Origin: Cyanobacteria bacterium FACHB-DQ100
GTDB lineage: Bacteria > Cyanobacteriota > Cyanobacteriia > Leptolyngbyales > Leptolyngbyaceae
Assembly: GCA_014695195.1 (NCBI GenBank)
Contig: JACJNW010000011.1
Location: forward strand, 186,001 to 250,000
Length of the DNA stretch: 64,000 nucleotides
Direction: 5' to 3'
Under the pieces are notes generated by a model. It had not been told where the DNA came from, did not search any database, and saw only the letters and a list, made by a program, of their open reading frames with translations. Made by a program: the position numbers and the translations under genes. Of the stretch, positions 1-64,000 are shown piece after piece (the first letter of the stretch is position 1; each line of letters begins with the position of its first letter).

Positions 1-1533
1 CGGGTTAATCCGATTTGGGGTAAGCAGGAGCGAACGATCGAAACGTTGGGGACGCGGCTGGGTTTAGAGTATCTCAAACGAGAAGGGGTTAAGCCAGTTC
101 AGCGAGGGAACGGGTTTGAATTGGGTAAAACTCGTTTGGAGCCGCTACAGCCAAATTCAGGCGGCTATGTTCGCGGAGATACGGGTGGCTTTCAAGTTTT
201 ATCGAATTTTCGTAATTTGCAGGGGCAGTTCACGTCTGTCAGTTTTACCGATGTGTTAAACGATCGAGTGCCTGCACAGTTAATGCGCGACCGAATTGTT
301 CTATTGGGTTCGATTGCAGAAAGCCTGAACGATCGCTTTTTCACGCCTTATTCTAGCGCCGCAAAGCTGACTGCGGCAGGCGTTGAAATCCATGCGGACT
401 TTGCCAGCCAATTGATCAGTGCAGCTTTGGACAACAGACCGATTTTGCGGAGTGTATCAGACTGGGTTGAGGCAATCTGGCTGCTGCTGTGGTTGGGTGT
501 AGGGACGGTGTTGGGGGCACAACTGCGATCGGTGCGGCGAATGATCACCTACATGATCGGCATTGTTCTGGCGGGAGTGCTTTCGGTGTATGGGCTATTT
601 TTGGGAGGATGGTGGATTCCGATCGTCACCCCGCTTGTAGGATTCGGCGCTATTGTGGTGGCAACGCGGGGGTATCTCATGTGGGAGTCACTGGCGCGAT
701 CGCACGATACTTTACAGGATTATGCACGCACACTTGAGCAGAAAGTGCAAGAGCGTACCCAAGCATTAACAGAGCAAAATGTTGAATTGATGCGGGCAAA
801 ACAGGAGGCGGAAGCTGCCGATCGTGCAAAAACCGCGTTTCTAGCGAATGTGAATCATGAATTAAGGACTCCTTTGTCGATTATTTTGAGCAGTAGTGAG
901 TTGATGAGTTACGACAAGGCACTGACTCCAAAACAGAAAGAGCGCTTAGGTTTAATTAATCAGAGTGTGGAACATTTGCTGGATCTAATTAATGGAGTGT
1001 TGGAGTTAGCCAAACTTGAAGCAAAAGCCGAAACGGTTGAGATTGAGGAGATAGCACTAAAACCATTGCTGTACAGCTTAATAGAAATGTTTGAGTCGCA
1101 AGCGATCGAGAAGTGTTTAAGTTTATCGATCTCCTGTACGAATGATGTTCCAGATTGGATTGAAACAGATGAGCGAAAAATACGACAAGTGCTGATTAAT
1201 TTGCTGACGAACGCACTGAAGTTTACTAATGAAGGAAGCATTGCTTTGCGAGTATTTCCTGTGAAATCTTCTCTACTGCGGTTTGAGGTAGAAGACACCG
1301 GAATTGGCATTGCAGATTATGAGATTCAAACCTTGTTTAAACCGTTTACGCAAACAGAGTCAGGGCGTAAATCCGGTAAGGGAACAGGATTAGGCCTGTC
1401 GATCAGTCAGCAGTTGCTGCAACTTCTTGGTACAAGGCTTCAGGTTCGGAGTATGCCGAATGTTGGGACGCTGTTTTGGTTTGAGTTACCGATCGCGCCG
1501 ACGATCGCTTCTGAAGCCGATTTGATTTATTAA
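1..1533 (+). CDS. CHASE2-domain sensor histidine kinase (5' end outside window)
   Basis: The frame is open from the first base of the window, so the start lies upstream; a TTG at 46 is internal. The visible part begins within a CHASE2 extracellular sensor domain (to about base 440), followed by two or three hydrophobic segments (about 460-720), a short coiled coil and a kinase core. The H-box NVNHELRTP puts the phospho-accepting His at codon 856. Also visible are the N-box (INLLTNALKFT), the G1 box (EDTGIGIA), an F-box (LFKPFTQTE) and the G2 box (GKGTGLGLS). It is an integral membrane kinase that autophosphorylates on His and passes the signal to a response regulator, none of which is adjacent. 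Its stop overlaps the convergent Nudix gene by 4 bases. Ligand unknown. Confidence 0.9.
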   Translation, partial: RVNPIWGKQERTIETLGTRLGLEYLKREGVKPVQRGNGFELGKTRLEPLQPNSGGYVRGDTGGFQVLSNFRNLQGQFTSVSFTDVLNDRVPAQLMRDRIVLLGSIAESLNDRFFTPYSSAAKLTAAGVEIHADFASQLISAALDNRPILRSVSDWVEAIWLLLWLGVGTVLGAQLRSVRRMITYMIGIVLAGVLSVYGLFLGGWWIPIVTPLVGFGAIVVATRGYLMWESLARSHDTLQDYARTLEQKVQERTQALTEQNVELMRAKQEAEAADRAKTAFLANVNHELRTPLSIILSSSELMSYDKALTPKQKERLGLINQSVEHLLDLINGVLELAKLEAKAETVEIEEIALKPLLYSLIEMFESQAIEKCLSLSISCTNDVPDWIETDERKIRQVLINLLTNALKFTNEGSIALRVFPVKSSLLRFEVEDTGIGIADYEIQTLFKPFTQTESGRKSGKGTGLGLSISQQLLQLLGTRLQVRSMPNVGTLFWFELPIAPTIASEADLIY

Positions 1534-2084
1534 ATCTGAATCATCGACTTGCGGATCATGCGCTCAATACCTGGATCAAGTTGGAGCGCGTTGAGTTGAT
1601 CGAGTGAAAACCATTCTGCTCGAACTGCATCTGTAGCAGGCTGCAAGGGTTGAGAATTGGTGAGGCAAAGATAACGAAAATCAAAGTGTAAATGGCTCGG
1701 ATATTTTTTGGTGTCTGGAATCCGATGGACATCGAGGTCGAGTAGGCAGGTTTGAGCACGATCGAGCGTAATTCCAAGTTCTTCCTGGGCTTCTCTGAGC
1801 GAAACGGTGAGCAGATCGGGTTCTTCGGGTTCTGCGTGTCCGCCAGGTTGTAACCAATGATCGAGGGTTTTGTGATAAATCAGCGCAAATTGCTGCGTGT
1901 CTTTTGCAATTACCCAGGCGCTTCCGGTGGCATGTCCGGGTTCAAAGCAGAATGAGTCTGTAGGAGCGCTACTCTGACGGAAATGATCGAGAATTGCAAT
2001 TTTGTGGGCGGCTTCGGTGGAGTCGATCGGGGTATGGGCTTCGACTGCGGTAAGGATGGCTTGAATTGAGTCGGGTTGCATCAT
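1530..2084 (-). CDS. Nudix hydrolase
   Basis: A 184-residue protein with a Nudix box GGHAEPEEPDLL...REAQEELGI (central third), the Mg-binding glutamates of REAQEELG being intact. The GGH start and one extra residue before REA match the GGH-type Nudix subfamily rather than MutT. It hydrolyses a nucleoside diphosphate linked to another group; the substrate cannot be told from sequence. It overlaps the 3' end of the kinase by 4 bases (convergent) and lies 12 bases downstream of the RluA-type gene on the same strand, so the two may be cotranscribed. Confidence 0.85.
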   Translation of the reverse strand: MMQPDSIQAILTAVEAHTPIDSTEAAHKIAILDHFRQSSAPTDSFCFEPGHATGSAWVIAKDTQQFALIYHKTLDHWLQPGGHAEPEEPDLLTVSLREAQEELGITLDRAQTCLLDLDVHRIPDTKKYPSHLHFDFRYLCLTNSQPLQPATDAVRAEWFSLDQLNALQLDPGIERMIRKSMIQI

Positions 2085-2096
2085 TAGAAGGGGGTT

Positions 2097-3626
2097 TTAG
2101 AAAGGGGTTGTAGCGTGTAGGGCGATCGTTTTGCCTAAGATCGGGTGTGTAAATTGTAAGTCGCGGGCGTGTAGGTGGAGGCGATCGGATGGAGTTGTGC
2201 CGTAAAGGCGATCGCCGACGATCGCGGCTCCTAATCCTTCAGCGGCATGAACTCGTAATTGATGCGTTCTTCCGGTAATGGGGTGAAATTCAAGCCGGGT
2301 CGTTTCTTGCACGTCTAATACTTGGAAGTTTGTGGTGCAAGGTTTTCCAAGTTGGTAATCGACTTTTTGCCTGGGTCGATCGTTCGGATCGCTCCAAAGC
2401 GGTAAATCAATTCTGCCTTGGTTTTGTATTACCTGTCCCAATAAAACTGCTTCGTAAACTTTGTGTATTTTGCGTTGCTGAAACTGTTGACTCAGCAGTT
2501 TATAAGTTTGTGTATCACGAGCAAGAATGATTAAACCAGATGTGTCTTGATCTAATCGATGCACTGGGATTAACGGCTCAGAGAAACGATCGAGTAAACA
2601 ATTCTGTCCATATCGTCCGCGCACTGAAAGCAATCCAGCAGGTTTATTCACCACCATAAGCCAGTCGTCTTGGTACACGATGTCGATCGATTGGTTGATC
2701 GATTGGTCGATCGACTCTAATCCTGAGAGTAAAAATCCCATCATAGGTTGGCATCGCTCCGCACACGCACCGTAAAACTCGCCCTGAATTTTATCTCCAA
2801 CAGATTCACCCCACCAAAACTCTGCCATTGCTAGCGGCTTGAGCTGATGGGTTGCGGCATAGTGGAGTAGTTTTGGAGCGCAGCATTCTCCGGTTCCAGT
2901 CGGCATTGAGGTAAGGAGACTAGAGAGCGATCGTGTTTCTCCCGCAAAATTTGTGACGCGGTAGCTCTCATACATTTGAGACTGAAGCTGTTGTGATAGC
3001 TGCTTGCGTTGCTGTTTCAGTTGTCGAATTTGCTCATCGGCTTGATCAATGATTTGCTTTAGGGGATTTAAGATTGCGGTACGATCGCGTTTCAGATTAC
3101 GTCGCTCAATTCCATCCCGCTTACTTTGCTCATCTAGGTCAGAATTATGGTCAGCATTTTGTCGCTTATCTTGCCGCTCTAGTTTTCGCTGACGGTGTTG
3201 TTCAGATAAGTCCTTAAGTTTTCGATCGTATTCTTCAATTAATTGCTGATATTGTTGACGTTCAGGAATCTCGTATTGTTGAATAATTTGTTTCTTCAGC
3301 GATTCCAATAGTGTTAATGTAATTGATTCTTGATGCAGAATACGATCGCGCCCCGAAATCGGTGGAACCCAGCTATCGACAACACTTTGTCCATTCAACA
3401 ACCCCGAAAATGCCTTTAAAGTCTGCTGTTCTCCTTCAGCGGTTTCGGTGAGCAAAACACCATACATCTTACCCTCTTGTGAATACTGCCCGTCAGCGGC
3501 AAGTTCTTGCATTAATTGATGCGCGATCGCTTCAATTAATTTCGTGCGCGGTAAGCGGAGAGGCTTGTGCGATCGAGGACAAATTCCCTCATACCAATAA
3601 GTTGCCTCGGTGACGTTTCTACCCAT
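2097..3626 (-). CDS. RluA-family RNA pseudouridine synthase with long N-terminal coiled coil
   Basis: A 509-residue protein. The last ~190 residues form an RluA-type catalytic domain: DDWLMVVNKPAGLLSV, then HRLDQDTSGLIILARD with the catalytic Asp of the HRLDxxTSG motif, and ITGRTHQLRVHAAEGLG near the end. Residues ~115-215 are rich in Gln, Lys, Arg and Glu and should form a coiled coil. The N-terminal ~90 residues resemble the extra domain of large cyanobacterial RluA homologues. It isomerises uridine to pseudouridine in rRNA or tRNA; the site is not predictable. The ATG at 3624-3626 is the only good start. A Nudix gene follows on the same strand. Confidence 0.85.
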   Translation of the reverse strand: MGRNVTEATYWYEGICPRSHKPLRLPRTKLIEAIAHQLMQELAADGQYSQEGKMYGVLLTETAEGEQQTLKAFSGLLNGQSVVDSWVPPISGRDRILHQESITLTLLESLKKQIIQQYEIPERQQYQQLIEEYDRKLKDLSEQHRQRKLERQDKRQNADHNSDLDEQSKRDGIERRNLKRDRTAILNPLKQIIDQADEQIRQLKQQRKQLSQQLQSQMYESYRVTNFAGETRSLSSLLTSMPTGTGECCAPKLLHYAATHQLKPLAMAEFWWGESVGDKIQGEFYGACAERCQPMMGFLLSGLESIDQSINQSIDIVYQDDWLMVVNKPAGLLSVRGRYGQNCLLDRFSEPLIPVHRLDQDTSGLIILARDTQTYKLLSQQFQQRKIHKVYEAVLLGQVIQNQGRIDLPLWSDPNDRPRQKVDYQLGKPCTTNFQVLDVQETTRLEFHPITGRTHQLRVHAAEGLGAAIVGDRLYGTTPSDRLHLHARDLQFTHPILGKTIALHATTPF

Positions 3627-3788
3627 TTATCAAACTACGACAAAATATCTATGTCAGAATTGAGGAGTGATTTATCTTTGCAACCAAGCACAAGCTATTA
3701 CCTGTCTAATTCTTTGTCAATGGTGATCGAACGGCTATCGAGATATTCATCGTTTTCGTTATAACGATCAGCTACGATAAAAGCCCAT

Positions 3789-3810
3789 AAAAAAAGGGGC
3801 GATCGCCCCC
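3789..3810 (-). terminator. Rho-independent terminator built on a HIP1-like palindrome
   Basis: GGGGCGATCGCCCC (3797-3810) is a perfect palindrome. On the minus strand it is followed directly by a run of six or more T, just past the stop of the secreted Lys/Ala-rich gene at 3839. Confidence 0.75.
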
Positions 3811-3838
3811 ATTTTGCCTTACTGTAGGTTCGACTAAA

Positions 3839-4336
3839 TTAGTCGTCCATATCCATTGCCTTTGCTGCCTTTTTCGCTTGCTTTTCAGCTTCCTTTGCGG
3901 TTTTCTTCGCTTGCTTTTCAGCTTGCTTTTGCGCTTTCTTAGCTTCTTTCGTCAGCTTTTCTGAACCTTCGCCTGCCTTGCCAGTTGCCTTCTCTAAGCC
4001 TTGCTCGATTTTCTCCTCGATCGAGTCTGCACTGGTGTTTGAGGGGCGCTTCATGTTGTAGAAGCCAGCCGTTCCTTGCACTTCATTCAGTCCGCCACCC
4101 TTTGTACGATCGCGCACTTCTTCTAAAGATTGCAACCCACCTTTGTCGATCGTTTCTCTTGCAGCACCCTCATATTCTTTTGCCGCTTTGGTCGTCGATG
4201 CACTGGGTTCATTCGCCATCGGTTTGTCTTTTACAACCGCTTGAGCAGACGCGCTCGGCACAAACGACGAGAACAATAACACCGCACATAAGCAGATGGT
4301 TAACACATAACGGAGTCCAGATAACAGAGATTTCAT
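3839..4336 (-). CDS. Secreted Lys/Ala-rich protein, unknown function
   Basis: A 165-residue protein with a clear signal peptide: MKSLLSGLRY, a hydrophobic stretch, then SASAQA as likely cleavage site near residue 32. The mature part has a conserved-looking middle (AKEYEGAARETIDKGG, EEVRDRTKGGG, VQGTAGFYNMKRPS), then a low-complexity tail of Lys/Ala/Glu repeats (KKAQKQAEKQAKK) predicted to be one long helix. ATG at 4336 is chosen because GGAGG lies just upstream; the longer reading from a TTG would translate that ribosome site. The middle resembles small exported cyanobacterial stress-associated proteins, but I cannot name a function. A terminator follows. Confidence 0.75.
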   Translation of the reverse strand: MKSLLSGLRYVLTICLCAVLLFSSFVPSASAQAVVKDKPMANEPSASTTKAAKEYEGAARETIDKGGLQSLEEVRDRTKGGGLNEVQGTAGFYNMKRPSNTSADSIEEKIEQGLEKATGKAGEGSEKLTKEAKKAQKQAEKQAKKTAKEAEKQAKKAAKAMDMDD

Positions 4337-4351
4337 ACAAATACCCTCCAA

Positions 4352-4513
4352 AGGTACAGCAATTTTTCTTAGGATTCTGCAAAAGTGAAATTCAGCAGCA
4401 TCGCATTAATCTGCCCTTATCTACTCAAAATTCTGCCTTCACGAACATCTGTAACCAGGGAGAGTTTCATTAAACACCAACCCTGCCGAAAGGCGGATGA
4501 GCCTACTTGTCTA
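4352..4513 (-). other. Leader between two minus-strand genes with a possible RNA hairpin
   Basis: This 162-base gap holds no gene. On the minus strand it reads through a small GC hairpin (CCGCCTTTCGGCAGG, about 4480-4495) and ends with a strong GGAGG ribosome site before the secreted protein. I see no match to a known riboswitch. Confidence 0.35.
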
Positions 4514-4816
4514 TTATCCCTTTGAGAGAAATTCAATCGTCGGAATCAAAGGATCTTTCACCATGCCAAATCCCTTGTAGCCCCAGCGATCGAGCAAGGG
4601 TCTCAGTTGTGACCCGGAGATCAGTTCCGTGACAAAACGATCGCTCATCTCGCCTGCAAATTTATTCAAGTATCCGAGTGCATCATATTGCTCCTGAAAC
4701 AAAAGAACATATCCATGTTCAGGCGATCGCACCTGGTCATCACTCAACTTGGGGTAAGCCGCGAGATAACTGCCGTCGGTTCTCGATCGAATTAAATAAT
4801 AGGATTGCGAAAACAT
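4514..4816 (-). CDS. Conserved hypothetical protein, 100 residues
   Basis: A small soluble protein beginning MFSQSYYLIRSRTDGSYLAA and containing GYVLLFQEQYDALGYLNKFA. There is no signal peptide, membrane segment or catalytic motif. Its ATG overlaps the stop of the upstream permease gene (TAATG at 4814-4818), so the two are probably translationally coupled. I do not recognise the family beyond it looking like a cyanobacterial conserved small protein; the coupling suggests a function linked to the transporter or simple cotranscription. Confidence 0.7.
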   Translation of the reverse strand: MFSQSYYLIRSRTDGSYLAAYPKLSDDQVRSPEHGYVLLFQEQYDALGYLNKFAGEMSDRFVTELISGSQLRPLLDRWGYKGFGMVKDPLIPTIEFLSKG

Positions 4817-5865
4817 TAATTCAGGTCTTCCAGACTAATCCGGGGATCAACTGCCTTTAATAGTAGATCAGCCAGCAAGTTTCCCAGAATTAACATCACG
4901 GCTCCCATCATTAGGCTCGACATAATTAAATACAAATCTTGTGCTTGTACCGCTTGTAGAATCAGCCTTCCCAGCCCCGGTAAATTGAAAAAGTTCTCTG
5001 TAATAAATGCGCCACCCAGCAGGCTGGCAAATTCAAATCCTAGCAAGGTGATCAACGGGTTGATGGCATTTCTCAACGCATGAACATAAATAACGCGATT
5101 CTCTGGAAGCCCTTTCGCACGAGCCGTCTGAACATAATCTTGGCGCAACACATCGAGCAACTGTCCTCGCATAATGCGCTGCAATCCAGCGAAACCCGCG
5201 ATCGCTAGCGCCAAAGTCGGTAAAACCAGATGCCACGCTACATCAAGAACTTTACCTAACGGAGTTAAGTCGGCAAAATCAATACTGGTTAAGTCTCCCA
5301 CCGGAAACAGGGGGGAAGTATTCTGCGCGAAAATTAACAGTAACAACGCCGTAATAAAGCTTGGAAATCCCTGTCCGGTGTAGCTCAAAACTTGCAGCAC
5401 TCGATCGACCCATCTTTGCTGCTTAATCGCCGCCAGCACACCCAGCGGAATCGCCACACCCCAAGTCACAATCAGCGAAGTAATGGCGAGTAACAAGGTC
5501 GGCGGCACTCGTTCCCAAAGGAGCGAAACCACCGAGCGGTTGTAAACGAAGCTTGTGCCAAAATCGCCTTTAGTGATAATGTTCCACACCCATAAGAAAA
5601 ACTGTTCGATCCAGGATTTATCTAAGCCATATTGCCGCCGCAGTTGATCAATTCGCTCTGGCGAAATTTTTGGATTTTCGCGCAAGGTATCGAGATAATC
5701 TCCGGGGGCAAGCTGAATAATGAAAAAGCTCAACGCTGCAGCAAGAAAAAGCGTAAATAATGCCTGCAACAATCGCTTGAACACATAGATCGAAGTGTCG
5801 CTCGTTAAAAGCTCAACAACTCGATCCAATCCAGATCGAAATCTTCTCGGTGTAGAGGTCGTCAT
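4816..5865 (-). CDS. DppB-like ABC transporter permease (peptide/nickel family)
   Basis: A 349-residue inner-membrane protein with about six hydrophobic segments. It has the DppB hallmarks: an N-terminal helix followed by a QLAPGDYLDTLRENP-like loop (usually PGDP), GLDKSWIEQFFLWVWN, and the EAA loop RIMRGQLLDVLRQDYVQTAR with RAKGLPENRVIYVHALRNA. Members import di- or oligopeptides or metal chelates together with a second permease, ATPases and a binding protein; none of these is adjacent, which is common for scattered cyanobacterial transporter genes. The start lies in a 23-base tandem duplication (5860-5905) that adds a short upstream reading frame. Confidence 0.88.
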   Translation of the reverse strand: MTTSTPRRFRSGLDRVVELLTSDTSIYVFKRLLQALFTLFLAAALSFFIIQLAPGDYLDTLRENPKISPERIDQLRRQYGLDKSWIEQFFLWVWNIITKGDFGTSFVYNRSVVSLLWERVPPTLLLAITSLIVTWGVAIPLGVLAAIKQQRWVDRVLQVLSYTGQGFPSFITALLLLIFAQNTSPLFPVGDLTSIDFADLTPLGKVLDVAWHLVLPTLALAIAGFAGLQRIMRGQLLDVLRQDYVQTARAKGLPENRVIYVHALRNAINPLITLLGFEFASLLGGAFITENFFNLPGLGRLILQAVQAQDLYLIMSSLMMGAVMLILGNLLADLLLKAVDPRISLEDLN

Positions 5866-5905
5866 AAGGGATTTTTGCGATCCGTCATAAGGGATTTTTG
5901 CGATC
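5860..5905. repeat. Perfect 23-bp tandem duplication across the permease start codon
   Basis: CGTCATAAGGGATTTTTGCG plus ATC occurs twice back to back (5860-5882 and 5883-5905). The first copy contains the permease ATG (minus strand, 5863-5865). The second contributes an out-of-frame ATG opening an 8-codon frame (MTDRKNPL) whose TGA overlaps the true ATG as ATGA. Confidence 0.9.
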
Positions 5906-5923
5906 GGTTTTGTGATTATAGCG

Positions 5924-6436
5924 CTAGTATTCGACGAGTGTAATGATGGGAACTTGAGGCAGTCGATCGCGTCCCTTCAGGTCTTTCAGTTCGATCACAA
6001 AGGCGCATCCAACCAGTTCGCAGCCAATTTGTTGAATCAATTTTGCGGTCGCGCCTGCGGTGCCACCTGTTGCGATTAAGTCATCGACCATTAGGATTCG
6101 GCTTCCAGGGTGTACAGCATCTTGGTGCATTTCCAAGCAATCGGTGCCGTACTCTAAGTCGTATTCGATCGCGTGAACGGCTGCGGGTAGTTTTCCAGGC
6201 TTCCGCACCGGAATAAAACCGATATCCATTTTGTAAGCTAATGGCGCACCGAAGATAAATCCTCTTGACTCCATTCCGACAATAAACTCTGGATTGAGAT
6301 CCGAACATTTCTCGGCAAATAGATCGATCGTGGCTTTGAGTCCGGTGGGATCTTGCAAGAGCGTTGTGATGTCTTTAAACGAAATTCCGGGTTTGGGAAA
6401 ATCTGGAATTTCGCGAATAAAAGGTTTGAGATCCAT
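5924..6436 (-). CDS. apt: Adenine phosphoribosyltransferase
   Basis: A 170-residue protein of the usual Apt length. It converts adenine and PRPP to AMP and pyrophosphate in purine salvage (cytosol). Visible are the N-terminal [20 protein letters not shown] signature, the [12 protein letters not shown] segment, and the PRPP loop [16 protein letters not shown] with its two acidic residues. The ATG at 6436 gives the standard N-terminus. It stands alone, with the DppB-like gene downstream on the same strand. Confidence 0.95.
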
Positions 6437-6533
6437 AGTGATTTAGGGCAAACAGAACTGAGATATCTCACAAGTTATCATTCAAACTGATCAAGTTGAG
6501 ATACGCTTGAACATAACGAATCGCGCAGTATCA

Positions 6534-6567
6534 ATGTCTCTCCAGCAACAATGTCTCTTCAGCAACA
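6534..6567 (+). repeat. 17-bp tandem near-duplication of a start-codon region
   Basis: ATGTCTCTCCAGCAACA (6534-6550) and ATGTCTCTTCAGCAACA (6551-6567) are adjacent and differ at one base. The two ATGs are in different frames; only the second opens the 117-codon gene. Confidence 0.8.
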
Positions 6568-6904
6568 GATCCAACAACAGCGAATCAAACACATTATTAG
6601 TAGCTATCAATTAGATGGCGAAGATCATGAGTTGTGCGATGCTTGCTTGACGGCAATGTTGCAACTGTATCCGACTGGACTAATTGAGTTGGCATTGGTG
6701 GAAACAATTGTGCGAAATTGGGCACGGGTTCCAATGGTGCGCGGGATTGATTTTTTTCGTCAAGTTCAAGAATTGCTAGACCAATGGCAGACCGATTCGA
6801 TTGCCGTTTCATTTGATGCCGCAGAATTTCAACTGGTGACGGGACTCGATGCTAGCCCAATTTTTGGCTCACCCAGTTCTCCGGCTTCGATCGCGCAGCG
6901 CTAA
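6551..6904 (+). CDS. Conserved hypothetical protein, 117 residues
   Basis: A soluble, mostly helical protein starting MSLQQQIQQQRIKHIISSYQ, with a middle (CDACLTAMLQLYPTGLIELA, VETIVRNW, GIDFFRQVQELLDQW) that looks like a conserved cyanobacterial domain of unknown function. The C-terminal 15 residues (SPIFGSPSSPASIAQR) are low complexity. It ends 40 bases before the HAD gene on the same strand. Which of the two tandem ATGs (6534 or 6551) is used is set by frame: only 6551 gives this protein. Confidence 0.7.
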   Translation: MSLQQQIQQQRIKHIISSYQLDGEDHELCDACLTAMLQLYPTGLIELALVETIVRNWARVPMVRGIDFFRQVQELLDQWQTDSIAVSFDAAEFQLVTGLDASPIFGSPSSPASIAQR

Positions 6905-6944
6905 TCTACGCTACTCTAAGGTGAAGTTTTATCAAGGTAAGGTT

Positions 6945-7589
6945 GTGCTGGCTGCCATTCTCTACGACTTAGACGGAACGATCGCGGATACTGATCCGGT
7001 TCATTTCATCGCTTGGCAAGACTGCCTCAGTGAATTTGGAATCTCGATTAATGAAACGATTTACAAACAGCGAATGAGCGGTCGAACCAATCCACCGATC
7101 ATCGCAGAATTTTTACCTCAATTGACCCCGCCTGAAAGTGAAGCGCTCGCCGATCGCAAAGAAGCCCGATTTCGAGAATTAGCCACTCAACTGCAACCGA
7201 TGGCAGGCTTACTGGAGCTAATCGATTGGGCAAAGCAGCATTCTCTCAAGCAAGCGGTGGTGACGAATGCGCCTCGCGAAAACGCTCACTTTATGCTGCA
7301 AGTGTTGAAGTTAGATCAGGTGTTCGATCGCTTAATTTTGGCGGACGATCTCGGCATTGGTAAACCCGATCCTGCGCCTTACAGCTATGCGCTGAAAGAG
7401 TTTGGCTTAGAGGCGCATCAGGCACTCGCCTTTGAGGATTCACCATCAGGAGTGCGATCGGCAGTTGCAGCAGGAATTCCAACGATCGGCATTACCTCCA
7501 CTCAAATGCCGGAAACCTTAAACGGACTAGGCGTGAAATTTGCGATCGCTGATTTTACTGCTCCTGAGCTTTGGGCGCTGCTGAAGTAG
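6945..7589 (+). CDS. HAD-superfamily hydrolase, beta-phosphoglucomutase/phosphatase type
   Basis: A 214-residue subfamily-I HAD. Motif I is YDLDGTIADTD (nucleophile and acid/base Asp), motif II VVTNAP, motif III Lys GIGKPDPAPY, and motif IV FEDSPSGVRSA. The cap lies between motifs I and II (HFIAWQDCLSEFG onward), as in phosphoglycolate phosphatase or beta-phosphoglucomutase; the substrate cannot be fixed. GTG at 6945 is preferred because AAGG lies about seven bases upstream and it puts motif I at the N-terminus; longer readings from 6849 overlap the previous gene. The last codons overlap a small convergent gene. Confidence 0.82.
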   Translation: MLAAILYDLDGTIADTDPVHFIAWQDCLSEFGISINETIYKQRMSGRTNPPIIAEFLPQLTPPESEALADRKEARFRELATQLQPMAGLLELIDWAKQHSLKQAVVTNAPRENAHFMLQVLKLDQVFDRLILADDLGIGKPDPAPYSYALKEFGLEAHQALAFEDSPSGVRSAVAAGIPTIGITSTQMPETLNGLGVKFAIADFTAPELWALLK

Positions 7590-7749
7590 CGTTATAGGGA
7601 ATTCCCCAGCTATCTGCGATCGTTTCCATCCAGTCAAGGTCAGGCGAAATTTCTTCTAGGCTGACAAACGCATCCAACATTCCTCCAACTTCGTCGGCTG
7701 CTTGCGCTTTCGGAGTCGTTTCTGAATCACGAAAAGATGAAGGCTGCAT
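7555..7749 (-). CDS. Small acidic hypothetical protein, 64 residues
   Basis: Starts MQPSSFRDSETTPK and contains DAFVSLEEISPDLDWMETIA. It is acidic, with no motif I recognise. It overlaps the 3' end of the HAD gene by 35 bases on the opposite strand, which weakens the case, but composition and a sensible upstream region make it plausible. It could instead be a chance reading frame. Confidence 0.45.
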   Translation of the reverse strand: MQPSSFRDSETTPKAQAADEVGGMLDAFVSLEEISPDLDWMETIADSWGIPYNATSAAPKAQEQ

Positions 7750-7884
7750 GATGACTGTCCTCAATGGGGCTTGAATTCTTTACAGAAACTTTTTAAAGAT
7801 AAAGTCTCCATCGGTAAGGGTACTGAGCAAATCCCGCTTGCGTCAACCTTCTAAGCTGTGATTTCACGTGGGTCGATCGCCGCC

Positions 7885-8655
7885 CTATTGACCTAAATAC
7901 GCTTCTAACACTTTGGCATTCGATTGAATTTCAGTGGGGCTACCTTCTGCGAGATTGGTTCCTTCTGCTAAAACCCAGACGCGATCGCACAACGACATAA
8001 TCACGTCCATGTTGTGTTCAATAATCAAAAAAGTGAGTCCTTGGCTGTTCCAATACTGAATGTATTCACAGATTTGATTGATCAACGTAGGATTGACACC
8101 GGCTGCGGGTTCATCGAGTAAAACGAGCTTTGGACGAGTCATCAAAGCGCGGGCAATCTCTAACAGTTTGCGCTGACCGCCGGAGAGTGCGCCCGCGTAA
8201 TCGTTTGCTTTTGCTGCGAGTCCGACCGATTGTAGAATTTCCACTGCTCGATCGCGGTTCTCCCGTTCCTCCTGTCGAATGCGGTTCGAGAACAACCAAG
8301 TATTAATAAAATTCTCTCCGGTCTGCTTTTGAGCCGCTAACAGCATATTGTCCATGACCGACAAGCGCGATAGCACTCGTGCGACCTGAAAAGTGCGAAT
8401 CATGCCGCGTTGAGCGATCTCGTGGGGTTGGAGCGATTCGATCGCTTCTCCATCAAATAACACTTTGCCCTGATCAGGTGGAATAAAGTTTGACAACAGA
8501 TTGAATAGCGTCGTTTTCCCGGCTCCGTTAGGCCCGATCAATCCCGTAATGCTGCCCGGAAGCACTTCGATCGCAGCATTATTCACGGCTTTGATGCCAC
8601 CAAAACTCTTCATCAGTCCCGTGGCGGCGAGAACGGCGGTGTTTGAAGTCTGCAT
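7885..8655 (-). CDS. livG: Branched-chain/neutral amino acid ABC transporter ATPase LivG
   Basis: A 256-residue ATPase. The Walker A is GPNGAGKTT, the Q-loop region RTFQVARVL is typical of LivG, the signature is LSGGQRKLLEIARAL, the Walker B is LVLLDEPAAGVNP, and the switch His is IIEHNMDVIM. It powers import of branched-chain or neutral amino acids with LivM, LivH, LivF and a binding protein; cyanobacterial relatives include the Nat N-I system. livM ends two bases upstream on the same strand, so they form an operon. The other subunits are not in the window. Confidence 0.92.
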   Translation of the reverse strand: MQTSNTAVLAATGLMKSFGGIKAVNNAAIEVLPGSITGLIGPNGAGKTTLFNLLSNFIPPDQGKVLFDGEAIESLQPHEIAQRGMIRTFQVARVLSRLSVMDNMLLAAQKQTGENFINTWLFSNRIRQEERENRDRAVEILQSVGLAAKANDYAGALSGGQRKLLEIARALMTRPKLVLLDEPAAGVNPTLINQICEYIQYWNSQGLTFLIIEHNMDVIMSLCDRVWVLAEGTNLAEGSPTEIQSNAKVLEAYLGQ

Positions 8656-8657
8656 CG

Positions 8658-9779
8658 TTATTTCCCCAGCGTCAGTTCGTCTTTATTGCCTAAAATGCCT
8701 TGTGGTCTAAACAGCATTAACACCATCAAAATCAGTCCGATCAACATAATTCGCAGTGCACCGATTTGGTCTGCACCGAGCGGCAGGATGCGCTCTAAGT
8801 CGCGGGTAAATGCCGTATAAGCCCAATAGATTCCTGCACCTAAGAGTGTTCCAGCGTTATTACCTGCACCGCCGAGAATCATAATAATCCAGGCTTGGAA
8901 GGTAACGATCGGTTCAAAGTTTGTGGGATACACGGTGCTAAGTTGCCATGCGAAGAATGCACCTGCAATTCCGGCAATAAATCCGCCTAGCATCAAGGAT
9001 TGCAGTTTGTAGAGAAAGACATTCTTACCGAGCGCTTTCGCCACTTGTTCATCTTCTCGAATCGCTTTCAGAACACGCCCCCACGGGGAATGAACTAATC
9101 GCTCTAACGCCCAATACACCAGCGCTACGGCGAGCAGAGAGAGAAACAATAAGCCGTTGCGGGCTTGATTGCTCGAATAGTCATAAAGCGCGATCGCGCT
9201 GACCAGCGCCAATCGCAGAGTTAGAAAAATCAACACCCCTGAAGCGATCGTCCCCAATGTTCGCCGCTTTTTAACACGCACGATCAACTGCTGCGCTAAT
9301 TTCCACGCGACAAATCCAAAGATGGGCAGCACGATCGCGATCATGCCAATGCGCGTCCCGATCGTGGGACGAAACTCTCCCAATGGAAGCGGAAAACTCT
9401 GAACTCCAAAGGCTCCCTTAGTGAGCCAGTCTTCATTGAGCGCCACGAGTCGGACTAATTCGGAAACCCCGATCGTCACGATCGAGAGATAATCCTCGCG
9501 CAGTCGCAGCGTCGAAAATCCCATCAGCAACCCCAAAAACGCTGCCAAAAATCCTCCAATCAGCACCGCAATTAAAATCGGAGTTCCTGAAAGTGTTAAC
9601 AGGGACGTTGTATAGGCTCCGATCGTCATAAATGCCACATGACCGAAATTAATCAATCCGGTGTAGCCCCATTGCAGATTTAGCCCCAAGCTAAAGATTC
9701 CGTAAATCGCAACAGACACAATCAGAAACACCAAATAACCGATCAAGCCGGGATCGAATGAGAAGAGATAATCCAGCAT
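8658..9779 (-). CDS. livM: Branched-chain/neutral amino acid ABC transporter permease LivM
   Basis: A 373-residue membrane protein with eight or more hydrophobic segments. The N-terminal LGLNLQWGYTGLINFGHVAF and FSTLRLREDYLSIVTIG are LivM hallmarks, and VHSPWGRVLKAIREDE is the cytoplasmic coupling loop. ATG at 9779 (MLDYLFSFDPGLIGYLVF) is chosen; a longer reading to 9887 adds 36 residues of a different character and would overlap the divergent TA gene. Around residues 195-225 there is an extra loop with a basic stretch (RVKKRRTLG), longer than in enteric LivM. The livG stop-start gap is 2 bases. Confidence 0.9.
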   Translation of the reverse strand: MLDYLFSFDPGLIGYLVFLIVSVAIYGIFSLGLNLQWGYTGLINFGHVAFMTIGAYTTSLLTLSGTPILIAVLIGGFLAAFLGLLMGFSTLRLREDYLSIVTIGVSELVRLVALNEDWLTKGAFGVQSFPLPLGEFRPTIGTRIGMIAIVLPIFGFVAWKLAQQLIVRVKKRRTLGTIASGVLIFLTLRLALVSAIALYDYSSNQARNGLLFLSLLAVALVYWALERLVHSPWGRVLKAIREDEQVAKALGKNVFLYKLQSLMLGGFIAGIAGAFFAWQLSTVYPTNFEPIVTFQAWIIMILGGAGNNAGTLLGAGIYWAYTAFTRDLERILPLGADQIGALRIMLIGLILMVLMLFRPQGILGNKDELTLGK

Positions 9780-9913
9780 AGGGATGAGATGTGCGCTTTT
9801 GTAATGAAATCGTATCCTAAGCGGGGACACAATCTGTGGCAATTCCTGCCAGAAGGCGATCTGACTCATCGGCATGGGCACCCTCAACAGAGATAAGCTG
9901 TTGCCGCCGGAAC

Positions 9914-10132
9914 ATGAATCTCTACCGCAGTCGCGCCCATCATCTCATCGATCGTCTGTCCGACGAGGAGCTAGAACAGCTTTGGGCAGTGCTTGAGACT
10001 GCTTATTATGACCTTTATATGCTGAAAGCGATCGAGGAAGCCCAACGCGCTCACAAACCTGGCGATACCCTCACCCGCGAAGAAGCGATGCACCTGTTGC
10101 CTATCCTGCAACCCTCGCCCCGCACATTATGA
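9914..10132 (+). CDS. Putative antitoxin of a RelE/ParE-like module
   Basis: A 72-residue acidic helical protein starting MNLYRSRAHHLIDRLSDEEL and ending PILQPSPRTL; KAIEEAQRAHKPGDTLTREE resembles the tail of ParD/RelB-like antitoxins. ATG at 9914 is preferred to the upstream frame from 9836, which overlaps the livM promoter. Its stop overlaps the next ATG as ATGA (10129-10132), the usual antitoxin-toxin coupling. It probably neutralises the following toxin and represses its own promoter. Confidence 0.65.
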   Translation: MNLYRSRAHHLIDRLSDEELEQLWAVLETAYYDLYMLKAIEEAQRAHKPGDTLTREEAMHLLPILQPSPRTL

Positions 10133-10431
10133 GCAGAATTAGAACAATGCCCGTTGGTGCGATGTTGCTGCCAGCTCGCTTAGAGGTTCAATACGATCGC
10201 ACTTTTCTCATCGACCTTAAAAGCCTGGAGTCCGCGGCGATGCAACGGATGTATCGGTTTGTGTTTGAAGACTTCTTTCAGATCAACCAACTCAAAGATT
10301 TACCCGAATTTCAAGCGTTAGAAGATAGCGAAATTCTATATCGGTTCACGATCGATCATTGTCTGATTAGCATCGAAGTCACTGGACAGATTATTAAATT
10401 TCTACGAATATTACCAGAACCGACGATTTAG
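10129..10431 (+). CDS. Putative RelE/ParE-like toxin
   Basis: A 100-residue protein. The last third (ILYRFTIDHCLISIEVTGQIIKF) fits the beta-sheet core of RelE/ParE toxins, which usually ends with a hydrophobic strand such as FLRILPEP. It overlaps the antitoxin by 4 bases. RelE members cleave ribosome-bound mRNA and ParE members poison gyrase; the short, divergent sequence does not decide between them. It appears intact, unlike the TA genes at 13902 and 38972. Confidence 0.55.
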   Translation: MSRIRTMPVGAMLLPARLEVQYDRTFLIDLKSLESAAMQRMYRFVFEDFFQINQLKDLPEFQALEDSEILYRFTIDHCLISIEVTGQIIKFLRILPEPTI

Positions 10432-10474
10432 AAGCGGGTAAAGTTGATTTCGCCAGAACAAATTCCTTAAATCT

Positions 10475-10504
10475 TCCCTACTCCCTACTCCCCCGCTCCC
10501 CCAC
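10475..10504. repeat. C-rich short tandem repeat (STRR-like)
   Basis: Repeats of CCCTACT and CCCCGCT/CCCCACC in the gap before pgi. The same repeat type occurs at 44213-44283. It resembles the heptamer STRR sequences described in cyanobacteria. Confidence 0.6.
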
Positions 10505-10546
10505 CGCTTATAAACTAGCATCAGAGCTACACAATAGAGGCGACGT

Positions 10547-12130
10547 ATGACTGCTTCAACACTTTGGCAACGATATCAAGACTGGCTGTATTATCACGAC
10601 GGACTATCCCTGTATTTGGATGTCAGTCGAATGCGATTTGACGATCGCTTTGTCGAATCGATGCTGCCGAAATTTGAACAAGCGTTTGCCCAGATGAAAG
10701 ACCTCGAAGCAGGCGCGATCGCAAATCCCGACGAAAACCGCATGGTCGGTCATTACTGGCTGAGAGACCCGAATCTCGCGCCAAACGATGAGCTGAAAGC
10801 CGATATTATTGAAACGATCAAGGCGATTGAAAATTTTGCGCGTGATGTGCATTCGGGTGCAATCCATCCACCGAGCGCTGAGAAATTTACGGATGTTTTG
10901 TCGATCGGGATTGGCGGTTCTGCATTAGGCCCGCAATTCGTTGCGGAGGCATTGGGTGGAGGGTCTGCTTTAGCGATTCATTTCATCGACAACACTGATC
11001 CGGCCGGGATCGATCGCACGTTAGCAAAATTGGGCGATCGCTTAAACACAACGTTAGTGATTGTGATTTCTAAATCGGGCAGTACACCAGAGCCGCGCAA
11101 TGGAATGCTGGAAGTTCAGAATACTTTCAAGCAGAAAGGATTGGATTTTAGCAAGAACGCGATCGCCATTACAGGTAGAGGCAGTGAACTCGATCGTTTA
11201 GCCAAATCACAGGGCTGGTTGACGACTTTCCCAATGCACGATTGGGTGGGCGGTCGGACTTCGGAACTGTCAGCAGTGGGGTTAGTTCCGGCTGCACTGC
11301 AAGGAATTCCCATTCAACAAATGCTGGAAGGAGCGCGAGAAATGGACATTGCAACTCGCGTTCCCAACTTGAAAACGAATCCTGCGGCGTTGCTTGCTCT
11401 GAGTTGGTACTATTCTGGCAACGGCAAAGGCGAAAAAGATATGGTCGTTCTGCCGTACAAAGATAGCTTGCTGTTGTTTAGCCGGTATCTGCAACAGCTA
11501 GTCATGGAATCGCTCGGTAAGGAAAAAGATCTTGATGGAAACACTGTGTATCAAGGGATTGCGGTTTACGGTAACAAAGGCAGTACCGACCAACACGCTT
11601 ATGTGCAGCAATTACGCGAAGGTGTGCCGAATTTCTTTCTAACGTTCATTGAAGTGTTGCACGATCGCGCTAAATCCTCGATCGAAGTTGAACCGGGTGT
11701 GACCTCCGGTGATTATCTCTCTGGTTTGCTTCAAGGTACTCGCAAAGCGTTGTACGAAAACGATCGCGATTCTATTACCGTAACGATTCCCGAAGTGACT
11801 CCCCTTCACATTGGTGCTCTGATTGCGTTATACGATCGTGCTGTTGGTTTCTATGGATTTCTAGTCAATGTGAATGCGTATCACCAACCTGGAGTAGAAG
11901 CAGGTAAAAAAGCTGCTGCTGCCATTCTCGATCTACAGCGCAAAGTGACCGAAGTCTTGCAGCAAGAAAAAACGCCGATCCCATTACAAACTCTGGCGAT
12001 TAACGTCGGAAAGCCCGATGAAGTAGAATCGATTTACAAAATTGTGCGGCACTTAGCAGCGAACGATCGCGGCGTGAAGCTCCACGGTGATTTATCCAAA
12101 CCGGGAAGCTTAACGGTGAGCGCGTTCTAA
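10547..12130 (+). CDS. pgi: Glucose-6-phosphate isomerase
   Basis: A 527-residue cytosolic enzyme interconverting glucose-6-phosphate and fructose-6-phosphate, linking glycogen and the oxidative pentose phosphate pathway to glycolysis. Visible are the sugar-phosphate SIS folds: [31 protein letters not shown], and [27 protein letters not shown] and [15 protein letters not shown] carry the catalytic Glu and Lys/His region. The length matches cyanobacterial Pgi. Its end overlaps the convergent csaB by 21 bases. Confidence 0.96.
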
Positions 12131-13159
12131 CGCTTGCTCTAGCACCATTTGATGAAACAGAGCGCGATCGACTAATCCATAAATCTGATCGTCTGAGAGC
12201 GCGTCTCCGTTCGCATACAACTCGATCCACATCCGACTCAACTCATTCGCATCTGTAGGTAAATCCGCGATCGCGCATCCCGGCATTTCCAGATCGCTCA
12301 TGAGTTGAGTTACTTTCGGATCGTAGCTCAACCCAAAACAGCGACAGCCTTCCGCCGCCGCCATGATCAATCCGTGAAGCCGCATTGCGATCGTCATTTC
12401 CACACCCCGGAACACGCCTTTTAATTCCTGCGGATGCTGAATTTGCAGAATGTGACTGACTTCGGGTAGCTGTTCGTAGAGCGATTGCGCGATCGCAAAA
12501 TCTTGACTGGCTTGGAATGGCAGTAACAGTAAGCAAGTTTGTGTGGCTTTCTGAAAGTCAATCAATGCACGAGTGAAAACGGCTAAGCGTTCCGGAGTGA
12601 GATGCCGATGCGATCGCAAATTCACCGCAACTCTGGGCGCAGGTAGATTCCATAAGCCTGTCACGGGTGTCGATTCCATCGCCCAAACCGGATCAGGTGC
12701 CAGCGTAAACGGAATTTGCCATTCGTGTAATAGCGCCGCAGAAGCCCGATCGCGCACACTCACCCCGGTACAGTGCTTAAAGGTCGATCGCGTTAACTGC
12801 TTCACCCACGATCGCTTGAGCGGCCCGATTCCTTGTGCCCATGCGATCGTTTTCAATCCCATGATTTGCGCCAACCGCATCAGTCCACCGTAATAAATCG
12901 GATTCATTGCACTGGTCGCATCCTGCATCAAACTACCCCCACCCCAGATAAACGCATCGGAGCGGCGTAAGGCACTCAGCACCGCAGGGAAAGATTTACG
13001 ATCGACCGCCTCCACTCGATAGCGATCGCGAGTTTGGGCAGGATCACCGGACAGCACGATCGGTTCGACATCATCCGGCAACAATTGCAGCAACGAAGCT
13101 AATAACGCCTCATCGCCTCCGTTTCCCATGCCATAGTAGCCACACAGAACTGCACGCAT
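12110..13159 (-). CDS. csaB: Polysaccharide pyruvyl transferase CsaB
   Basis: A 349-residue protein starting [20 protein letters not shown], the CsaB/WcaK pyruvyl-transferase signature. [12 protein letters not shown] and [19 protein letters not shown] are further family motifs. It transfers pyruvate from PEP to a cell-wall or surface polysaccharide as a ketal; in cyanobacteria this probably modifies the peptidoglycan-linked polymer that anchors S-layer proteins. It stands alone. Its 3' end overlaps pgi by 21 bases on the opposite strand. Confidence 0.9.
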
Positions 13160-13500
13160 AAGCGATGCTCGGAACTTCTAGAATTGAACAGGTGACATTA
13201 ACTCTACTATGACGGCTCTCTCTAGACTCAAGATTGTGCGCCAAAATTAAAATAAGGTAAGATACTGGGTTTCGATCGCTGCTCAATCTGGATTTCCTCA
13301 AAAACGATTGCCTGAGAAAATAGGCGACAGCAGCAGACCAAGCTCAGTAGGGCAATGATTTAATGTCGTCTCTCTTTTGATGCTTGCCTAAAGTCGATTC
13401 AGAAAAACTTGCAGAAAGGCAGTGAGCGTAGTCATTATCCAGCGCTGAAAGAATTACTGAATGATTCAGACAAGGCGAAGAATTAGTAGCCCTGCATCTA
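13160..13500. other. Gene-free stretch upstream of a restriction-enzyme remnant
   Basis: About 340 bases with stops in all frames. It probably includes the csaB promoter at its left end and unrecognisable debris of the gene whose tail survives at 13501. No repeat or RNA gene was seen. Confidence 0.5.
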
Positions 13501-13839
13501 ATGAAATCAAAGAAGCTCAACAAACTCATCGCAAAACTAATCACAAAAATGAGCGGTGATGGAGAGAATACTGTTACCAAAGTGACCTACAAATCTACAG
13601 AACAGCAAGTTTATATTAACCGCGATCGCTATTTTGAAGGCATCTCATCCCAAATCTGGAAATTCAAAATTGGCGGCTATCAAGTGTTAGATAAATGGCT
13701 AAAAGACCGCAAAAAAGCGAAACGAACTTTATCTTTTGATGATGTACTGCACTATCAAAACATTGTCGTTGCCCTCAAAGAAACGATGCAATTGATGGAA
13801 GAAATCGATCAACTCATTCCAGGATTTCCGATCGAGTAG
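13501..13839 (+). pseudogene. C-terminal fragment of a type ISP-like restriction enzyme
   Basis: The surviving 112 codons contain QQVYINRDRYFEGISSQIW, KFKIGGYQVLDKWLKDRK and LSFDDVLHYQNIVVALKET, the hallmark C-terminus of large (around 1000-residue or more) type ISP/Eco57I-like restriction-methylation proteins, in the target-recognition end. The nuclease, helicase and methylase domains are absent; upstream DNA has no open frame. The ATG at 13501 is therefore only the first Met after the break. It is the left edge of a run of dead defence and TA genes (13501-14934). Confidence 0.75.
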
Positions 13840-13901
13840 ACATCGCCGCAGCCTTACAGCAGTTAGTAAACTAAGGTAATACATTGCTTTTTGGAGTTCT
13901 C

Positions 13902-14105
13902 ATGATGAACACAAAACGAGTTGCTGACATGACGATCGACGATCTCAAAGCATTTGTAACACAGGTAGTGGAAGAGAAATTGCAGCCAGCACCGAGAGAT
14001 CCATGATCGCTGCAAGAAATTCTAGAATCGATTGATCGTCATATGTGGACTCCTCCGCCTGGGTCAAAATCTACCCTTGAGCTACTGTGCGAGGATCGCG
14101 ATTGA
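13902..14105 (+). pseudogene. VapB-like antitoxin with an in-frame TGA
   Basis: The frame from ATG 13902 reads MMNTKRVADMTIDDLKAFVT ... PAPRDP, stops at TGA (14004-14006), then continues in the same frame as SLQEILESIDRHMWTPPPGS to a TGA at 14103. The downstream half is the normal second half of this cyanobacterial antitoxin family, so one codon, most simply CGA, has become TGA. Restoring the C recreates CGATCG, the HIP1 core. The final TGA overlaps the next ATG (TGATG at 14103-14107), as in vapBC pairs. Confidence 0.75.
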
Positions 14106-14308
14106 TGACAACATGCTATGTCGTGGACACTAGTATCGTGGTTCAACGCTTTATTGTCGATCGCTTTACTCCACAAGTCAAAATTCTTTTCTCTCAACTA
14201 CAAATAGAGGTTGCTCTTGTTATTCCAGAGTTCTGCCTACTTGAATGTACAAATGTATTTTGGAAATAGGTACGGTTCCAAGGAATGCCCCTGTCAGAAA
14301 TCGAGTAA
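14105..14308 (+). pseudogene. Truncated VapC-like PIN-domain toxin with an in-frame TAG
   Basis: It reads YVVDTSIVVQRFI (first PIN Asp) to CLLECTNVFWK (second acidic residue), then TAG at 14267, then continues in the same frame as VRFQGMPLSEIE before TAA at 14306. FWKQVRFQG is the expected family sequence, so CAG has become TAG. The rest of the PIN domain, with the C-terminal acidic residues, is missing before Uma2 begins at 14366. VapC toxins are RNases; this one cannot be active. Confidence 0.75.
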
Positions 14309-14365
14309 AAGAGATAATTATCGGAATCAAACATCCCAAATCAGCAGCAAGTTGAGGCATTGACA

Positions 14366-14934
14366 ATGGTGCAAAATTCTGAAAAAACACTAACGTTAGC
14401 AGGGTTTTTGCAACTTCCAGAAACCAAGCCTGCAACCGAATACATTGAAGGTCAACCGGTGCAAAAGCCGATGCCGCAAGGAAAACATAGCAAGCTACAG
14501 GGGAAACTCGGCACCGAGATTAACAACATCGCTGAACCCCAACAGATTGCCTTAGCATTTCCAGAATTACGCTGCACCTTTGGCGATCGATCGTGCCTGA
14601 TATTGCAGTCTTTACTTGGGATCGAATTCCTTTAGATCAAGACGGAGATATTGCAAATGTGTTCAATGCACCGCCGGATTGGACGATCGAGATTCTTTCT
14701 CCAGATCAAAACCAGTCAAACGTCATAGCCAACATCTTGCACTGTCTCAAGTTTGGCTGTCAAATGGGCTGGCTGATTGATCCCAAAATCAAATCAGTTT
14801 TTGCCTATCCATCCGGGCAACAACCCGACTTTATTCAGGAGCCAGAGCAGCTACTTCCGGTTCCTGCTTTTATGTCAACCTTACAGCTAACCGTCGGTGA
14901 GTTGTTTGGCTGGCTGAAACTCGCAAATTCTTAA
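14366..14934 (+). pseudogene. Uma2-family (DUF820) nuclease-like gene with a 4-base frameshift
   Basis: Two overlapping frames join into one Uma2 protein: MVQNSEKTLTLAGFLQLPET ... FPELRCTFGDRS, then VPDIAVFTWDRIPLDQDGD ... LTVGELFGWLKLANS. The break lies in GGCGATCGATCGTGCC (14582-14597), where one more ATCG unit would restore the frame, so a 4-base tandem-slip deletion is the simplest cause. The PD-(D/E)XK-like residues (PDIAVF, TIEILSPDQ) are on the 3' part. Uma2 proteins are abundant in cyanobacteria and of unknown role. Confidence 0.8.
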
Positions 14935-14987
14935 ATCAGCAATGCTGAGACCCTTTAGAATTGAACGAGTACCTTTCGCTCTACGGT

Positions 14988-15293
14988 ATGACGGCTCTTT
15001 CAATTCCCACTTGGATTATCCACGTTTCCAGCGTAATCGAATGGATTGCGGCAATTTGGTTAATTTGGCGCTATGCCGAAATTAGCGGCGACTTGGTGTG
15101 GCGATCGCTCTCGTTCGGAATGCTTCCGGCGCTGGTGAGTGCAATGTGTGCTTGTACCTGGCATTTCTTCGATAATGTGCCTGCCCTCGATTGGTTAGTT
15201 ACCCTGCAAGCCGCGATGACGGTCGTGGGAAATTGTACCTGCTGTGCCGCAGGCTGGTGGATTTGGCGTTCTACTCAAAAAACAGAATCATGA
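14988..15293 (+). CDS. DUF2499 (Ycf49-like) membrane protein
   Basis: A 101-residue protein starting MTALSIPTWIIHVSSVIEWI, with SLSFGMLPALVSAMCACTWHFF and three hydrophobic segments. This is the DUF2499/Ycf49-like family of cyanobacteria and plastids, function unknown. ATG at 14988 is chosen over a TTG at 14961. Its stop overlaps the next gene as ATGA, and the DUF2499-DUF3593 pairing is itself typical of cyanobacteria, suggesting a two-subunit membrane complex (inference). Confidence 0.85.
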   Translation: MTALSIPTWIIHVSSVIEWIAAIWLIWRYAEISGDLVWRSLSFGMLPALVSAMCACTWHFFDNVPALDWLVTLQAAMTVVGNCTCCAAGWWIWRSTQKTES

Positions 15294-15583
15294 TTTCTAA
15301 AGAAACATTATTTGCACTGTCATTGTTTCCCTATTTAGGATTCTTGTGGTTCTTGACGCGATCGCAAAAAACACCTCGTCTTGCATTAATTGGCTTCTAC
15401 ATGACCCTAGTATTTGTTGCAATTACCATTCCTGCGGCAATTTATGCCCAGGTGTATTACGGTAAGCAATTGGCAGATGTCGATTGGCTACATGGCAGCG
15501 CGGAATCTTTTCTTACTTTGTCGAATATTCTGATTGTGTTGGGATTTCGGCAAGCCGCGATCGAGAAGCTTTCGCAGAATTAA
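15290..15583 (+). CDS. DUF3593 membrane protein
   Basis: A 97-residue protein starting MISKETLFALSLFPYLGFLW, with a second hydrophobic segment (LIGFYMTLVFVAITIPAAIY) and GSAESFLTLSNILIVLGFR near the end. This is the DUF3593 family, found next to DUF2499 in cyanobacteria; function unknown. It overlaps DUF2499 by 4 bases, so the two are translationally coupled. Its stop overlaps the convergent DRTGG gene by 4 bases. Confidence 0.85.
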   Translation: MISKETLFALSLFPYLGFLWFLTRSQKTPRLALIGFYMTLVFVAITIPAAIYAQVYYGKQLADVDWLHGSAESFLTLSNILIVLGFRQAAIEKLSQN

Positions 15584-16668
15584 CGCGCTTCAGCAGGCAT
15601 TAATCCCAGAGTCGAAAGCAGGCGATCGCTATCAAAATAAGTCTCAATCATCTGACAAATACATTGAAATTTGATCGGTTCTTGCAGTCGCACTTCGCCA
15701 AAGGCACGTTCGATAATTTCAACCGTTGTCAGCGTATCCAAATCGACTGAGAGAATCGGAATTTCTAGATCTTCTGCGCGTGAAATGATCTCTTTTGTGG
15801 GCGGGATATGTCCGGTCAGAATAATACACTGAGTTGAAGTTTCCAGCGCGGCAAGCTGCAAGTCAGTCCGATCACCCCCTGTCACTACTGCCATATTTTG
15901 ACGGGCGCGGAAGTATTTCAAAGCAGAGTTCACGTTCATTGCTCCGATCGTCAAACTCTCGACCATGTGATCCAAGCGATCGCCACGACACAGAACCTCA
16001 GCCTTGAGCTGATGCACTAATTCCGCAACACTCACGCTTCTCAGCAGCGTATTGCTCGGCAACACACCAAAAACAGCAATTCCCTGCTTTTCTAAATACG
16101 GACGGAACGAAGTGTTAATCGAATCAATTTGATCCTTGGGCACATCATTGATCAGAACACCGATTAAACGATCGCCCAACTGTTCTTTAGCAGTCAGAAT
16201 CGGATCTAACAACAACACCGAATGAAATCGCGCCACCAACATCACGGGCGCTTGGATCGCATCCGCAACTTGCAGCAGCGACAGATTAAATAATTTACCT
16301 TCGCTCAGGGTTCCAGGGCCTTCGAGAATGACCAAATCGCCGCCCTGGGTTTGCGATCGCTGAGCCAACCGTTGACCATAATCCTGGGTATCAGAACCGT
16401 TGAGACGCTTTTCTACGGTATCGGCATTCAGCACCAGCACCGGAGTTTGGAGCCGATCATCACTCAGCCCGATCGTTTCCGCAACAAACTGAATATCGCC
16501 ATCGTTGTCTGCCATTTGGGTTTGCCCCCATCCCCCCCCTAGCGCCTTACCGTAAGCCAGATCTAGCCCTCGCGCTTTCAGTTGGTGAGCCAGTCCTAGA
16601 ATCGCAGCAGATTTGCCACTATACGCTTCTAGCGAACCGATTAATAAATACTTAGCGGACTTTGGCAC
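15580..16668 (-). CDS. DRTGG/CobQ-like P-loop protein (phosphotransacetylase N-terminal-like)
   Basis: A 362-residue soluble protein. It starts LIGSLEAYSGKSAAILGLAH, a dethiobiotin-synthetase/CobB-like P-loop. LVILEGPGTLSEG follows, and a DRTGG domain from about residue 220 includes MAVVTGGDRTDLQLAALE. The same two domains form the N-terminal part of long phosphotransacetylases; here the catalytic acetyltransferase domain is absent, so the role is probably sensory or regulatory (inference). It is transcribed convergently to DUF3593. Confidence 0.8.
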   Translation of the reverse strand: MPKSAKYLLIGSLEAYSGKSAAILGLAHQLKARGLDLAYGKALGGGWGQTQMADNDGDIQFVAETIGLSDDRLQTPVLVLNADTVEKRLNGSDTQDYGQRLAQRSQTQGGDLVILEGPGTLSEGKLFNLSLLQVADAIQAPVMLVARFHSVLLLDPILTAKEQLGDRLIGVLINDVPKDQIDSINTSFRPYLEKQGIAVFGVLPSNTLLRSVSVAELVHQLKAEVLCRGDRLDHMVESLTIGAMNVNSALKYFRARQNMAVVTGGDRTDLQLAALETSTQCIILTGHIPPTKEIISRAEDLEIPILSVDLDTLTTVEIIERAFGEVRLQEPIKFQCICQMIETYFDSDRLLSTLGLMPAEAR

Positions 16669-16810
16669 ACTCCTACTCCGGTTAATTGATAAATCTAAAG
16701 AGCTGTCTCAGACTAAGAATTCTACCTTACTTATGTAGATGGGTTTTAACGCACATTAGCATTACAGAACATTATTATAGGAAACGCAAAATAAAGCGGC
16801 AAAAAAATAA

Positions 16811-16838
16811 GGGGGACGATCGCATACGATCGTCCCCC
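16811..16838 (-). terminator. Rho-independent terminator of ebsA
   Basis: GGGGGACGATCG (16811-16822), a CATA loop and CGATCGTCCCCC (16827-16838) form a perfect 12-bp stem. On the minus strand it is followed by TTATTTTTTT, just past the ebsA stop. Confidence 0.85.
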
Positions 16839-16854
16839 TCAAACCAGATTAATT

Positions 16855-17232
16855 CTAATCGTCGATGCGGAGTAGCTTGCGATAAAACGCTTGCGAAAAA
16901 TCAGAAAGGCGGCTGCGCTTAAAGTTAAGAATGACTTCGATTAGGAAATCGACAAACTCAAAGTTTGCCATCATCACTTCATAGCTAAGATCTGCATTCC
17001 CCTCAAACTGAATGCGGCAGCGGCACAAATCCGCTGGCAGGGTCGAAACATTCCAAGTCGCAATAAACGGAATACTAGAACCGCCTTCGATTTTGCGCTC
17101 TCCTTCTAACGCGCCTTTTTGATAAAGACTGATCGCAAAGGGTAGAAGCTGCTTTTTGTTGACCTGCGGATAGTATGGCGTGTAAACACCGACTTGCTGT
17201 GCTGGTGCGGGCTGAAGTTTCTCGATGGACAT
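16855..17232 (-). CDS. ebsA: EbsA-like type IV pilus accessory protein
   Basis: A 125-residue protein starting MSIEKLQPAPAQQVGVYTPY, with LLPFAISLYQKGALEGERKI, FIATWNVSTLPADLCRCRIQ and FEGNADLSYEVMMANFEFVD. I recognise the cyanobacterial EbsA family, a cytoplasmic partner of the PilB/PilC type IV pilus machinery needed for pilus assembly and biofilm self-suppression (known from Synechococcus elongatus). ATG at 17232 has AGGA five bases upstream; the ATG at 17238 does not. It is a single gene with its own terminator. Confidence 0.75.
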   Translation of the reverse strand: MSIEKLQPAPAQQVGVYTPYYPQVNKKQLLPFAISLYQKGALEGERKIEGGSSIPFIATWNVSTLPADLCRCRIQFEGNADLSYEVMMANFEFVDFLIEVILNFKRSRLSDFSQAFYRKLLRIDD

Positions 17233-17494
17233 AATCATCCTGTTTCGTCAATCCAAGTGAGCGGAGTCGCTTGAGTATCTTGCGGGCTTGCCTAGTGTTC
17301 CCCGGACTGACAGGAACTCCACAAAGCGCAAAATTTCTTCCACGTTGAAAAGCAACGCACACCGCTTTCGCGGCAGAAACTTTGGGGAAGACGATCGCCA
17401 TTCAGCGCGAATGTGTTTGTCGATCGTGCCGGTAATGGTTATAACGGTTGATATTTCCCGACCTCCTATCCTCGCTACTAATCAGGAGAATCTC

Positions 17495-18526
17495 ATGCGC
17501 TACAAACTTTTAGGACACAGCGGACTGCGGGTTTCTGAACTTTGCCTAGGCACGATGACATTTGGCGATGATTGGGGCTGGGGAGGGACGTATGAAGAAA
17601 GCCGCAAGATGTTCGATACGTTTACGGCAGCAGGCGGAAATTTTATTGATACCGCGAATCTATATACGAATGGCACCAGCGAGAAGTTTGTTGGAGAGTT
17701 TGTCAAGCCCGATCGCGAGAAATGGGTCGTTGCAACAAAATATTCGCTGAATGTGGGAAACGGGGGTGTGAATGCCGTCGGCAATCACCGGAAGAACATG
17801 GTGCAAGCTGTTGAAGCAAGCCTAAAGCGATTGAATCTGGAATACATTGATCTGCTTTGGTTACACGCTTGGGATCATACAACTCCAGTCGAAGAAGTGA
17901 TGCGATCGTTTGATGATTTGGTACGTCAAGGGAAGATCCTTTACATCGGTATTTCTGATACGCCTGCCTGGATTATTTCGCAAGCCAATACGATCGCGCA
18001 GTTGCGCGGTTGGACACCGTTTATCGGCTTACAAATCGAATATTCACTGGTTGAACGGACACCGGAACGTGATTTACTGCCAATGGCGCGGGCGTTTGAG
18101 ATTGGAGTCACTGCCTGGAGTCCCCTTGGTGCGGGAATTTTGACCGGAAAATACAACAGGCCCGACCCTGTGGATGGACGCTTAAGCAATCCGAATAGCT
18201 CAAGACCTGTGACCGAGAAACAGCTTGCGATCGCGCAGACTGTGGTAGATATTGCCTGCGAAATTGATCGACTCCCGGCGCAAGTCGCGCTCAACTGGAT
18301 ACGGCAGCAACCGGGGGGAACCATTCCGATCGTTGGCTCACGTAAACTGGAGCAACTTCAGGAGAATCTCGCTTGTTTAGAATTTGAGCTAACGCCAGAA
18401 CAGCTTCAGCGACTCAACGAAGCTAGCGCGATCGAGCTGGGATTCCCGCATGATTTTCTGCAATCTGAAATGGTACAGAATTCTGCCTTTGGTGGCGTGA
18501 TTGCTCAACTCGATCGCACTCGTTAA
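17495..18526 (+). CDS. Aldo/keto reductase (YajO/Tas-like, NADPH-dependent)
   Basis: A 343-residue TIM-barrel oxidoreductase. The catalytic tetrad is visible: Asp in NFIDTANLYTNG (with its Tyr), Lys in WVVATKYS, and His in LLWLHAWDHTTP. GSRKLEQLQENLA is the NADPH-binding C-terminal motif. ATG at 17495 is preceded by CAGGAG and gives the standard N-terminus (MRYKLLGHSGLRVSELCLGT); the frame upstream to 17288 is not homologous. The substrate is unknown; such enzymes reduce aldehydes or sugars. No operon partner. Confidence 0.9.
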   Translation: MRYKLLGHSGLRVSELCLGTMTFGDDWGWGGTYEESRKMFDTFTAAGGNFIDTANLYTNGTSEKFVGEFVKPDREKWVVATKYSLNVGNGGVNAVGNHRKNMVQAVEASLKRLNLEYIDLLWLHAWDHTTPVEEVMRSFDDLVRQGKILYIGISDTPAWIISQANTIAQLRGWTPFIGLQIEYSLVERTPERDLLPMARAFEIGVTAWSPLGAGILTGKYNRPDPVDGRLSNPNSSRPVTEKQLAIAQTVVDIACEIDRLPAQVALNWIRQQPGGTIPIVGSRKLEQLQENLACLEFELTPEQLQRLNEASAIELGFPHDFLQSEMVQNSAFGGVIAQLDRTR

Positions 18527-18598
18527 TTTTATATAACTTGAGATTGGCACGATCGGTGTATGTGACGATCGTGCAATGTGCTGCGATCGCGTAAAAGT

Positions 18599-18702
18599 GA
18601 TACCGAATTAAACATAGAACGCGACAGATCATACTCAAAGTCCCCCAGAATGGGGGATTTAGGGGGCGAGAATCTGTCGCATCCACAAATCAATTTGGTA
18701 TG
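18599..18702. mobile_element. MITE-like palindromic element
   Basis: Outer arms TACCGAATT (18601-18609) and AATTTGGTA (18692-18700) match with one difference. Inner arms GCGACAGAT (18621-18629) and ATCTGTCGC (18672-18680) match perfectly. Between them is a C/G-rich core, TCCCCCAGAATGGGGGATTT then AGGGGGC, of a kind widespread in cyanobacterial intergenic DNA. No coding capacity; a small non-autonomous element is likely. Confidence 0.6.
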
Positions 18703-18933
18703 AATTTACGCTCAGGCGAACTGTCACACTCACGCTGGAATTTACACAGTAATAACAAGAGCGGCAATTGATGTGCGCTCTGTTGTCCGCTTCTTGTGCC
18801 CCTTAAAAGCCCTACGGGAACTCGAAGAGTTCATTGTTTCTCGTGCCTTCTTCCGATGGTTCAAGTGTCGCTTCTGTGCGGTGGTGTGATGGCTTCGCCC
18901 TGTTCTCATCTACAAATTAAGGGACTACCGACT

Positions 18934-19187
18934 ATGACAAGCCCCCCTTTGAATAGCCCCATGCCCGACCCGCAGCCCTCAGATAACTCTGTATTAATCA
19001 GTTCATTCGATCGTCAGCGCCACCGTCTCGATCTCATAGTTGCTGAGGTGCTAAACGGTGAGACAGACAATCTGCATCAGATTCTTCCATTCATTGCTTG
19101 GAAGCTGCGACAGTTTCATTTAGAGCATCAGTACGACCCCCGCGACATCTTTCTCGATGCCTATAACCGAGCGGTGAAAGCGATCGC
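18934..19187 (+). pseudogene. Fragment of a sigma-70-region-2-like cyanobacterial protein
   Basis: It reads MTSPPLNSPMPDPQPSDNSV ... IAWKLRQFHLEHQYDPRDIF and LDAYNRAV, like the start of a group of cyanobacterial sigma-like proteins, in which the region after the AYxRAV/G segment should continue with a helix and a tryptophan motif. Instead, at a GCGATCGC octamer (19180-19187), homology jumps to another protein in another frame. The reading frame runs on to 19230 without meaning. ATG at 18934 is the likely original start. Confidence 0.5.
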
Positions 19188-20491
19188 CTTGCTCAGATCC
19201 TTGAGCTTGCAACACAGCACGAAGGATTAGACTTTGTGCTGAACGAGATCGACGATTGGTATCTTCGTGCCCCTGATCTTGATGCAATTTCTTCAAGCGA
19301 TCAGAGTGCAGCACAGGCAAGCATGAGTGGCTCTATGCTTGCCTGTGCTGCGACAATATGCGTTGCTTTCTAGTCAGCCTGTATTGTCTGAGGATGATAC
19401 GGATCGAATCAGTGAAATTTTAGAAATAGCAGAAACGAATGATGGTTTGGCATTGTTGCTCAGTCAAGTCGATCAGGCGTTACTTGAGTCTACAGACCTA
19501 TTGAGCGACGATGCCCAGACTTTTTATGCAGATCAAACTTCACGTATTCTAGAATTTCTCACACTGCCCTCCGAAACAAGTTGCTCTAAGGAGTTACTGA
19601 ATTTATTGTTAGACCAATGTGCCCGGTCTGATTCGTCGTTTGTTTTATCAATAGAAGATCCGCCTCTTCCGTGGGTGATTACGCCACCGATGTCTTACTC
19701 AAAGTCTCGTTCAACCATGCGGCAGAGAGCGGGATTTCTGATTGCTGCCCTTACTACAGGTGCAGCATTAATGACAGGAGTGGCGATCGTCAGTAGACAA
19801 TGCTTTGCTTCAATCTTACAGATTTCGAGTTTGCCGTGGGAGACTGTAAAAACATCAGCAATCAAGCTTTCACCTCCGGTCTATCCGAGTGCAAGCGCTA
19901 GATTGCAGCCATCAAGCAGCACAGAACGTCAGGCAACTGTAATCAAAACTGCACTCCTCGATCGACAGCAATCCGAAGAAGACCAACAGTTCTCGATCGA
20001 GCAGGCACAACTTCAGGCAGAGCAACGCCAGCGAGAAGCAGAGCTAAAGCAGATTGTTGCGGAGAAGCAGAATCAATATCAAATTGCTCTTCTCCCAGTT
20101 TCAATTCCTGCGAGTCTGCTCTCATGTTATGCGCTAGGCGCAAGTACAGCCGCCGCAATTGCTTATCTTCGTGGATACGCTATCAACTCGCAGCAAGTCC
20201 GAACAATGATTTTGTTGTGTCTGCTTGGGGAATCAGCAAAAAGCGTTCTCCAAACTGCTGGAGTTCAAATCGGTAACAAAGCTTTCAAGAGCGTGATTAG
20301 TCAGATTCCTGGCAAAGTCTTGATTGGGATTAACAAAAATTGGATTCCGGCTCATTACAAAAGCAGACGAGAAAGGAGTCATCAATTTAATGAAGCTTGT
20401 TCCAATTGCTGGGGGTGTCGTCGGTGCAGGATTTGATGGATGGTTTGTAAACACTTGTGGGCAAACTGCGAAAGATATTTTCAAGCCTTAA
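19178..20491 (+). pseudogene. Frameshifted EcsC-domain membrane protein remnant
   Basis: Three frames assemble into one protein. In frame 3 (19178-about 19320) it reads SDRLAQILELATQHEGLDFV. After the inverted repeat at 19308-19351 it continues in frame 1 with DRISEILEIAETNDGLALLL (a second copy of the same motif), a transmembrane segment (LIAALTTGAALMTGVAIV), a charged coiled coil, and an EcsC domain (LGASTAAAIAYLRGYAINSQ, IPGKVLIGIN). At the A5 run near 20333-20339 the frame slips again and continues GFRLITKADEKGVINLMKLV and PIAGGVVGAGFDGWFV to TAA 20489. EcsC proteins are membrane-associated and of unclear role. Confidence 0.7.
19308..19351. repeat. Perfect 17-bp inverted repeat with a 10-base loop
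   Basis: GCAGCACAGGCAAGCAT (19308-19324), a GAGTGGCTCT loop and ATGCTTGCCTGTGCTGC (19335-19351). It lies exactly where the reading frame of the EcsC remnant changes. There is no T-run, so it is not a typical terminator. Confidence 0.9.
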
Positions 20492-20957
20492 GTCCTTGGC
20501 TTCTCAGCAACCAAAATCCGGTGTAAGTCATTCCTGAATCGTCAGGTTGAATTAACAGAAAATGTAATCGATCGCTCTCTTTTTTGCGCTGTTCAAATAG
20601 TTGGGCAGCGCTTCTCACTTCTGGATCTTCAAATGTTGCGACGATCCAGCGATCTACCTCTCCCGCATTTAAAATCAATCCATCCGGCGCACCTGCGATC
20701 GCGTCAAGCGACACGGGCTGACTTGCCTTTAACCATCGGGCTAACTGCATCGATCGTCGTCCCCCATCAATTACGACTCCCGGAATCGGAACTGTCGATG
20801 CAATGCCTAAATTAACGGGATACAGCGCTTCGGGCATTTCGACGATCGGAATGGTGCGATTGGCGATCGTATCAACTAAATCACCCGATCGTAGCGATGC
20901 AAATCGCCATTGTTCTCCCCACAAATTTTCGGGCAACGGCTGAGGAGGATTTCGCAT
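20481..20957 (-). pseudogene. C-terminal half of a Tab2/DUF1092 protein
   Basis: The 158 codons correspond to the second half of Tab2 (Atab2) family proteins: PLPENLWGEQWRFASL, LGIASTVPIPGVVIDGGRRS, VDRWIVATFEDPEV, LHFLLIQPDDSGMTY and GFWLL. Full-length homologues are about 270-300 residues and begin with a WELDFYSRP-like motif, which is missing here and in the upstream bases in any frame. Tab2 is an RNA-binding protein promoting psaB translation in algae; the cyanobacterial role is photosystem-related. The break coincides with the edge of the AT-rich island at 20958. Translation of the stub is possible but a function is unlikely. Confidence 0.7.
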
Positions 20958-21332
20958 AAACCGACAGAATGTAGAACGAACTCTATTCTATGAGATTTAG
21001 AGCGTAAGCAATCTTGGGGAGAGAAGTTCGATAGGTTGGTGAATTAATAGAACTATTCATCAAAACTTTGTCTGTTCGCTAAAATCTTCGCCGAATTACT
21101 ATCAAAGACCAGTATCCGAACTTGTATCTTAATGAGGATTACGCTTTCAAGCAATTATCAAATTCCTTACTTGGCAGAAATACAGGGACTTCTTCTGCTT
21201 ATAAGCAATTTTCTTTTCGCTAAAAGCAAGTTGATAAATTTTTTACGTTACCCAGTTTGGTTGTCTGGGTAATTTGGAAGTATTGCTCCCCTATCAACTC
21301 AAATGTACCGTCTCACACTTAGAGAATTTTCT
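20958..21332. other. AT-rich upstream region of the J-domain/HNH operon
   Basis: About 375 bases without a gene. It contains a short inverted repeat TTACCCAG (21248-21255), a nine-base loop and CTGGGTAA (21265-21272) about 60 bases before the operon, with no T-run, so an operator is as likely as a terminator. The motif TTCGCTAAAA occurs twice (about 21074 and 21218). No HIP1 site. Confidence 0.55.
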
Positions 21333-21950
21333 ATGACAACAACTCACTCTAAGAAAGAAAAGTCAACTTCTAAGCAGAAAAAAAGTTCAGACGCAGCTAA
21401 GTCAAGCCTGAATGAGCTTATCCAAAACGAAATAGCTCGTATCGTTGAGCTACAGGGGATTGATTCGATTGTTCTTGAAGAATTTGCTCAGTTTGTAGTT
21501 GAGAATTGCAAGAAGAAATTACCTAAGAAACCATCTAAAAAGTCTTTAACTCTCACTCAACTTAAGCTTGCTGTCTACCAGCACTTCAATGTTGCAGATA
21601 CTAGCACCTTGAAGAAATCGGGTGCGTTCCAGATGGCAACAAATGGCATGGAAAAATTAGAGCTTGGTAAAAAGGAAGGCTGGGAGATTCTGTACCGCAA
21701 GTTTATCGGAGTTTTACCTGAAGAGGAAAACGAGACGGGATACGGTTGTGTCAATGGCATTAGCATCTTCAAATACGATTTGCCCTGGAGAGCATTTGGA
21801 CTTAATTCCCAAACAGCTTCTACTGATGATGTGAAATCTGCATATCGAGAATTAAGCAAAATCTATCATCCAGACATTCCTGAAACTGGAAATGCTGAAG
21901 TTTTCAGTCGTTTGACAATCTTTTACAAAAGCTTAACTGAGAGGTTCTAG
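21333..21950 (+). CDS. J-domain protein of unknown function
   Basis: A 205-residue protein (ATG at 21333; an ATG at 21303 would add 10 residues). Residues 1-25 are Lys/Ser-rich. The middle (NELIQNEIARIVELQGIDS, LEEFAQFVVENCKKK) is helical and unrecognised. The C-terminal ~50 residues form a J-domain: AFGLNSQTASTDDVKSAYRE, then LSKIYHPDIPETGN with the HPD motif, and FSRLTIFYKSL. J-domains recruit and activate Hsp70; a C-terminal one on an otherwise novel protein is unusual. Two bases separate its stop from the HNH gene, so they form an operon. The DNA is AT-rich and HIP1-free. Confidence 0.82.
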   Translation: MTTTHSKKEKSTSKQKKSSDAAKSSLNELIQNEIARIVELQGIDSIVLEEFAQFVVENCKKKLPKKPSKKSLTLTQLKLAVYQHFNVADTSTLKKSGAFQMATNGMEKLELGKKEGWEILYRKFIGVLPEEENETGYGCVNGISIFKYDLPWRAFGLNSQTASTDDVKSAYRELSKIYHPDIPETGNAEVFSRLTIFYKSLTERF

Positions 21951-21952
21951 AG

Positions 21953-22969
21953 ATGGCAGAGATTTACATCGCATCTAAGGAACTGATCAAAACTCTGAAG
22001 ATTAGTTCTCAAGAATTGATTGCAATCGAACAGTTTTTCGATGCAGTTCCAGACGATGAATGGGAGCTAGTTAAAAACAAAGACTACAGAGTTGTGAACG
22101 GAAACGGATTACGCGAGTACACAACATCTGGGGCATACACGATCTCTCGTTACTTAGAAGCAACTCGCAAGCCTGGTTTTTGGGATCTCATCAAAGAATG
22201 GTTTCTACATACGAAGCGAGAAATCCGTAGAGCATTCATCAAGAAGAAAATTCTTGATAACTGTTCTTCGCTAATCAAACGAAACAATCGCTTCTTCATT
22301 TCAAAATCTGATGCTGTTACTATATTTGGTACCAGATCAGACTACTTGAGCAAAATGGCTGAAGCTGCACAACGAAGTGACAGACCAATGCTGAAGGGTG
22401 AAGACTTTGACGATTTCATTGATGAAGGTGGGTTGCATTATTCATTATCCGGTGTCTTCAAGCTGGCTCAAACTTTAGAAGCATCATTAACACAGAAGAA
22501 CCGTCGTGAGTGGTGTAAAGATGTAGGCGAAGTTATTCAGCCACAAGTTAAAGACATTGTTGACCAGATTCTGGAACGCGAAAAAGGTATCCAGAAGGCG
22601 AAGGACAAAGCAAAGCGACGAGATGGTAAGACTTGCAAAGTTACAGGAAAAAGACCGGACAAAGTTGACAATCTCCAATTAGCTGCACATCACTTGTACT
22701 CGTGCAATGCATATCCCTATCTTGCAGATGTCGAAAACAATCTAATTACGCTTACCCTTGAGGTGCATGATCAATTCCATACGTTTATGGGAGGAACAAA
22801 TAAGCCTTGTACAATTGATGATTTCATTAAATTCGTACATCAATACTATCCAAGCAACTCTAAGGTTGTGATTTGGCTAGAGAAGCAGAAGCAAATTCTT
22901 GGTAATCCTCAACCTGTAGATGCGCGAAAGCCCCATGTCTTGTATCTTCCTGTCAGCAAAGTGTCATAA
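21953..22969 (+). CDS. HNH endonuclease with duplicated N-terminal modules
   Basis: A 338-residue protein. The C-terminal third holds an HNH nuclease: KRRDGKTCKVTGKRPDK, LQLAAHHLYSCN (His246/His247), ENNLITLTLEVHDQFH (Asn262/263, His272, His276). The N-terminal part has two similar modules: LREYTTSGAYTISRYLEATR (residues 53-72) and LHYSLSGVFKLAQTLEASLT (161-180), each followed by a Trp-containing helix; they may bind DNA. A basic helix links them (HTKREIRRAFIKKKI). It is translated from an ATG two bases after the J-domain gene. No methylase or integrase is nearby. A restriction or anti-phage role with the J-protein is inference. Confidence 0.82.
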   Translation: MAEIYIASKELIKTLKISSQELIAIEQFFDAVPDDEWELVKNKDYRVVNGNGLREYTTSGAYTISRYLEATRKPGFWDLIKEWFLHTKREIRRAFIKKKILDNCSSLIKRNNRFFISKSDAVTIFGTRSDYLSKMAEAAQRSDRPMLKGEDFDDFIDEGGLHYSLSGVFKLAQTLEASLTQKNRREWCKDVGEVIQPQVKDIVDQILEREKGIQKAKDKAKRRDGKTCKVTGKRPDKVDNLQLAAHHLYSCNAYPYLADVENNLITLTLEVHDQFHTFMGGTNKPCTIDDFIKFVHQYYPSNSKVVIWLEKQKQILGNPQPVDARKPHVLYLPVSKVS

Positions 22970-22995
22970 TTTTTGGTGGAGCCTATTCCAGAAAA

Positions 22996-23032
22996 ATCCG
23001 CTCAACTCCTAAAAATTTGGAATTGAGCGGAT
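22996..23032 (-). terminator. Terminator of glgP
   Basis: ATCCGCTCAACTCC (22996-23009) pairs with GGAATTGAGCGGAT (23019-23032), with one G-U pair. On the minus strand TTTTTC follows. It may also end the plus-strand HNH transcript, though less well. Confidence 0.7.
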
Positions 23033-23052
23033 CAAAATTTAGAAGCGATTAA

Positions 23053-25272
23053 CTAACTTTGCGGCACTTTCGCCAACGTGAGCGGCACATTTGCCTGAAT
23101 GCCCGGAGCATACACCTGTGCCACATAATCCGCGATCATGCGATGCGTATTAAACGCTGGGCAGTTCGTCTTAATCGATCCCTTCATCATCTGAATCCAA
23201 CCGTGTGGAATGCCGTTCTCATCCTGGTCATAGTAGAGCGGCACGATCTGGTTTTCTAGCAGGTCGTACAGCGAATCAGAATCGATCTTGTCTTGAAGGG
23301 CTTGATCGCTGGTGTGAGCATCTTCACCGATCGCCCAACCATTCAGCGCTTTGCCATTCGCATCGGTTTTGTAGCCTTCACACCACCAGCCATCGAGAAC
23401 GCTGCAATTGAGACCGCCATTAAAGCAGACCTTTTGACCACTGGTTCCCGAAGCCTCAAGAGGACGACGGGGATTATTCAGCCACACATCGACCCCTTGA
23501 ACGAGCTTACGAGCGGTGTGCATATCGTAGTCTTCAATAAAGGCAACACGATCGCCCACATGCGGATTGGTTTTACACCATTCCATAATGCGCTGAATAA
23601 TCCGCTTACCTTCTTCGTCGGCGGGGTGAGCCTTGCCAGAGAAGATGATTTGGACAGGACGCTCATCATTGCTGAAGATTTTCAGTGCTTTTTCAGCATT
23701 TCTCAGTAGCAAATCGCCACGCTTGTAGGGGCTGAATCGACGGGCAAAGCCGATCGTCAGAATTTTTGGATCAAGTAGATGATCGGTCGCTTCGATCAAG
23801 CTCCAATCTTCCCCACGATTTTGTCGTGCAGTCTTCACCTTTTGGCGGGTGTGAGCCACTAAGCGTTCTTTGAGAATTTGATGCCGCCACCAAATTTCCT
23901 CATCCGGTGCATTGTCGATTTTCGCCCAAGTTTGGGGGTCAAGCACTTTGGTTGTCCAGTCTTCACCCAGATACTTGCGGTACAGATCCGCCATCATCGC
24001 AGAAGTCCAGGTGCCAGCATGAACGCCATTGGTGATATAGCCGATCGGTACATTGTCTTCGCTCTTTTCGGGATAGAGAACTGTCCACATTTTGCGCGAG
24101 ACTTCTCCGTGGAGTTCGCTGACCCCATTTGCCGATCGACACAGCCGCAACGCTAAAACTGTCATTCCAAACGGTTCCCAGGGATCACCCAATCGACGGG
24201 CGCCCAGTGCAAGAAACTGTTCGCGAGACAATCCCAATTGTCCCCAGTATGTTGCAAAGAACGAATCCATCAAATCGGCTGAGAACACATCATGTCCGGC
24301 AGGAACTGGGGTATGAGTGGTAAACACACAGCGATCGCGCACTGATTTCTCAATGTCGTAGAACGATTTGCCTGTTTTCTCGATTTCTTGCCGACAGACT
24401 TCGAGCAGACAGAATGCGGCGTGTCCTTCGTTCAGGTGATAAACAGAGGGTTCAATTCCGACGGTTTTGAGTGCCCGAACGCCACCAATTCCTAAAATCA
24501 CTTCTTGAGCAATCCGGGTTTCCTGGTTGCCGCCGTATAAGTGACCCGTAAGCCAGCGATCGATCGGATCATTGTCTTCGCGATCGGTATCCATCAGGAA
24601 TAAGCTGACTCGTCCGACTTGAGCCTTCCAGACTTGCACTTTGACATTCCGATGCCGCACCAGCACTTCAAACACTAAAGGCTGTCCGTTTGCATCGGTC
24701 AACAATTGCAGCGGCAACCGCTCGAACGGATTGTTGATGTAATAGTCTTCTTGCCAGCCACTTTGATTTAGGCGCTGACGGAAATAGCCTTGGCGATAGA
24801 GCAAACCCACCGCGACCAAAGGAACACCCAAATCTGAAGCAGACTTCAAGTGATCCCCAGCCAGAATTCCTAAACCACCCGAATAGATTTGCAGCGATTC
24901 GTGCAGACCGAACTCCGCACAGAAATACGCGATCGGATGCTCTGGTGTAATCTGAGGGGCAACGCGGCTCGACCAAGTATCGGTTGAATTGACGTACTGA
25001 GTGAACTGTTCTGACAATGCCTTGAGCCGACTCATGTAGCTCGGTTCAGAAGCCAGTTGGGTCAAACGATCGTAGCTAATAGTTTCAAGTAGTGCGACCG
25101 GATTATGTCCGCAGCGTTCCCATTCATCGGGATTGATCGACTGAAACAGCGAAATCATATCCGGTGTCCAACACCACCAGTAGTTATGTGCAATCTCAGC
25201 CAGCGGCTTCAAGGCTTGGGGTAAACGTGCACTCAGTCTGTCAGCCGGATTGACAGTCGAAATATAGGTCAT
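23053..25272 (-). CDS. glgP: Alpha-glucan (glycogen) phosphorylase, GT35
   Basis: A 739-residue enzyme releasing glucose-1-phosphate from glycogen. The N-terminal domain is DUF3417-like (LKPLAEIAHNYWWCWTPD). The active-site and PLP region is EASGTSGQKVCFNGGLNCSV with the Schiff-base Lys, followed by LDGWWCEGY. YFCAEFGLHESLQIYSGGLG is the substrate region of the short bacterial/archaeal GT35 type, distinct from the plant-type ~840-residue enzymes. ATG at 25272 (MTYISTVNPADRLSARLPQA) is chosen; 54 further upstream codons are Arg-rich and look non-coding. Its promoter lies in 25273-25487. Confidence 0.93.
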   Translation of the reverse strand: MTYISTVNPADRLSARLPQALKPLAEIAHNYWWCWTPDMISLFQSINPDEWERCGHNPVALLETISYDRLTQLASEPSYMSRLKALSEQFTQYVNSTDTWSSRVAPQITPEHPIAYFCAEFGLHESLQIYSGGLGILAGDHLKSASDLGVPLVAVGLLYRQGYFRQRLNQSGWQEDYYINNPFERLPLQLLTDANGQPLVFEVLVRHRNVKVQVWKAQVGRVSLFLMDTDREDNDPIDRWLTGHLYGGNQETRIAQEVILGIGGVRALKTVGIEPSVYHLNEGHAAFCLLEVCRQEIEKTGKSFYDIEKSVRDRCVFTTHTPVPAGHDVFSADLMDSFFATYWGQLGLSREQFLALGARRLGDPWEPFGMTVLALRLCRSANGVSELHGEVSRKMWTVLYPEKSEDNVPIGYITNGVHAGTWTSAMMADLYRKYLGEDWTTKVLDPQTWAKIDNAPDEEIWWRHQILKERLVAHTRQKVKTARQNRGEDWSLIEATDHLLDPKILTIGFARRFSPYKRGDLLLRNAEKALKIFSNDERPVQIIFSGKAHPADEEGKRIIQRIMEWCKTNPHVGDRVAFIEDYDMHTARKLVQGVDVWLNNPRRPLEASGTSGQKVCFNGGLNCSVLDGWWCEGYKTDANGKALNGWAIGEDAHTSDQALQDKIDSDSLYDLLENQIVPLYYDQDENGIPHGWIQMMKGSIKTNCPAFNTHRMIADYVAQVYAPGIQANVPLTLAKVPQS

Positions 25273-25487
25273 AGGTTGGAGATCTCTTTGCTTTCTTAAA
25301 CGATGGAACTCTGAATCGTTGGAAATGTGTCTTGCAGCTTGTCTGATTTCCAAAAATTCCGAATCCGCAAATGGACAGAGCGTAGCCGAACGTTTAAACC
25401 GCGATCGATAGATTCGGATTTTAGCTCGTTTCACTTTAGTCCTGTTCTATCGATTTCTAGCACTGTTTAACGATCGACAAGGCAGAA

Positions 25488-25748
25488 TTACAGATTGTCT
25501 TCAGGCTCGGCTGAAGGTTGCGGGGGTTGACGTTCTAGATACAAATCGATAAAGTCTTCGGCTGCGGTGCTGTTAATCTGCCGCAAGGCTTTGATCATGT
25601 GTGTGACGGCTTCAGCAAGGGGATCGCTAATCTCATTTACCCATTGATGCACGGTCGATCGGTTGATTCCCATTGTCACAGCCAGACGGTTTTGGCTGAT
25701 CCCATAGGTGGAGAGTACCTGTTTGAGTGCCTTTCCTGCTTTTCCCAT
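25488..25748 (-). CDS. XRE-family helix-turn-helix regulator
   Basis: An 86-residue protein with an XRE helix-turn-helix: LKQVLSTYGISQNRLAVTMG and INRSTVHQWVNEISDP. The C-terminus is Pro-rich (QPPQPSAEPEDNL). It resembles small cyanobacterial XRE proteins. It is transcribed away from trmB and may share the glgP region, but the target is unknown. Confidence 0.85.
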   Translation of the reverse strand: MGKAGKALKQVLSTYGISQNRLAVTMGINRSTVHQWVNEISDPLAEAVTHMIKALRQINSTAAEDFIDLYLERQPPQPSAEPEDNL

Positions 25749-25976
25749 GTCGAAATTTTGGCAAAGCTAATAAGGTTCGTAAAGGGTCGTAGATCGCAAC
25801 ATGCGTGATTCACTTAGCTTAGCTGATGGGATTGTTACAACGTTCTATTCCACGATCGCTGTAATTAATCGTTGCAAGTTAAAGACAAAGCCCAGCGATC
25901 GCGGCAATTCTACTCCTTCTAACTTCAATGTTAGAAAGGCTGCCAATGCGATTTGTTAACTTTTCAAACGACTAAT

Positions 25977-26612
25977 TTACTCCGATTTGCGGAAAGTTGC
26001 TCGATAAATCGGGTCGCCAAATGACGTGACCATTAGCTCACGCTCGGTTGGGATCGGGAGTGGATTGTCGGGTAGCCAGTCTGAATCTTCTCGCACAAAT
26101 CGAGGCGATTCGGCAAAACGATCGACCATCTTCTTCGCCACATCCAGAATGTCAGATTGCAGAAAGACGATCGCCCCCGGATTCATAAACTCTGCCAGCG
26201 TTGCTACTATTTCTGGCTGCACAACCCGCCGCTTTTGGTGTTTGCGCTTAAACCAAGGATCAGGAAACTGAATGCTCACTCGCGCTAGAGTGCCCGGTTG
26301 CAACGAGGCCAAAATGGGCTGTAGCGAGTTGCTGACATTGCAGAAAATGTAATGCAAATTCTTTAAGCCTGCTTCGTTCCGCCATTCCAGCGCTTGATCG
26401 ACGATCGGTTCTCGAATCTCTAAGCCCAAATAATTCCACTCTGGATCGGCTTGCGCCATCTTCAACAAAAAGATCCCCCGACCGCAACCAATATCTAAGT
26501 GCAACGGGAGGGATGGATCAGCAAATACCTGATCCCAGTCCGGCGGAGTCGTGGGAGTTTGATATTTTCGGCTCAGCGGATTAACGTGTTCTCGAACTCG
26601 AACGATCGCCAC
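25977..26612 (-). CDS. trmB: tRNA (guanine-N7-)-methyltransferase TrmB
   Basis: A 211-residue class I SAM methyltransferase that methylates G46 of tRNA. Visible are the SAM motif LHLDIGCGRGIFLLKMAQ, YLGLEIREP, and the TrmB signature VSIQFPDPWFKRKHQKRRVV. The GTG at 26612 is chosen (VAIVRVREHVNPLSRKY) because AAGGAATAA lies about 10 bases upstream; a longer ATG-start reading from 26636 would overlap the FIST gene. It follows the FIST gene by 5 bases and is probably cotranscribed with it. Confidence 0.93.
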   Translation of the reverse strand: MAIVRVREHVNPLSRKYQTPTTPPDWDQVFADPSLPLHLDIGCGRGIFLLKMAQADPEWNYLGLEIREPIVDQALEWRNEAGLKNLHYIFCNVSNSLQPILASLQPGTLARVSIQFPDPWFKRKHQKRRVVQPEIVATLAEFMNPGAIVFLQSDILDVAKKMVDRFAESPRFVREDSDWLPDNPLPIPTERELMVTSFGDPIYRATFRKSE

Positions 26613-26617
26613 AAAAC

Positions 26618-27880
26618 TTATTCCTTCTCTCGACAAATTCCAAAAACGGAGGTGTAGCCGTGCAGAAACGTACTGCCACCCACAGGCCCAATTTCACCAT
26701 TGCAGAAAAAGCCCGCGATCGGCAAATCTTCCAAATATTCATTCACCAATTGCGAATCAAAATTTGGCTCTCCATACAGTCCTTCGCCCCGCCCCAGGCA
26801 AGAAAACATCAGCGCCCCGATCGGAGACGGATTCGCTTGACTCGCCTGCACATATCGCCGTAGCAACAGATCTAAATCTTCCGCAGAAGTTTCTGCATCT
26901 CTGAGGTGAAATTGAATGCGCTGTCCCGGACGAATCAAATCGCCGATCGCGATTGCCCCGACTCGCGGATCAACCCCCAACAAATTCCGAATTAAGAAAT
27001 CGCCTGGCTCCAAAGTCTGCTTAAATCCGTTCTGCGCCACCCCAATGAAGATGTGGTTCTGCTGTGCTAAGAGTCGATCGTCTTCGCTCAAGCCTTGAAC
27101 CAGCTCTTGTAGCTGCTCTAAGGGAGAGAGCTTCACGGCACAGCTATCGGAGGGTAAACCGGAGCCATCATCTTCCTGCATCGCCAGCAAGATGTTTCGC
27201 TCTCCCTCCATAACCCAGTACGGCTGACCAATGGGACGACAGCCTTGAGCCACGATCGTATCGAGAACGATATTCCCGCTCAGCGCCACTCCCACCGCGC
27301 CTTCTCGGTAGAAGCGATCGTCACAAAATAGCCCAGTCGCGCCGCCGCCTAGCATCCCAGAGCTTGCCAGTCCTCCAACTTTCGCCGCTCCTGGATAGGC
27401 AAAATCTAAGCCTTGTAGCAAATCATTAATTCGAGGCAGATCGGCTAATAAAACAAAATTTGGCGAGTCTGAGGGCGCAACTCCGATTAAATCTGTCCAG
27501 GTATTCGGCGCACTGTCTAAATCGGGCAGGTCGCCTGCAGAGACGTAAAACGGAGCGACTTTCACATCTGGCAAATGCGCCAACACTAGACTTAGTGCAG
27601 GTTCCTCTTCGACTTCTCGCACCTTGCCTCGTGGGGTCATGCCCACAATTCCGCCACCGCTACACCCGACGATCGATACCCCCGGAAGCTTGTCCCGCAG
27701 CAACGGCAACAATCGAGAATACTCGCTCGCAAACGCCGATGAGATGAACACAAACCCCAGATCCGGCGAAGCTTGCAGCGTCGTTTGCGCCTGCGTCACC
27801 ACTTCCTCGACCGCTGCTTCTAGAAATGGACGAGTTGAAAGCGCACTTGCCCACCGCATTGAATTTAAGGGTTCTGTCAT
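26618..27880 (-). CDS. FIST-domain sensor protein
   Basis: A 420-residue protein. The N-terminal FIST domain (FVFISSAFASEYSRLLPLL, SIVGCSGGGIVGMTP) and C-terminal FIST_C (ALMFSCLGRGEGLYGEP, DLPIAGFFCNGEIGPVGG, FLHGYTSVFGI) span nearly the whole length. FIST proteins are thought to sense small ligands such as amino acids and occur alone or fused to kinases. ATG at 27880. It precedes trmB by 5 bases, an arrangement conserved in some cyanobacteria as far as I recall. Confidence 0.9.
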   Translation of the reverse strand: MTEPLNSMRWASALSTRPFLEAAVEEVVTQAQTTLQASPDLGFVFISSAFASEYSRLLPLLRDKLPGVSIVGCSGGGIVGMTPRGKVREVEEEPALSLVLAHLPDVKVAPFYVSAGDLPDLDSAPNTWTDLIGVAPSDSPNFVLLADLPRINDLLQGLDFAYPGAAKVGGLASSGMLGGGATGLFCDDRFYREGAVGVALSGNIVLDTIVAQGCRPIGQPYWVMEGERNILLAMQEDDGSGLPSDSCAVKLSPLEQLQELVQGLSEDDRLLAQQNHIFIGVAQNGFKQTLEPGDFLIRNLLGVDPRVGAIAIGDLIRPGQRIQFHLRDAETSAEDLDLLLRRYVQASQANPSPIGALMFSCLGRGEGLYGEPNFDSQLVNEYLEDLPIAGFFCNGEIGPVGGSTFLHGYTSVFGICREKE

Positions 27881-28200
27881 GTGCGATCGCTCCTGTGTAT
27901 AGACTCGAAAGAAACTTCGCAGTAAATCCAGTGTAGAACACGGTTGTAGATCCGAAGAAAGAGGGATCGGAAGACCGCACCTGCGGTAGAGTCGCCAGAA
28001 TCGTTCGTCACGGATTAATATAGATATACAAAAACTGAGTCAGCACTCTCTGGACTGTCTTCCAGCTAGCAGAATTAAATAGGATCAATGTCCTAAGCTG
28101 ATATGTTGGTAGTTCTGTCGGTCTTCGTGTTTAGCCCAGACAGACGATCGGTTCTACTCTCTCGCACAGAATTCTGTTTTGAAAATTAAGGACGAATCCT
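27881..28200. other. Divergent promoter region between FIST-trmB and cp12
   Basis: About 320 bases between divergent genes, with no recognisable gene. A ribosome site TAAGGA lies eight bases before the cp12 ATG. No hairpin or repeat stands out. It must hold promoters for both directions. Confidence 0.5.
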
Positions 28201-28431
28201 ATGGCAATGAGCGATATTCAAAAGCAAATTGAAGCCGAGCGTGAGAATGCTCGCAAAGCCTGCGATGTTAGCGGGTCGAATTCGGGCGAGTGTGCTGCGG
28301 CATGGGATGCCGTAGAAGAGTTGCAGGCAGAAGCGGCTCACCAACGCCAAAGCGTGAAGCCGAAAAACTCGCTTGAACAATATTGTGATGACAACCCCGA
28401 CGCGCTAGAGTGCCGCGTTTACGACGAGTAA
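28201..28431 (+). CDS. cp12: CP12, regulator of the Calvin cycle
   Basis: A 76-residue protein with the CP12 core AAWDAVEELQAEAAHQR and Cys pairs at residues 22/31 and about 63/71 (ENARKACDVSGSNSGEC and EQYCDDNPDALECRVYDE). CP12 is an intrinsically disordered redox linker that, when oxidised in the dark, binds GAPDH and phosphoribulokinase and stops the Calvin cycle. The C-terminal GAPDH-inserting segment is present. It is monocistronic, with its own terminator at 28459-28490. Confidence 0.95.
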   Translation: MAMSDIQKQIEAERENARKACDVSGSNSGECAAAWDAVEELQAEAAHQRQSVKPKNSLEQYCDDNPDALECRVYDE

Positions 28432-28458
28432 GCATTGAAACCGTCTCATCTCTAGAGT

Positions 28459-28490
28459 AAAAGCAAGCAGCGATCGTTGCTTGCTTTTTT
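28459..28490 (+). terminator. Terminator of cp12
   Basis: AAAAGCAAGCA and TGCTTGCTTTT form the stem around a GCGATCGT loop, then T-run to 28490. Confidence 0.85.
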
Positions 28491-28531
28491 GTGTCATAAC
28501 GGAGATTACCCCTGATTCCTGGTTCCCTGCA

Positions 28532-29344
28532 ATGTACGAGAAATTAGACCAGTTAAAAGGCTTATTTGTAGACCTCGATCGCGCCTTGATCGCTTATTCC
28601 GGCGGGATTGATAGCACCTTAGTCGCGAAGGTCGCGTTTGATGTATTGGGAAATCGTGCGGTGGCGGTGACGGCTGAATCGCCCTCGCTGCTGCCCGAAG
28701 ATCTCGAAGATGCCAAAATTCAGGCGGCTGAGATCGGAATTGTGCATAAGGTCGTGCAGACGCATGAACTGGATAACCCGGACTATGCGTCGAATCCGGT
28801 GAATCGCTGTTATTTCTGCAAGAGTGAATTGCACGATACGCTCAAACCACTGGCTCAGGCGTGGGGTTATCCGTATGTGATTGATGGCGTGAATGCTGAT
28901 GATTTGCACGATTATCGACCGGGAATTCAAGCGGCAAAAGAGCGGGGCGCACGATCGCCGTTAGCGGAGATGGGGATTACCAAAGCGGAAGTGCGGGCGA
29001 TCGCCAAGCATTTAGGGTTGCCGTATTGGGATAAACCTGCTCAGCCTTGTTTGAGTTCGCGCTTTCCGTATGGCGAAGAGATTACGATCGCGAAACTGCA
29101 GCGAGTTGGACGGGCTGAAGTGTATTTGAGAAAGCTTGGCTGGCAGAATATTCGAGTGCGATCGGAGGGTGACACGGCTCGAATTGAAGTGCTGCCGGAA
29201 CAGGTAAAAGAGTTTGTGATTCAGACCGATTTGCTGAAACTCACCGAAGCGTTTCAGTCTTATGGATTCCTCTATGTGACGCTGGATTTAGAGGGCTACC
29301 GGAGCGGCAAATTAAATCAAGTGCTGCAATTTAAGTCGGTCTGA
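28532..29344 (+). CDS. larE: LarE-like ATP-dependent sulfur transferase
   Basis: A 270-residue PP-loop protein. The PP-loop is AYSGGIDSTLVAKVA; NRCYFCKSELHD and YWDKPAQPCLSSRFPYGEE are LarE signatures. In Lactobacillus LarE a cysteine supplies sulfur (single use) to the nickel-pincer cofactor of lactate racemase; a Cys is kept in the PCLSSRxPYG motif and two lie in CYFCK. ATG at 28532 (MYEKLDQLKGLFVDLDRALI) is used; the frame is open to 28481, inside the cp12 terminator. No larA, larB or larC is present, so the substrate may differ here. Confidence 0.9.
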   Translation: MYEKLDQLKGLFVDLDRALIAYSGGIDSTLVAKVAFDVLGNRAVAVTAESPSLLPEDLEDAKIQAAEIGIVHKVVQTHELDNPDYASNPVNRCYFCKSELHDTLKPLAQAWGYPYVIDGVNADDLHDYRPGIQAAKERGARSPLAEMGITKAEVRAIAKHLGLPYWDKPAQPCLSSRFPYGEEITIAKLQRVGRAEVYLRKLGWQNIRVRSEGDTARIEVLPEQVKEFVIQTDLLKLTEAFQSYGFLYVTLDLEGYRSGKLNQVLQFKSV

Positions 29345-29390
29345 GGAGCGATTGCCACTGCTAATGCAGGAGGTGGGCGATCAAGGTCAG

Positions 29391-29560
29391 TCATAAAAAT
29401 ACTCGCCGTTGAGCCACAAATACTCAAGCGTGAGCTATAAATACTCGCCGTTGAGCAATCAACACTCAACGATGAATCATAAATACTCAATGGCGAGCCG
29501 TAAATACTTAACGAAGAGTCATAAATACTCAACGAAGAGTCATAAATACTCAACGATGAC
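29391..29560. repeat. Array of about eight 21-bp tandem repeats
   Basis: Units such as CATAAATACTCAACGAAGAG repeat every 21 bases (first unit 22), with variants of the last seven bases. Spacing is exactly 21 bases across most of the array, so both strands stay in one frame and a false 81-codon reading frame of SLSIYDS units appears on the minus strand. No gene resides here. Confidence 0.85.
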
Positions 29561-29614
29561 AAATCGATCGTGATTCACCATTGCAGCAAACTCTTTCTCT
29601 AAACTCATCGCCAA

Positions 29615-29905
29615 TTAACGCGATCGCGCCTGCACCCACTTCACAATCGATCGCACCGATTCGGGCATATTCGTTTCACTCATCTCGATCGAATGCGTCC
29701 GCCCGTCCATCTCGACCGTCAGTACATAGCCAAATCGATCGGGCTGCGGAAAGGCCTCCATGACCGAGGTTAACTGAAAGAAACTGGAGGATTGAACCAT
29801 CTCTTCCAACTCTTTGGCTTCGGATGGGGAGAGATTCTGAGTGTCGATCGTTTTTGTGATCATCAGTCCCGCAAAGCCTCCACTTTGTTCAAGCGTGACG
29901 CGCAT
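29615..29905 (-). CDS. Emfourin-type inhibitor of M4 metalloprotease
   Basis: A 96-residue protein starting MRVTLEQSGGFAGLMITKTI, the emfourin (protealysin inhibitor, M4in) N-terminus, with VQSSSFFQLTSVMEAFPQPD and FGYVLTVEMDGRTHSIEMSE. Emfourin tightly inhibits protealysin-like M4 peptidases. The adjacent upstream gene on the same strand, 22 bases away, is just such a protease, so this is the paired inhibitor. No signal peptide, matching a cytoplasmic or leaderless secretion role. Confidence 0.85.
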   Translation of the reverse strand: MRVTLEQSGGFAGLMITKTIDTQNLSPSEAKELEEMVQSSSFFQLTSVMEAFPQPDRFGYVLTVEMDGRTHSIEMSETNMPESVRSIVKWVQARSR

Positions 29906-29927
29906 CGATCCCTCCCCCTTTCTTTAA

Positions 29928-30998
29928 TTAGCTAACACCAACTGTTTTCCAGGCGTTCTGAACCGCTTTTTGTTCAGTGCTGTTTGCACCGTACAGCTCA
30001 GCCGCGATCGTCGAAGTGACTCGTGCAGCACTGCGGAAATTAGACGAGGGGCGTAACCGCTCTGTAAGGGCGATGTACCAGATCTTTCCGGCTTTCTCCC
30101 ACGCGTAACCGCCGATCGCCGTTGCAGTCAAATAGAACGCTCGATTGGGAATGCCGGAATTGATATGCACACCCCCGTTATCCGCTCTGCCTGTGTAGAT
30201 CTTACTCATGTCCCCAGGTTGCGGATCTTTCCCCAGTACCGGATCGTCGTAAGCGGTTCCGGGAGCTTTCATCGATCGCAGCGCAACTCCATTCACTTTA
30301 GAAGTCAGCAAGCCTTCGCCGATTAACCAGTCTGCCTGATCAGCCGTCTGATTCAAAACTCTCTGTTTAATCAAACTGCCAAACACATCCGAGAAAGACT
30401 CGTTCAACGCGCCCGATTGTCCTCTGTAGATCAATGCGGCTTCGCTTTGGGTCACACCATGCGTCAGTTCATGCCCAATTACATCGATCGAAATCGTAAA
30501 CCGATTAAAAAGTTCACCATCTCCATCGCCGTAAACCATCTGGCTGCCGTTCCAGAAGGCGTTATTGTATTGCTCTCCATAATGAACCGTAGAATCTAAG
30601 CGCATGCCAAAACCATCGATCGAGTTTCGCTGGAAGATTTCCTCAAAGAAATCGTAAGTCGCTCCTGATCCGTCATACGCTTCATTCACGGCAACATCCT
30701 CGACTGCTGCCGCACCTTCACCGCGCACAATTTTCCCCGGCAAGTCGGTATCGTTTTCTGCGGTGTAAATCGTGCGACGTTTTTCGTTAGCGGCAGCCAT
30801 GAAATGAACGGCTCCCACGGCTTCTCGTCGTCCTCGAAACTGCTCTGAAGCCCGCAAATTCTGTAATGCCCACTCACGCTGAGCTTCGTTGCCGTTAACG
30901 ATAATGCGATCGGTGACATGCGGCGGCACAATATGACAAATTGGGCAAAAATCCTTGCGATTGGGACGACAATGGCTTTGACGACGGGCTTTTTTCAT
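29928..30998 (-). CDS. M4-family metalloprotease (protealysin-like)
   Basis: A 356-residue thermolysin-family zinc protease. VIGHELTHGVTQ is the HExxH zinc motif, GALNESFSDVFGSL supplies the third zinc ligand Glu, and DNGGVHINSGIPNRAFYL carries the catalytic His. The start MKKARRQSHCRPNRKDFCPI leads into a short propeptide with the PPHV motif typical of protealysin precursors, and there is no signal peptide. ATG at 30998 is preceded by GGAG; a longer reading to 31148 is unlikely. Probably translated before the emfourin gene downstream. Confidence 0.93.
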   Translation of the reverse strand: MKKARRQSHCRPNRKDFCPICHIVPPHVTDRIIVNGNEAQREWALQNLRASEQFRGRREAVGAVHFMAAANEKRRTIYTAENDTDLPGKIVRGEGAAAVEDVAVNEAYDGSGATYDFFEEIFQRNSIDGFGMRLDSTVHYGEQYNNAFWNGSQMVYGDGDGELFNRFTISIDVIGHELTHGVTQSEAALIYRGQSGALNESFSDVFGSLIKQRVLNQTADQADWLIGEGLLTSKVNGVALRSMKAPGTAYDDPVLGKDPQPGDMSKIYTGRADNGGVHINSGIPNRAFYLTATAIGGYAWEKAGKIWYIALTERLRPSSNFRSAARVTSTIAAELYGANSTEQKAVQNAWKTVGVS

Positions 30999-34954
<3,956 letters not shown>

Positions 34955-34971
34955 GTTGATTTGATTGAATG

Positions 34972-35015
34972 AAAGCAGCCCTCGATCACATACTCAGCGA
35001 TCGAGGGCTGCTTTT
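34972..35015 (+). terminator. Terminator of apcE
   Basis: AAAGCAGCCCTCGATC (34972-34987) pairs perfectly with GATCGAGGGCTGCTTT (34999-35014), followed by T/A-rich sequence. Confidence 0.9.
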
Positions 35016-35046
35016 ATAATTGAGAAACCTTTGTAGAGTTGCGATT

Positions 35047-35301
35047 ATGCCAATTCCAGAGGTTCAAGCCAGCGTAAAATATGTCACGAATGCAGCAGGC
35101 GAAAAAACTGACGTGCTAATTCCGGTTGAACTTTGGAAAGAACTGATCAAGCTCCTGCAATTAGAGGAAAGTGGGCTTGATGCGATCGACGAAAACGATG
35201 CAAGCGGACAGATTTTAGCTGACCTACAAGAAGCCATTCTTCAAGGAAGAGCGGGAGAGACGTTCCCAATTTCAAAGTTATGGGACGGGATTGATATCTA
35301 A
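35047..35301 (+). CDS. Orphan antitoxin-like protein
   Basis: An 84-residue acidic protein starting MPIPEVQASVKYVTNAAGEK and TDVLIPVELWKELIKLL, like cyanobacterial Phd/RelB-type antitoxins of about this size, with a C-terminal ADLQEAILQGRAGETFPISK and LWDGIDI. The matching toxin gene would be expected at once downstream but is absent; the GNAT gene lies on the other strand. ATG at 35047 is chosen over 35020 (in the terminator). Confidence 0.6.
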   Translation: MPIPEVQASVKYVTNAAGEKTDVLIPVELWKELIKLLQLEESGLDAIDENDASGQILADLQEAILQGRAGETFPISKLWDGIDI

Positions 35302-35336
35302 CGCTGTAATTCGTGAAGCTTGTGTTAGATAAGAAG

Positions 35337-35816
35337 CTATCTCAAATACTTGACGTAAACTCGATCGCACCGCAAAGTCTCAACTCCGGTACTCGGTTCA
35401 TATCCATTACGTTCATACAGTTGAACCGCTTCTTTCAAAACGCTGGCAGTCTCTATCCAAATTTGGTCAAATTCTTTTTTAGCGATCGCACTTTCCAATT
35501 CAGTTAATAAGAACTTTCCTAACCCAACGCCTCGTGCTTCGGGCAATAGATACATCTTGCGAATCTCGACTGCATTCTGACCGCGTGAAATTGGATAGTA
35601 AGCTCCGGTTCCAACCAATTTGTTGTCTCGCTCAATCACCCAAAATTCACCGTTCTGTTTCTGATAGAAATTCTCAACTTCTAATACATCGCGATCGGCT
35701 CCCTCTGGTTCTTGCGTCAGGCCATATTCTGCCAACACAGAACCAATCAGATTGAATGCGTTGATTCGATCCGAGGATTGCCAATGCCGAACGAGAAAGT
35801 CTTGATACTGCATCAA
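35337..35816 (-). CDS. GNAT-family N-acetyltransferase
   Basis: A 159-residue protein with a GNAT fold: VGTGAYYPISRGQNAVEIRK, then MYLLPEARGVGLGKFLLTEL, the acetyl-CoA-binding motif A (LLPEARGVGLGKFLL), and a C-terminal YERNGYEPSTG. It moves an acetyl group to an unknown amine. Its ATG overlaps the stop of miaE (ATGA at 35813-35816), so it is translationally coupled. Confidence 0.88.
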   Translation of the reverse strand: MMQYQDFLVRHWQSSDRINAFNLIGSVLAEYGLTQEPEGADRDVLEVENFYQKQNGEFWVIERDNKLVGTGAYYPISRGQNAVEIRKMYLLPEARGVGLGKFLLTELESAIAKKEFDQIWIETASVLKEAVQLYERNGYEPSTGVETLRCDRVYVKYLR

Positions 35817-36409
35817 CTATGGATTCTAGGTTGAGGATGTAATGTTGATAGAATCTCGCTTTCGATCGCGCCTAATTCCTCTAATCGTTGTGTAATCTGC
35901 GACCGCTCAAAATAAGTATCTGCTAATGTCCAATACACGCCATAGTGTCGCGCTTCTGATGCCATCAATGCACGATAGAATTTTGCCAGTTCTTGATCCC
36001 CGCAATGTTGCGCCAACAATCCTAAGCGCTCATGACTCCGAGCCTCGATCAGTCCTGACACCAGCAGCGAATCTAACAGCCGATCGGGTTCTTCGCGGCG
36101 AATCTGTTTATTCAAACTAGCACCATAAGGCGGTGGGGCAAGTGGCGCAAGAGGGATAGCGCGACGCTCCAAAATTTGGTTTACTTGCTCAAAGTGTTCT
36201 AGCTCTTCTTGGGCGATCGCGGTTAACATCCGTACTAATTTCGCACTAGAAGGATAACGGAACATGAGATTTAATGCGACTCCTGCGGCTTTTCGCTCAC
36301 AGTGAGAATGATCGAGCAGAATTGTGTCCAAGCTTGCGATCGCTTGATGAATCCAAGCTTCAGAAGTTGGCTGCTGTAAAAAGCGAATCGTCGGAAAAGA
36401 AGAAACCAC
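35813..36409 (-). CDS. miaE: tRNA hydroxylase MiaE
   Basis: A 198-residue ferritin-like di-iron enzyme hydroxylating the isopentenyl group of ms2i6A37 in tRNA. Visible are DHSHCERKAAGVALNLMFRY and EELEHFEQVNQILERRAI (first iron ligands), LVSGLIEARSHERLGLLAQH, and SEARHYGVYWTLAD (second set). The start is GTG at 36409 and lies only nine bases from the divergent EamA start. It precedes and overlaps the GNAT gene. Confidence 0.9.
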   Translation of the reverse strand: MVSSFPTIRFLQQPTSEAWIHQAIASLDTILLDHSHCERKAAGVALNLMFRYPSSAKLVRMLTAIAQEELEHFEQVNQILERRAIPLAPLAPPPYGASLNKQIRREEPDRLLDSLLVSGLIEARSHERLGLLAQHCGDQELAKFYRALMASEARHYGVYWTLADTYFERSQITQRLEELGAIESEILSTLHPQPRIHS

Positions 36410-36418
36410 GGAACCCTC

Positions 36419-37282
36419 ATGATTTGGTTAGTATTTGCAATTTTAACGGCTTTTTTTGAGTCTTTGAAGGATGTTTCCAGCAAACACAGTCTCAGAAATC
36501 TAGATGCTTACATTGTTGCTTGGGTTGCAAATATCTTTGCTGTTATCTTTTTAGTTCCACTATTGTTGCTAACCGGAATTCCAAAGATTGATCCTCAGTT
36601 TTGGATAGCCTTGTTAATCGGGGGTAGCTTGAATGTCATTTCCTTTGCCCTCTACATTCGCGCCCTTCAAATTGCAGATTTATCACTGACAGTTCCCTTA
36701 GTAACATTGACCCCCCTGTTTCTCTTAGTTACATCGCCGTTGATCGTGCAGGAAAGTTCGAGTTTTGCAGATGCGATCGGTATCTTGCTGATTGTTGTTG
36801 GCTCTTATGTTCTAAACTTACGTGAACGCCGGAATGGTTACTTTGCACCCTTGAGAGCTTTGTTTCGTAATCGAGGTAGCCGCTTTATGTTAATGGTTGC
36901 TTTTATCTGGAGCATTACTGCTAACTTCGATAAAGTGGGCGTAGTACATTCTTCGCCATTGTTTTGGTCAACTGCTATGTATAGTTACTTAGCAGTGGGA
37001 ATGTTCCCGATCGCATGGTTTAACTCACGTCGTAAGTTCAATCAAATTCTGCCTAACCTGAAACCATTGATGGTGATTGGATTGTTTCATGCGATCGCCA
37101 TTACCTTTCAGATGATTGCAGTAACCTACACTTTGGTAACACAAGTCATTGCAGTGAAACGCATGAGCGCTCTAATCAGTGTATTGTTCGGGCATTTTCT
37201 GTTTCACGAAAGAGGATTACGAGAACGTCTGACCGGAGCCGCAATCATGGTGTTTGGAGTAATCGTTATCACTTTATTCTAA
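36419..37282 (+). CDS. EamA-family (DMT) transporter
   Basis: A 287-residue membrane protein with about ten hydrophobic segments, starting MIWLVFAILTAFFESLKDVS. Two EamA repeats are visible: LQIADLSLTVPLVTLTPLFL (end of the first half) and TYTLVTQVIAVKRMSALISV (end of the second). The family exports amino acids, sugars or metabolites; the substrate is unknown. The start codon lies nine bases from the divergent miaE start. Confidence 0.88.
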   Translation: MIWLVFAILTAFFESLKDVSSKHSLRNLDAYIVAWVANIFAVIFLVPLLLLTGIPKIDPQFWIALLIGGSLNVISFALYIRALQIADLSLTVPLVTLTPLFLLVTSPLIVQESSSFADAIGILLIVVGSYVLNLRERRNGYFAPLRALFRNRGSRFMLMVAFIWSITANFDKVGVVHSSPLFWSTAMYSYLAVGMFPIAWFNSRRKFNQILPNLKPLMVIGLFHAIAITFQMIAVTYTLVTQVIAVKRMSALISVLFGHFLFHERGLRERLTGAAIMVFGVIVITLF

Positions 37283-37418
37283 TCCCTCTACATCCATTGA
37301 ATCTTTTGCGGATTGTCTCTGATAGTATTTGCACTTAGAGAAATTACAGATTTTTAAGTATCTTCTGAAAAATTGATACACAAGGCATGATCATCAAAGT
37401 TTCTCATGCAAGCGCTTC

Positions 37419-38357
37419 ATGATTCGTCGATTATCCTCGCTTCCTGGTAGCATTTCAGTTACTGCAACCTGTGCACTATTTACTTGTGCAATGATCTTTC
37501 CCCAAGTCTCGACGACTCCACAAGCACCGCATCGCACTATGGCGATCGCCCAGTCTGAACGTCCTCGAATTGCCCGCCCAATTTCATTTATCGAAGGCAC
37601 GATCAAAGGTGTCCCGATTCGACTTGCAACGATCGATCTGAATGATCCCAAAACTTTTATCAGCATTGGACTTGCAAACCAAGCAAGTCAGGCGAATAGT
37701 GCACGATCGACTCGTGGAGACGAAGCTTTTCAAGCAATGGTACGCCGTAGCAAAGCTGCGCTAACTATCAATGGAACATTCTTCAGCATGGATGACCAGA
37801 AGCGCGTGATGGGAAACATGGTTGCAGGCGGGCGCTTCCTGAAGTTCAGTCCTTGGGAGAACTATGGCACAACATTAGGCATTCGTCGCGGTAATCGTCC
37901 TGAGATGATCACAGCTCGCACTGAAGGTAAACCGCACTGGAATCAACACTGGTTCTCGCTCACCGCTGGCCCTCGATTGCTTAAACAAGGCGAGATATCC
38001 ATCAATCCTCAGCAAGAGGGCTTTAGTGATCCGGCTGTTTCCGGTGTGGCAGTACGATCGGCAATCGGCTTTCCCAAAAACGCGAATCGCCTCTATTTCG
38101 TCACATTCCACCAGCCCATTACACTAGAAAAAGAAGCAGTAATTATGCGATCAATTGGTGCTTACGAAGCGATGAATCTCGATGGTGGAACTTCGGTTGC
38201 ATTAGCAGTCGGCGATCGGATTGTGCAATCTCCGGGACGTGAGCTAACCAATGTGATTACGGTGTATGATTCGCGCTTTTCTGCACCAGAGGGATTGAAG
38301 CGATCGTGGTACGACTTTCAGCAAAACAATCAAGTTGCACTACAACCCGGAAAGTAG
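37419..38357 (+). CDS. Secreted phosphodiester glycosidase (NAGPA/DUF2233)
   Basis: A 312-residue protein. MIRRLSSLPGSISVTATCAL and the hydrophobic region to about residue 30 form a signal peptide or anchor. The NAGPA domain covers the rest: TINGTFFSMDD, MGNMVAGG, FSLTAGPRLLKQGEI, FVTFHQPI, and EAMNLDGGTSVALAVG, the last a family hallmark. Homologues cleave phosphodiester glycosides (GlcNAc-1-phosphodiester alpha-N-acetylglucosaminidase); in bacteria the role is in the envelope. The long upstream gap holds a likely promoter. Confidence 0.88.
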   Translation: MIRRLSSLPGSISVTATCALFTCAMIFPQVSTTPQAPHRTMAIAQSERPRIARPISFIEGTIKGVPIRLATIDLNDPKTFISIGLANQASQANSARSTRGDEAFQAMVRRSKAALTINGTFFSMDDQKRVMGNMVAGGRFLKFSPWENYGTTLGIRRGNRPEMITARTEGKPHWNQHWFSLTAGPRLLKQGEISINPQQEGFSDPAVSGVAVRSAIGFPKNANRLYFVTFHQPITLEKEAVIMRSIGAYEAMNLDGGTSVALAVGDRIVQSPGRELTNVITVYDSRFSAPEGLKRSWYDFQQNNQVALQPGK

Positions 38358-38361
38358 CAAT

Positions 38362-38752
38362 TTACCAAATTTTTGCCATTTGCAGGACAAATCCAGGCAA
38401 CTCTGAATCACCGCTCACTGCTTCAGGATGCTCTAAGACTTCAGGCGATCGACCCGGACGATAGATATGAACTGTGCGATTGTTGCGATCGATCAAAAAC
38501 CCTAAAATCGCTCCATTTTCAATGTATTCCTGCATTTTGGCTTGCAGTCCACTCAATGTATCGCTGAATGACTTCAGTTCAATCACGAGATCAGGACAAA
38601 TTGGTGCAAACGAAGCCTTGTGCCGTCCGCTCGATGCGTAAATCCTGATTGGCGTGGCAGAACTCATAAAACTGTTCATTGGTCATCTGCACGATCGCAG
38701 GAAAGCTAACAACCAAAGGAAATTGCTCAGTTTGAATCAGCAAAGTTGTCAT
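38362..38752 (-). pseudogene. Uma2-family gene with an internal deletion
   Basis: The minus-strand frame from ATG 38752 reads MTTLLIQTEQFPLVVSFPAI then MTNEQFYEFCHANQDLRIER and TAQGF, the normal Uma2 N-terminus, and then stops. In another frame the C-terminal part follows: APICPDLVIELKSFSDTLSG, MQEYIENGAILGFLIDRNNR, LPGFVLQMAKIW. The central ~80 residues between TAQG and APICPD, with the first catalytic part of the nuclease fold, are gone. A deletion joined near 38610-38625 also broke the frame. Confidence 0.8.
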
Positions 38753-38821
38753 CTATCTTGCCTCCTGAGCGGGTGCAATGCTTTACCATGATTGTAGTTC
38801 TGTTACTGATTTGCGATGACA

Positions 38822-38863
38822 GTAGCTGAAAGGCGATCCCACAACCCCAAACGCTACAAACCG
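38822..38863. repeat. Direct repeat, left of the DUF433/DUF5615 remnant
   Basis: It includes AACCCCAAACGCTACAAACC plus G (38843-38863), identical to 39708-39728, with similar flanks (GTAGCTGAAAGGCGATCC against GTAGCCGAGAGACGATCA). It lies in a 29-codon frame, 38816-38905 (MTVAERRSHNPKRYKPRK), which may be a remnant rather than a gene. Confidence 0.75.
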
Positions 38864-38971
38864 CGTAAGGTGATCCTAGCGCTTCAACAAATTGATTTCG
38901 CTTAAGATGGTGAGTAATCGATCGTGTGCGGATAAACGCGGAAAGGTTCTGATTCAAATTCAAAGTCTGCT

Positions 38972-39301
38972 ATGACACTAAAAGAATTAACGCCGCAACT
39001 AATGGCACTCTCTGACGAAGAAAAGACGCAAGTTATTTAACTTCTTTCTCAAGGCAAAATCACGTTAGGACGAGGAATCGAAAAAACTCCTGGAGTATGC
39101 GGCGGAAGTGCTTGCATTGCTGGAACTCGAATCACGGTCTGGGGCTTGGTTGAAGCCCGTCGAATTAGATTCAGTGAAGCAGATATGCTCATTAGTTATC
39201 CTTCTCTCTCTGCGACTGACCTTGCAAATGCTTGGGCATACTCTGAGGCGTTTCCCGATGAGATTGAAGTAGAGATTCGGGAAAATGACGAAGTAACGTA
39301 A
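38972..39301 (+). pseudogene. DUF433 antitoxin with an in-frame TAA
   Basis: It reads MTLKELTPQLMALSDEEKTQ, VI, then TAA at 39038-39040, then in the same frame LLSQGKITLGRGIEKTPGVC, GGSACIAGTRITVWGLVEAR and LANAWAYSEAFPDEIEVEIR to TAA 39299. QVIQLLSQG is expected, so CAA has become TAA. DUF433 proteins are VapB-like antitoxins of PIN-like DUF5615 toxins, and the toxin remnant follows 13 bases later. Translation restart after the stop cannot be excluded, because the DUF433 domain itself is downstream of it. Confidence 0.82.
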
Positions 39302-39314
39302 TCAGCGTAAATCT

Positions 39315-39655
39315 GTGGTGCGTCTTTATGCTGATGAGCAGTTCCCGTACCCGGTTGTGAAGTTTTTAAGAAGTTTAGGACACGATGTTTTGGCGGCTCA
39401 AGAGGCGGGGAAAGCCAATCAGGGCATTCCTGTCCGGAGGTGCTGGCTTTTGCCACGATCGACAATCGCGCCCTTCTCACCCAAAACCGCAAAGATTTCA
39501 TCCAATTACACCGCAACAATTCAGATCATATAGGCATCATTGTTTGTACGAACGACCGAGATTGGCAAGCCTTAGCAAATCGAATTGATACCGCGATCGC
39601 AGAAGCCGTTTGTCTACAAGGCAAGTTAATTCGTATTGTCCGTCCAGGCGTTTGA
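39315..39655 (+). pseudogene. DUF5615 PIN-like toxin with a 1-base frameshift
   Basis: From GTG 39315 (or 39318) it reads MVRLYADEQFPYPVVKFLRS, LGHDVLAAQEAGKANQGIPV, then the frame breaks. In the next frame EVLAFATIDNRALLTQNRKD, FIQLHRNNSDHIGIIVCTND and RDWQALANRIDTAIAEAV follow to TGA 39655. GIPDPEVLAFA is the expected join, so a single A was lost in CCTGTCCGG near 39431. It is the toxin partner of the preceding DUF433 remnant. Both partners of the module are therefore broken. Confidence 0.82.
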
Positions 39656-39682
39656 TGCCATCCATGGTTGACTGAGGGCTAT

Positions 39683-39728
39683 GTAGCCGAGAGACGATCA
39701 CTTCCCCAACCCCAAACGCTACAAACCG
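39683..39728. repeat. Direct repeat, right of the DUF433/DUF5615 remnant
   Basis: The second copy of the repeat at 38822-38863, with the 21-base core identical (39708-39728). Together the copies bracket the decayed toxin-antitoxin module. Confidence 0.75.
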
Positions 39729-39740
39729 TGGAGGAATTAA

Positions 39741-39774
39741 CTTGATTTTCTAGTTGACTTGATTTTCTAGTTGA
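39741..39774. repeat. 17-bp perfect tandem repeat
   Basis: CTTGATTTTCTAGTTGA occurs twice in tandem (39741-39757, 39758-39774), in the gap before the ribosomal cluster. Confidence 0.9.
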
Positions 39775-40330
39775 TTGGGCAGAGAAACAATCTTCAATAT
39801 CGTTAGTTTGGGTTTCTGATTAATTCTCGATCGCCATCTTCCTCCAAATCCCAACCTAGAAAAATTTGTAGACAGTTTTACCAATCTTGTCTTACACTGT
39901 TTAATTGTCGCTAAAAATCAGTTGGGCGAATTTAGGGGAAGTACTGCGGATATTCTTTGCAGATAAGCTTTTAGACGTGCGAGAGTGCATTTCTAAAACC
40001 CCTAGAATCGCAACCTTCAGGCGAGAAAGCTGAAACCATTAGACTTCAGTTCTTTTCGCGAACTGTATTCCGACTCCCGGAAACTGAGTAGCACCCTACT
40101 TAAGTCCGATCGGAATTCGCATTCCAGAGCATGACTCAACCTCAGCTTTTTCATCGAATGCCTGAAGTACAACGAAACACGCGGAATCCGCTGCCTCTAA
40201 TCTCCTAGAGGTAAGATTCTTCTGGTCTTCCGACCGTGGACTCCGTTGGAGTGACTGAGACACAAATCGGCGATCGAGGCGAAGCCTGTTCGCTGCATTT
40301 GTCATGATGTGTAAACAAGGAGAAAGAACA
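39775..40330 (+). promoter_or_regulatory. Long structured leader/promoter region of the ribosomal cluster
   Basis: About 550 bases without a gene before rplC. Between 40195 and 40265 three short hairpins are packed: CCTCTA/TAGAGG (about 40196-40213), GGTC/GACC (about 40225-40237) and ACTCC/GGAGT (about 40242-40254). The ribosome site AAGGAGAAAG precedes the rplC GTG. The length and structure suit a regulated r-protein leader, but no known leader was recognised. Confidence 0.5.
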
Positions 40331-40969
40331 GTGGCTGTCGGCATTATCGGCACAAAGCTGGGCATGACTCAAGTATTCGACGAGCAACGGAGAGCAATCC
40401 CTGTTACCGTCATTCAAGTCGGCCCCTGCCCCGTAACCCAGGTCAAAACCAAAGAAACAGACGGTTATTCCGCCATCCAGATTGGATATGGTGAATGCAC
40501 CGAGAAGGCATTGAACAAGCCTGAACTGGGTCACCTGAAAAAATCAGATTCGCCACCTCTGCGACATCTGATCGAGTATCGAGTAGACAATGCGGGAGAA
40601 TACACCCTCGGTCAGCAGTTGAATGCTGACCTGTTTGAGGCAGGTCAAAGTGTAGATGTGATTGGAACCAGCATTGGACGCGGTTTCGCGGGTTATCAAA
40701 AGCGCAACAACTTTGCACGAGGCCCGATGTCTCACGGTTCTAAAAACCACCGTGAGCCGGGTTCAACCGGAGCGGGAACGACTCCCGGACGGGTCTACCC
40801 AGGAAAGCGGATGGCAGGTCGCTTAGGCGGAACTCAGACCACCGTTCGGAAGCTGACTGTTGTGCGTGTGGACACAGAACGCAACGTCATTCTGATTAAA
40901 GGGGCAGTGCCCGGAAAGCCCGGAGCGCTTGTGCAAATCCTGCCCGCTAAGACCGTTGGGGGTAAGTAA
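40331..40969 (+). CDS. rplC: 50S ribosomal protein L3
   Basis: First gene of the cluster, 212 residues. It starts at GTG 40331 ([20 protein letters not shown]), nine bases after AAGGAG; the longer ATG reading from 40304 is not homologous. The L3 signature [18 protein letters not shown] is present. L3 helps start 50S assembly and lies near the peptidyl-transferase centre. In cyanobacteria rpsJ is elsewhere, so L3 leads this cluster. Confidence 0.97.
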
Positions 40970-40972
40970 GAC

Positions 40973-41608
40973 ATGGCAGACTTTACAGTAAAAGATTGGG
41001 ACGGGACTGAAGCGGGAACCGCAGCGATCGATCTCAAAACCGCAAGACCCGAAAGCGCTGCTGGCATTTTGCACCGCGCCGTGATTCGTCAATTGGCGAA
41101 TGCTCGTCAGGGAAATGCTTCGACTAAAACCCGTGCAGAAGTTCGGGGGGGTGGTCGCAAGCCTTGGAGACAGAAAGGAACCGGACGTGCTCGTGCAGGT
41201 TCAAACCGTTCTCCGTTGTGGAGAGGTGGCGGTGTAATCTTTGGCCCGAAACCCAGAGATTATTCGATCAAGATGAACCGCAAAGAGCGAAGACTCGCGC
41301 TGAGAACTGCTTTCCAAGGACGGGCGGAAGACTTGATCGTGGTGCAGGATTTTGCAGATAAGCTGCCTCGCCCGAAGACCAAAGAGCTTGTTCAAGCATT
41401 ATCGCGTTGGGGCGTTGAAGCGGGATCGAAAGTTTTGATGATCGTGGCTGAGCGAGACGAGAACGTTTATCTCTCCGCTCGGAACGTGGAGCGACTGAGA
41501 TTGATTTCAGCGAATAACCTCAACGTTTATGATTTGCTCCATGCAGATCACATTGTTGCGACTTCCGCAGCACTTGAGAAAATCCAGGAGGTGTACGGTG
41601 AAGACTGA
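40973..41608 (+). CDS. rplD: 50S ribosomal protein L4
   Basis: 211 residues, three bases after rpl[20 protein letters not shown] is the L4 exit-tunnel loop. L4 binds 23S rRNA and, in enteric bacteria, represses its own operon; whether it does so here is unknown. Its 3' end overlaps the rplW start by 11 bases. Confidence 0.97.
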
Positions 41609-41897
41609 TCCCCGCAACTTAGCTGATATCATTCGTCGCCCATTGATTACCGAAAAAGCGACACGGTTGCTCGAACTGAACCAATACACCTTTGAAGTTC
41701 AGCCGAAAGCCTCGAAGCCCGAAATTAGAGCCGCGATCGAATACTTATTCGACGTGAAAGTCACGGGCATCAGCACAATGAATCTTCCTCGCAAGAAGAA
41801 GCGCGTCGGTAAGTACATTGGCTTCAAGCCGCAGTACAAAAAAGCGATCGTCACCCTGGCTGAAGGCGACACGATCACTCTGTTCCCCGAAGTATAA
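41598..41897 (+). CDS. rplW: 50S ribosomal protein L23
   Basis: 99 residues from GTG 41598 ([20 protein letters not shown]), with GGAGG about six bases upstream and inside the end of rplD. The longer frame to 41529 is an artefact. L23 lies at the tunnel exit and docks trigger factor and [23 protein letters not shown] is the typical C-terminal half. Confidence 0.95.
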
Positions 41898-41915
41898 CCA
41901 CCCAGAGAGCAAACT

Positions 41916-42779
41916 ATGGGCATCCGAAATTTTCGACCCTATACCCCTGGCACTCGTCAACGCAGTGTCCCTGATTTCGCAGAAATCACCAAGTCGGAAC
42001 CCGAAAAGTCTTTGGTGGTGTACAAGCACCGCAATAAAGGACGGAACAATCGGGGTGTTGTCACCTGTCGTCACCGGGGCGGCGGTCACAAGAAACTGTA
42101 CCGAATCATTGACTTCAAGCGTGATAAACGCAATGTAGTCGCGACGGTTGCGGCGATCGAATACGACCCGAACCGCAACGCTCGAATTGCATTGTTGTTC
42201 TACGCCGATGGTGAAAAGCGTTATATCCTGCATCCAGTTGGATTGACGGTTGGCACAAAGGTGCAAGCAGGCAACGATGCCCCGATCGAAGTTGGTAACG
42301 CTTTACCGCTCGAAAAGATCCCGCTCGGTACGATCGTTCATAACGTCGAACTGCAAGCCGGTAAAGGCGGACAAATCGTTCGGGCTGCTGGAGCTGCCGC
42401 GCAAGTTGCTGCAAAAGAAGGCGATTACGTCACCCTGAAGCTACCTTCGACTGAAGTTCGGATGGTGCGGAAAGAGTGTTACGCCACGATCGGACAAGTC
42501 GGCAATACCGATCACCGCAACCAAACGCTTGGAAAAGCTGGGCGCAAACGCCATTTGGGTCGCCGTCCGGAAGTGCGTGGTAGTGTGATGAACCCCGTAG
42601 ATCACCCGCATGGTGGTGGTGAAGGTCGGGCCCCGATCGGTCGATCGGGGCCGGTGACACCGTGGGGTAAACCTGCGTTGGGTGCAAAGACTCGCAACAA
42701 GAAGAAACTCAGTAGCGCCCTGATCGTGCGTCGTCGTCGTAAGACTTCTAAACGCGGACGTGGCGGACGCGAATCGTAA
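41916..42779 (+). CDS. rplB: 50S ribosomal protein L2
   Basis: 287 residues starting [40 protein letters not shown] is the conserved C-terminal loop with the essential His near the peptidyl-transferase centre. The C-terminus ends in a basic tail ([12 protein letters not shown]). It is the largest r-protein of the cluster, 18 bases after rplW. Confidence 0.97.
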
Positions 42780-42799
42780 GTTAGAGAGGACGAAAAACG

Positions 42800-43078
42800 A
42801 TGGCACGTTCATTGAAAAAAGGGCCTTTCATTGCTGACCACTTATTGAAAAAAGTGGAAAACGCAAGAGCAAAAGGCGACACTCAGGTAATCAAAACCTG
42901 GTCACGCGCATCCACCATTCTGCCGCAAATGATCGGCATGACTTTTGGAGTTCACAACGGGAAAGTTCACGTTCCCGTATACGTGAGCGAACAAATGGTC
43001 GGTCACAAGCTGGGTGAATTTGCGCCTACCCGGACTTACCGGGGACATGGCGGCGGCGATAAGAAATCGCGGAGGTAG
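42800..43078 (+). CDS. rpsS: 30S ribosomal protein S19
   Basis: 92 residues starting [40 protein letters not shown] is the S19 signature. S19 sits in the 30S head by the decoding-site A-site finger. A GAGAGGA ribosome site precedes it. Confidence 0.97.
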
Positions 43079-43083
43079 GAACA

Positions 43084-43443
43084 ATGGCGACACAAACACC
43101 AGGAGAAGTCAAAGCGGTAGCCCGCTACATTCGGATGTCACCGTTCAAGGTGCGCCGAGTGCTGGATCAAATTCGCGGACGTTCCTATCGGGAAGCGCTG
43201 ATTATCCTCGAATTCATGCCGTATCGCGCTTGTGAACCTGTTCTCAAGGTTCTACGATCGGCAGCCGCAAACGCAGAACATAATGAAGGCTTAAATCGCG
43301 CCAGTCTAGTCGTAAGTCAAGCCTATGCTGACCAAGGACCTGTTCTGAAGCGGTTTAGACCGAGAGCGCAAGGGCGGGCATATCAAATCCGCAAACCGAC
43401 GTGCCACATCACGATCGGCGTTGCGCCGGGCGCAGATTCATAA
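43084..43443 (+). CDS. rplV: 50S ribosomal protein L22
   Basis: 119 residues, five bases after rps[21 protein letters not shown] opens it, and [20 protein letters not shown] contains the tunnel-loop beta hairpin. L22 lines the exit tunnel with L4 and is a site of macrolide resistance in other bacteria. Confidence 0.97.
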
Positions 43444-43454
43444 GGGAGAACAAC

Positions 43455-44207
43455 ATGGGACAGAAGATTAACCCCAATGGTTTTCGGCTCGGTGTGATCA
43501 AAGAACACCGATCGCGCTGGTTTGCTGATGCCGATCGTTATCCCGATCTGCTTCAGGAAGACCACAAGATTCGGCATTTCTTCACCAAGAATCCGAAGAA
43601 CTTGGATAACCTGAAAAAGCCGGGGATTTCGGAAATCCGTATCGAACGCAAAGCCGACCAGATTGATTTAGAAATCCGCACGTCTCGCCCTGGCGTGGTC
43701 GTCGGTCGTGGTGGCGCTGGAATCGAAGTGCTGAGAACGAACCTCCAGCAAGCGTTAGGCGCAAACGATCGACAAATCCGCATTAACGTGGTGGAAGTCG
43801 CTCGTGTGGATGCTGATGCCATGCTGATTGGCGAGTACATCGCAGAACAGCTAGAGCGTCGGGTTTCCTTCCGGCGCGTCGTGCGCCAAGCGATCCAGCG
43901 TGCTCAACGTGCAGGCATCGAAGGCATCAAAATCCAAGTGAGCGGTCGCCTGAATGGGGCTGAAATTGCCCGTCCAGAGTGGACTCGCGAAGGTCGTGTT
44001 CCCCTACACACCCTCAGAGCCGACATCGATTATGCTTACACGACTGCCCAAACGATCTACGGAACGTTAGGCATCAAAATTTGGGTGTTCAAAGGAGAAA
44101 TCCTGCCCGGACAAGAGCGTGAAGCTGAAGTTGTCGCGCCGAACCAACAACCGCGTCGTCGTCAACAGCGTCGTCAGCGATTTGAAGATCGATCGAACGA
44201 AGGGTAG
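43455..44207 (+). CDS. rpsC: 30S ribosomal protein S3
   Basis: 250 residues from ATG 43455 ([20 protein letters not shown]); the upstream frame to 43401 lies inside rplV. The KH domain [20 protein letters not shown] binds RNA. The C-terminus is rich in Arg and Gln ([19 protein letters not shown]). A STRR-like insertion separates it from rplP by 90 bases, unlike all other junctions here. Confidence 0.97.
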
Positions 44208-44212
44208 GAACA

Positions 44213-44283
44213 GTAGGGAGTAGGGGGACGAGAGAACATTGAAACATCTCGCTCCCCACTCCCCACCTCCCCACTCCCCACAT
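44213..44283. repeat. STRR-like C-rich repeat within the ribosomal cluster
   Basis: It reads GTAGGGAGTAGGGGGACGAG, a short spacer, then CGCTCCCCACTCCCCACCTC and CCCACTCCCCA (imperfect inverted arms of CCCCACT units). It is the same repeat type as at 10475. Between rpsC and rplP it adds a potential stem within the transcript. Confidence 0.75.
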
Positions 44284-44297
44284 ACAGGTATCGACCA

Positions 44298-44726
44298 ATG
44301 TTAAGCCCAAGAAGAACAAAATTCCGTAAGCAACAGCGCGGTCGGATGCGAGGATTGGCGACACGCGGAAGTCAACTGAACTTCGGTGACTTTGGCTTAC
44401 AAGCCCTAGAGCCAACCTGGATCACATCGCGCCAAATCGAAGCTAGCCGTCGTGCAATGACGCGCTACATTCGCCGGGGTGGACAAATCTGGATTCGGAT
44501 TTTCCCCGACAAGCCCGTCACCGCTCGTGCCGCAGAAACCCGGATGGGTTCTGGTAAAGGTGCGCCCGAATACTGGGTTGCCGTGGTGAAGCCTGGTCGG
44601 ATTATGTTTGAAATCGCTGGAGTCCCGGAAGAAACTGCTCGTGAAGCCATGCGCCTCGCCCAGTACAAACTCCCGATCAAAACGAAATTCATCACCCGTC
44701 AGCAAGTCGTTGAGGAGGAATCATAA
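44298..44726 (+). CDS. rplP: 50S ribosomal protein L16
   Basis: 142 residues starting [40 protein letters not shown] and [20 protein letters not shown] are L16 signatures. L16 sits by the A-site tRNA elbow and joins late in 50S assembly. The ATG follows the STRR-like repeat. Confidence 0.97.
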
Positions 44727-44729
44727 ATC

Positions 44730-44936
44730 ATGGCACTTCCGAAAATTGCAGATGCTCGATCGCTAAACGACGAAGAACTTTCGGATCAGATCCTTTCTGT
44801 CAAGAAAGAGTTATTCCAACTCCGAATGCAGCAAGGAACTCGTCAACTCGAAAAACCGCATCAATTCAAACACCTCAAGCATCGCCTCGCGCAGCTCCTG
44901 ACGGTGGAACGTGAAAGACAGTTGAAAGGTGAATAA
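44730..44936 (+). CDS. rpmC: 50S ribosomal protein L29
   Basis: 68 residues, three bases after rpl[21 protein letters not shown] and [14 protein letters not shown] are typical L29 helical segments. L29 sits at the tunnel exit beside L23. Confidence 0.95.
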
Positions 44937-44941
44937 GTCCA

Positions 44942-45187
44942 ATGGCAGTTAAAGAAAGAGTTGGCTTAGTTGTCAGCGACAAAATGGACAAAACGGTGGT
45001 CGTGGCTGTGGAAAACCGCACCGCGCACCCAAAATACGGAAAAATCGTCGTCCGGACAAAGCGCTACAAAGCACATGATGAAGAAAACAAGTGCAAACAA
45101 GGCGATCGCGTCCGGATTCAGGAAACTCGCCCCTTGAGCCGCACCAAACGCTGGTCTGTGCTTGAGATCCTGAGTACTAAAGCCTAA
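44942..45187 (+). CDS. rpsQ: 30S ribosomal protein S17
   Basis: 81 residues starting [40 protein letters not shown] and [15 protein letters not shown] give the S17 OB-fold signature. A primary-assembly 30S protein that binds 16S rRNA. Confidence 0.97.
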
Positions 45188-45204
45188 CCTATCAGGAGAC
45201 GGAC

Positions 45205-45570
45205 ATGATTCAGCAGGAAAGCTATCTCAATGTGGCAGACAACAGCGGCGCTCGGAAGCTCATGTGCATTCGTGTACTGGGTGGCAACCGTCGCTATGCC
45301 GGAGTTGGCGATGTCATTGTTGCTGTTGTGAAGGATGCAATCCCGAACATGGCAGTGAAAAAGTCGGATGTTGTTAAAGCCGTCATTGTTCGCACTCGCA
45401 AAACCTTGCGTCGCGATAGTGGCATGAGCATTCGGTTTGATGACAATGCAGCCGTGATTATCAACGCAGACGGCAACCCTAGAGGAACCCGTGTGTTTGG
45501 CCCAGTTGCGCGTGAACTCCGCGAAAAGAACTTCACCAAGATTGTTTCTCTAGCGCCGGAGGTGCTGTAA
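45205..45570 (+). CDS. rplN: 50S ribosomal protein L14
   Basis: 121 residues starting [40 protein letters not shown] and [20 protein letters not shown] are L14 signatures. L14 lies at the 30S-50S interface. Its stop codon abuts the rplX start with no gap. Confidence 0.97.
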
Positions 45571-45921
45571 ATGGCATTGAAGAAGAAAAAGTCCCCCGTT
45601 GCTCTAAAAATGCACGTCAAAGCGGGTGACACGGTACAAGTGATTGCCGGAAACGATAAGGGCAAAGTTGGTGAGATTGTTCGCGCATTTCCTAAACTCA
45701 GCAAAGTGATTGTGAGAGGCGTGAACATCAAAACCAAACACATCAAGCCGAAACAAGAAGGCGAATCCGGTCGGATCGAAACGATCGAATTTCCCATCCA
45801 CAGCTCGAACGTGATGCTGTATTCCGAAAAGCAAAAAGTCGCATCTCGCATTTGCTACACCTTCACCGAAGATGGACGCAAAGTGAGAAAACTCGTCAAA
45901 ACCGGCGAAATCATTGATTAA
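45571..45921 (+). CDS. rplX: 50S ribosomal protein L24
   Basis: 116 residues. [20 protein letters not shown] is the KOW motif, and [20 protein letters not shown] follows. L24 is an early 50S assembly initiator. It starts directly after the rplN stop. Confidence 0.97.
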
Positions 45922-45970
45922 GCCTTGCATTCATTTAGCCCCTGACCAAGCCCAGGGAGGAATCTAAACT

Positions 45971-46516
45971 ATGTCCAACAGACTGAAGACCTCGTACGCA
46001 GAAAAAGTTGTTCCCAAGTTAACCGAGCAGTTTGGCTACAAGAACATCCACGAAGTTCCCAAAGTCGTCAAGATCACCGTCAACCGGGGTCTGGGCGAAG
46101 CGTCACAGAATGCGAAAGCGCTTGAAGCATCTGTCAACGAACTCGCAATCATCACTGGTCAAAAACCCGTCGTTACTCGCGCTAAAAAAGCGATCGCCGG
46201 ATTCAAAATTCGTCAAGGAATGCCAGTTGGGGTGATGGTGACGCTGAGAGCCGATCGAATGTACAACTTCTTGGATCGTTTGATGAATCTAGCCTTGCCT
46301 CGGATTCGGGACTTTCGCGGCATCAGCCCGAAAAGCTTTGACGGACGCGGTAACTACACCCTCGGTCTGAGAGAGCAACTGATCTTCCCCGAGATTGAGT
46401 ACGACAGCGTCGATCAAATTCGGGGAATGGACATCTCGATCATTACGACTGCAAACACTGATGAAGAAGGACGTGCCCTGCTGAAAGAACTGGGTATGCC
46501 GTTCCGAGATAACTAA
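45971..46516 (+). CDS. rplE: 50S ribosomal protein L5
   Basis: 181 residues starting [40 protein letters not shown] and [20 protein letters not shown] are L5 signatures. L5 binds 5S rRNA and contacts the P-site tRNA. rpsN is not between rplE and rpsH, as usual in cyanobacteria. Confidence 0.97.
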
Positions 46517-46540
46517 CGCAGTCAAATCACAGAGGCAACT

Positions 46541-46942
46541 ATGGCAGCAAACGACACCATTTCAGATATGCTGACGCGCATTCGGAACGCTAGTCTAGCG
46601 CGTCACCAAACGACCGAAGTTCCATCCACCCGCATGACTCGCAGTATTGCTGAGGTATTAGTCGCTGAAGGCTTTATCGCTTCAGTCGAAGAAGTAGGTG
46701 AAATTCCCAAGAAAAACCTAGTCTTGGGTCTCAAGTACAAAGGCAAAAATCGCAAGCCGATTATCACCGCGCTGAAGCGCGTGAGCCGTCCGGGTTTGCG
46801 GGTGTACTCGAATCGTAAGGATCTGCCGCGTGTCTTAGGCGGCATCGGGATTGCGATCGTTTCCACTTCAAGCGGCATCATGACCGATCGCGAAGCTCGC
46901 AAAACGGGTGTTGGCGGTGAAGTCCTTTGCTACGTCTGGTAA
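46541..46942 (+). CDS. rpsH: 30S ribosomal protein S8
   Basis: 133 residues starting [40 protein letters not shown] is the S8 signature. S8 binds the central domain of 16S rRNA and represses the spc operon in E. coli; a target site was not seen here. Confidence 0.97.
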
Positions 46943-46961
46943 GCAGTTGGAGGAATAAACT

Positions 46962-47510
46962 ATGTCTCGAATTGGAAAACGTCCGATTACCCTCCCTGCG
47001 AAAGTGACCGTCGCGATTAACGGTCAAGAAGTCGTGGTGAAGGGGCCGAAAGGAGAACTGTCAAGAGTTCTGCCTGCGGGAGTTACGATCGAAACCGAAG
47101 GCGATACCGTAACCGTGAATCGGGTCAACGATTCGCGGATGGCGCGTGAACGTCATGGTCTGTGCCGTACTCTGGTTGCCAATATGGTTGAAGGAGTGGC
47201 AAATGGATTTCAACGCCGCTTAGAAATTCAAGGGGTCGGCTATCGGGCTGCGGTTCAGGGTAAGAATCTGAACCTCAGCATGGGCTACAGCCATCCGGTA
47301 CTGATCGAACCGCCAGACGGCATTCAATTCCAAGTCGAAAACAACACCAACGTGATTGTGAGCGGAATTGATAAAGAGATCGTCGGCAATACGGCGGCGA
47401 AGGTGCGGGCGGTACGTCCACCGGAACCTTACAAGGGTAAGGGAATCCGCTACCAGGGCGAAGCAGTCCGTCGCAAAGTTGGTAAGACGGGTGGTAAAGG
47501 GAAGAAATAA
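46962..47510 (+). CDS. rplF: 50S ribosomal protein L6
   Basis: 182 residues starting [40 protein letters not shown] is the L6 signature near the C-terminus. L6 lies near the factor-binding site at the sarcin-ricin loop. Confidence 0.97.
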
Positions 47511-47513
47511 GCC

Positions 47514-47879
47514 ATGAGCAAAGTAAGTCGTCGAGAATCTACACGCCTGCGTCACGCTCGGATTCGCCGTCGTGTGTCGGGCACTCCAGAGCGTCCCCGG
47601 TTAGCCGTGTTCAAATCGAATCAGCACATCTATGTTCAACTGATCGATGATGTGGCTCAAACCACGATCGCGGCTGCTTCCACCGTCGAGCCGGAACTGA
47701 AAGAAAAAATCGAATCCGGAGCAAACTGCGCAGCTGCGGCTGAAGTCGGTCGGTTGATTGCTGATCGTGCGAAAGCCAAAGGCATCGAACAAGTGGTGTT
47801 CGATCGCGGAGGTAACTTATATCATGGTCGCGTCCAGACCTTAGCGGATGCTGCCCGTGAAGCAGGTCTAAACTTCTAG
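47514..47879 (+). CDS. rplR: 50S ribosomal protein L18
   Basis: 121 residues, three bases after rpl[21 protein letters not shown] is the basic N-terminus, and [20 protein letters not shown] the C-terminal signature. L18 binds 5S rRNA with L5. Confidence 0.97.
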
Positions 47880-47891
47880 GAGCAAACACAA

Positions 47892-48419
47892 ATGGCTAAG
47901 GCAAAAGGAAAAGAAAAGAAATCTCGCGAAAAGGAATCCGAATTCCAAGAGCGCGTGGTACAAATCCGCCGTGTAACTAAAGTAGTTAAGGGTGGTAAAA
48001 AGCTCAGCTTTAGAGCGATCGTGGTAGTTGGAAACGAGAAAGGTCAAGTCGGTGTCGGCGTGGGTAAAGCCAGCGATGTCATCGGTGCGGTGAAGAAGGG
48101 TGTCGCAGATGGTAAAAAGCATCTGATCGATGTGCCCCTGACCAAATCTAACTCGATTCCACATCCTGCAACCGCAATGGGCGGCGGCGCTAAAGTGATG
48201 ATGCGTCCTGCGGCTCCGGGTACTGGGGTAATTGCCGGGGGTGCTGTTCGGACGGTGCTAGAACTCGCTGGCGTGAAGAACATTCTGGCGAAACAGCTTG
48301 GATCAGGCAACCCGTTGAACAATGCGCGTGCTGCGGTGAATGCGTTAGCAGAACTTCGCACACTGTCGGATGTCGCTCAAGAGCGCGGCATTCCGGTTGA
48401 ACAACTTTACGGCGTTTAG
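47892..48419 (+). CDS. rpsE: 30S ribosomal protein S5
   Basis: 175 residues. After a Lys/Glu-rich N-terminus, RIRR-like basic residues lead into [20 protein letters not shown], and [20 protein letters not shown] follows. S5 takes part in translational accuracy and mRNA unwinding. rpmD (L30) does not follow, matching the lack of L30 in cyanobacteria. Confidence 0.97.
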
Positions 48420-48432
48420 GAGGCACTAGATC

Positions 48433-48876
48433 ATGAGATTAGAAGATGCTGTGCCCCAACCAGGCTCAACCAAGCGGAAGCGTCGCATTGGTCGCGGGAT
48501 TTCTGCGGGTCAAGGCGCGAGTGGTGGCTTTGGAATGCGGGGTCAAAAGTCTCGATCGGGTCGTCCGACTCGTCCGGGATTTGAAGGGGGTCAAACGCCT
48601 CTGTATCGTCGCTTGCCGAAGTTGAAATACTTCACGGTGATCAATCGGAAGTATTTCACGGTGGTCAATGTGAGCGATTTGGCTGAGTTGGATGCCAATT
48701 CTGAAGTGTCGTTATCTTCGCTGATGGATGCGGGGATTGTGACTCAGGATGATGGTCCGCTGAAGATTTTGGGCGATGGTGAGTTGTCGGTAAAGCTGAC
48801 TGTGAAAGCAGCAGCGTTTACTGAGGGCGCGAAGTCGAAGATTGAAGCGGCTGGCGGAACTTGCGAGATTGTTTAA
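48433..48876 (+). CDS. rplO: 50S ribosomal protein L15
   Basis: 147 residues. [20 protein letters not shown] and [20 protein letters not shown] are L15 signatures. It has a near-duplicated segment ([16 protein letters not shown]). It is the last gene of the cluster; secY is normally next in cyanobacteria but here a terminator and unrelated small genes follow. Confidence 0.96.
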
Positions 48877-48896
48877 GTTCTAAAGCTAGTGAATTG

Positions 48897-48930
48897 AAAA
48901 GACCTGCACTGTTTAGTGTGGGTCTTTTTT
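48897..48930 (+). terminator. Terminator of the ribosomal cluster
   Basis: AAAAGACCTGCACT (48897-48910) pairs with AGTGTGGGTCTTTT (48915-48928), with two G-U pairs, then T. It ends the cluster immediately after rplO. Confidence 0.9.
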
Positions 48931-48976
48931 GCTAATCGACCGGATAGAATAACGCTAAAGCATTGAAAAGGTTGCA

Positions 48977-49220
48977 ATGAGCGCAGTTCTTAACAAACCA
49001 TCCTCACTTCTGCACGAAATCCAAATTGAGAAAATTGGTGAATGGAATTTGTTTAAGTTTAGCGATGCGTTACAGCTTCGCATGGAAGAATTGCTAGAGA
49101 AAAAGAAAGCGGATCAACTGGCAGTTGAAGAAATTGGGGAACTGGATGCGCTCTGCAGAACTCGCTCGAATTTTCACCCACATCAATACGATGATGGCAG
49201 CGCAGAATGTTAATCAATGA
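48977..49220 (+). pseudogene. Small cyanobacterial helical protein gene with a 1-base insertion
   Basis: It reads MSAVLNKPSSLLHEIQIEKI, FKFSDALQLRMEELLEKKKA and IGELDAL, and then the frame breaks. Read one base later, AELARIFTHINTMMAAQNVN completes the expected helical C-terminus and ends at TGA 49220. One extra T near 49152-49154 accounts for it. As written the frame ends at 49213 with a nonsense tail (CRTRSNFHPHQYDD). I recall this as a small antitoxin-like cyanobacterial family, but the function is not known. Confidence 0.6.
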
Positions 49221-49280
49221 CACTCGACGGGCCGTATATAGTGAAATTACGCACTAAAAGTGAACATAGAGTTACAATCA

Positions 49281-49649
49281 ATGCCTTCTACGATTATTCT
49301 CGTTCGTGTTTTTGTAGAAACCTCACAAATAGAATTGTGTGAGCAAGCAGCAGTATCAGTCATAAGCATGTTTGAACAATGTGTAGGCTTGAGTCGAAAA
49401 AGTATCAATACTTATTGGAAGATCCCGCAATATATTGAGATTTTTCTAGAGTTCATCCCTAAAGAAGATTCAGATGCAGCGTTTCAGCACATTGTAGATG
49501 AATTGGGACAAGGCTGGAATTTTAGACAATCCTCATTAGAGAAGTGGGCTGTGTGGACACCATCTGAATTAAATAAGTTCTCTATTTCTGATGTACGTTG
49601 GGCAAGTGTAGATCTTATTCAGGAATCGCCTTTTAGTTCGATCATGTAG
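49281..49649 (+). CDS. Hypothetical protein, possible immunity-type
   Basis: A 122-residue soluble protein starting MPSTIILVRVFVETSQIELC, with WKIPQYIEIFLEFIPKEDSD and WNFRQSSLEKWAVWTPSELN. Alternating beta strands and helices, with WAVW and RWASVDLI near the end, resemble immunity proteins of polymorphic toxin systems, but I cannot assign a family. ATG at 49281 is preferred to 49260. No toxin on this strand. Confidence 0.6.
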   Translation: MPSTIILVRVFVETSQIELCEQAAVSVISMFEQCVGLSRKSINTYWKIPQYIEIFLEFIPKEDSDAAFQHIVDELGQGWNFRQSSLEKWAVWTPSELNKFSISDVRWASVDLIQESPFSSIM

Positions 49650-49726
49650 CACTGCGATTACCATGATGCGCTGCCTGGGCACAAAGCGCCACGTAAACAA
49701 GCGACTCACGCGGAGCGTGTCCGCAG

Positions 49727-49993
49727 CTATAACTCAGAAGACGAAAGCCGACCCTCGATCGGTTCATACTCATCTTCTAGCAACCAATGTTGTGCCTCGT
49801 CATAGCTGGAACTCTTGAAAATGACTGCATAACCCTTTGCAGGATCAAAGATCTGACAACGACCTGACTCATCTCCTAATAGCAGAAGAATATAGGGTGG
49901 AGAAAGCATCGGTTCAATCCACACCTCAGCAAACTGCCAATTATCCTTCACTGGGGCCGGTACGGGGAATGACGTGATATCGGTTTTCTGCAT
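49727..49993 (-). CDS. Small hypothetical partner of the DUF6972-like gene
   Basis: An 88-residue protein: MQKTDITSFPVPAPVKDNWQ, FAEVWIEPMLSPPYILLLLG, and a C-terminal YDEAQHWLLEDEYEPIEGRL. It overlaps the end of the preceding DUF6972-like gene by 53 bases in another frame, a deep overlap that implies coupling. Its small size and acidic nature fit an immunity protein, but no family was recognised. Confidence 0.6.
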   Translation of the reverse strand: MQKTDITSFPVPAPVKDNWQFAEVWIEPMLSPPYILLLLGDESGRCQIFDPAKGYAVIFKSSSYDEAQHWLLEDEYEPIEGRLSSSEL

Positions 49994-50279
49994 TAATCTT
50001 CACCTCTCCGTAGAACAAGGGAATGGTCGAGCCATCTGGATCAATTCGATACCCGATCGACTCCGAAAACAATAGTCCATACCGCTCATATTCTCGAATG
50101 ATACCTGTAAATTCTCCGCTTGCAATGACCGCTTGAGCAACTCGCTCCATCGTTGCCTCATCATGGAAAACGTGAGCTGCTCTTCCTCGTCCCAATAGTC
50201 GTTGCACTTGGGCAGTTCCCGGTAAACGTTTTGCAGTGTGTTTAGAGTCAAGAAAAATCTCACGATTGATACCACTCAT
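49941..50279 (-). CDS. DUF6972-like protein (toxin-type C-terminal domain)
   Basis: A 112-residue protein: AQVQRLLGRGRAAHVFHDEA, TMERVAQAVIASGEFTGIIR, YGLLFSESIGYRIDPDGSTI, and YGEVKINAENRYHVIPRTGP. This is a domain seen in cyanobacterial polymorphic-toxin-like proteins and as free-standing genes (DUF6972 as I recall). The overlap with the small gene at 49727 suggests a toxin/immunity or two-part unit. The catalytic function is unknown. ATG at 50279. Confidence 0.65.
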   Translation of the reverse strand: MSGINREIFLDSKHTAKRLPGTAQVQRLLGRGRAAHVFHDEATMERVAQAVIASGEFTGIIREYERYGLLFSESIGYRIDPDGSTIPLFYGEVKINAENRYHVIPRTGPSEG

Positions 50280-50349
50280 ACCATTAGGGAAACTTGCTTT
50301 TCAAGCATAGATGAGTTGAGTGAAATTAAAGGAGGTGCGATCGGAACAG

Positions 50350-50404
50350 GCATTCGTGAGCACATAAGCGTGTAGCAAAGTTAACGCTCAATTTCTCGAT
50401 CGCT
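50350..50404. repeat. Imperfect direct repeat, left of the Doc cassette
   Basis: It begins GCATTCGTGAGCACATAAGC and ends with TAGC, AAGTTAACGCTCAA and TCTCGATCGC. It aligns without gaps to 51086-51140; by eye about four of five positions match. Confidence 0.75.
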
Positions 50405-50787
50405 CATCTCGCGGTTGTATTTTGCCGCAACCACTCTACAAACTCTTCGCGCCCCAACGCACCGGATGCGATCGCCAGTACAAAATGCTCCTGCTCATCT
50501 ACAGACGCACTAATTTCTAATCCATTCAAAATCAGAAAAGTTTCTGTCGTTGCGTGACCTGTCCGCTTATTTCCATCAATGAATGGATGATTCATGATAA
50601 TTGAAAACCCGATCGCTGCCGCCTTTTCAGGCAAACTTGGATACAGTTCGTCTCCACCAAAGGTCATTCTGGATTGAGCAATTGCCGACTCTAACAATCC
50701 AATATCTCGAACACCTGTTGCTCCTCCAGATTGCTCAATAATCCTGCGATGCAGTTCTAATACTTCAGAGAGCGTTAGATAGCGCAT
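50404..50787 (-). CDS. Doc/Fic-family toxin
   Basis: A 127-residue type II toxin. FSIIMNHPFIDGNKRTGHAT carries the Fic/Doc motif HxFxDGNKRT with its catalytic His, and VLELHRRIIEQSGGATGVRD opens it. Doc toxins phosphorylate elongation factor EF-Tu and block translation. Its start overlaps the stop of the antitoxin (TAATG, 50785-50789). The antitoxin precedes it, so the pair is in the standard order. Confidence 0.9.
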   Translation of the reverse strand: MRYLTLSEVLELHRRIIEQSGGATGVRDIGLLESAIAQSRMTFGGDELYPSLPEKAAAIGFSIIMNHPFIDGNKRTGHATTETFLILNGLEISASVDEQEHFVLAIASGALGREEFVEWLRQNTTAR

Positions 50788-50984
50788 TAGGCTAAACGTT
50801 GATACAATTCAGCGTTCTTTGCTAATACATAATCGGCTGCCTCAACAAAATCAGCCTTTTGCGAATTCAGCCAGTCTTCTAAACTCGCTTTCAAGAGAAC
50901 TTCTAGGGCAATTCCATGCACATCTGCTAGGTCTTGTAACTTCTTGAATTGGGTATCTGAGAGATCAATAGTAATTGAAGCCAT
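50787..50984 (-). CDS. Ribbon-helix-helix antitoxin of the Doc toxin
   Basis: A 65-residue protein: MASITIDLSDTQFKKLQDLA, DVHGIALEVLLKASLEDWLN, and a tail QKADFVEAADYVLAKNAELY. The N-terminus fits an RHH DNA-binding domain and the C-terminal helix the Doc-binding part. It would repress the operon and neutralise Doc. Confidence 0.85.
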   Translation of the reverse strand: MASITIDLSDTQFKKLQDLADVHGIALEVLLKASLEDWLNSQKADFVEAADYVLAKNAELYQRLA

Positions 50985-51085
50985 GACGATTATCCTTCTA
51001 GTGCCTGTGGTGCAACTATATTACTTCCAATAAATTCGTGAAGACTACATTTTCTCATTTCTTGGGCGGAATCGAAGGGAGACCT

Positions 51086-51140
51086 GCATTCACGAGAACG
51101 TATCCCTGTAGCGAAGCTAACGCTCAAGGTCTCGATCGCC
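51086..51140. repeat. Imperfect direct repeat, right of the Doc cassette
   Basis: It begins GCATTCACGAGAACGTATCC and shares TGTAGC, AAG, TAACGCTCAA and TCTCGATCGC with 50350-50404. With its partner it brackets the Doc toxin-antitoxin genes. Confidence 0.75.
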
Positions 51141-51187
51141 GTTCTGTCAGTAAGCTATTTCTGGTATTGACGGTAAAGCGTAAAACT

Positions 51188-51436
51188 ATGTTGGATGAAA
51201 CCGCGATCGAACAACGGCTAACCGCGCTTGAAAAAGAAGTCGCAATACTGAAGCAAAAAGCGACTGATAATTGGCTGGAGCACCTCATCGGCTCCATCTC
51301 AGACGAAGAGACTTTTCTGCAAACGCTCGAATACGGGCGGATCGAGACGCTGATAAACCGAATGATGAGAGACGAAGCTTTGTGCCATCGGAATCCTCTG
51401 ATTCTCAAATTCTGGACTAATATGGTTTTGCCCTAG
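51188..51436 (+). CDS. Orphan antitoxin-like protein, possibly frameshifted
   Basis: An 82-residue protein: MLDETAIEQRLTALEKEVAI, HLIGSISDEETFLQTLEYGR. This matches a cyanobacterial antitoxin family whose members normally continue YGRxxRxADxPxDE. Here the frame continues ETLINRMMRDEALC, whereas another frame reads ADRDADKPNDERRS just after GR, so a small indel near 51340 may have changed the end. The PIN toxin that usually follows is absent. ATG at 51188 is chosen over the frame to 51038. Confidence 0.55.
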   Translation: MLDETAIEQRLTALEKEVAILKQKATDNWLEHLIGSISDEETFLQTLEYGRIETLINRMMRDEALCHRNPLILKFWTNMVLP

Positions 51437-51452
51437 TTACCCAGTTCAATCT

Positions 51453-52403
51453 ATGTCCGACCCTCAAGCAACGTTTTCTCGGCTCAGACAAGCCCTCGAT
51501 CAAATTGTGGTCGGTCAATCTGCATTAGTGCAACAGCTTTTAGTGGCGATGCTGTCCGGGGGACACGTAATTTTAGAGGGAGTTCCGGGAACAGGGAAAA
51601 CGCTGCTCGTCAAAGTCATGGCGCAATTGGTGCGATCGGAGTTTCGTCGCATTCAACTCACGCCAGACATCCTACCATCGGATATCTTGGGAACAAATAT
51701 CTTTGACTTGAATACTCGCAGCTTTGTGCTAAAAAAAGGCCCTGTATTCACTCAGATTTTGTTAGCTGATGAAATCAATCGAACGCCGCCGAAAACCCAA
51801 TCTGCGCTGCTCGAAGCGATGGAAGAACAGCAGGTGACGCTGGATGGCGAAAGCTTGCCCCTGTCTGATTTCTTTTGGGTGATTGCAACACAGAATTCAT
51901 TGGAATTTGAAGGAACATATCCTTTACCAGAAGCGCAGCTCGATCGCTTCCTCTTCAAGCTGATCGTTGCTTATCCCGATGCGGCGGCTGAGAAGAAAAT
52001 GCTGCTGAATCATCAAGCGGGATTTCAGGCAAAACGACTTGATCTAGACAGAATTAAGCCTTTAGCATCGGTTGAACAGGTTTTACAGGCGCGGCAATTG
52101 GTACGATCGCTCACCGTCGAAGAGTCAATTCTTGATTACCTACTCTCTGTGGTGCAAAAAACCCGTCAACATCCTGATTTAGTGCTGGGAGCATCGCCAC
52201 GATCGGCAGTAGCATGGCTGAATGCCAGTAAAGCCCACGCTTGGTTAGCAGGTCGCAACTATGTGGTTCCCGATGATATCAAAGCCGTTGCACCACCCTT
52301 GTTACGACATCGATTGATCCTGCGTCCCGAAGCTCAATTAGATGGTGTGAATGTGGATGCAGTAATCAATACAGTTCTCAATCAAGTTCCTGTTCCCCGA
52401 TAA
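51453..52403 (+). CDS. MoxR-family AAA+ ATPase
   Basis: A 316-residue AAA+ ATPase: Walker A GVPGTGKTLLVKVM, Walker B ILLADEINRTPPKTQSALLE, sensor ATQNSLEFEGTYPLPEAQLD, and the C-terminal helical lid (GASPRSAVAWLNASKAHAWL). MoxR proteins act as chaperones for membrane or metalloprotein assembly with a DUF58 partner, which follows two bases later. Confidence 0.92.
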   Translation: MSDPQATFSRLRQALDQIVVGQSALVQQLLVAMLSGGHVILEGVPGTGKTLLVKVMAQLVRSEFRRIQLTPDILPSDILGTNIFDLNTRSFVLKKGPVFTQILLADEINRTPPKTQSALLEAMEEQQVTLDGESLPLSDFFWVIATQNSLEFEGTYPLPEAQLDRFLFKLIVAYPDAAAEKKMLLNHQAGFQAKRLDLDRIKPLASVEQVLQARQLVRSLTVEESILDYLLSVVQKTRQHPDLVLGASPRSAVAWLNASKAHAWLAGRNYVVPDDIKAVAPPLLRHRLILRPEAQLDGVNVDAVINTVLNQVPVPR

Positions 52404-52405
52404 CT

Positions 52406-53710
52406 ATGATTCCTTCGCGCCGAACTTACGGATTGTTGTTACTCGGTGGCGCGATCGCTGCCGTTCTCTTCTTGTTTAACGCGGCATTGTCGATCGCAGC
52501 ATTGTTATTGTTTGATCTGATTGTTCTCGGACTATCAATCTGGGATAGTTCACGGGTGAAGTCAAATCAGGTAAAAGTCCAGCGACAAGTGGCATCTCGA
52601 TTGTCGATCGGGCGAGATAACTTAGTAAGTTTAACTGTCGAATCAGGAGCGCGATCGGCGGAAGTGCGAATCTATGACAAATATCCGATCGCATTTTCAG
52701 CGTCATCAATGCCCTTATCAACCAAGCTTGCACCGAACATCAAACAAGACCTATCCTACACTGTGCATCCTTCTAATCGGGGAGAATATCACTGGAAAGA
52801 AATCCAAGTCCGTCAGCTTAGTCCGTGGCGGTTAGCTTGGCACAATTGGAAGATACCGCAGGATCAGAAAGTTGCAGTTTATCCCGATTTGATTGGACTC
52901 CGATCGCTCTCCATTCGATTAACTCTAGAATCCTCTGGCTCCATTCGTCGTGCTCGTCGATTAGGGATTGGAACCGAGTTTTCTGAACTCCGAGAATATG
53001 GTGTTGGCGATGATCCGCGCTTTATTGATTGGAAAGCCACGGCACGACGCGGACAGCCTTTAGTCAGAGTCTTAGAACCAGAACAAGAGCAAACTTTGAT
53101 TATTTTGCTCGATCGAGGTCGGTTGATGACTTCTCAAGTGAAAGGATTATCGCGGTTTGATTGGGGATTGAATGCCACCTTAGCACTCGCATTAGCAGGA
53201 CTGCATCGGGGCGATCGCGTTGGCGTTGGAGTGTTCGATCGACAAGTGCAAACCTGGATTCCACCAGAGCGCGGACAAGCTCATCTCAATCATTTGATTG
53301 AACGGTTAACTCCAATTCAGCCGGAAATCTTAGAGCCAGATTATCTAGGTGCAGTTACAACGTTAGTCAATCAACAAGCGCGACGTGCTTTAGTTGTGGT
53401 CATTACCGATATTGTGGATAATACTGCGTCTTCAGAACTGCTTGCAGCATTGGGAAGATTGACACCAAGGTATCTACCGTTTTGTGTGACACTACGCGAT
53501 CCACAAGTTGATCAGCAAGCGCACACGACTACTGAAGATTTGCCGTCAACTTATCAAAGAGCTGTTGCACTCGATCTGATAGCTCAGCGTCAAATCGCAT
53601 TTAGTACATTAAAGCAGCGTGGTGTTTTGGTATTGGATGCACCCGCGAACCAAATTACAAATGAATTGGTCGATCGATATCTCCAACTCAAAGCCAGAAA
53701 TCAGCTTTAG
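52406..53710 (+). CDS. DUF58 membrane protein (MoxR partner)
   Basis: A 434-residue protein. Two N-terminal hydrophobic segments (LLLLGGAIAAVLFLFNAALS) anchor it, and the DUF58 core is TEFSELREYGVGDDPRFIDW, then KATARRGQPLVRVLEPEQEQ. A vWA-like region follows (IILLDRGRLMTSQVKGLSRF). It forms an operon with moxR (two bases apart). The pair probably assists folding of a large envelope or metalloprotein target; the VWA proteins often in such operons are absent here. Confidence 0.9.
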   Translation: MIPSRRTYGLLLLGGAIAAVLFLFNAALSIAALLLFDLIVLGLSIWDSSRVKSNQVKVQRQVASRLSIGRDNLVSLTVESGARSAEVRIYDKYPIAFSASSMPLSTKLAPNIKQDLSYTVHPSNRGEYHWKEIQVRQLSPWRLAWHNWKIPQDQKVAVYPDLIGLRSLSIRLTLESSGSIRRARRLGIGTEFSELREYGVGDDPRFIDWKATARRGQPLVRVLEPEQEQTLIILLDRGRLMTSQVKGLSRFDWGLNATLALALAGLHRGDRVGVGVFDRQVQTWIPPERGQAHLNHLIERLTPIQPEILEPDYLGAVTTLVNQQARRALVVVITDIVDNTASSELLAALGRLTPRYLPFCVTLRDPQVDQQAHTTTEDLPSTYQRAVALDLIAQRQIAFSTLKQRGVLVLDAPANQITNELVDRYLQLKARNQL

Positions 53711-53771
53711 GGGGAAGTTCGGTGATCGGGCAAAACAGTAGATTCAGAAGTATTGTTAATCTGATCGACCG

Positions 53772-54221
53772 ATGAATCCTCTTAAGCACAAAGAACTATT
53801 ACGCGGTATTTTTGCCGTTGCTCTGATTATTGTTGGAATCACTCACTTTCTTGCACCCCAAGAGTACGCCAAAATCGTACCGCCCATCTTTCCAGCGTTC
53901 ACTTCGGTCTATGTAAGTGGAGTCTTTGAGATTTTGGGCGGCATTGGATTGTGTATTCCTTACTTGAGTGTTGCAGCAGCATGGGGACTGATTTCTTTGT
54001 TTATTGCAGTCTTTCCTGCCAACATCTATCTCGCATTGCACAGTGAAATCACATTAAACAACGTTCCGCATAGTCCTTTGTTTTACTGGCTGAGATTGCC
54101 ATTTCAACCCGTGTTGATTGCTTGGGCATATTGGTACACGCGCCATCCAGAGAACCAAAGAGGAGCAGAAGCGATCGCAAACCAATGGCAAAAGATCGAT
54201 CGCTTAGTCGAGAAGAAATAG
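53772..54221 (+). CDS. DoxX-like membrane protein
   Basis: A 149-residue protein with four hydrophobic segments: GIFAVALIIVGITHFLAPQE, FEILGGIGLCIPYLSVAAAW and LISLFIAVFPANIYLALHSE, with PFQPVLIAWAYWYTRHP at the end. The layout matches the DoxX/MauE-like group of small quinone- or oxidoreductase-associated proteins. Function unknown. It converges with dapB. Confidence 0.8.
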   Translation: MNPLKHKELLRGIFAVALIIVGITHFLAPQEYAKIVPPIFPAFTSVYVSGVFEILGGIGLCIPYLSVAAAWGLISLFIAVFPANIYLALHSEITLNNVPHSPLFYWLRLPFQPVLIAWAYWYTRHPENQRGAEAIANQWQKIDRLVEKK

Positions 54222-54222
54222 A

Positions 54223-55044
54223 TTAAAGAATCTTCTCCAGCCCATACACCAAGGATTTCAGAGGGATCACTTTGCGAATCGAGAGCAGCACTCCCGGCAT
54301 ATAACAAGTACGATCGGTCGCATCATGCCGCAGCGTATAAATTTGTCCTTGTGCCCCAAAAATAATTTCCTGATGTGCAACCAATCCGGGCAATCGAATG
54401 CTATGAATCCGAATTCCCTCATCGGCTTGCGCTCCTCTTGCTCCTGCAACTTTTTCAGTTTCAGAGACGATCGCTTCGTTATAAGTCTTGCCGAGTTCCG
54501 CTAACATTTGCGCGGTTTGGACTGCGGTTCCGCTCGGTGCATCAGCTTTCTGATTGTGATGCAGTTCAATAATTTCGACGTGATCGAAGTATTGCGAAGC
54601 TTGAATCGCGGCTTGCTGCATCAACACAACGCCGATCGAAAAGTTCGGAACAATTAAACATCCGGTACTCGCTTTATCGGCAAACTCGGCTAAATCCTGA
54701 ATCTGGCCTGCGCTTAATCCGGTTGTGCCGACCACTGGACGGACTCCGTAAGCGATCGCCGATCGTACATTGTTGTAAACTGCATCCGGGTGCGTTACAT
54801 CCACCACAACGCCCAACTCTTTCTCCTGGGACAGCATCGCCATCATTGACTCATACTCATTCGTCACAGGCACTTCGAGCGCCCCACAGCCGACGATTTC
54901 CCCAATATCTTCACCGACATACTTCGGGTTTTTTGCCAGCGCCCCAATTAACGTCATATCTGGCGACTGTGACACCGCTTTGACAATTTCCCGACCCATT
55001 TTGCCTGTTGCACCATTCACCACGACTGGAATGCGACCTGCCAT
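54223..55044 (-). CDS. dapB: 4-hydroxy-tetrahydrodipicolinate reductase
   Basis: A 273-residue NAD(P)H-dependent enzyme of lysine/diaminopimelate synthesis. The cofactor motif is [31 protein letters not shown] and the catalytic region [17 protein letters not shown] (His and Lys of the HHxxKxDAPSGT signature) are clear. [20 protein letters not shown] is the typical C-terminal half. The length is the family standard. It is alone, with chlI divergent. Confidence 0.96.
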
Positions 55045-55143
55045 CGGCTCACCTTCTAATTCAGCTTCTCTATTCTCCCACTCCCGCTTCGTGTCACAAT
55101 AGAAAACGCGAATTAAAACTGCTTTACTCTTTCAGGACATCCC

Positions 55144-56241
55144 GTGACCTTTACGACACAACCGACATCACAAAACGGACGATCGACCGCTACTTCCGCT
55201 CGGCGGCGTGCTGTGTTTCCTTTTACGGCGATCGTTGGACAAGAAGAAATGAAATTAGCGCTGTTGCTCAACATCATCGATCCCAAGATCGGCGGGGTGA
55301 TGATCATGGGCGATCGCGGCACCGGAAAATCCACCACGATTCGAGCTTTAGCAGATTTACTGCCAGAAATTGATGTCGTTGCCGATGATCCGTTTAATAG
55401 TCATCCCACCGATCCGGAATTGATGGGTGATGGGGTACGGCAATCGATCGATCAAGGCATCGATGTGCCTGTCGTTAAGAAAAAGGTAATGATGGTCGAT
55501 TTGCCTCTGGGTGCGACTGAAGATCGCGTCTGCGGCACGATCGACATTGAAAAAGCACTGTCCGAAGGGGTGAAAGCCTTTGAACCGGGACTGTTGGCAA
55601 AAGCAAATCGCGGCATTCTCTATGTCGATGAAGTCAACCTGCTCGATGATCACCTCGTCGATGTACTGCTCGACTCCGCTGCTTCCGGCTGGAACACGGT
55701 TGAACGCGAAGGCATTTCGATCCGACATCCGGCTCGCTTTGTTCTCGTCGGATCGGGCAACCCGGAAGAAGGTGAACTGCGTCCGCAATTGCTCGATCGC
55801 TTCGGAATGCACGCTGAAATCCGCACGGTAAAAGAGCCAGTTCTGCGGGTGCAAATCGTTGAACAGCGTACCGAATTCGATCAAGATCCAGTTCCGTTTC
55901 TAGAAAAATATCAGCCCCAACAAACCGATTTGCAGCGTCAGATCGTCGAAGCACAAGAGCGCTTGAAGGCAATCGCGATCGACTACGATCTGCGCGTGAA
56001 AATCTCGCAAATGTGCGCTGAGCTCGATGTCGATGGATTGCGTGGCGACATTGTGACCAACCGGGCAGCAAAAGCCTTAGCGGCTCTAGAAGGTCGGACT
56101 GAAGTAACCGTCGATGAAATTCGTCGGATTGCGCCGCTTTGTCTGCGTCACCGTCTACGGAAAGACCCAATGGAATCGATCGATTCTGGCTATAAGGTTG
56201 GAAAAGTGTTCGATCAAATCTTTGGAGTTGCGGCTGAATAG
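55144..56241 (+). CDS. chlI: Magnesium chelatase subunit ChlI
   Basis: A 365-residue AAA+ ATPase, starting at GTG 55144. Walker A is [16 protein letters not shown], Walker B is [16 protein letters not shown]. With ChlD and ChlH it inserts Mg2+ into protoporphyrin IX, the first step committed to chlorophyll. [20 protein letters not shown] and [20 protein letters not shown] (arginine finger region) are typical. It ends before a palindromic repeat. Confidence 0.97.
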
Positions 56242-56278
56242 AAGGGCGTTGCTGAAATTAAGCGTAAATTTTGGATTT

Positions 56279-56366
56279 GCCCTCACCCTAACCCTCTCCC
56301 TGGGGGAGAGGGAACAAGAGGTCTCTGGCTCCCTTCTCCCCAGGGAGAAGGGCTGGGGATGAGGGC
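56279..56366. repeat. REP-like palindromic repeat after chlI
   Basis: The outer arms GCCCTCA and TGAGGGC enclose two hairpins: CCCTCTCCCTGGGGGAGAGG plus G (about 56292-56312) and CCCTTCTCCCCAGGGAGAAG plus GG (about 56331-56352). The motif CCTCACCCTAACCCTCTCCC is a common intergenic repeat in cyanobacteria. Possibly acts as the chlI terminator region. Confidence 0.8.
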
Positions 56367-56395
56367 AACCCGAAACTCTTTCTTTACTTCAGATC

Positions 56396-56935
56396 CTACA
56401 AACTTGCCGTTTTTCCAGTCTCTGCTTGAGAAGGAATCGGTTCAACCTCTGTGTATCCCATCTCGCTTGCCAACTCCCGCAGCAGCGAAATTTGCTGCTC
56501 AAACTCAAGCCCTTCTAACCGCTTCAACAAATTACTAATCGCTTCTGAAGCTTGATAATCCGCAGGCATATCTACAACCGCTTCACCCATTGCCACTGCC
56601 CACGCAAACCAAACTAGAAGCTGATTGTTTTCCTTCAGCGCACCATAAGCGCGAGAATACTCTGTATCCGCCCGATTCACGACATCGCGCATCACTTGAA
56701 GCTGATCCTGATGCGATAGATTCAGAAAATCGTCACCCAACAGAAGCGGCGCTAGTTCAGGTTCTGCTGCTCTTGGAGCCGCAGGCGTAACCGAGTCGCC
56801 CATTTTTTCATAAACGTAGTACAGCAGCGCCAGTTTATCATCGGCTCCCAACTGGTTAAAATCTGCGATCGTGCCCTGAATGTCCTGATCTAAATACTCG
56901 GACGGATCGACGTTTTGACTTGCGGATTGAGGCAT
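56396..56935 (-). CDS. Helical carotenoid protein (OCP N-terminal domain paralogue)
   Basis: A 179-residue protein with the N-terminal OCP fold and no C-terminal domain. IADFNQLGADDKLALLYYVY, EKMGDSVTPAAP, NLSHQDQLQVMRDVVNRADT, EYSRAYGALKENNQLLVWFA and LEFEQQISLLRELASEMGYT are clear HCP motifs. HCPs bind a carotenoid and quench singlet oxygen or excited phycobilisomes. ATG at 56935 is preferred to a TTG at 56965. No OCP, FRP or C-terminal-domain homologue (CTDH) is near. Confidence 0.9.
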   Translation of the reverse strand: MPQSASQNVDPSEYLDQDIQGTIADFNQLGADDKLALLYYVYEKMGDSVTPAAPRAAEPELAPLLLGDDFLNLSHQDQLQVMRDVVNRADTEYSRAYGALKENNQLLVWFAWAVAMGEAVVDMPADYQASEAISNLLKRLEGLEFEQQISLLRELASEMGYTEVEPIPSQAETGKTASL

Positions 56936-57121
56936 AAAACTTTTTCCATAAATAACATCACTCAAGACGTATCAAGCTTTACCATCTAAAATCGCCCTCC
57001 TCAAGAGCGACTTCACACTCTAACCTCTGATGAACGACCAGATCTATCTTTTGGGCGTGTCAGGAAAGTTTGAAATTTAATAGCGTAGCAACATTGCAAA
57101 CGCAAGATAGGAGAATTTATT

Positions 57122-57490
57122 ATGTCTGAAATTAATACTCAATCTCAGGACGCTCAACAGGTGGCTGAATCGATCGCAGCAGGCGATCGTCCTGCGCCTC
57201 AAGTCGATGTATCTGCTGACTACGAAGCCGCTCAAGAATTCAGCATCAGCAGCATTGATCAAACCGGTGAAGGCGAAAAAGCCGCAGAAGCAGCAACAGC
57301 CTCCCAATTTGAAGTGCATTCGGCGGACGAAACCCAACTTGAACCCGACGCGCTGAGTTCAGAGCCAACAGGCGATCCAGACCTGTACCGCGACATGGCG
57401 AAGGATATCACGCAGAGTTCCGGCGCAACCGGAAATGTAGATGATGACTTGATGAAAAAAGCGATCGAGCTAGGAAAACCGGGTCAATAG
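57122..57490 (+). CDS. Acidic, disordered hypothetical protein
   Basis: A 122-residue Glu/Asp/Gln/Ala-rich protein, MSEINTQSQDAQQVAESIAA, with no hydrophobic core; probably largely disordered. Its C-terminus DPDLYRDMAKDITQSSGATG and DDDLMKKAIELGKPGQ looks conserved. An AGGAGA ribosome site precedes the ATG. It overlaps the 3' end of the convergent gene by 21 bases. Function unknown. Confidence 0.75.
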   Translation: MSEINTQSQDAQQVAESIAAGDRPAPQVDVSADYEAAQEFSISSIDQTGEGEKAAEAATASQFEVHSADETQLEPDALSSEPTGDPDLYRDMAKDITQSSGATGNVDDDLMKKAIELGKPGQ

Positions 57491-58912
57491 CAGACAAACC
57501 TTTTGAGACGGGCTGGAACAGGGTTTGTGGTTCGGAGATCGCTGATCCGCTACAAGTTTTACACCCAATGACAAGCTAAGCGCGATCGCGCAAGTGACTC
57601 CAATAATCCAGTAGCGCTGAGAGGATCTTTGGGAAGCGTTAGACTTCACCGGAACAATCAGCGCTTTTATTTGATTGAGATTATGAGCGCTAAAGGCAAT
57701 GCTGACAGCGCACTCCGAGTTCGTGCTTTGTTCGGCTAAATCGGTTCTGATTGCTAAAGCGTCCCTGAGCGCATCATATCCGGCGGTAACTTCCTGCTGA
57801 CAAAACGCCAAGGTTCCTAACTGATGAAGTGCCCATGCTTCGATCGCGGCATCACCTAATGCCCATGCTGCCGCTAAACTACACCGCAGCAGTTTCGACC
57901 AGCTATCCCACAATTTCGCAATGGCAAACTCGCCTTCAATTGATCGCACCATTTCAATCACTTCTACCGATCGTCGTTGATTTGCGCCCCATTGTACTGC
58001 CAGCATCAGTAACTCCCGCTCTTGCAGAATGGCATTAGGCTGAGTCCGAATCCAGTCGAGAACATAGCTCAGAACTTTTTCCATCCAAGCTTCTGAGCTT
58101 CGGTGTTGAATTCGTAACCGATAGCGCCCTCGCTCCACTCCGATCAGTTTTAGATCAATCAGCCTGTCTAAATTTGGGTGAGAAACATTTGCGATCGCCG
58201 TAATTTGCTTCGCACTGAGCGGAACCCCAACGGTTGCCAACAGTTCAAGAACAGCAATTTCTGCATCAGATCGTTCGCTCAAATCGATCTCAACTGGCTC
58301 AGGAACCTGAATTGCCAAATCTGTTTGAGCAAGCCTTCGGTCAGTCGACGCGATCGCAAATCGGCTTTGAGGTAGCCAGCGCTGCAGTTGTTCAAAGTCT
58401 GTGGCGGTTAACTTCGAGTGATCTAACAGAATCAAAGCTTGGCGATCGCTCAGTCCTGATCGAATCTCTGCTCTTGATGGCTTCACCTCTGAAGGAACTC
58501 GATAAAACTGTTCAAAAATCGTCTGTAGCAGATCCCCGATCGGATCAAGCTGGTCTAAATATAAAATTCCATGCGGATAAGCTTGTTGCAATTCAGGTTG
58601 ATGAGCTAACGATCGCAGTAGCGCCACCTTTCCAAAGCCTCTGCCGCAAATTTCTATTGATCGCTGCGCTTTGAGCGCTATTAAAGCCTGCGAAATTGCT
58701 GCTTCATCTACTGATTCAACCAAAGGCAAAACCAACGCTGGCATCGGCATCAACTCAAAAGTGCGTGTCTCAACCGAAATCGCCTGCAACACGACCCCAT
58801 ATCCAGACCCAATCAAGCATTCGCACTCTTCAAGCAGGAGACGAGCGACAACCGTTTGACTCAATACGGTCTCGATTGTGCTGGAAAAGGCAGAACGAGA
58901 CATAAACTGCAC
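57470..58912 (-). CDS. Degenerate NB-ARC/STAND-like protein with a C-terminal membrane anchor
   Basis: A 480-residue protein. Residues ~105-125 read SIEICGRGFGKVALLRSLAH, in the place of a P-loop but without the usual GxGGxGKT/S, so ATP binding is doubtful. ALILLDHSKL stands where Walker B lies, followed by a winged-helix-like part (VGVPLSAKQITAIANVSHP, LKLIGVERGRYRL) and TPR-like helices (AWALHQLGTLAFCQQEVTAG). Near the C-terminus SQRYWIIGVTCAIALSLSLG is a single membrane segment. The order NB-ARC, winged helix, helical repeats fits STAND proteins. Function unknown. Confidence 0.72.
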   Translation of the reverse strand: MQFMSRSAFSSTIETVLSQTVVARLLLEECECLIGSGYGVVLQAISVETRTFELMPMPALVLPLVESVDEAAISQALIALKAQRSIEICGRGFGKVALLRSLAHQPELQQAYPHGILYLDQLDPIGDLLQTIFEQFYRVPSEVKPSRAEIRSGLSDRQALILLDHSKLTATDFEQLQRWLPQSRFAIASTDRRLAQTDLAIQVPEPVEIDLSERSDAEIAVLELLATVGVPLSAKQITAIANVSHPNLDRLIDLKLIGVERGRYRLRIQHRSSEAWMEKVLSYVLDWIRTQPNAILQERELLMLAVQWGANQRRSVEVIEMVRSIEGEFAIAKLWDSWSKLLRCSLAAAWALGDAAIEAWALHQLGTLAFCQQEVTAGYDALRDALAIRTDLAEQSTNSECAVSIAFSAHNLNQIKALIVPVKSNASQRSSQRYWIIGVTCAIALSLSLGVKLVADQRSPNHKPCSSPSQKVCLLLTRFS

Positions 58913-59007
58913 TAGCTAAATCTGCGATCGAAATGGAAAAAAAGAATTTCCCCCAAGGCAGATTATAATAAGCCAATCTAGCTAATCTGTCTAGACTGAG
59001 CCGAACC

Positions 59008-59517
59008 TCAATTCAGAGAACTTGATCGCGCTACCGCAAGTCCGATCAAGTCCGTCGAACTCTCTAGGTCTGAGTTCACCCGCGATAAAGTTGCTAAAAA
59101 CTCTGTAATATTCTCAAACTCACAATATGCAGACGCATAGCGAATACAAGCTGCCTCGCTTAAGGGCTGCAACTCTCGCAACACAAGCTCACTGATTTCA
59201 CGACTTAGAATCTCTCGATTTGTGCGCTGCTGCAACAATCCTTCGATCGTACTGACTACCATCTCAATTTGGGATGCACTAATTGCCGTTCGCTCACAAA
59301 TTCGAGTCAACGATCGCACCAGCTTTTCACGATCGAAGCTCTCGCGATTGCCATTCTCCTTCACCACCACGAGCGGCGCGAACTCAACCCGCTCATAGGT
59401 CGTAAACCGATGATTGCACTTGAGACATTCACGCCGCCGTCGCACACTTTGACCCCCCTCAGCAGATCGCGACTCTAGCACTCGATTTTCCAAGTTTTGG
59501 CAGGCAGGACAACGCAT
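59008..59517 (-). CDS. nrdR: Transcriptional repressor NrdR
   Basis: A 169-residue regulator of ribonucleotide reductase genes. The N-terminal zinc ribbon MRCPACQNLENRVLESRSAE (Cys3, Cys6) and RRECLKCNHRFTTYERVEFA (Cys31, Cys34) is followed by an ATP-cone (VVKENGNRESFDREKLVRSL). It senses dATP/ATP and represses nrd genes at NrdR boxes. ATG at 59517 is preferred to a TTG four codons upstream. Slightly longer than most NrdR (about 150-160). Confidence 0.95.
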   Translation of the reverse strand: MRCPACQNLENRVLESRSAEGGQSVRRRRECLKCNHRFTTYERVEFAPLVVVKENGNRESFDREKLVRSLTRICERTAISASQIEMVVSTIEGLLQQRTNREILSREISELVLRELQPLSEAACIRYASAYCEFENITEFLATLSRVNSDLESSTDLIGLAVARSSSLN

Positions 59518-59655
59518 AGATTTTGTCAATAATCATCAAACATATCATACCCCTAGCGTAGCAACTCTGGATATTTTTTTATTTGCGCTATAGGCAGCGC
59601 AGCGTAAATAAGTCGCCTTTAGGATGATGTTGCTCGATCGCTCTCCTGCTCTTGA

Positions 59656-59683
59656 TCTAGATCGCAAGAGGCAGCGATCTAGA
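59656..59683. repeat. Perfect 10-bp inverted repeat
   Basis: TCTAGATCGC (59656-59665), an 8-base loop and GCGATCTAGA (59674-59683), between nrdR and the giant kinase. A possible operator or RNA hairpin; no T-run. Confidence 0.7.
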
Positions 59684-59744
59684 TCACAGGAATTCCGGGC
59701 ATCACCGTTAGAACGGGTTGAATTCCGGGCAACTTTACTAAAGC

Positions 59745-59779
59745 GAACACCGTTAGTCCGTTCCTGACTAGCGGTGTTC
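59745..59779. repeat. 14-bp inverted repeat before the giant sensor gene
   Basis: GAACACCGTTAGTC (59745-59758), a seven-base loop and GACTAGCGGTGTTC (59766-59779), with one G-U pair. It lies 25 bases before the GTG start at 59804, so it could fold in the leader near the ribosome site. Confidence 0.7.
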
Positions 59780-59803
59780 TAGCCCAAATGCGGTTTCGGC
59801 AAT

Positions 59804-62800
59804 GTGACTTCGACATCCCCGATTGGGCGCGTCCCACACTCAGTTGGCAAATGGCGCATGAAATCTCGTGACACTCAGAAGCAAAAATTGCTCGTCGTCG
59901 ATGATGAACCAGATAATCTCGACCTGCTTTACCGGACTTTCTACCGGGAATTCAAGGTGCTGCGGGCAGAAAACGGCCCCACTGCACTAGATATCCTCGA
60001 TCGAGAAGGCGATATCGCGGTCATTATCTCCGATCAACGAATGCCAATGATGAGTGGGACTGAGTTTCTCAGCCTCACCGTTTCAAAGTATCCCGATATC
60101 ATTCGAATTATCCTGACGGGCTACACCGATGTTGAAGATCTCGTCGAGGCGATCAACTCCGGTAAGGTCTTCAAGTATGTGACCAAGCCGTGGAGCGATA
60201 CGGAACTGCGCGAAGTCGTCAAAAGCGCGATCGACACTCACACGCTGCTGAAAACCCGTACAGAAGAACTGCGCCGCACTCTCCAGCGCGAATCTCTGCT
60301 CAACGCGATTACCAGCACGATCCGCAGCGCTCTCAGCTACGACGAAATCCTACAAACGATCGTCGAAACGATCGGCAAAAACTTCGAGGTCAGCGGCGCG
60401 ATCGTCTGTCCGTTTCGCGATGGTGAAATTCAAGACCAGACGTTTACCTATTGGAAAGCTGCAACGCCTGCGCCAGAGTTAGCGCCGACGATTTGGGAAG
60501 CCTATCAGGTCGAATCGATTCCTGACGTGCAGCAGTGCGATCGCATTCAAGAGGTTCCCGATCGCCAAGCAGCTTATGCAGCAGCAGAAATTCACTCGAC
60601 CTTAATGGTTCCCTTGATTTGCCAGCAAGAACTGATTGCGATTCTCGCGCTCCACGAGTGCGGCAAAAGTCGCACTTGGCAACCCGAAGAAATTGATCTC
60701 ATTCACACGGTTGCAGATCAGGCAGCACTTGCGCTTTCGCAGGCGTACAACTATGAACAAGTCCGCGCTCTGGCAAAACGAGAAGCGTTAATCAACACGA
60801 TCACGACCGCAATACGATCGAGCCTTGATCCTCAAGATATCTTTGCCGCGATTACACAACAGCTTGGGCAGGGATTGCAGGTCGATGGCTGTGCCTTATC
60901 GCTCTGGACAGAAGATGCTGCCTTTGTGCAATGTGTGGGACTGCATGATTCGAGTTGGCAAGACCAAAAGCCATCCGAAGCGCTTCTCCCACAGTCGAGT
61001 ATCCCCATTGAGGGCAACCCCGTTTTAAAACAACTGATTGCGACGCAGCAACCCGTTGTTCTAAGCGACTTAAATGAGCATAGTGAATTCAACACCTCAG
61101 ACTTCCACACTCCAGCGCGGGCGCTGCTTGTCGTTCCGTTGATTACCGACGGCAAAATTATCGGCAGCATTTCGCTGCGGCAGAACTCTCGATCGCGCCA
61201 CTGGCAAGCCTCAGAAATTCAACTCGCGCAATCGGTAGCCGCCCAAGCTGCGATCGCTGTACAGCAATCTCGCCTTTACCAAACCACCCGTCAGCAAGCC
61301 GAGAAATTGCTGCAACTCGATCGTGCCAAAACAGAGTTTTTCCAAAATATCTCACACGAGCTTCGGACTCCCTTGACCTTGATGCTCGGCCCGCTTGAAA
61401 CCGCCGTTTCATCCAGTCAGGGTCTTTCGCTAGAACAATCCACGGTTGCCCTCCGCAACTCGCGTCGCCTGCTGCGGTTGGTCAATCAACTCTTGGATCT
61501 TCAGCGCCTAGATGCGGGAAGAATGCAGCCCAAGTTTCAACCCTGTAACTTAGCGGAGTTTGTCAGACAAATTGTTGAAACCTTCCGTCCGTACTGTGAG
61601 AAAAAAGGACTGCATCTGGTGACGCAGTTAGAGCCTTGTTCGCAGGTTTATCTAGACCTCGAAAAATTTGACAAGGTGCTGTACAACTTGCTCTCGAATG
61701 CAATGAAGTTTACTCCCACAGGAGAGAGCATCACCGTCGCTTTAGAGGCGATCGAGGATCACTGCTGCTTAAGGGTGCGAGACACGGGAATTGGGATTCG
61801 CGAGGATCAACTGCCGCACTTGTTTGAGCGGTTCCGTCAGGCGGAGGGATCTGAAAATCGCAGCTTTGAAGGAACAGGACTGGGACTTGCACTGGTAAAA
61901 GAACTAGTGGAACTTCACAACGGAGAAATCAACGTAGAATCAGCGTATGAGCAGGGAACCACCTTCACGATCGAGTTGAAATTGGGAGCCGATCATCTGC
62001 CGCCCGATCAGGTCGTTGATGCCCAGTCTGATGTGCAGACGAGCCGAGCCGCGATCGAACTTGCTGATTTAGACGTTGAACTGCAAGACGATTGCGACCT
62101 TGAACCGCACATCATCGTGCCATCCGTGCATGAGCATCAACCCACCATTCTGGTTGTGGATGATAATCCGGATCTTCGCTCCTATGTTTCTGGCGTACTG
62201 AGGAAACAGGGCTACCAAGTTTGGGCTGCCCGCAATGGTGCAGAAGGGTTTGAGCAAGCGAGAACGCATCATCCGTCTTTAATTGTGACCGATCTGATGA
62301 TGCCGATTGTGTCGGGTCTCGATATGATTCGCATGATTCGATCGCAAGACGCTCTCAAAGGCACACCGATCATTCTTCTGACTGCTAAAGCCGACGAAGA
62401 CACGCGAATTCAAGGGGTAGAGCGGGGAGCAGACGCTTATTTAGCGAAGCCATTTAACGATCGAGAGTTGCTGGCTGAAGTCCGAAACCTCCTTGCGCTG
62501 AAAGAGAACGAGCAGCGGATTTCTCGCATTAACACTTATCTAACTGAGTCGGTTTTAAGCCGATTCTTGCCGCCAACGCTGGTGAAACGGGCTGCTCAAG
62601 GTGATCTCACCCTTGATCTTCGTCCTGAACCCCGGATGATTACGGTGTTGTTCAGCGATATTGTCGGATTTACCCAGCTTTCTAATACCCTGCGATCGCG
62701 GCGAGTGGCTGAACTTTTGAATGAATATCTGACCGCGATGACGAGCTGCGTGTTTGATAATGGCGGCACGGTTGATAAATTTATGGGCGATGCAATTCTG

Positions 62801-63211
62801 GCAATCTTTGGCGCGCCGGAAGAGCTGACTCCAAATGAACAAGTCCGCCGAGCGATCGCGACTGCTCGCCAAATGTATCGGACGCTCGATCAACTCAATG
62901 CCCACTGGGAAACTCAAGGCATCGATCGCGTCCGCTTCCGCTGCGGCATTCATCAAGGAACGGCAGTGGTGGGAATGTTTGGGGGTGAAGAACGAGCGGA
63001 TTACACGGCAATTGGGCCCAGCGTGAATATTGCAGCCCGTTTGCAAGAGGCGGCAGCTCCGGGGTCGATCCTGATTTCTGCGGCGGTTGCGGACTATGTC
63101 GATGAAGACAACATTACTAAGGAAAGCCCGCTGAAGCTTAAGGGAGTAGATGAAACCGTTCTTACTTTTTCAATTAGCCCCTATCCGAATCAGATCCCGA
63201 TGCGCCATTAA
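59804..63211 (+). CDS. Hybrid signalling protein: REC-GAF-GAF-histidine kinase-REC-adenylyl cyclase
   Basis: A 1135-residue soluble protein. Order: REC1 (residues ~27-145: KLLVVDDEPDNLDLLYRTF, phospho-acceptor Asp in VIISDQRMPMMSG), GAF1 (~165-320), GAF2 (~330-490), HisKA with His518 (FFQNISHELRTPLTLMLGP), HATPase (NLLSNAMKFTPTGE, DTGIGIREDQL, GTGLGLALVKELVELH), REC2 (~780-895: TILVVDDNPD, IVTDLMMPIVSG) and a class III cyclase (~945-1100: VLFSDIVGFTQLSN, GTVDKFMGDAILAIFG, ADYTAIGPSVNIAARLQ). The cyclase has the metal Asp pair, the Lys and Asp expected for adenine, and the transition-state Asn and Arg, so it should make cAMP. Starts at GTG 59804, or ATG 59858. Confidence 0.92.
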   Translation: MTSTSPIGRVPHSVGKWRMKSRDTQKQKLLVVDDEPDNLDLLYRTFYREFKVLRAENGPTALDILDREGDIAVIISDQRMPMMSGTEFLSLTVSKYPDIIRIILTGYTDVEDLVEAINSGKVFKYVTKPWSDTELREVVKSAIDTHTLLKTRTEELRRTLQRESLLNAITSTIRSALSYDEILQTIVETIGKNFEVSGAIVCPFRDGEIQDQTFTYWKAATPAPELAPTIWEAYQVESIPDVQQCDRIQEVPDRQAAYAAAEIHSTLMVPLICQQELIAILALHECGKSRTWQPEEIDLIHTVADQAALALSQAYNYEQVRALAKREALINTITTAIRSSLDPQDIFAAITQQLGQGLQVDGCALSLWTEDAAFVQCVGLHDSSWQDQKPSEALLPQSSIPIEGNPVLKQLIATQQPVVLSDLNEHSEFNTSDFHTPARALLVVPLITDGKIIGSISLRQNSRSRHWQASEIQLAQSVAAQAAIAVQQSRLYQTTRQQAEKLLQLDRAKTEFFQNISHELRTPLTLMLGPLETAVSSSQGLSLEQSTVALRNSRRLLRLVNQLLDLQRLDAGRMQPKFQPCNLAEFVRQIVETFRPYCEKKGLHLVTQLEPCSQVYLDLEKFDKVLYNLLSNAMKFTPTGESITVALEAIEDHCCLRVRDTGIGIREDQLPHLFERFRQAEGSENRSFEGTGLGLALVKELVELHNGEINVESAYEQGTTFTIELKLGADHLPPDQVVDAQSDVQTSRAAIELADLDVELQDDCDLEPHIIVPSVHEHQPTILVVDDNPDLRSYVSGVLRKQGYQVWAARNGAEGFEQARTHHPSLIVTDLMMPIVSGLDMIRMIRSQDALKGTPIILLTAKADEDTRIQGVERGADAYLAKPFNDRELLAEVRNLLALKENEQRISRINTYLTESVLSRFLPPTLVKRAAQGDLTLDLRPEPRMITVLFSDIVGFTQLSNTLRSRRVAELLNEYLTAMTSCVFDNGGTVDKFMGDAILAIFGAPEELTPNEQVRRAIATARQMYRTLDQLNAHWETQGIDRVRFRCGIHQGTAVVGMFGGEERADYTAIGPSVNIAARLQEAAAPGSILISAAVADYVDEDNITKESPLKLKGVDETVLTFSISPYPNQIPMRH

Positions 63212-63303
63212 CAAGGGCAGGAACTAAATCGCGGCGATCGTAGACGAGAGAGCTAGGATAGGAACGTGGTTTCGATTGCTTTCCGTGTGGGTGAGAGTTG
63301 GGC

Positions 63304-64000
63304 ATGGGATTTTCTGGTTTAACGGCTCGATCGAAAGCGCAAGATTCTCCGGTACTCTGGCTGTCTTTCTTAGCTGGATCGCTTGTGGTGCATCTTGCAG
63401 CAATTTTGATTGGGCGCTGGTATTTTTCTCAAACGGCAAGCCCTCCGGCTGGAATGGCTCAGGCTCCCTTAGATTTTGTGGAAATTGATCCGAATGCGCC
63501 GCCGCTCAAGCAGCCGCAACGAACTGTGCCTTCAAGCCCACAACCCCAAACACAAGCAAAAGCAGCGCCGCCTCAAACTTTGCCGGCGGAGCCAGCCCAA
63601 CCACCAAACTCAATTCAGAGTCTCGCCCGTCAGTCTGCACCTGAGCGATCGCGCGATCCACTTGCTCCTAGCCCTGCCCCGCTGAATTCGTCAGCCGGAG
63701 CGCCGAGTCGAACGCGGAGAGCGGTGGAATCCTTACAGCCTGGACAATCCCCAGCCGAGAGATCGACTTCTAGGCAGAATTCGACGGATTCACCTCGATC
63801 AACGACCAACCCGAACCCGACGACAAATTCAGGCAGTGGTAATTCTCAGTCTTCCGCTCCATCTCCAGGAACGTCATCCCCTTCTACGTCCCCTCCTGCA
63901 TCCCAAACTCCTGACACTACTAAACCGGAAAATCTAGGCAAACCGGAAAATCCAGGTGATGCTACAACAGGAAACCCAACGCTGCCATCGGGAGCTGGAG
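63304..64000 (+). CDS. TonB-like protein, 3' end outside window
   Basis: From ATG 63304 the frame stays open to the window end. It starts MGFSGLTARSKAQDSPVLWL, then a hydrophobic membrane segment (FLAGSLVVHLAAILIGRWYF), then a Pro/Gln/Ser/Thr-rich periplasmic linker of more than 170 residues (PLKQPQRTVPSSPQPQ, TSSPSTSPPASQTPDTTK, PENLGKPENPGDATTG). This layout is that of TonB-like energy transducers: one anchor, a long linker and a C-terminal beta domain, which would lie past 64000. The linker is unusually low in Lys and Glu for TonB. Confidence 0.7.
   Translation, partial: MGFSGLTARSKAQDSPVLWLSFLAGSLVVHLAAILIGRWYFSQTASPPAGMAQAPLDFVEIDPNAPPLKQPQRTVPSSPQPQTQAKAAPPQTLPAEPAQPPNSIQSLARQSAPERSRDPLAPSPAPLNSSAGAPSRTRRAVESLQPGQSPAERSTSRQNSTDSPRSTTNPNPTTNSGSGNSQSSAPSPGTSSPSTSPPASQTPDTTKPENLGKPENPGDATTGNPTLPSGAG

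What the first reader, a model, noticed from the sequence alone, without database searches (positions are those of the whole stretch)
20958..23050. Candidate undescribed two-gene system: J-domain protein plus HNH nuclease
Seen: two genes two bases apart; the first ends in a J-domain with an intact HPD motif, the second in an HNH nuclease with its histidines and Asn intact. The block is visibly AT-richer than both flanks and I find no GCGATCGC in it, while neighbours have many. Inference: a transferred operon in which a J-protein, perhaps by recruiting the host DnaK, controls or loads an HNH nuclease; anti-phage defence or element exclusion are likely roles. I do not recognise this exact pairing among described defence systems.
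Basis: partly seen in the sequence, partly recalled or inferred. Interest (0 to 1): 0.78.

Follow-up and report, generated by a model that had tools for sequence, protein, structure and literature searches.

The report
J-protein and HNH nuclease gene pair
Many cyanobacteria carry a transferable two-gene unit that couples a chaperone helper (J-protein) with a predicted DNA-cutting enzyme, an apparently undescribed partnership that may be a virus-defence switch read through the cell's chaperone system.

Summary
At 21303-21950 and 21953-22969 (+) lie a 215-aa protein ending in a J-domain (HPD intact) and a 338-aa protein with winged-helix modules and a C-terminal HNH domain. The pair is a conserved unit: in 386 genomes of the phylum, 31 of 31 full-length HNH hits have the J gene beside them, and 31 of 33 full-length J hits have the HNH gene. 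I hold 69 distinct intact pairs, J first, same strand, HPD in 69 of 69. A second architecture (G120, one case) keeps the J-domain and HNH domain and replaces the rest of both proteins. In the closest congener a different AAA-ATPase module fills exactly the same gap. Where one partner is lost alone it is HNH (6 of 6). No phage or plasmid copy and no paper on such a pair was found; PADLOC matches are weak. Enrichment of defence genes around the pair was not seen, and function is inferred. Best reading: a conflict module in which a dedicated J-protein/DnaK switch controls an HNH nuclease.

The parts
20992..22985 (.). exchanged segment (cassette): replaced by another two-gene module in the closest congener
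   Evidence: homology to G020 stops at 20991 (left flank 91%) and resumes at 22986 (right flank 92.5% over 22986-25757)
21303..21950 (+). J-protein gene, 215 aa (alternative start 21333)
   Evidence: AlphaFold2 pLDDT 83.7
21543..21797 (+). conserved helical N-terminal domain of the J-protein (about aa 81-165, motif CINGINIF), no family match found
   Evidence: alignments A3 and A5
21774..21947 (+). C-terminal J-domain (about aa 158-215); HPD codons 21867-21875
   Evidence: Pfam DnaJ; VIA Z 7.5, rmsd 1.9, 57 aligned, to the DnaK-bound J-domain 5nro_B; HPD in 69 of 69 pairs
21953..22969 (+). HNH protein gene, 338 aa, starts 2 nt after the J stop codon
   Evidence: AlphaFold2 pLDDT 90.0
21953..22177 (+). 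winged-helix module 1 (aa 1-75), MerR-type fold
   Evidence: VIA Z 6.7 (rmsd 2.9, 60 aligned) RacA, 6.5 (3.0, 60) NmlR, 5.0 (3.3, 62) CbpM chain of 3ucs
22274..22492 (+). module 2 (about aa 108-180), predicted repeat of module 1
   Evidence: secondary structure; module 1 against 2 hhalign pairwise E 3.9e-4, probability 36% only
22574..22900 (+). HNH nuclease domain (about aa 208-316); H246-H247 at 22688-22693, N263 at 22739-22741, H276 at 22778-22780
   Evidence: invariant in 46 of 46 aligned proteins; VIA Z 6.5 (rmsd 4.2, 88 aligned) EcoKMcrA, 5.8 (3.7, 89) Cap5, 5.8 (3.5, 90) SciA

Best explanation
A transferable two-gene conflict module of cyanobacteria, most likely defence or element exclusion. 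The downstream gene makes a DNA-binding HNH endonuclease (winged-helix modules plus HNH). The upstream gene makes a dedicated J-protein that partners the nuclease and, through its intact HPD motif, links it to the host Hsp70 DnaK. I propose that J/DnaK keeps the nuclease inactive or correctly assembled in a healthy cell; invader proteins that engage or overload DnaK release or activate it, and it cuts DNA. Shown: conserved pairing, order, catalytic and HPD residues, predicted domain folds, replacement at the window site, one-sided loss. Inferred: physical J-nuclease contact, DnaK involvement, direction of control, DNA cutting, anti-phage role.
For: Pairing: 31 of 31 HNH and 31 of 33 J full-length hits adjacent in 386 genomes. 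Of 54 loci found with the J N-domain, 45 carry an intact HNH right after it; of the other nine, four are cut at or near contig ends and five are decayed. J and HNH trees share 30 of 66 splits against at most 2 with permuted partners. The unit is two genes: same-strand neighbours within 60 bp in 4 of 42 downstream and 1 of 42 upstream. G120 keeps J-domain plus HNH in the same order while the other domains differ. Residues: HNH 46 of 46, HPD 69 of 69. Site: no room for the pair in 11 relatives, and an AAA_21 ATPase plus an unknown gene in the same gap of the closest congener G020. Loss: J kept with HNH broken or gone 6, intact HNH without J 0. Precedent: bNACHT25 needs DnaJ and its DnaK contact (PMC12169576, abstract and Discussion); predicted conflict systems with HSP70 and DnaJ domains (PMC7159879, passage).
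Against: No clear enrichment of defence genes beside 20 pair loci against 20 control regions. No hit in phages, plasmids or viral contigs, so no sign of mobile-element carriage. The window proteins match no PADLOC family convincingly; relatives give only weak restriction-enzyme or PtuB hits. The clean exchange at the site rests on one congener; in G018 the region is rearranged, and in three others the Tab2-like gene was not in the stretch fetched. No interaction, activity or expression data. The loss asymmetry is small (6 events; P 0.05 if loss only follows gene length), and three HNH remnants without a J gene exist (L016, L071, L233).
Confidence: 0.4

Rival explanations
1. Toxin-antitoxin-like addiction: HNH is a self-toxic nuclease and the J-protein its antidote, acting by direct binding rather than as an infection sensor; maintained by addiction.
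For: Small partner first, then the nuclease, mostly 2 nt apart (26 of 45 named pairs); J without HNH 6, intact HNH without J 0; two or three diverged pairs or remnants in one genome (G001, G027, G040; Prochloron L092/L111/L119; Spirulina L120-L122).
Against: No match in 72,556 plasmid records; HPD conserved in 69 of 69, not needed for mere antitoxin binding.
Confidence: 0.2
2. Restriction: the winged helices or HNH recognise foreign (perhaps modified) DNA, and the J-protein is only a folding aid dedicated to this nuclease.
For: HNH domain aligns with EcoKMcrA (Z 6.5) and VcaM4I (Z 5.5, rmsd 3.6, 103 aligned); 13 of 46 relatives match one PADLOC type II restriction model, best 7.1e-6; no methyltransferase in the unit.
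Against: Z under 8 is common for chance arrangements; a dedicated J-protein for folding one enzyme would be unusual; the second architecture keeps J while the winged helices are not recognised.
Confidence: 0.17
3. Selfish homing-type endonuclease that spreads itself; J is a passenger or assists DNA binding.
For: HNH with DNA-binding modules; PHROGs hits are phage HNH endonucleases; scattered sites: neither the Tab2-like nor the glgP gene lies near any of the 54 loci.
Against: Intergenic here by the gene map, no Rfam match (so no catalogued intron) at 20000-24000; partner gene in every intact case; no phage or plasmid copies found.
Confidence: 0.1
4. A host function (DNA repair, regulation of its own operon, stress response), for instance a CbpA-CbpM-like co-chaperone regulator to which a nuclease has been fused.
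For: J gene followed by a gene with a MerR-fold module, as in cbpA-cbpM; CbpM is among the fold matches (Z 5.0); among 47 E. coli proteins CbpM scored best against module 1.
Against: A CbpM family profile does not match (score 12.1, below the best shuffled 16.6); patchy presence (33 of 386 genomes) and replacement at the site.
Confidence: 0.13

Closest known systems
CbpA-CbpM (E. coli J-protein and its MerR-fold regulator)
   Same: J-protein gene directly followed by a gene with a MerR-type winged helix; CbpM binds the HPD face of the J-domain (PMC4063869, passages)
   Different: no nuclease in CbpM; in CbpA the J-domain is N-terminal, here it is C-terminal; no significant sequence relation to CbpM
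bNACHT25 with host DnaJ/DnaK (antiphage; PMC12169576)
   Same: a DNA-degrading defence output gated by DnaJ-DnaK (abstract and Discussion)
   Different: uses the host's DnaJ; NACHT protein, no own J gene, no HNH partner gene
GAP1-N2 GTPase conflict systems with HSP70, GrpE and DnaJ domains (predicted; PMC7159879)
   Same: DnaJ domain proposed in a prokaryotic conflict system (passage)
   Different: GTPase-centred multi-gene systems; DnaJ fused to FNIII repeats; the HNH-superfamily nuclease of that paper is in another system
HNH effectors of Septu (PtuB), retron I-A, CBASS Cap5
   Same: HNH domain as effector; Cap5 Z 5.8, retron I-A HNH a weak Foldseek match (E 4.7), one relative hits PtuB (5.5e-6)
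   Different: other partners and sensors (partner types recalled), not a J-protein
EcoKMcrA / VcaM4I modification-dependent HNH restriction enzymes
   Same: HNH fold (Z 6.5 and 5.5)
   Different: no J partner (recalled); modified-DNA recognition not tested here
Toxin-antitoxin-chaperone (TAC, SecB-like)
   Same: chaperone gates a toxin (passage in PMC7159879)
   Different: SecB-like chaperone and separate antitoxin; here a J-protein alone

Membership tests
J-domain (DnaJ/Hsp40) proteins | HPD motif in a J-domain | tested here: met
   Pfam DnaJ 29 bits over cut-off 27.8; HPD 69 of 69; J-domain fold Z 7.5, rmsd 1.9, 57 aligned
J-domain (DnaJ/Hsp40) proteins | stimulates DnaK ATPase | not testable with these tools
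   needs biochemistry
HNH endonucleases | conserved His/Asn/His catalytic residues in an HNH fold | tested here: met
   H246, H247, N263, H276 invariant in 46 of 46 aligned proteins and matched in G120; VIA Z 6.5 EcoKMcrA, middling
HNH endonucleases | match to a curated HNH family over its cut-off | tested here: inconclusive
   window protein none; PF13391 HNH_2 in 12 of 46 at E up to 0.1, best 6.2e-4; PHROGs HNH 3.2e-6
Described anti-phage systems (PADLOC 2.0.0) | profile match of either component | tested here: inconclusive
   window J: 0 families; window HNH: only PDC-M04B at E 0.0057; of 46 HNH relatives 13 match REase_II model PDLC03488 (best 7.1e-6) and 1 PtuB (5.5e-6); J relatives not scanned
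CbpA-CbpM | operon order J gene then MerR-fold gene | tested here: met
CbpA-CbpM | partner related in sequence to the CbpM family (PF13591) | tested here: not met
   PF13591 no hit at E 0.001 in the own genome; profile comparison within shuffled range
Septu / retron I-A HNH systems | partner ATPase (or retron) encoded with the HNH | tested here: not met
   no neighbour family other than J and HNH recurs in more than 5 of the 54 loci; close same-strand neighbours are rare
Toxin-antitoxin modules | two genes, antidote upstream, toxin not kept without antidote | tested here: met
   order 69 of 69; J-only 6, intact HNH-only 0; HNH-led searches 16 of 16 and 31 of 31
Toxin-antitoxin modules | toxin inhibits growth and antidote neutralises it | not testable with these tools
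   needs expression assay
Type IV restriction | cuts modified DNA only | not testable with these tools
   needs assay
Homing endonucleases | lies in an intron, intein or interrupts its target | tested here: not met
   intergenic in the window between Tab2-like and glgP genes; no Rfam match at 20000-24000; not tested at the other loci

The most novel reading that the evidence does not exclude
A new class of immune switch: a bacterial nuclease system that encodes its own J-protein, so that occupancy of the host Hsp70 (DnaK) by an invader's proteins is the infection signal that unleashes or licenses an HNH DNase; J-domain and HNH domain form the invariant core, the other domains being exchangeable sensors or targeting parts.
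Probability: 0.26. Interest if true: 0.87.

Novelty: categorically new. Interest (0 to 1): 0.69.

Why it matters
Many viruses use host chaperones, and one defence protein (bNACHT25) was recently found to depend on DnaJ-DnaK; its authors suggest that guarding chaperones may be a wider strategy (PMC12169576, Discussion). A conserved operon that brings its own J-protein together with a nuclease would make that idea directly testable by genetics (HPD and HNH point mutants). DnaJ and HSP70 domains have been predicted in other conflict systems (PMC7159879, passage), but I found no described two-gene J/HNH unit. Named examples lie in Microcystis, Arthrospira, Nostoc, Synechocystis and Leptolyngbyaceae.

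Tried and rejected
Sequence kinship of module 1 with CbpM: E. coli CbpM alone was top of 47 E. coli proteins (score 20.8, next 14.8, pairwise E 0.0034), but a family profile of 8 CbpM-like sequences scored 12.1, under the best of 100 column shuffles (16.6), and HspR and MerR profiles did no better. Rejected as homology; kept as a fold analogy.

Defence-island hypothesis: 150 of 175 neighbour genes from 20 loci against 150 of 162 genes from 20 control regions, proteins cut to 400 aa; the 20 include the window's own locus, G063 (J only) and G016 (split HNH). Pfam at 1e-5: AAA_21 3 near, not among the 25 families listed for the control; Uma2 3 against 2. PADLOC at 1e-15, near, 12 families in all: mad3 3, SspA 2, DndA 2, and one each of two REase_II models, two MTase_II models, mad2, HEAT-ARM_XIII, PDC-S17, PDC-S09, PDC-S29; control, 37 families of which 25 are listed: PDC-S03 2, many PD-T4-6 models with one member each, and one each of 2OG, mad6, mad3, MkoA, QueC. 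Too weak to count.

G018 as a second clean exchange: rejected on re-reading. There the Tab2-like gene is inverted about 6 kb from glgP, so its genes (D12 methyltransferase, PIN, metallo-beta-lactamase) lie in a rearranged region.

Same-site inheritance in Phormidesmis: only an HTH gene at 53-54% identity is shared near the pair; not enough to claim it.

Fold searches: Foldseek gave no match under 0.001 for either model; the J-protein's N-terminal domain was hardly tested by VIA. PDB profile search with the HNH protein: best E 0.057; with the J-protein the listed hits fall on the J-domain.

Other HNH hits set aside: G161 190-aa HNH without a J gene next to it, G378 HNH in a stretch that I read as a phage cluster, without J, 604-706-aa open frames that I take for intron-encoded proteins (recalled, not tested).

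HIP1 absence by itself: weak (111 of 621 windows).
Full report
WHAT IS THERE. The window is C11:186001-250000 of a 5.5-Mb genome in 44 contigs; the named relatives are all titled as cyanobacteria. Between a Tab2-like gene (20481-20957, minus; Pfam PF20429, E 3.1e-51) and a glycogen-phosphorylase-like gene (23053-25434, minus; my reading of the sequence, no family call) lie two plus-strand genes: 21303-21950 (215 aa) and 21953-22969 (338 aa), 2 nt apart. The first ends in a J-domain with HPD (Pfam DnaJ 29 bits). The second ends in an HNH domain, seen by PHROGs (best 3.2e-6) but not by Pfam in this member.

COMPOSITION. The segment 20992-22985 has GC 0.397 against 0.485 for the window, and none of the window's 316 CGATCG or 55 GCGATCGC sites. 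The five windows (of 621) without CGATCG all overlap it, while 111 lack GCGATCGC, so only the former is strong.

A REAL TWO-GENE UNIT. In the family sample 16 of 42 genomes have an HNH hit, and the 16 loci with an uninterrupted HNH gene that I read all carry the J gene upstream on the same strand. In an even sample of 386 genomes of the phylum, 33 genomes have an HNH-profile hit (21 of 143 genera), some of them fragments (G120, G161, G260, G276); I count 31 full-length HNH hits in 29 genomes, and 33 full-length J hits. All 31 HNH hits have J beside them; the two J hits without HNH are G063 and G161 (the J fragment in G197 is not counted). A scan of contigs of 84,980 species with a J N-domain motif gave 54 loci; 45 have an intact HNH directly downstream, four are cut at or near contig ends (L094, L104, L107, L124) and five are decayed (L118, L120, L122, L123, L127). 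After removing duplicates I hold 69 intact pairs: 69 of 69 J first and same strand, 69 of 69 with HPD; the distance from J stop to the start of the HNH-profile match is under 50 bp in 62. In the 45 named pairs the gap is 2 nt in 26 (start codons chosen by script). No other neighbour family recurs in more than five of the 54 loci plus window, and close same-strand neighbours are rare (4 of 42 downstream, 1 of 42 upstream). J and HNH trees share 30 of 66 splits, against at most 2 in 200 partner permutations. In a tree of 46 named pairs Nostocales, Spirulinales and Prochloron members fall in several places, which may mean transfer or old duplicates; single genomes hold two or three diverged pairs or remnants (G001, G027, G040; three Prochloron and three Spirulina contigs).

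DOMAINS. AlphaFold2 models: HNH protein pLDDT 90.0, J-protein 83.7. In the HNH protein aa 1-75 match MerR-type winged helices (VIA Z 6.7, rmsd 2.9, 60 aligned, RacA; 6.5, 3.0, 60, NmlR; 5.0, 3.3, 62, CbpM) and aa 208-316 match HNH nucleases (EcoKMcrA Z 6.5, rmsd 4.2, 88 aligned; Cap5 5.8, 3.7, 89; SciA 5.8, 3.5, 90; VcaM4I 5.5, 3.6, 103). By the tool's own note such Z values can be common arrangements; H246, H247, N263 and H276, invariant in 46 of 46 aligned proteins, are the firmer evidence. A second winged-helix-like module follows (about aa 108-180; module 1 against 2, pairwise E 3.9e-4 but probability 36%). The J-domain aligns with the DnaK-bound DnaJ J-domain (5nro_B, Z 7.5, rmsd 1.9, 57 aligned). 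The conserved helical domain before it (motif CINGINIF) has no known relative in what I ran; one member (L048) carries it twice (my reading).

A SECOND ARCHITECTURE. In G120 an HNH protein (L231:2539-3585, 348 aa) aligns with the family over its HNH domain only (hhalign pairwise E 5.5e-12, 116 columns); the gene 10 nt upstream (L231:1860-2528, 222 aa) carries a C-terminal HPD segment that aligns with the J-domain end of the family (E 4.4e-6, 51 columns). A PDB sequence search finds this J-domain only weakly (Sis1, E 0.8), so its J assignment rests on the HPD motif and the profile match. For its HNH protein the phylum sample gave only HNH-domain matches, and plasmids, phages and viral contigs gave none; its J-protein was searched in plasmids only, without a match. 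It is a single case, but it suggests that the J-to-HNH link outlives the rest of both proteins.

AN EXCHANGE SITE. In 11 of 27 glgP loci of other genomes of the family the Tab2-like gene lies within 1.5 kb of glgP, which leaves no room for the pair. In the closest congener G020 the flanks are 91-92% identical up to 20991 and from 22986 on, and between them lie an AAA_21 ATPase gene (Pfam E 1.1e-30; PADLOC HEC-01A 1.7e-35, AriA 1.3e-30) and a 254-aa gene without Pfam or PADLOC match. In G018 the region beyond glgP is rearranged: the Tab2-like gene is inverted about 6 kb away, and between lie a possible HNH gene (my reading, no family hit), a metallo-beta-lactamase, a PIN gene, a D12 DNA methyltransferase and host-like genes. 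In G017, G019 and G023 the Tab2-like gene was not in the stretch fetched; G023 has GTP cyclohydrolase, DUF1688 and UPRTase genes there and G019 a Uma2 gene. The Myxacorys pairs, the nearest relatives (72-77% identity of the HNH protein), lie elsewhere: their genomes have Tab2-like next to glgP without the pair, and none of the 54 loci has either gene nearby. So the pair behaves as cargo that comes and goes; the clean replacement is seen once.

NOT A CLASSIC DEFENCE ISLAND. A matched comparison of 20 pair regions with 20 control regions in the same genomes shows at best a slight excess of restriction, methylase and AAA_21 genes near the pair. This speaks against the strongest form of the defence reading.

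ONE-SIDED LOSS. One search printed 13 rows with J intact (at least 65% of its model) and HNH partial or absent. After joining rows of one locus (G016, G040), dropping the four contig-end cases, and dropping L120, whose J is cut before the end of the J-domain, six remain: G016 (HNH gene split by about 2.6 kb with transposase-like genes, my reading), G040:C26, G063, G161, L118 and L122. No locus has HNH intact and J gone. Remnants of one gene without the other are also found: HNH pieces without J in L016, L071 and L233, J pieces without HNH in L037, L074, L123 and L127. The HNH-led searches were free to find HNH-only cases. This fits a nuclease that is useless or harmful without its J-partner. 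With six events, and a P of 0.05 if loss merely follows gene length, it is a hint.

MECHANISM. Most likely the J-protein binds the nuclease and couples it to DnaK; the nuclease uses its winged helices to bind DNA and its HNH domain to cut. The direction of control is open; the loss pattern favours restraint by J or dependence on J. The J-DnaK link is inferred from the invariant HPD. The precedent is bNACHT25, whose phage sensing needs DnaJ and its contact with DnaK; its authors propose chaperone guarding as a wider strategy (PMC12169576; abstract and Discussion read). The arrangement also recalls cbpA-cbpM, where a MerR-fold protein encoded just downstream covers the HPD face of the J-domain (PMC4063869; passages read), but sequence kinship to CbpM fails, so this is an analogy.

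KNOWN OR NEW. The window proteins fit no PADLOC family convincingly; of 46 HNH relatives 13 match one type II restriction model (best 7.1e-6) and one matches PtuB (5.5e-6), as generic HNH kinship would give. Eight literature searches listed no paper on a J-protein/HNH pair (open-access PMC only, and four of the lists show only part of the papers found). PMC7159879 describes predicted conflict systems with HSP70, GrpE and a DnaJ domain, and separately an HNH-superfamily nuclease, but not the two together in the passages seen. Passages in PMC3710099, PMC7824862 and PMC13190303 mention DnaJ, DnaK or HNH in other contexts. I rate the composition as categorically new, with the function unproven and with chaperone-coupled conflict systems as a known idea.

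Noticed in passing
L231:1860-3585 (G120:C77): Second, differently built J-domain/HNH gene pair; N-terminal parts of both proteins not recognisably related to the window family.
   Followed up: partly
L160:201-2094 (G020:C101): AAA_21 ATPase plus 254-aa unknown gene in the same chromosomal gap as the window's pair; the second gene has no Pfam or PADLOC match and may be an undescribed effector.
   Followed up: partly
window 19327-20436 (+): ORF whose aa 254-338 match the candidate defence family PDC-S29 (1.1e-24); function unknown.
   Followed up: no
L048:721-1479: J-protein that seems to carry its N-terminal domain twice before the J-domain.
   Followed up: no
L075:2600-6302 (G016): HNH gene split by about 2.6 kb with transposase-like genes inside; J gene still intact.
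   Followed up: partly
window 22993-23040: Inverted repeat between the HNH gene and glgP, present in G020 and G018 too; looks like a terminator at the right edge of the exchanged segment.
   Followed up: no
L161:271-3721 (G018): Beyond glgP in a congener: possible HNH gene, metallo-beta-lactamase, PIN and D12 methyltransferase genes in a rearranged region.
   Followed up: partly
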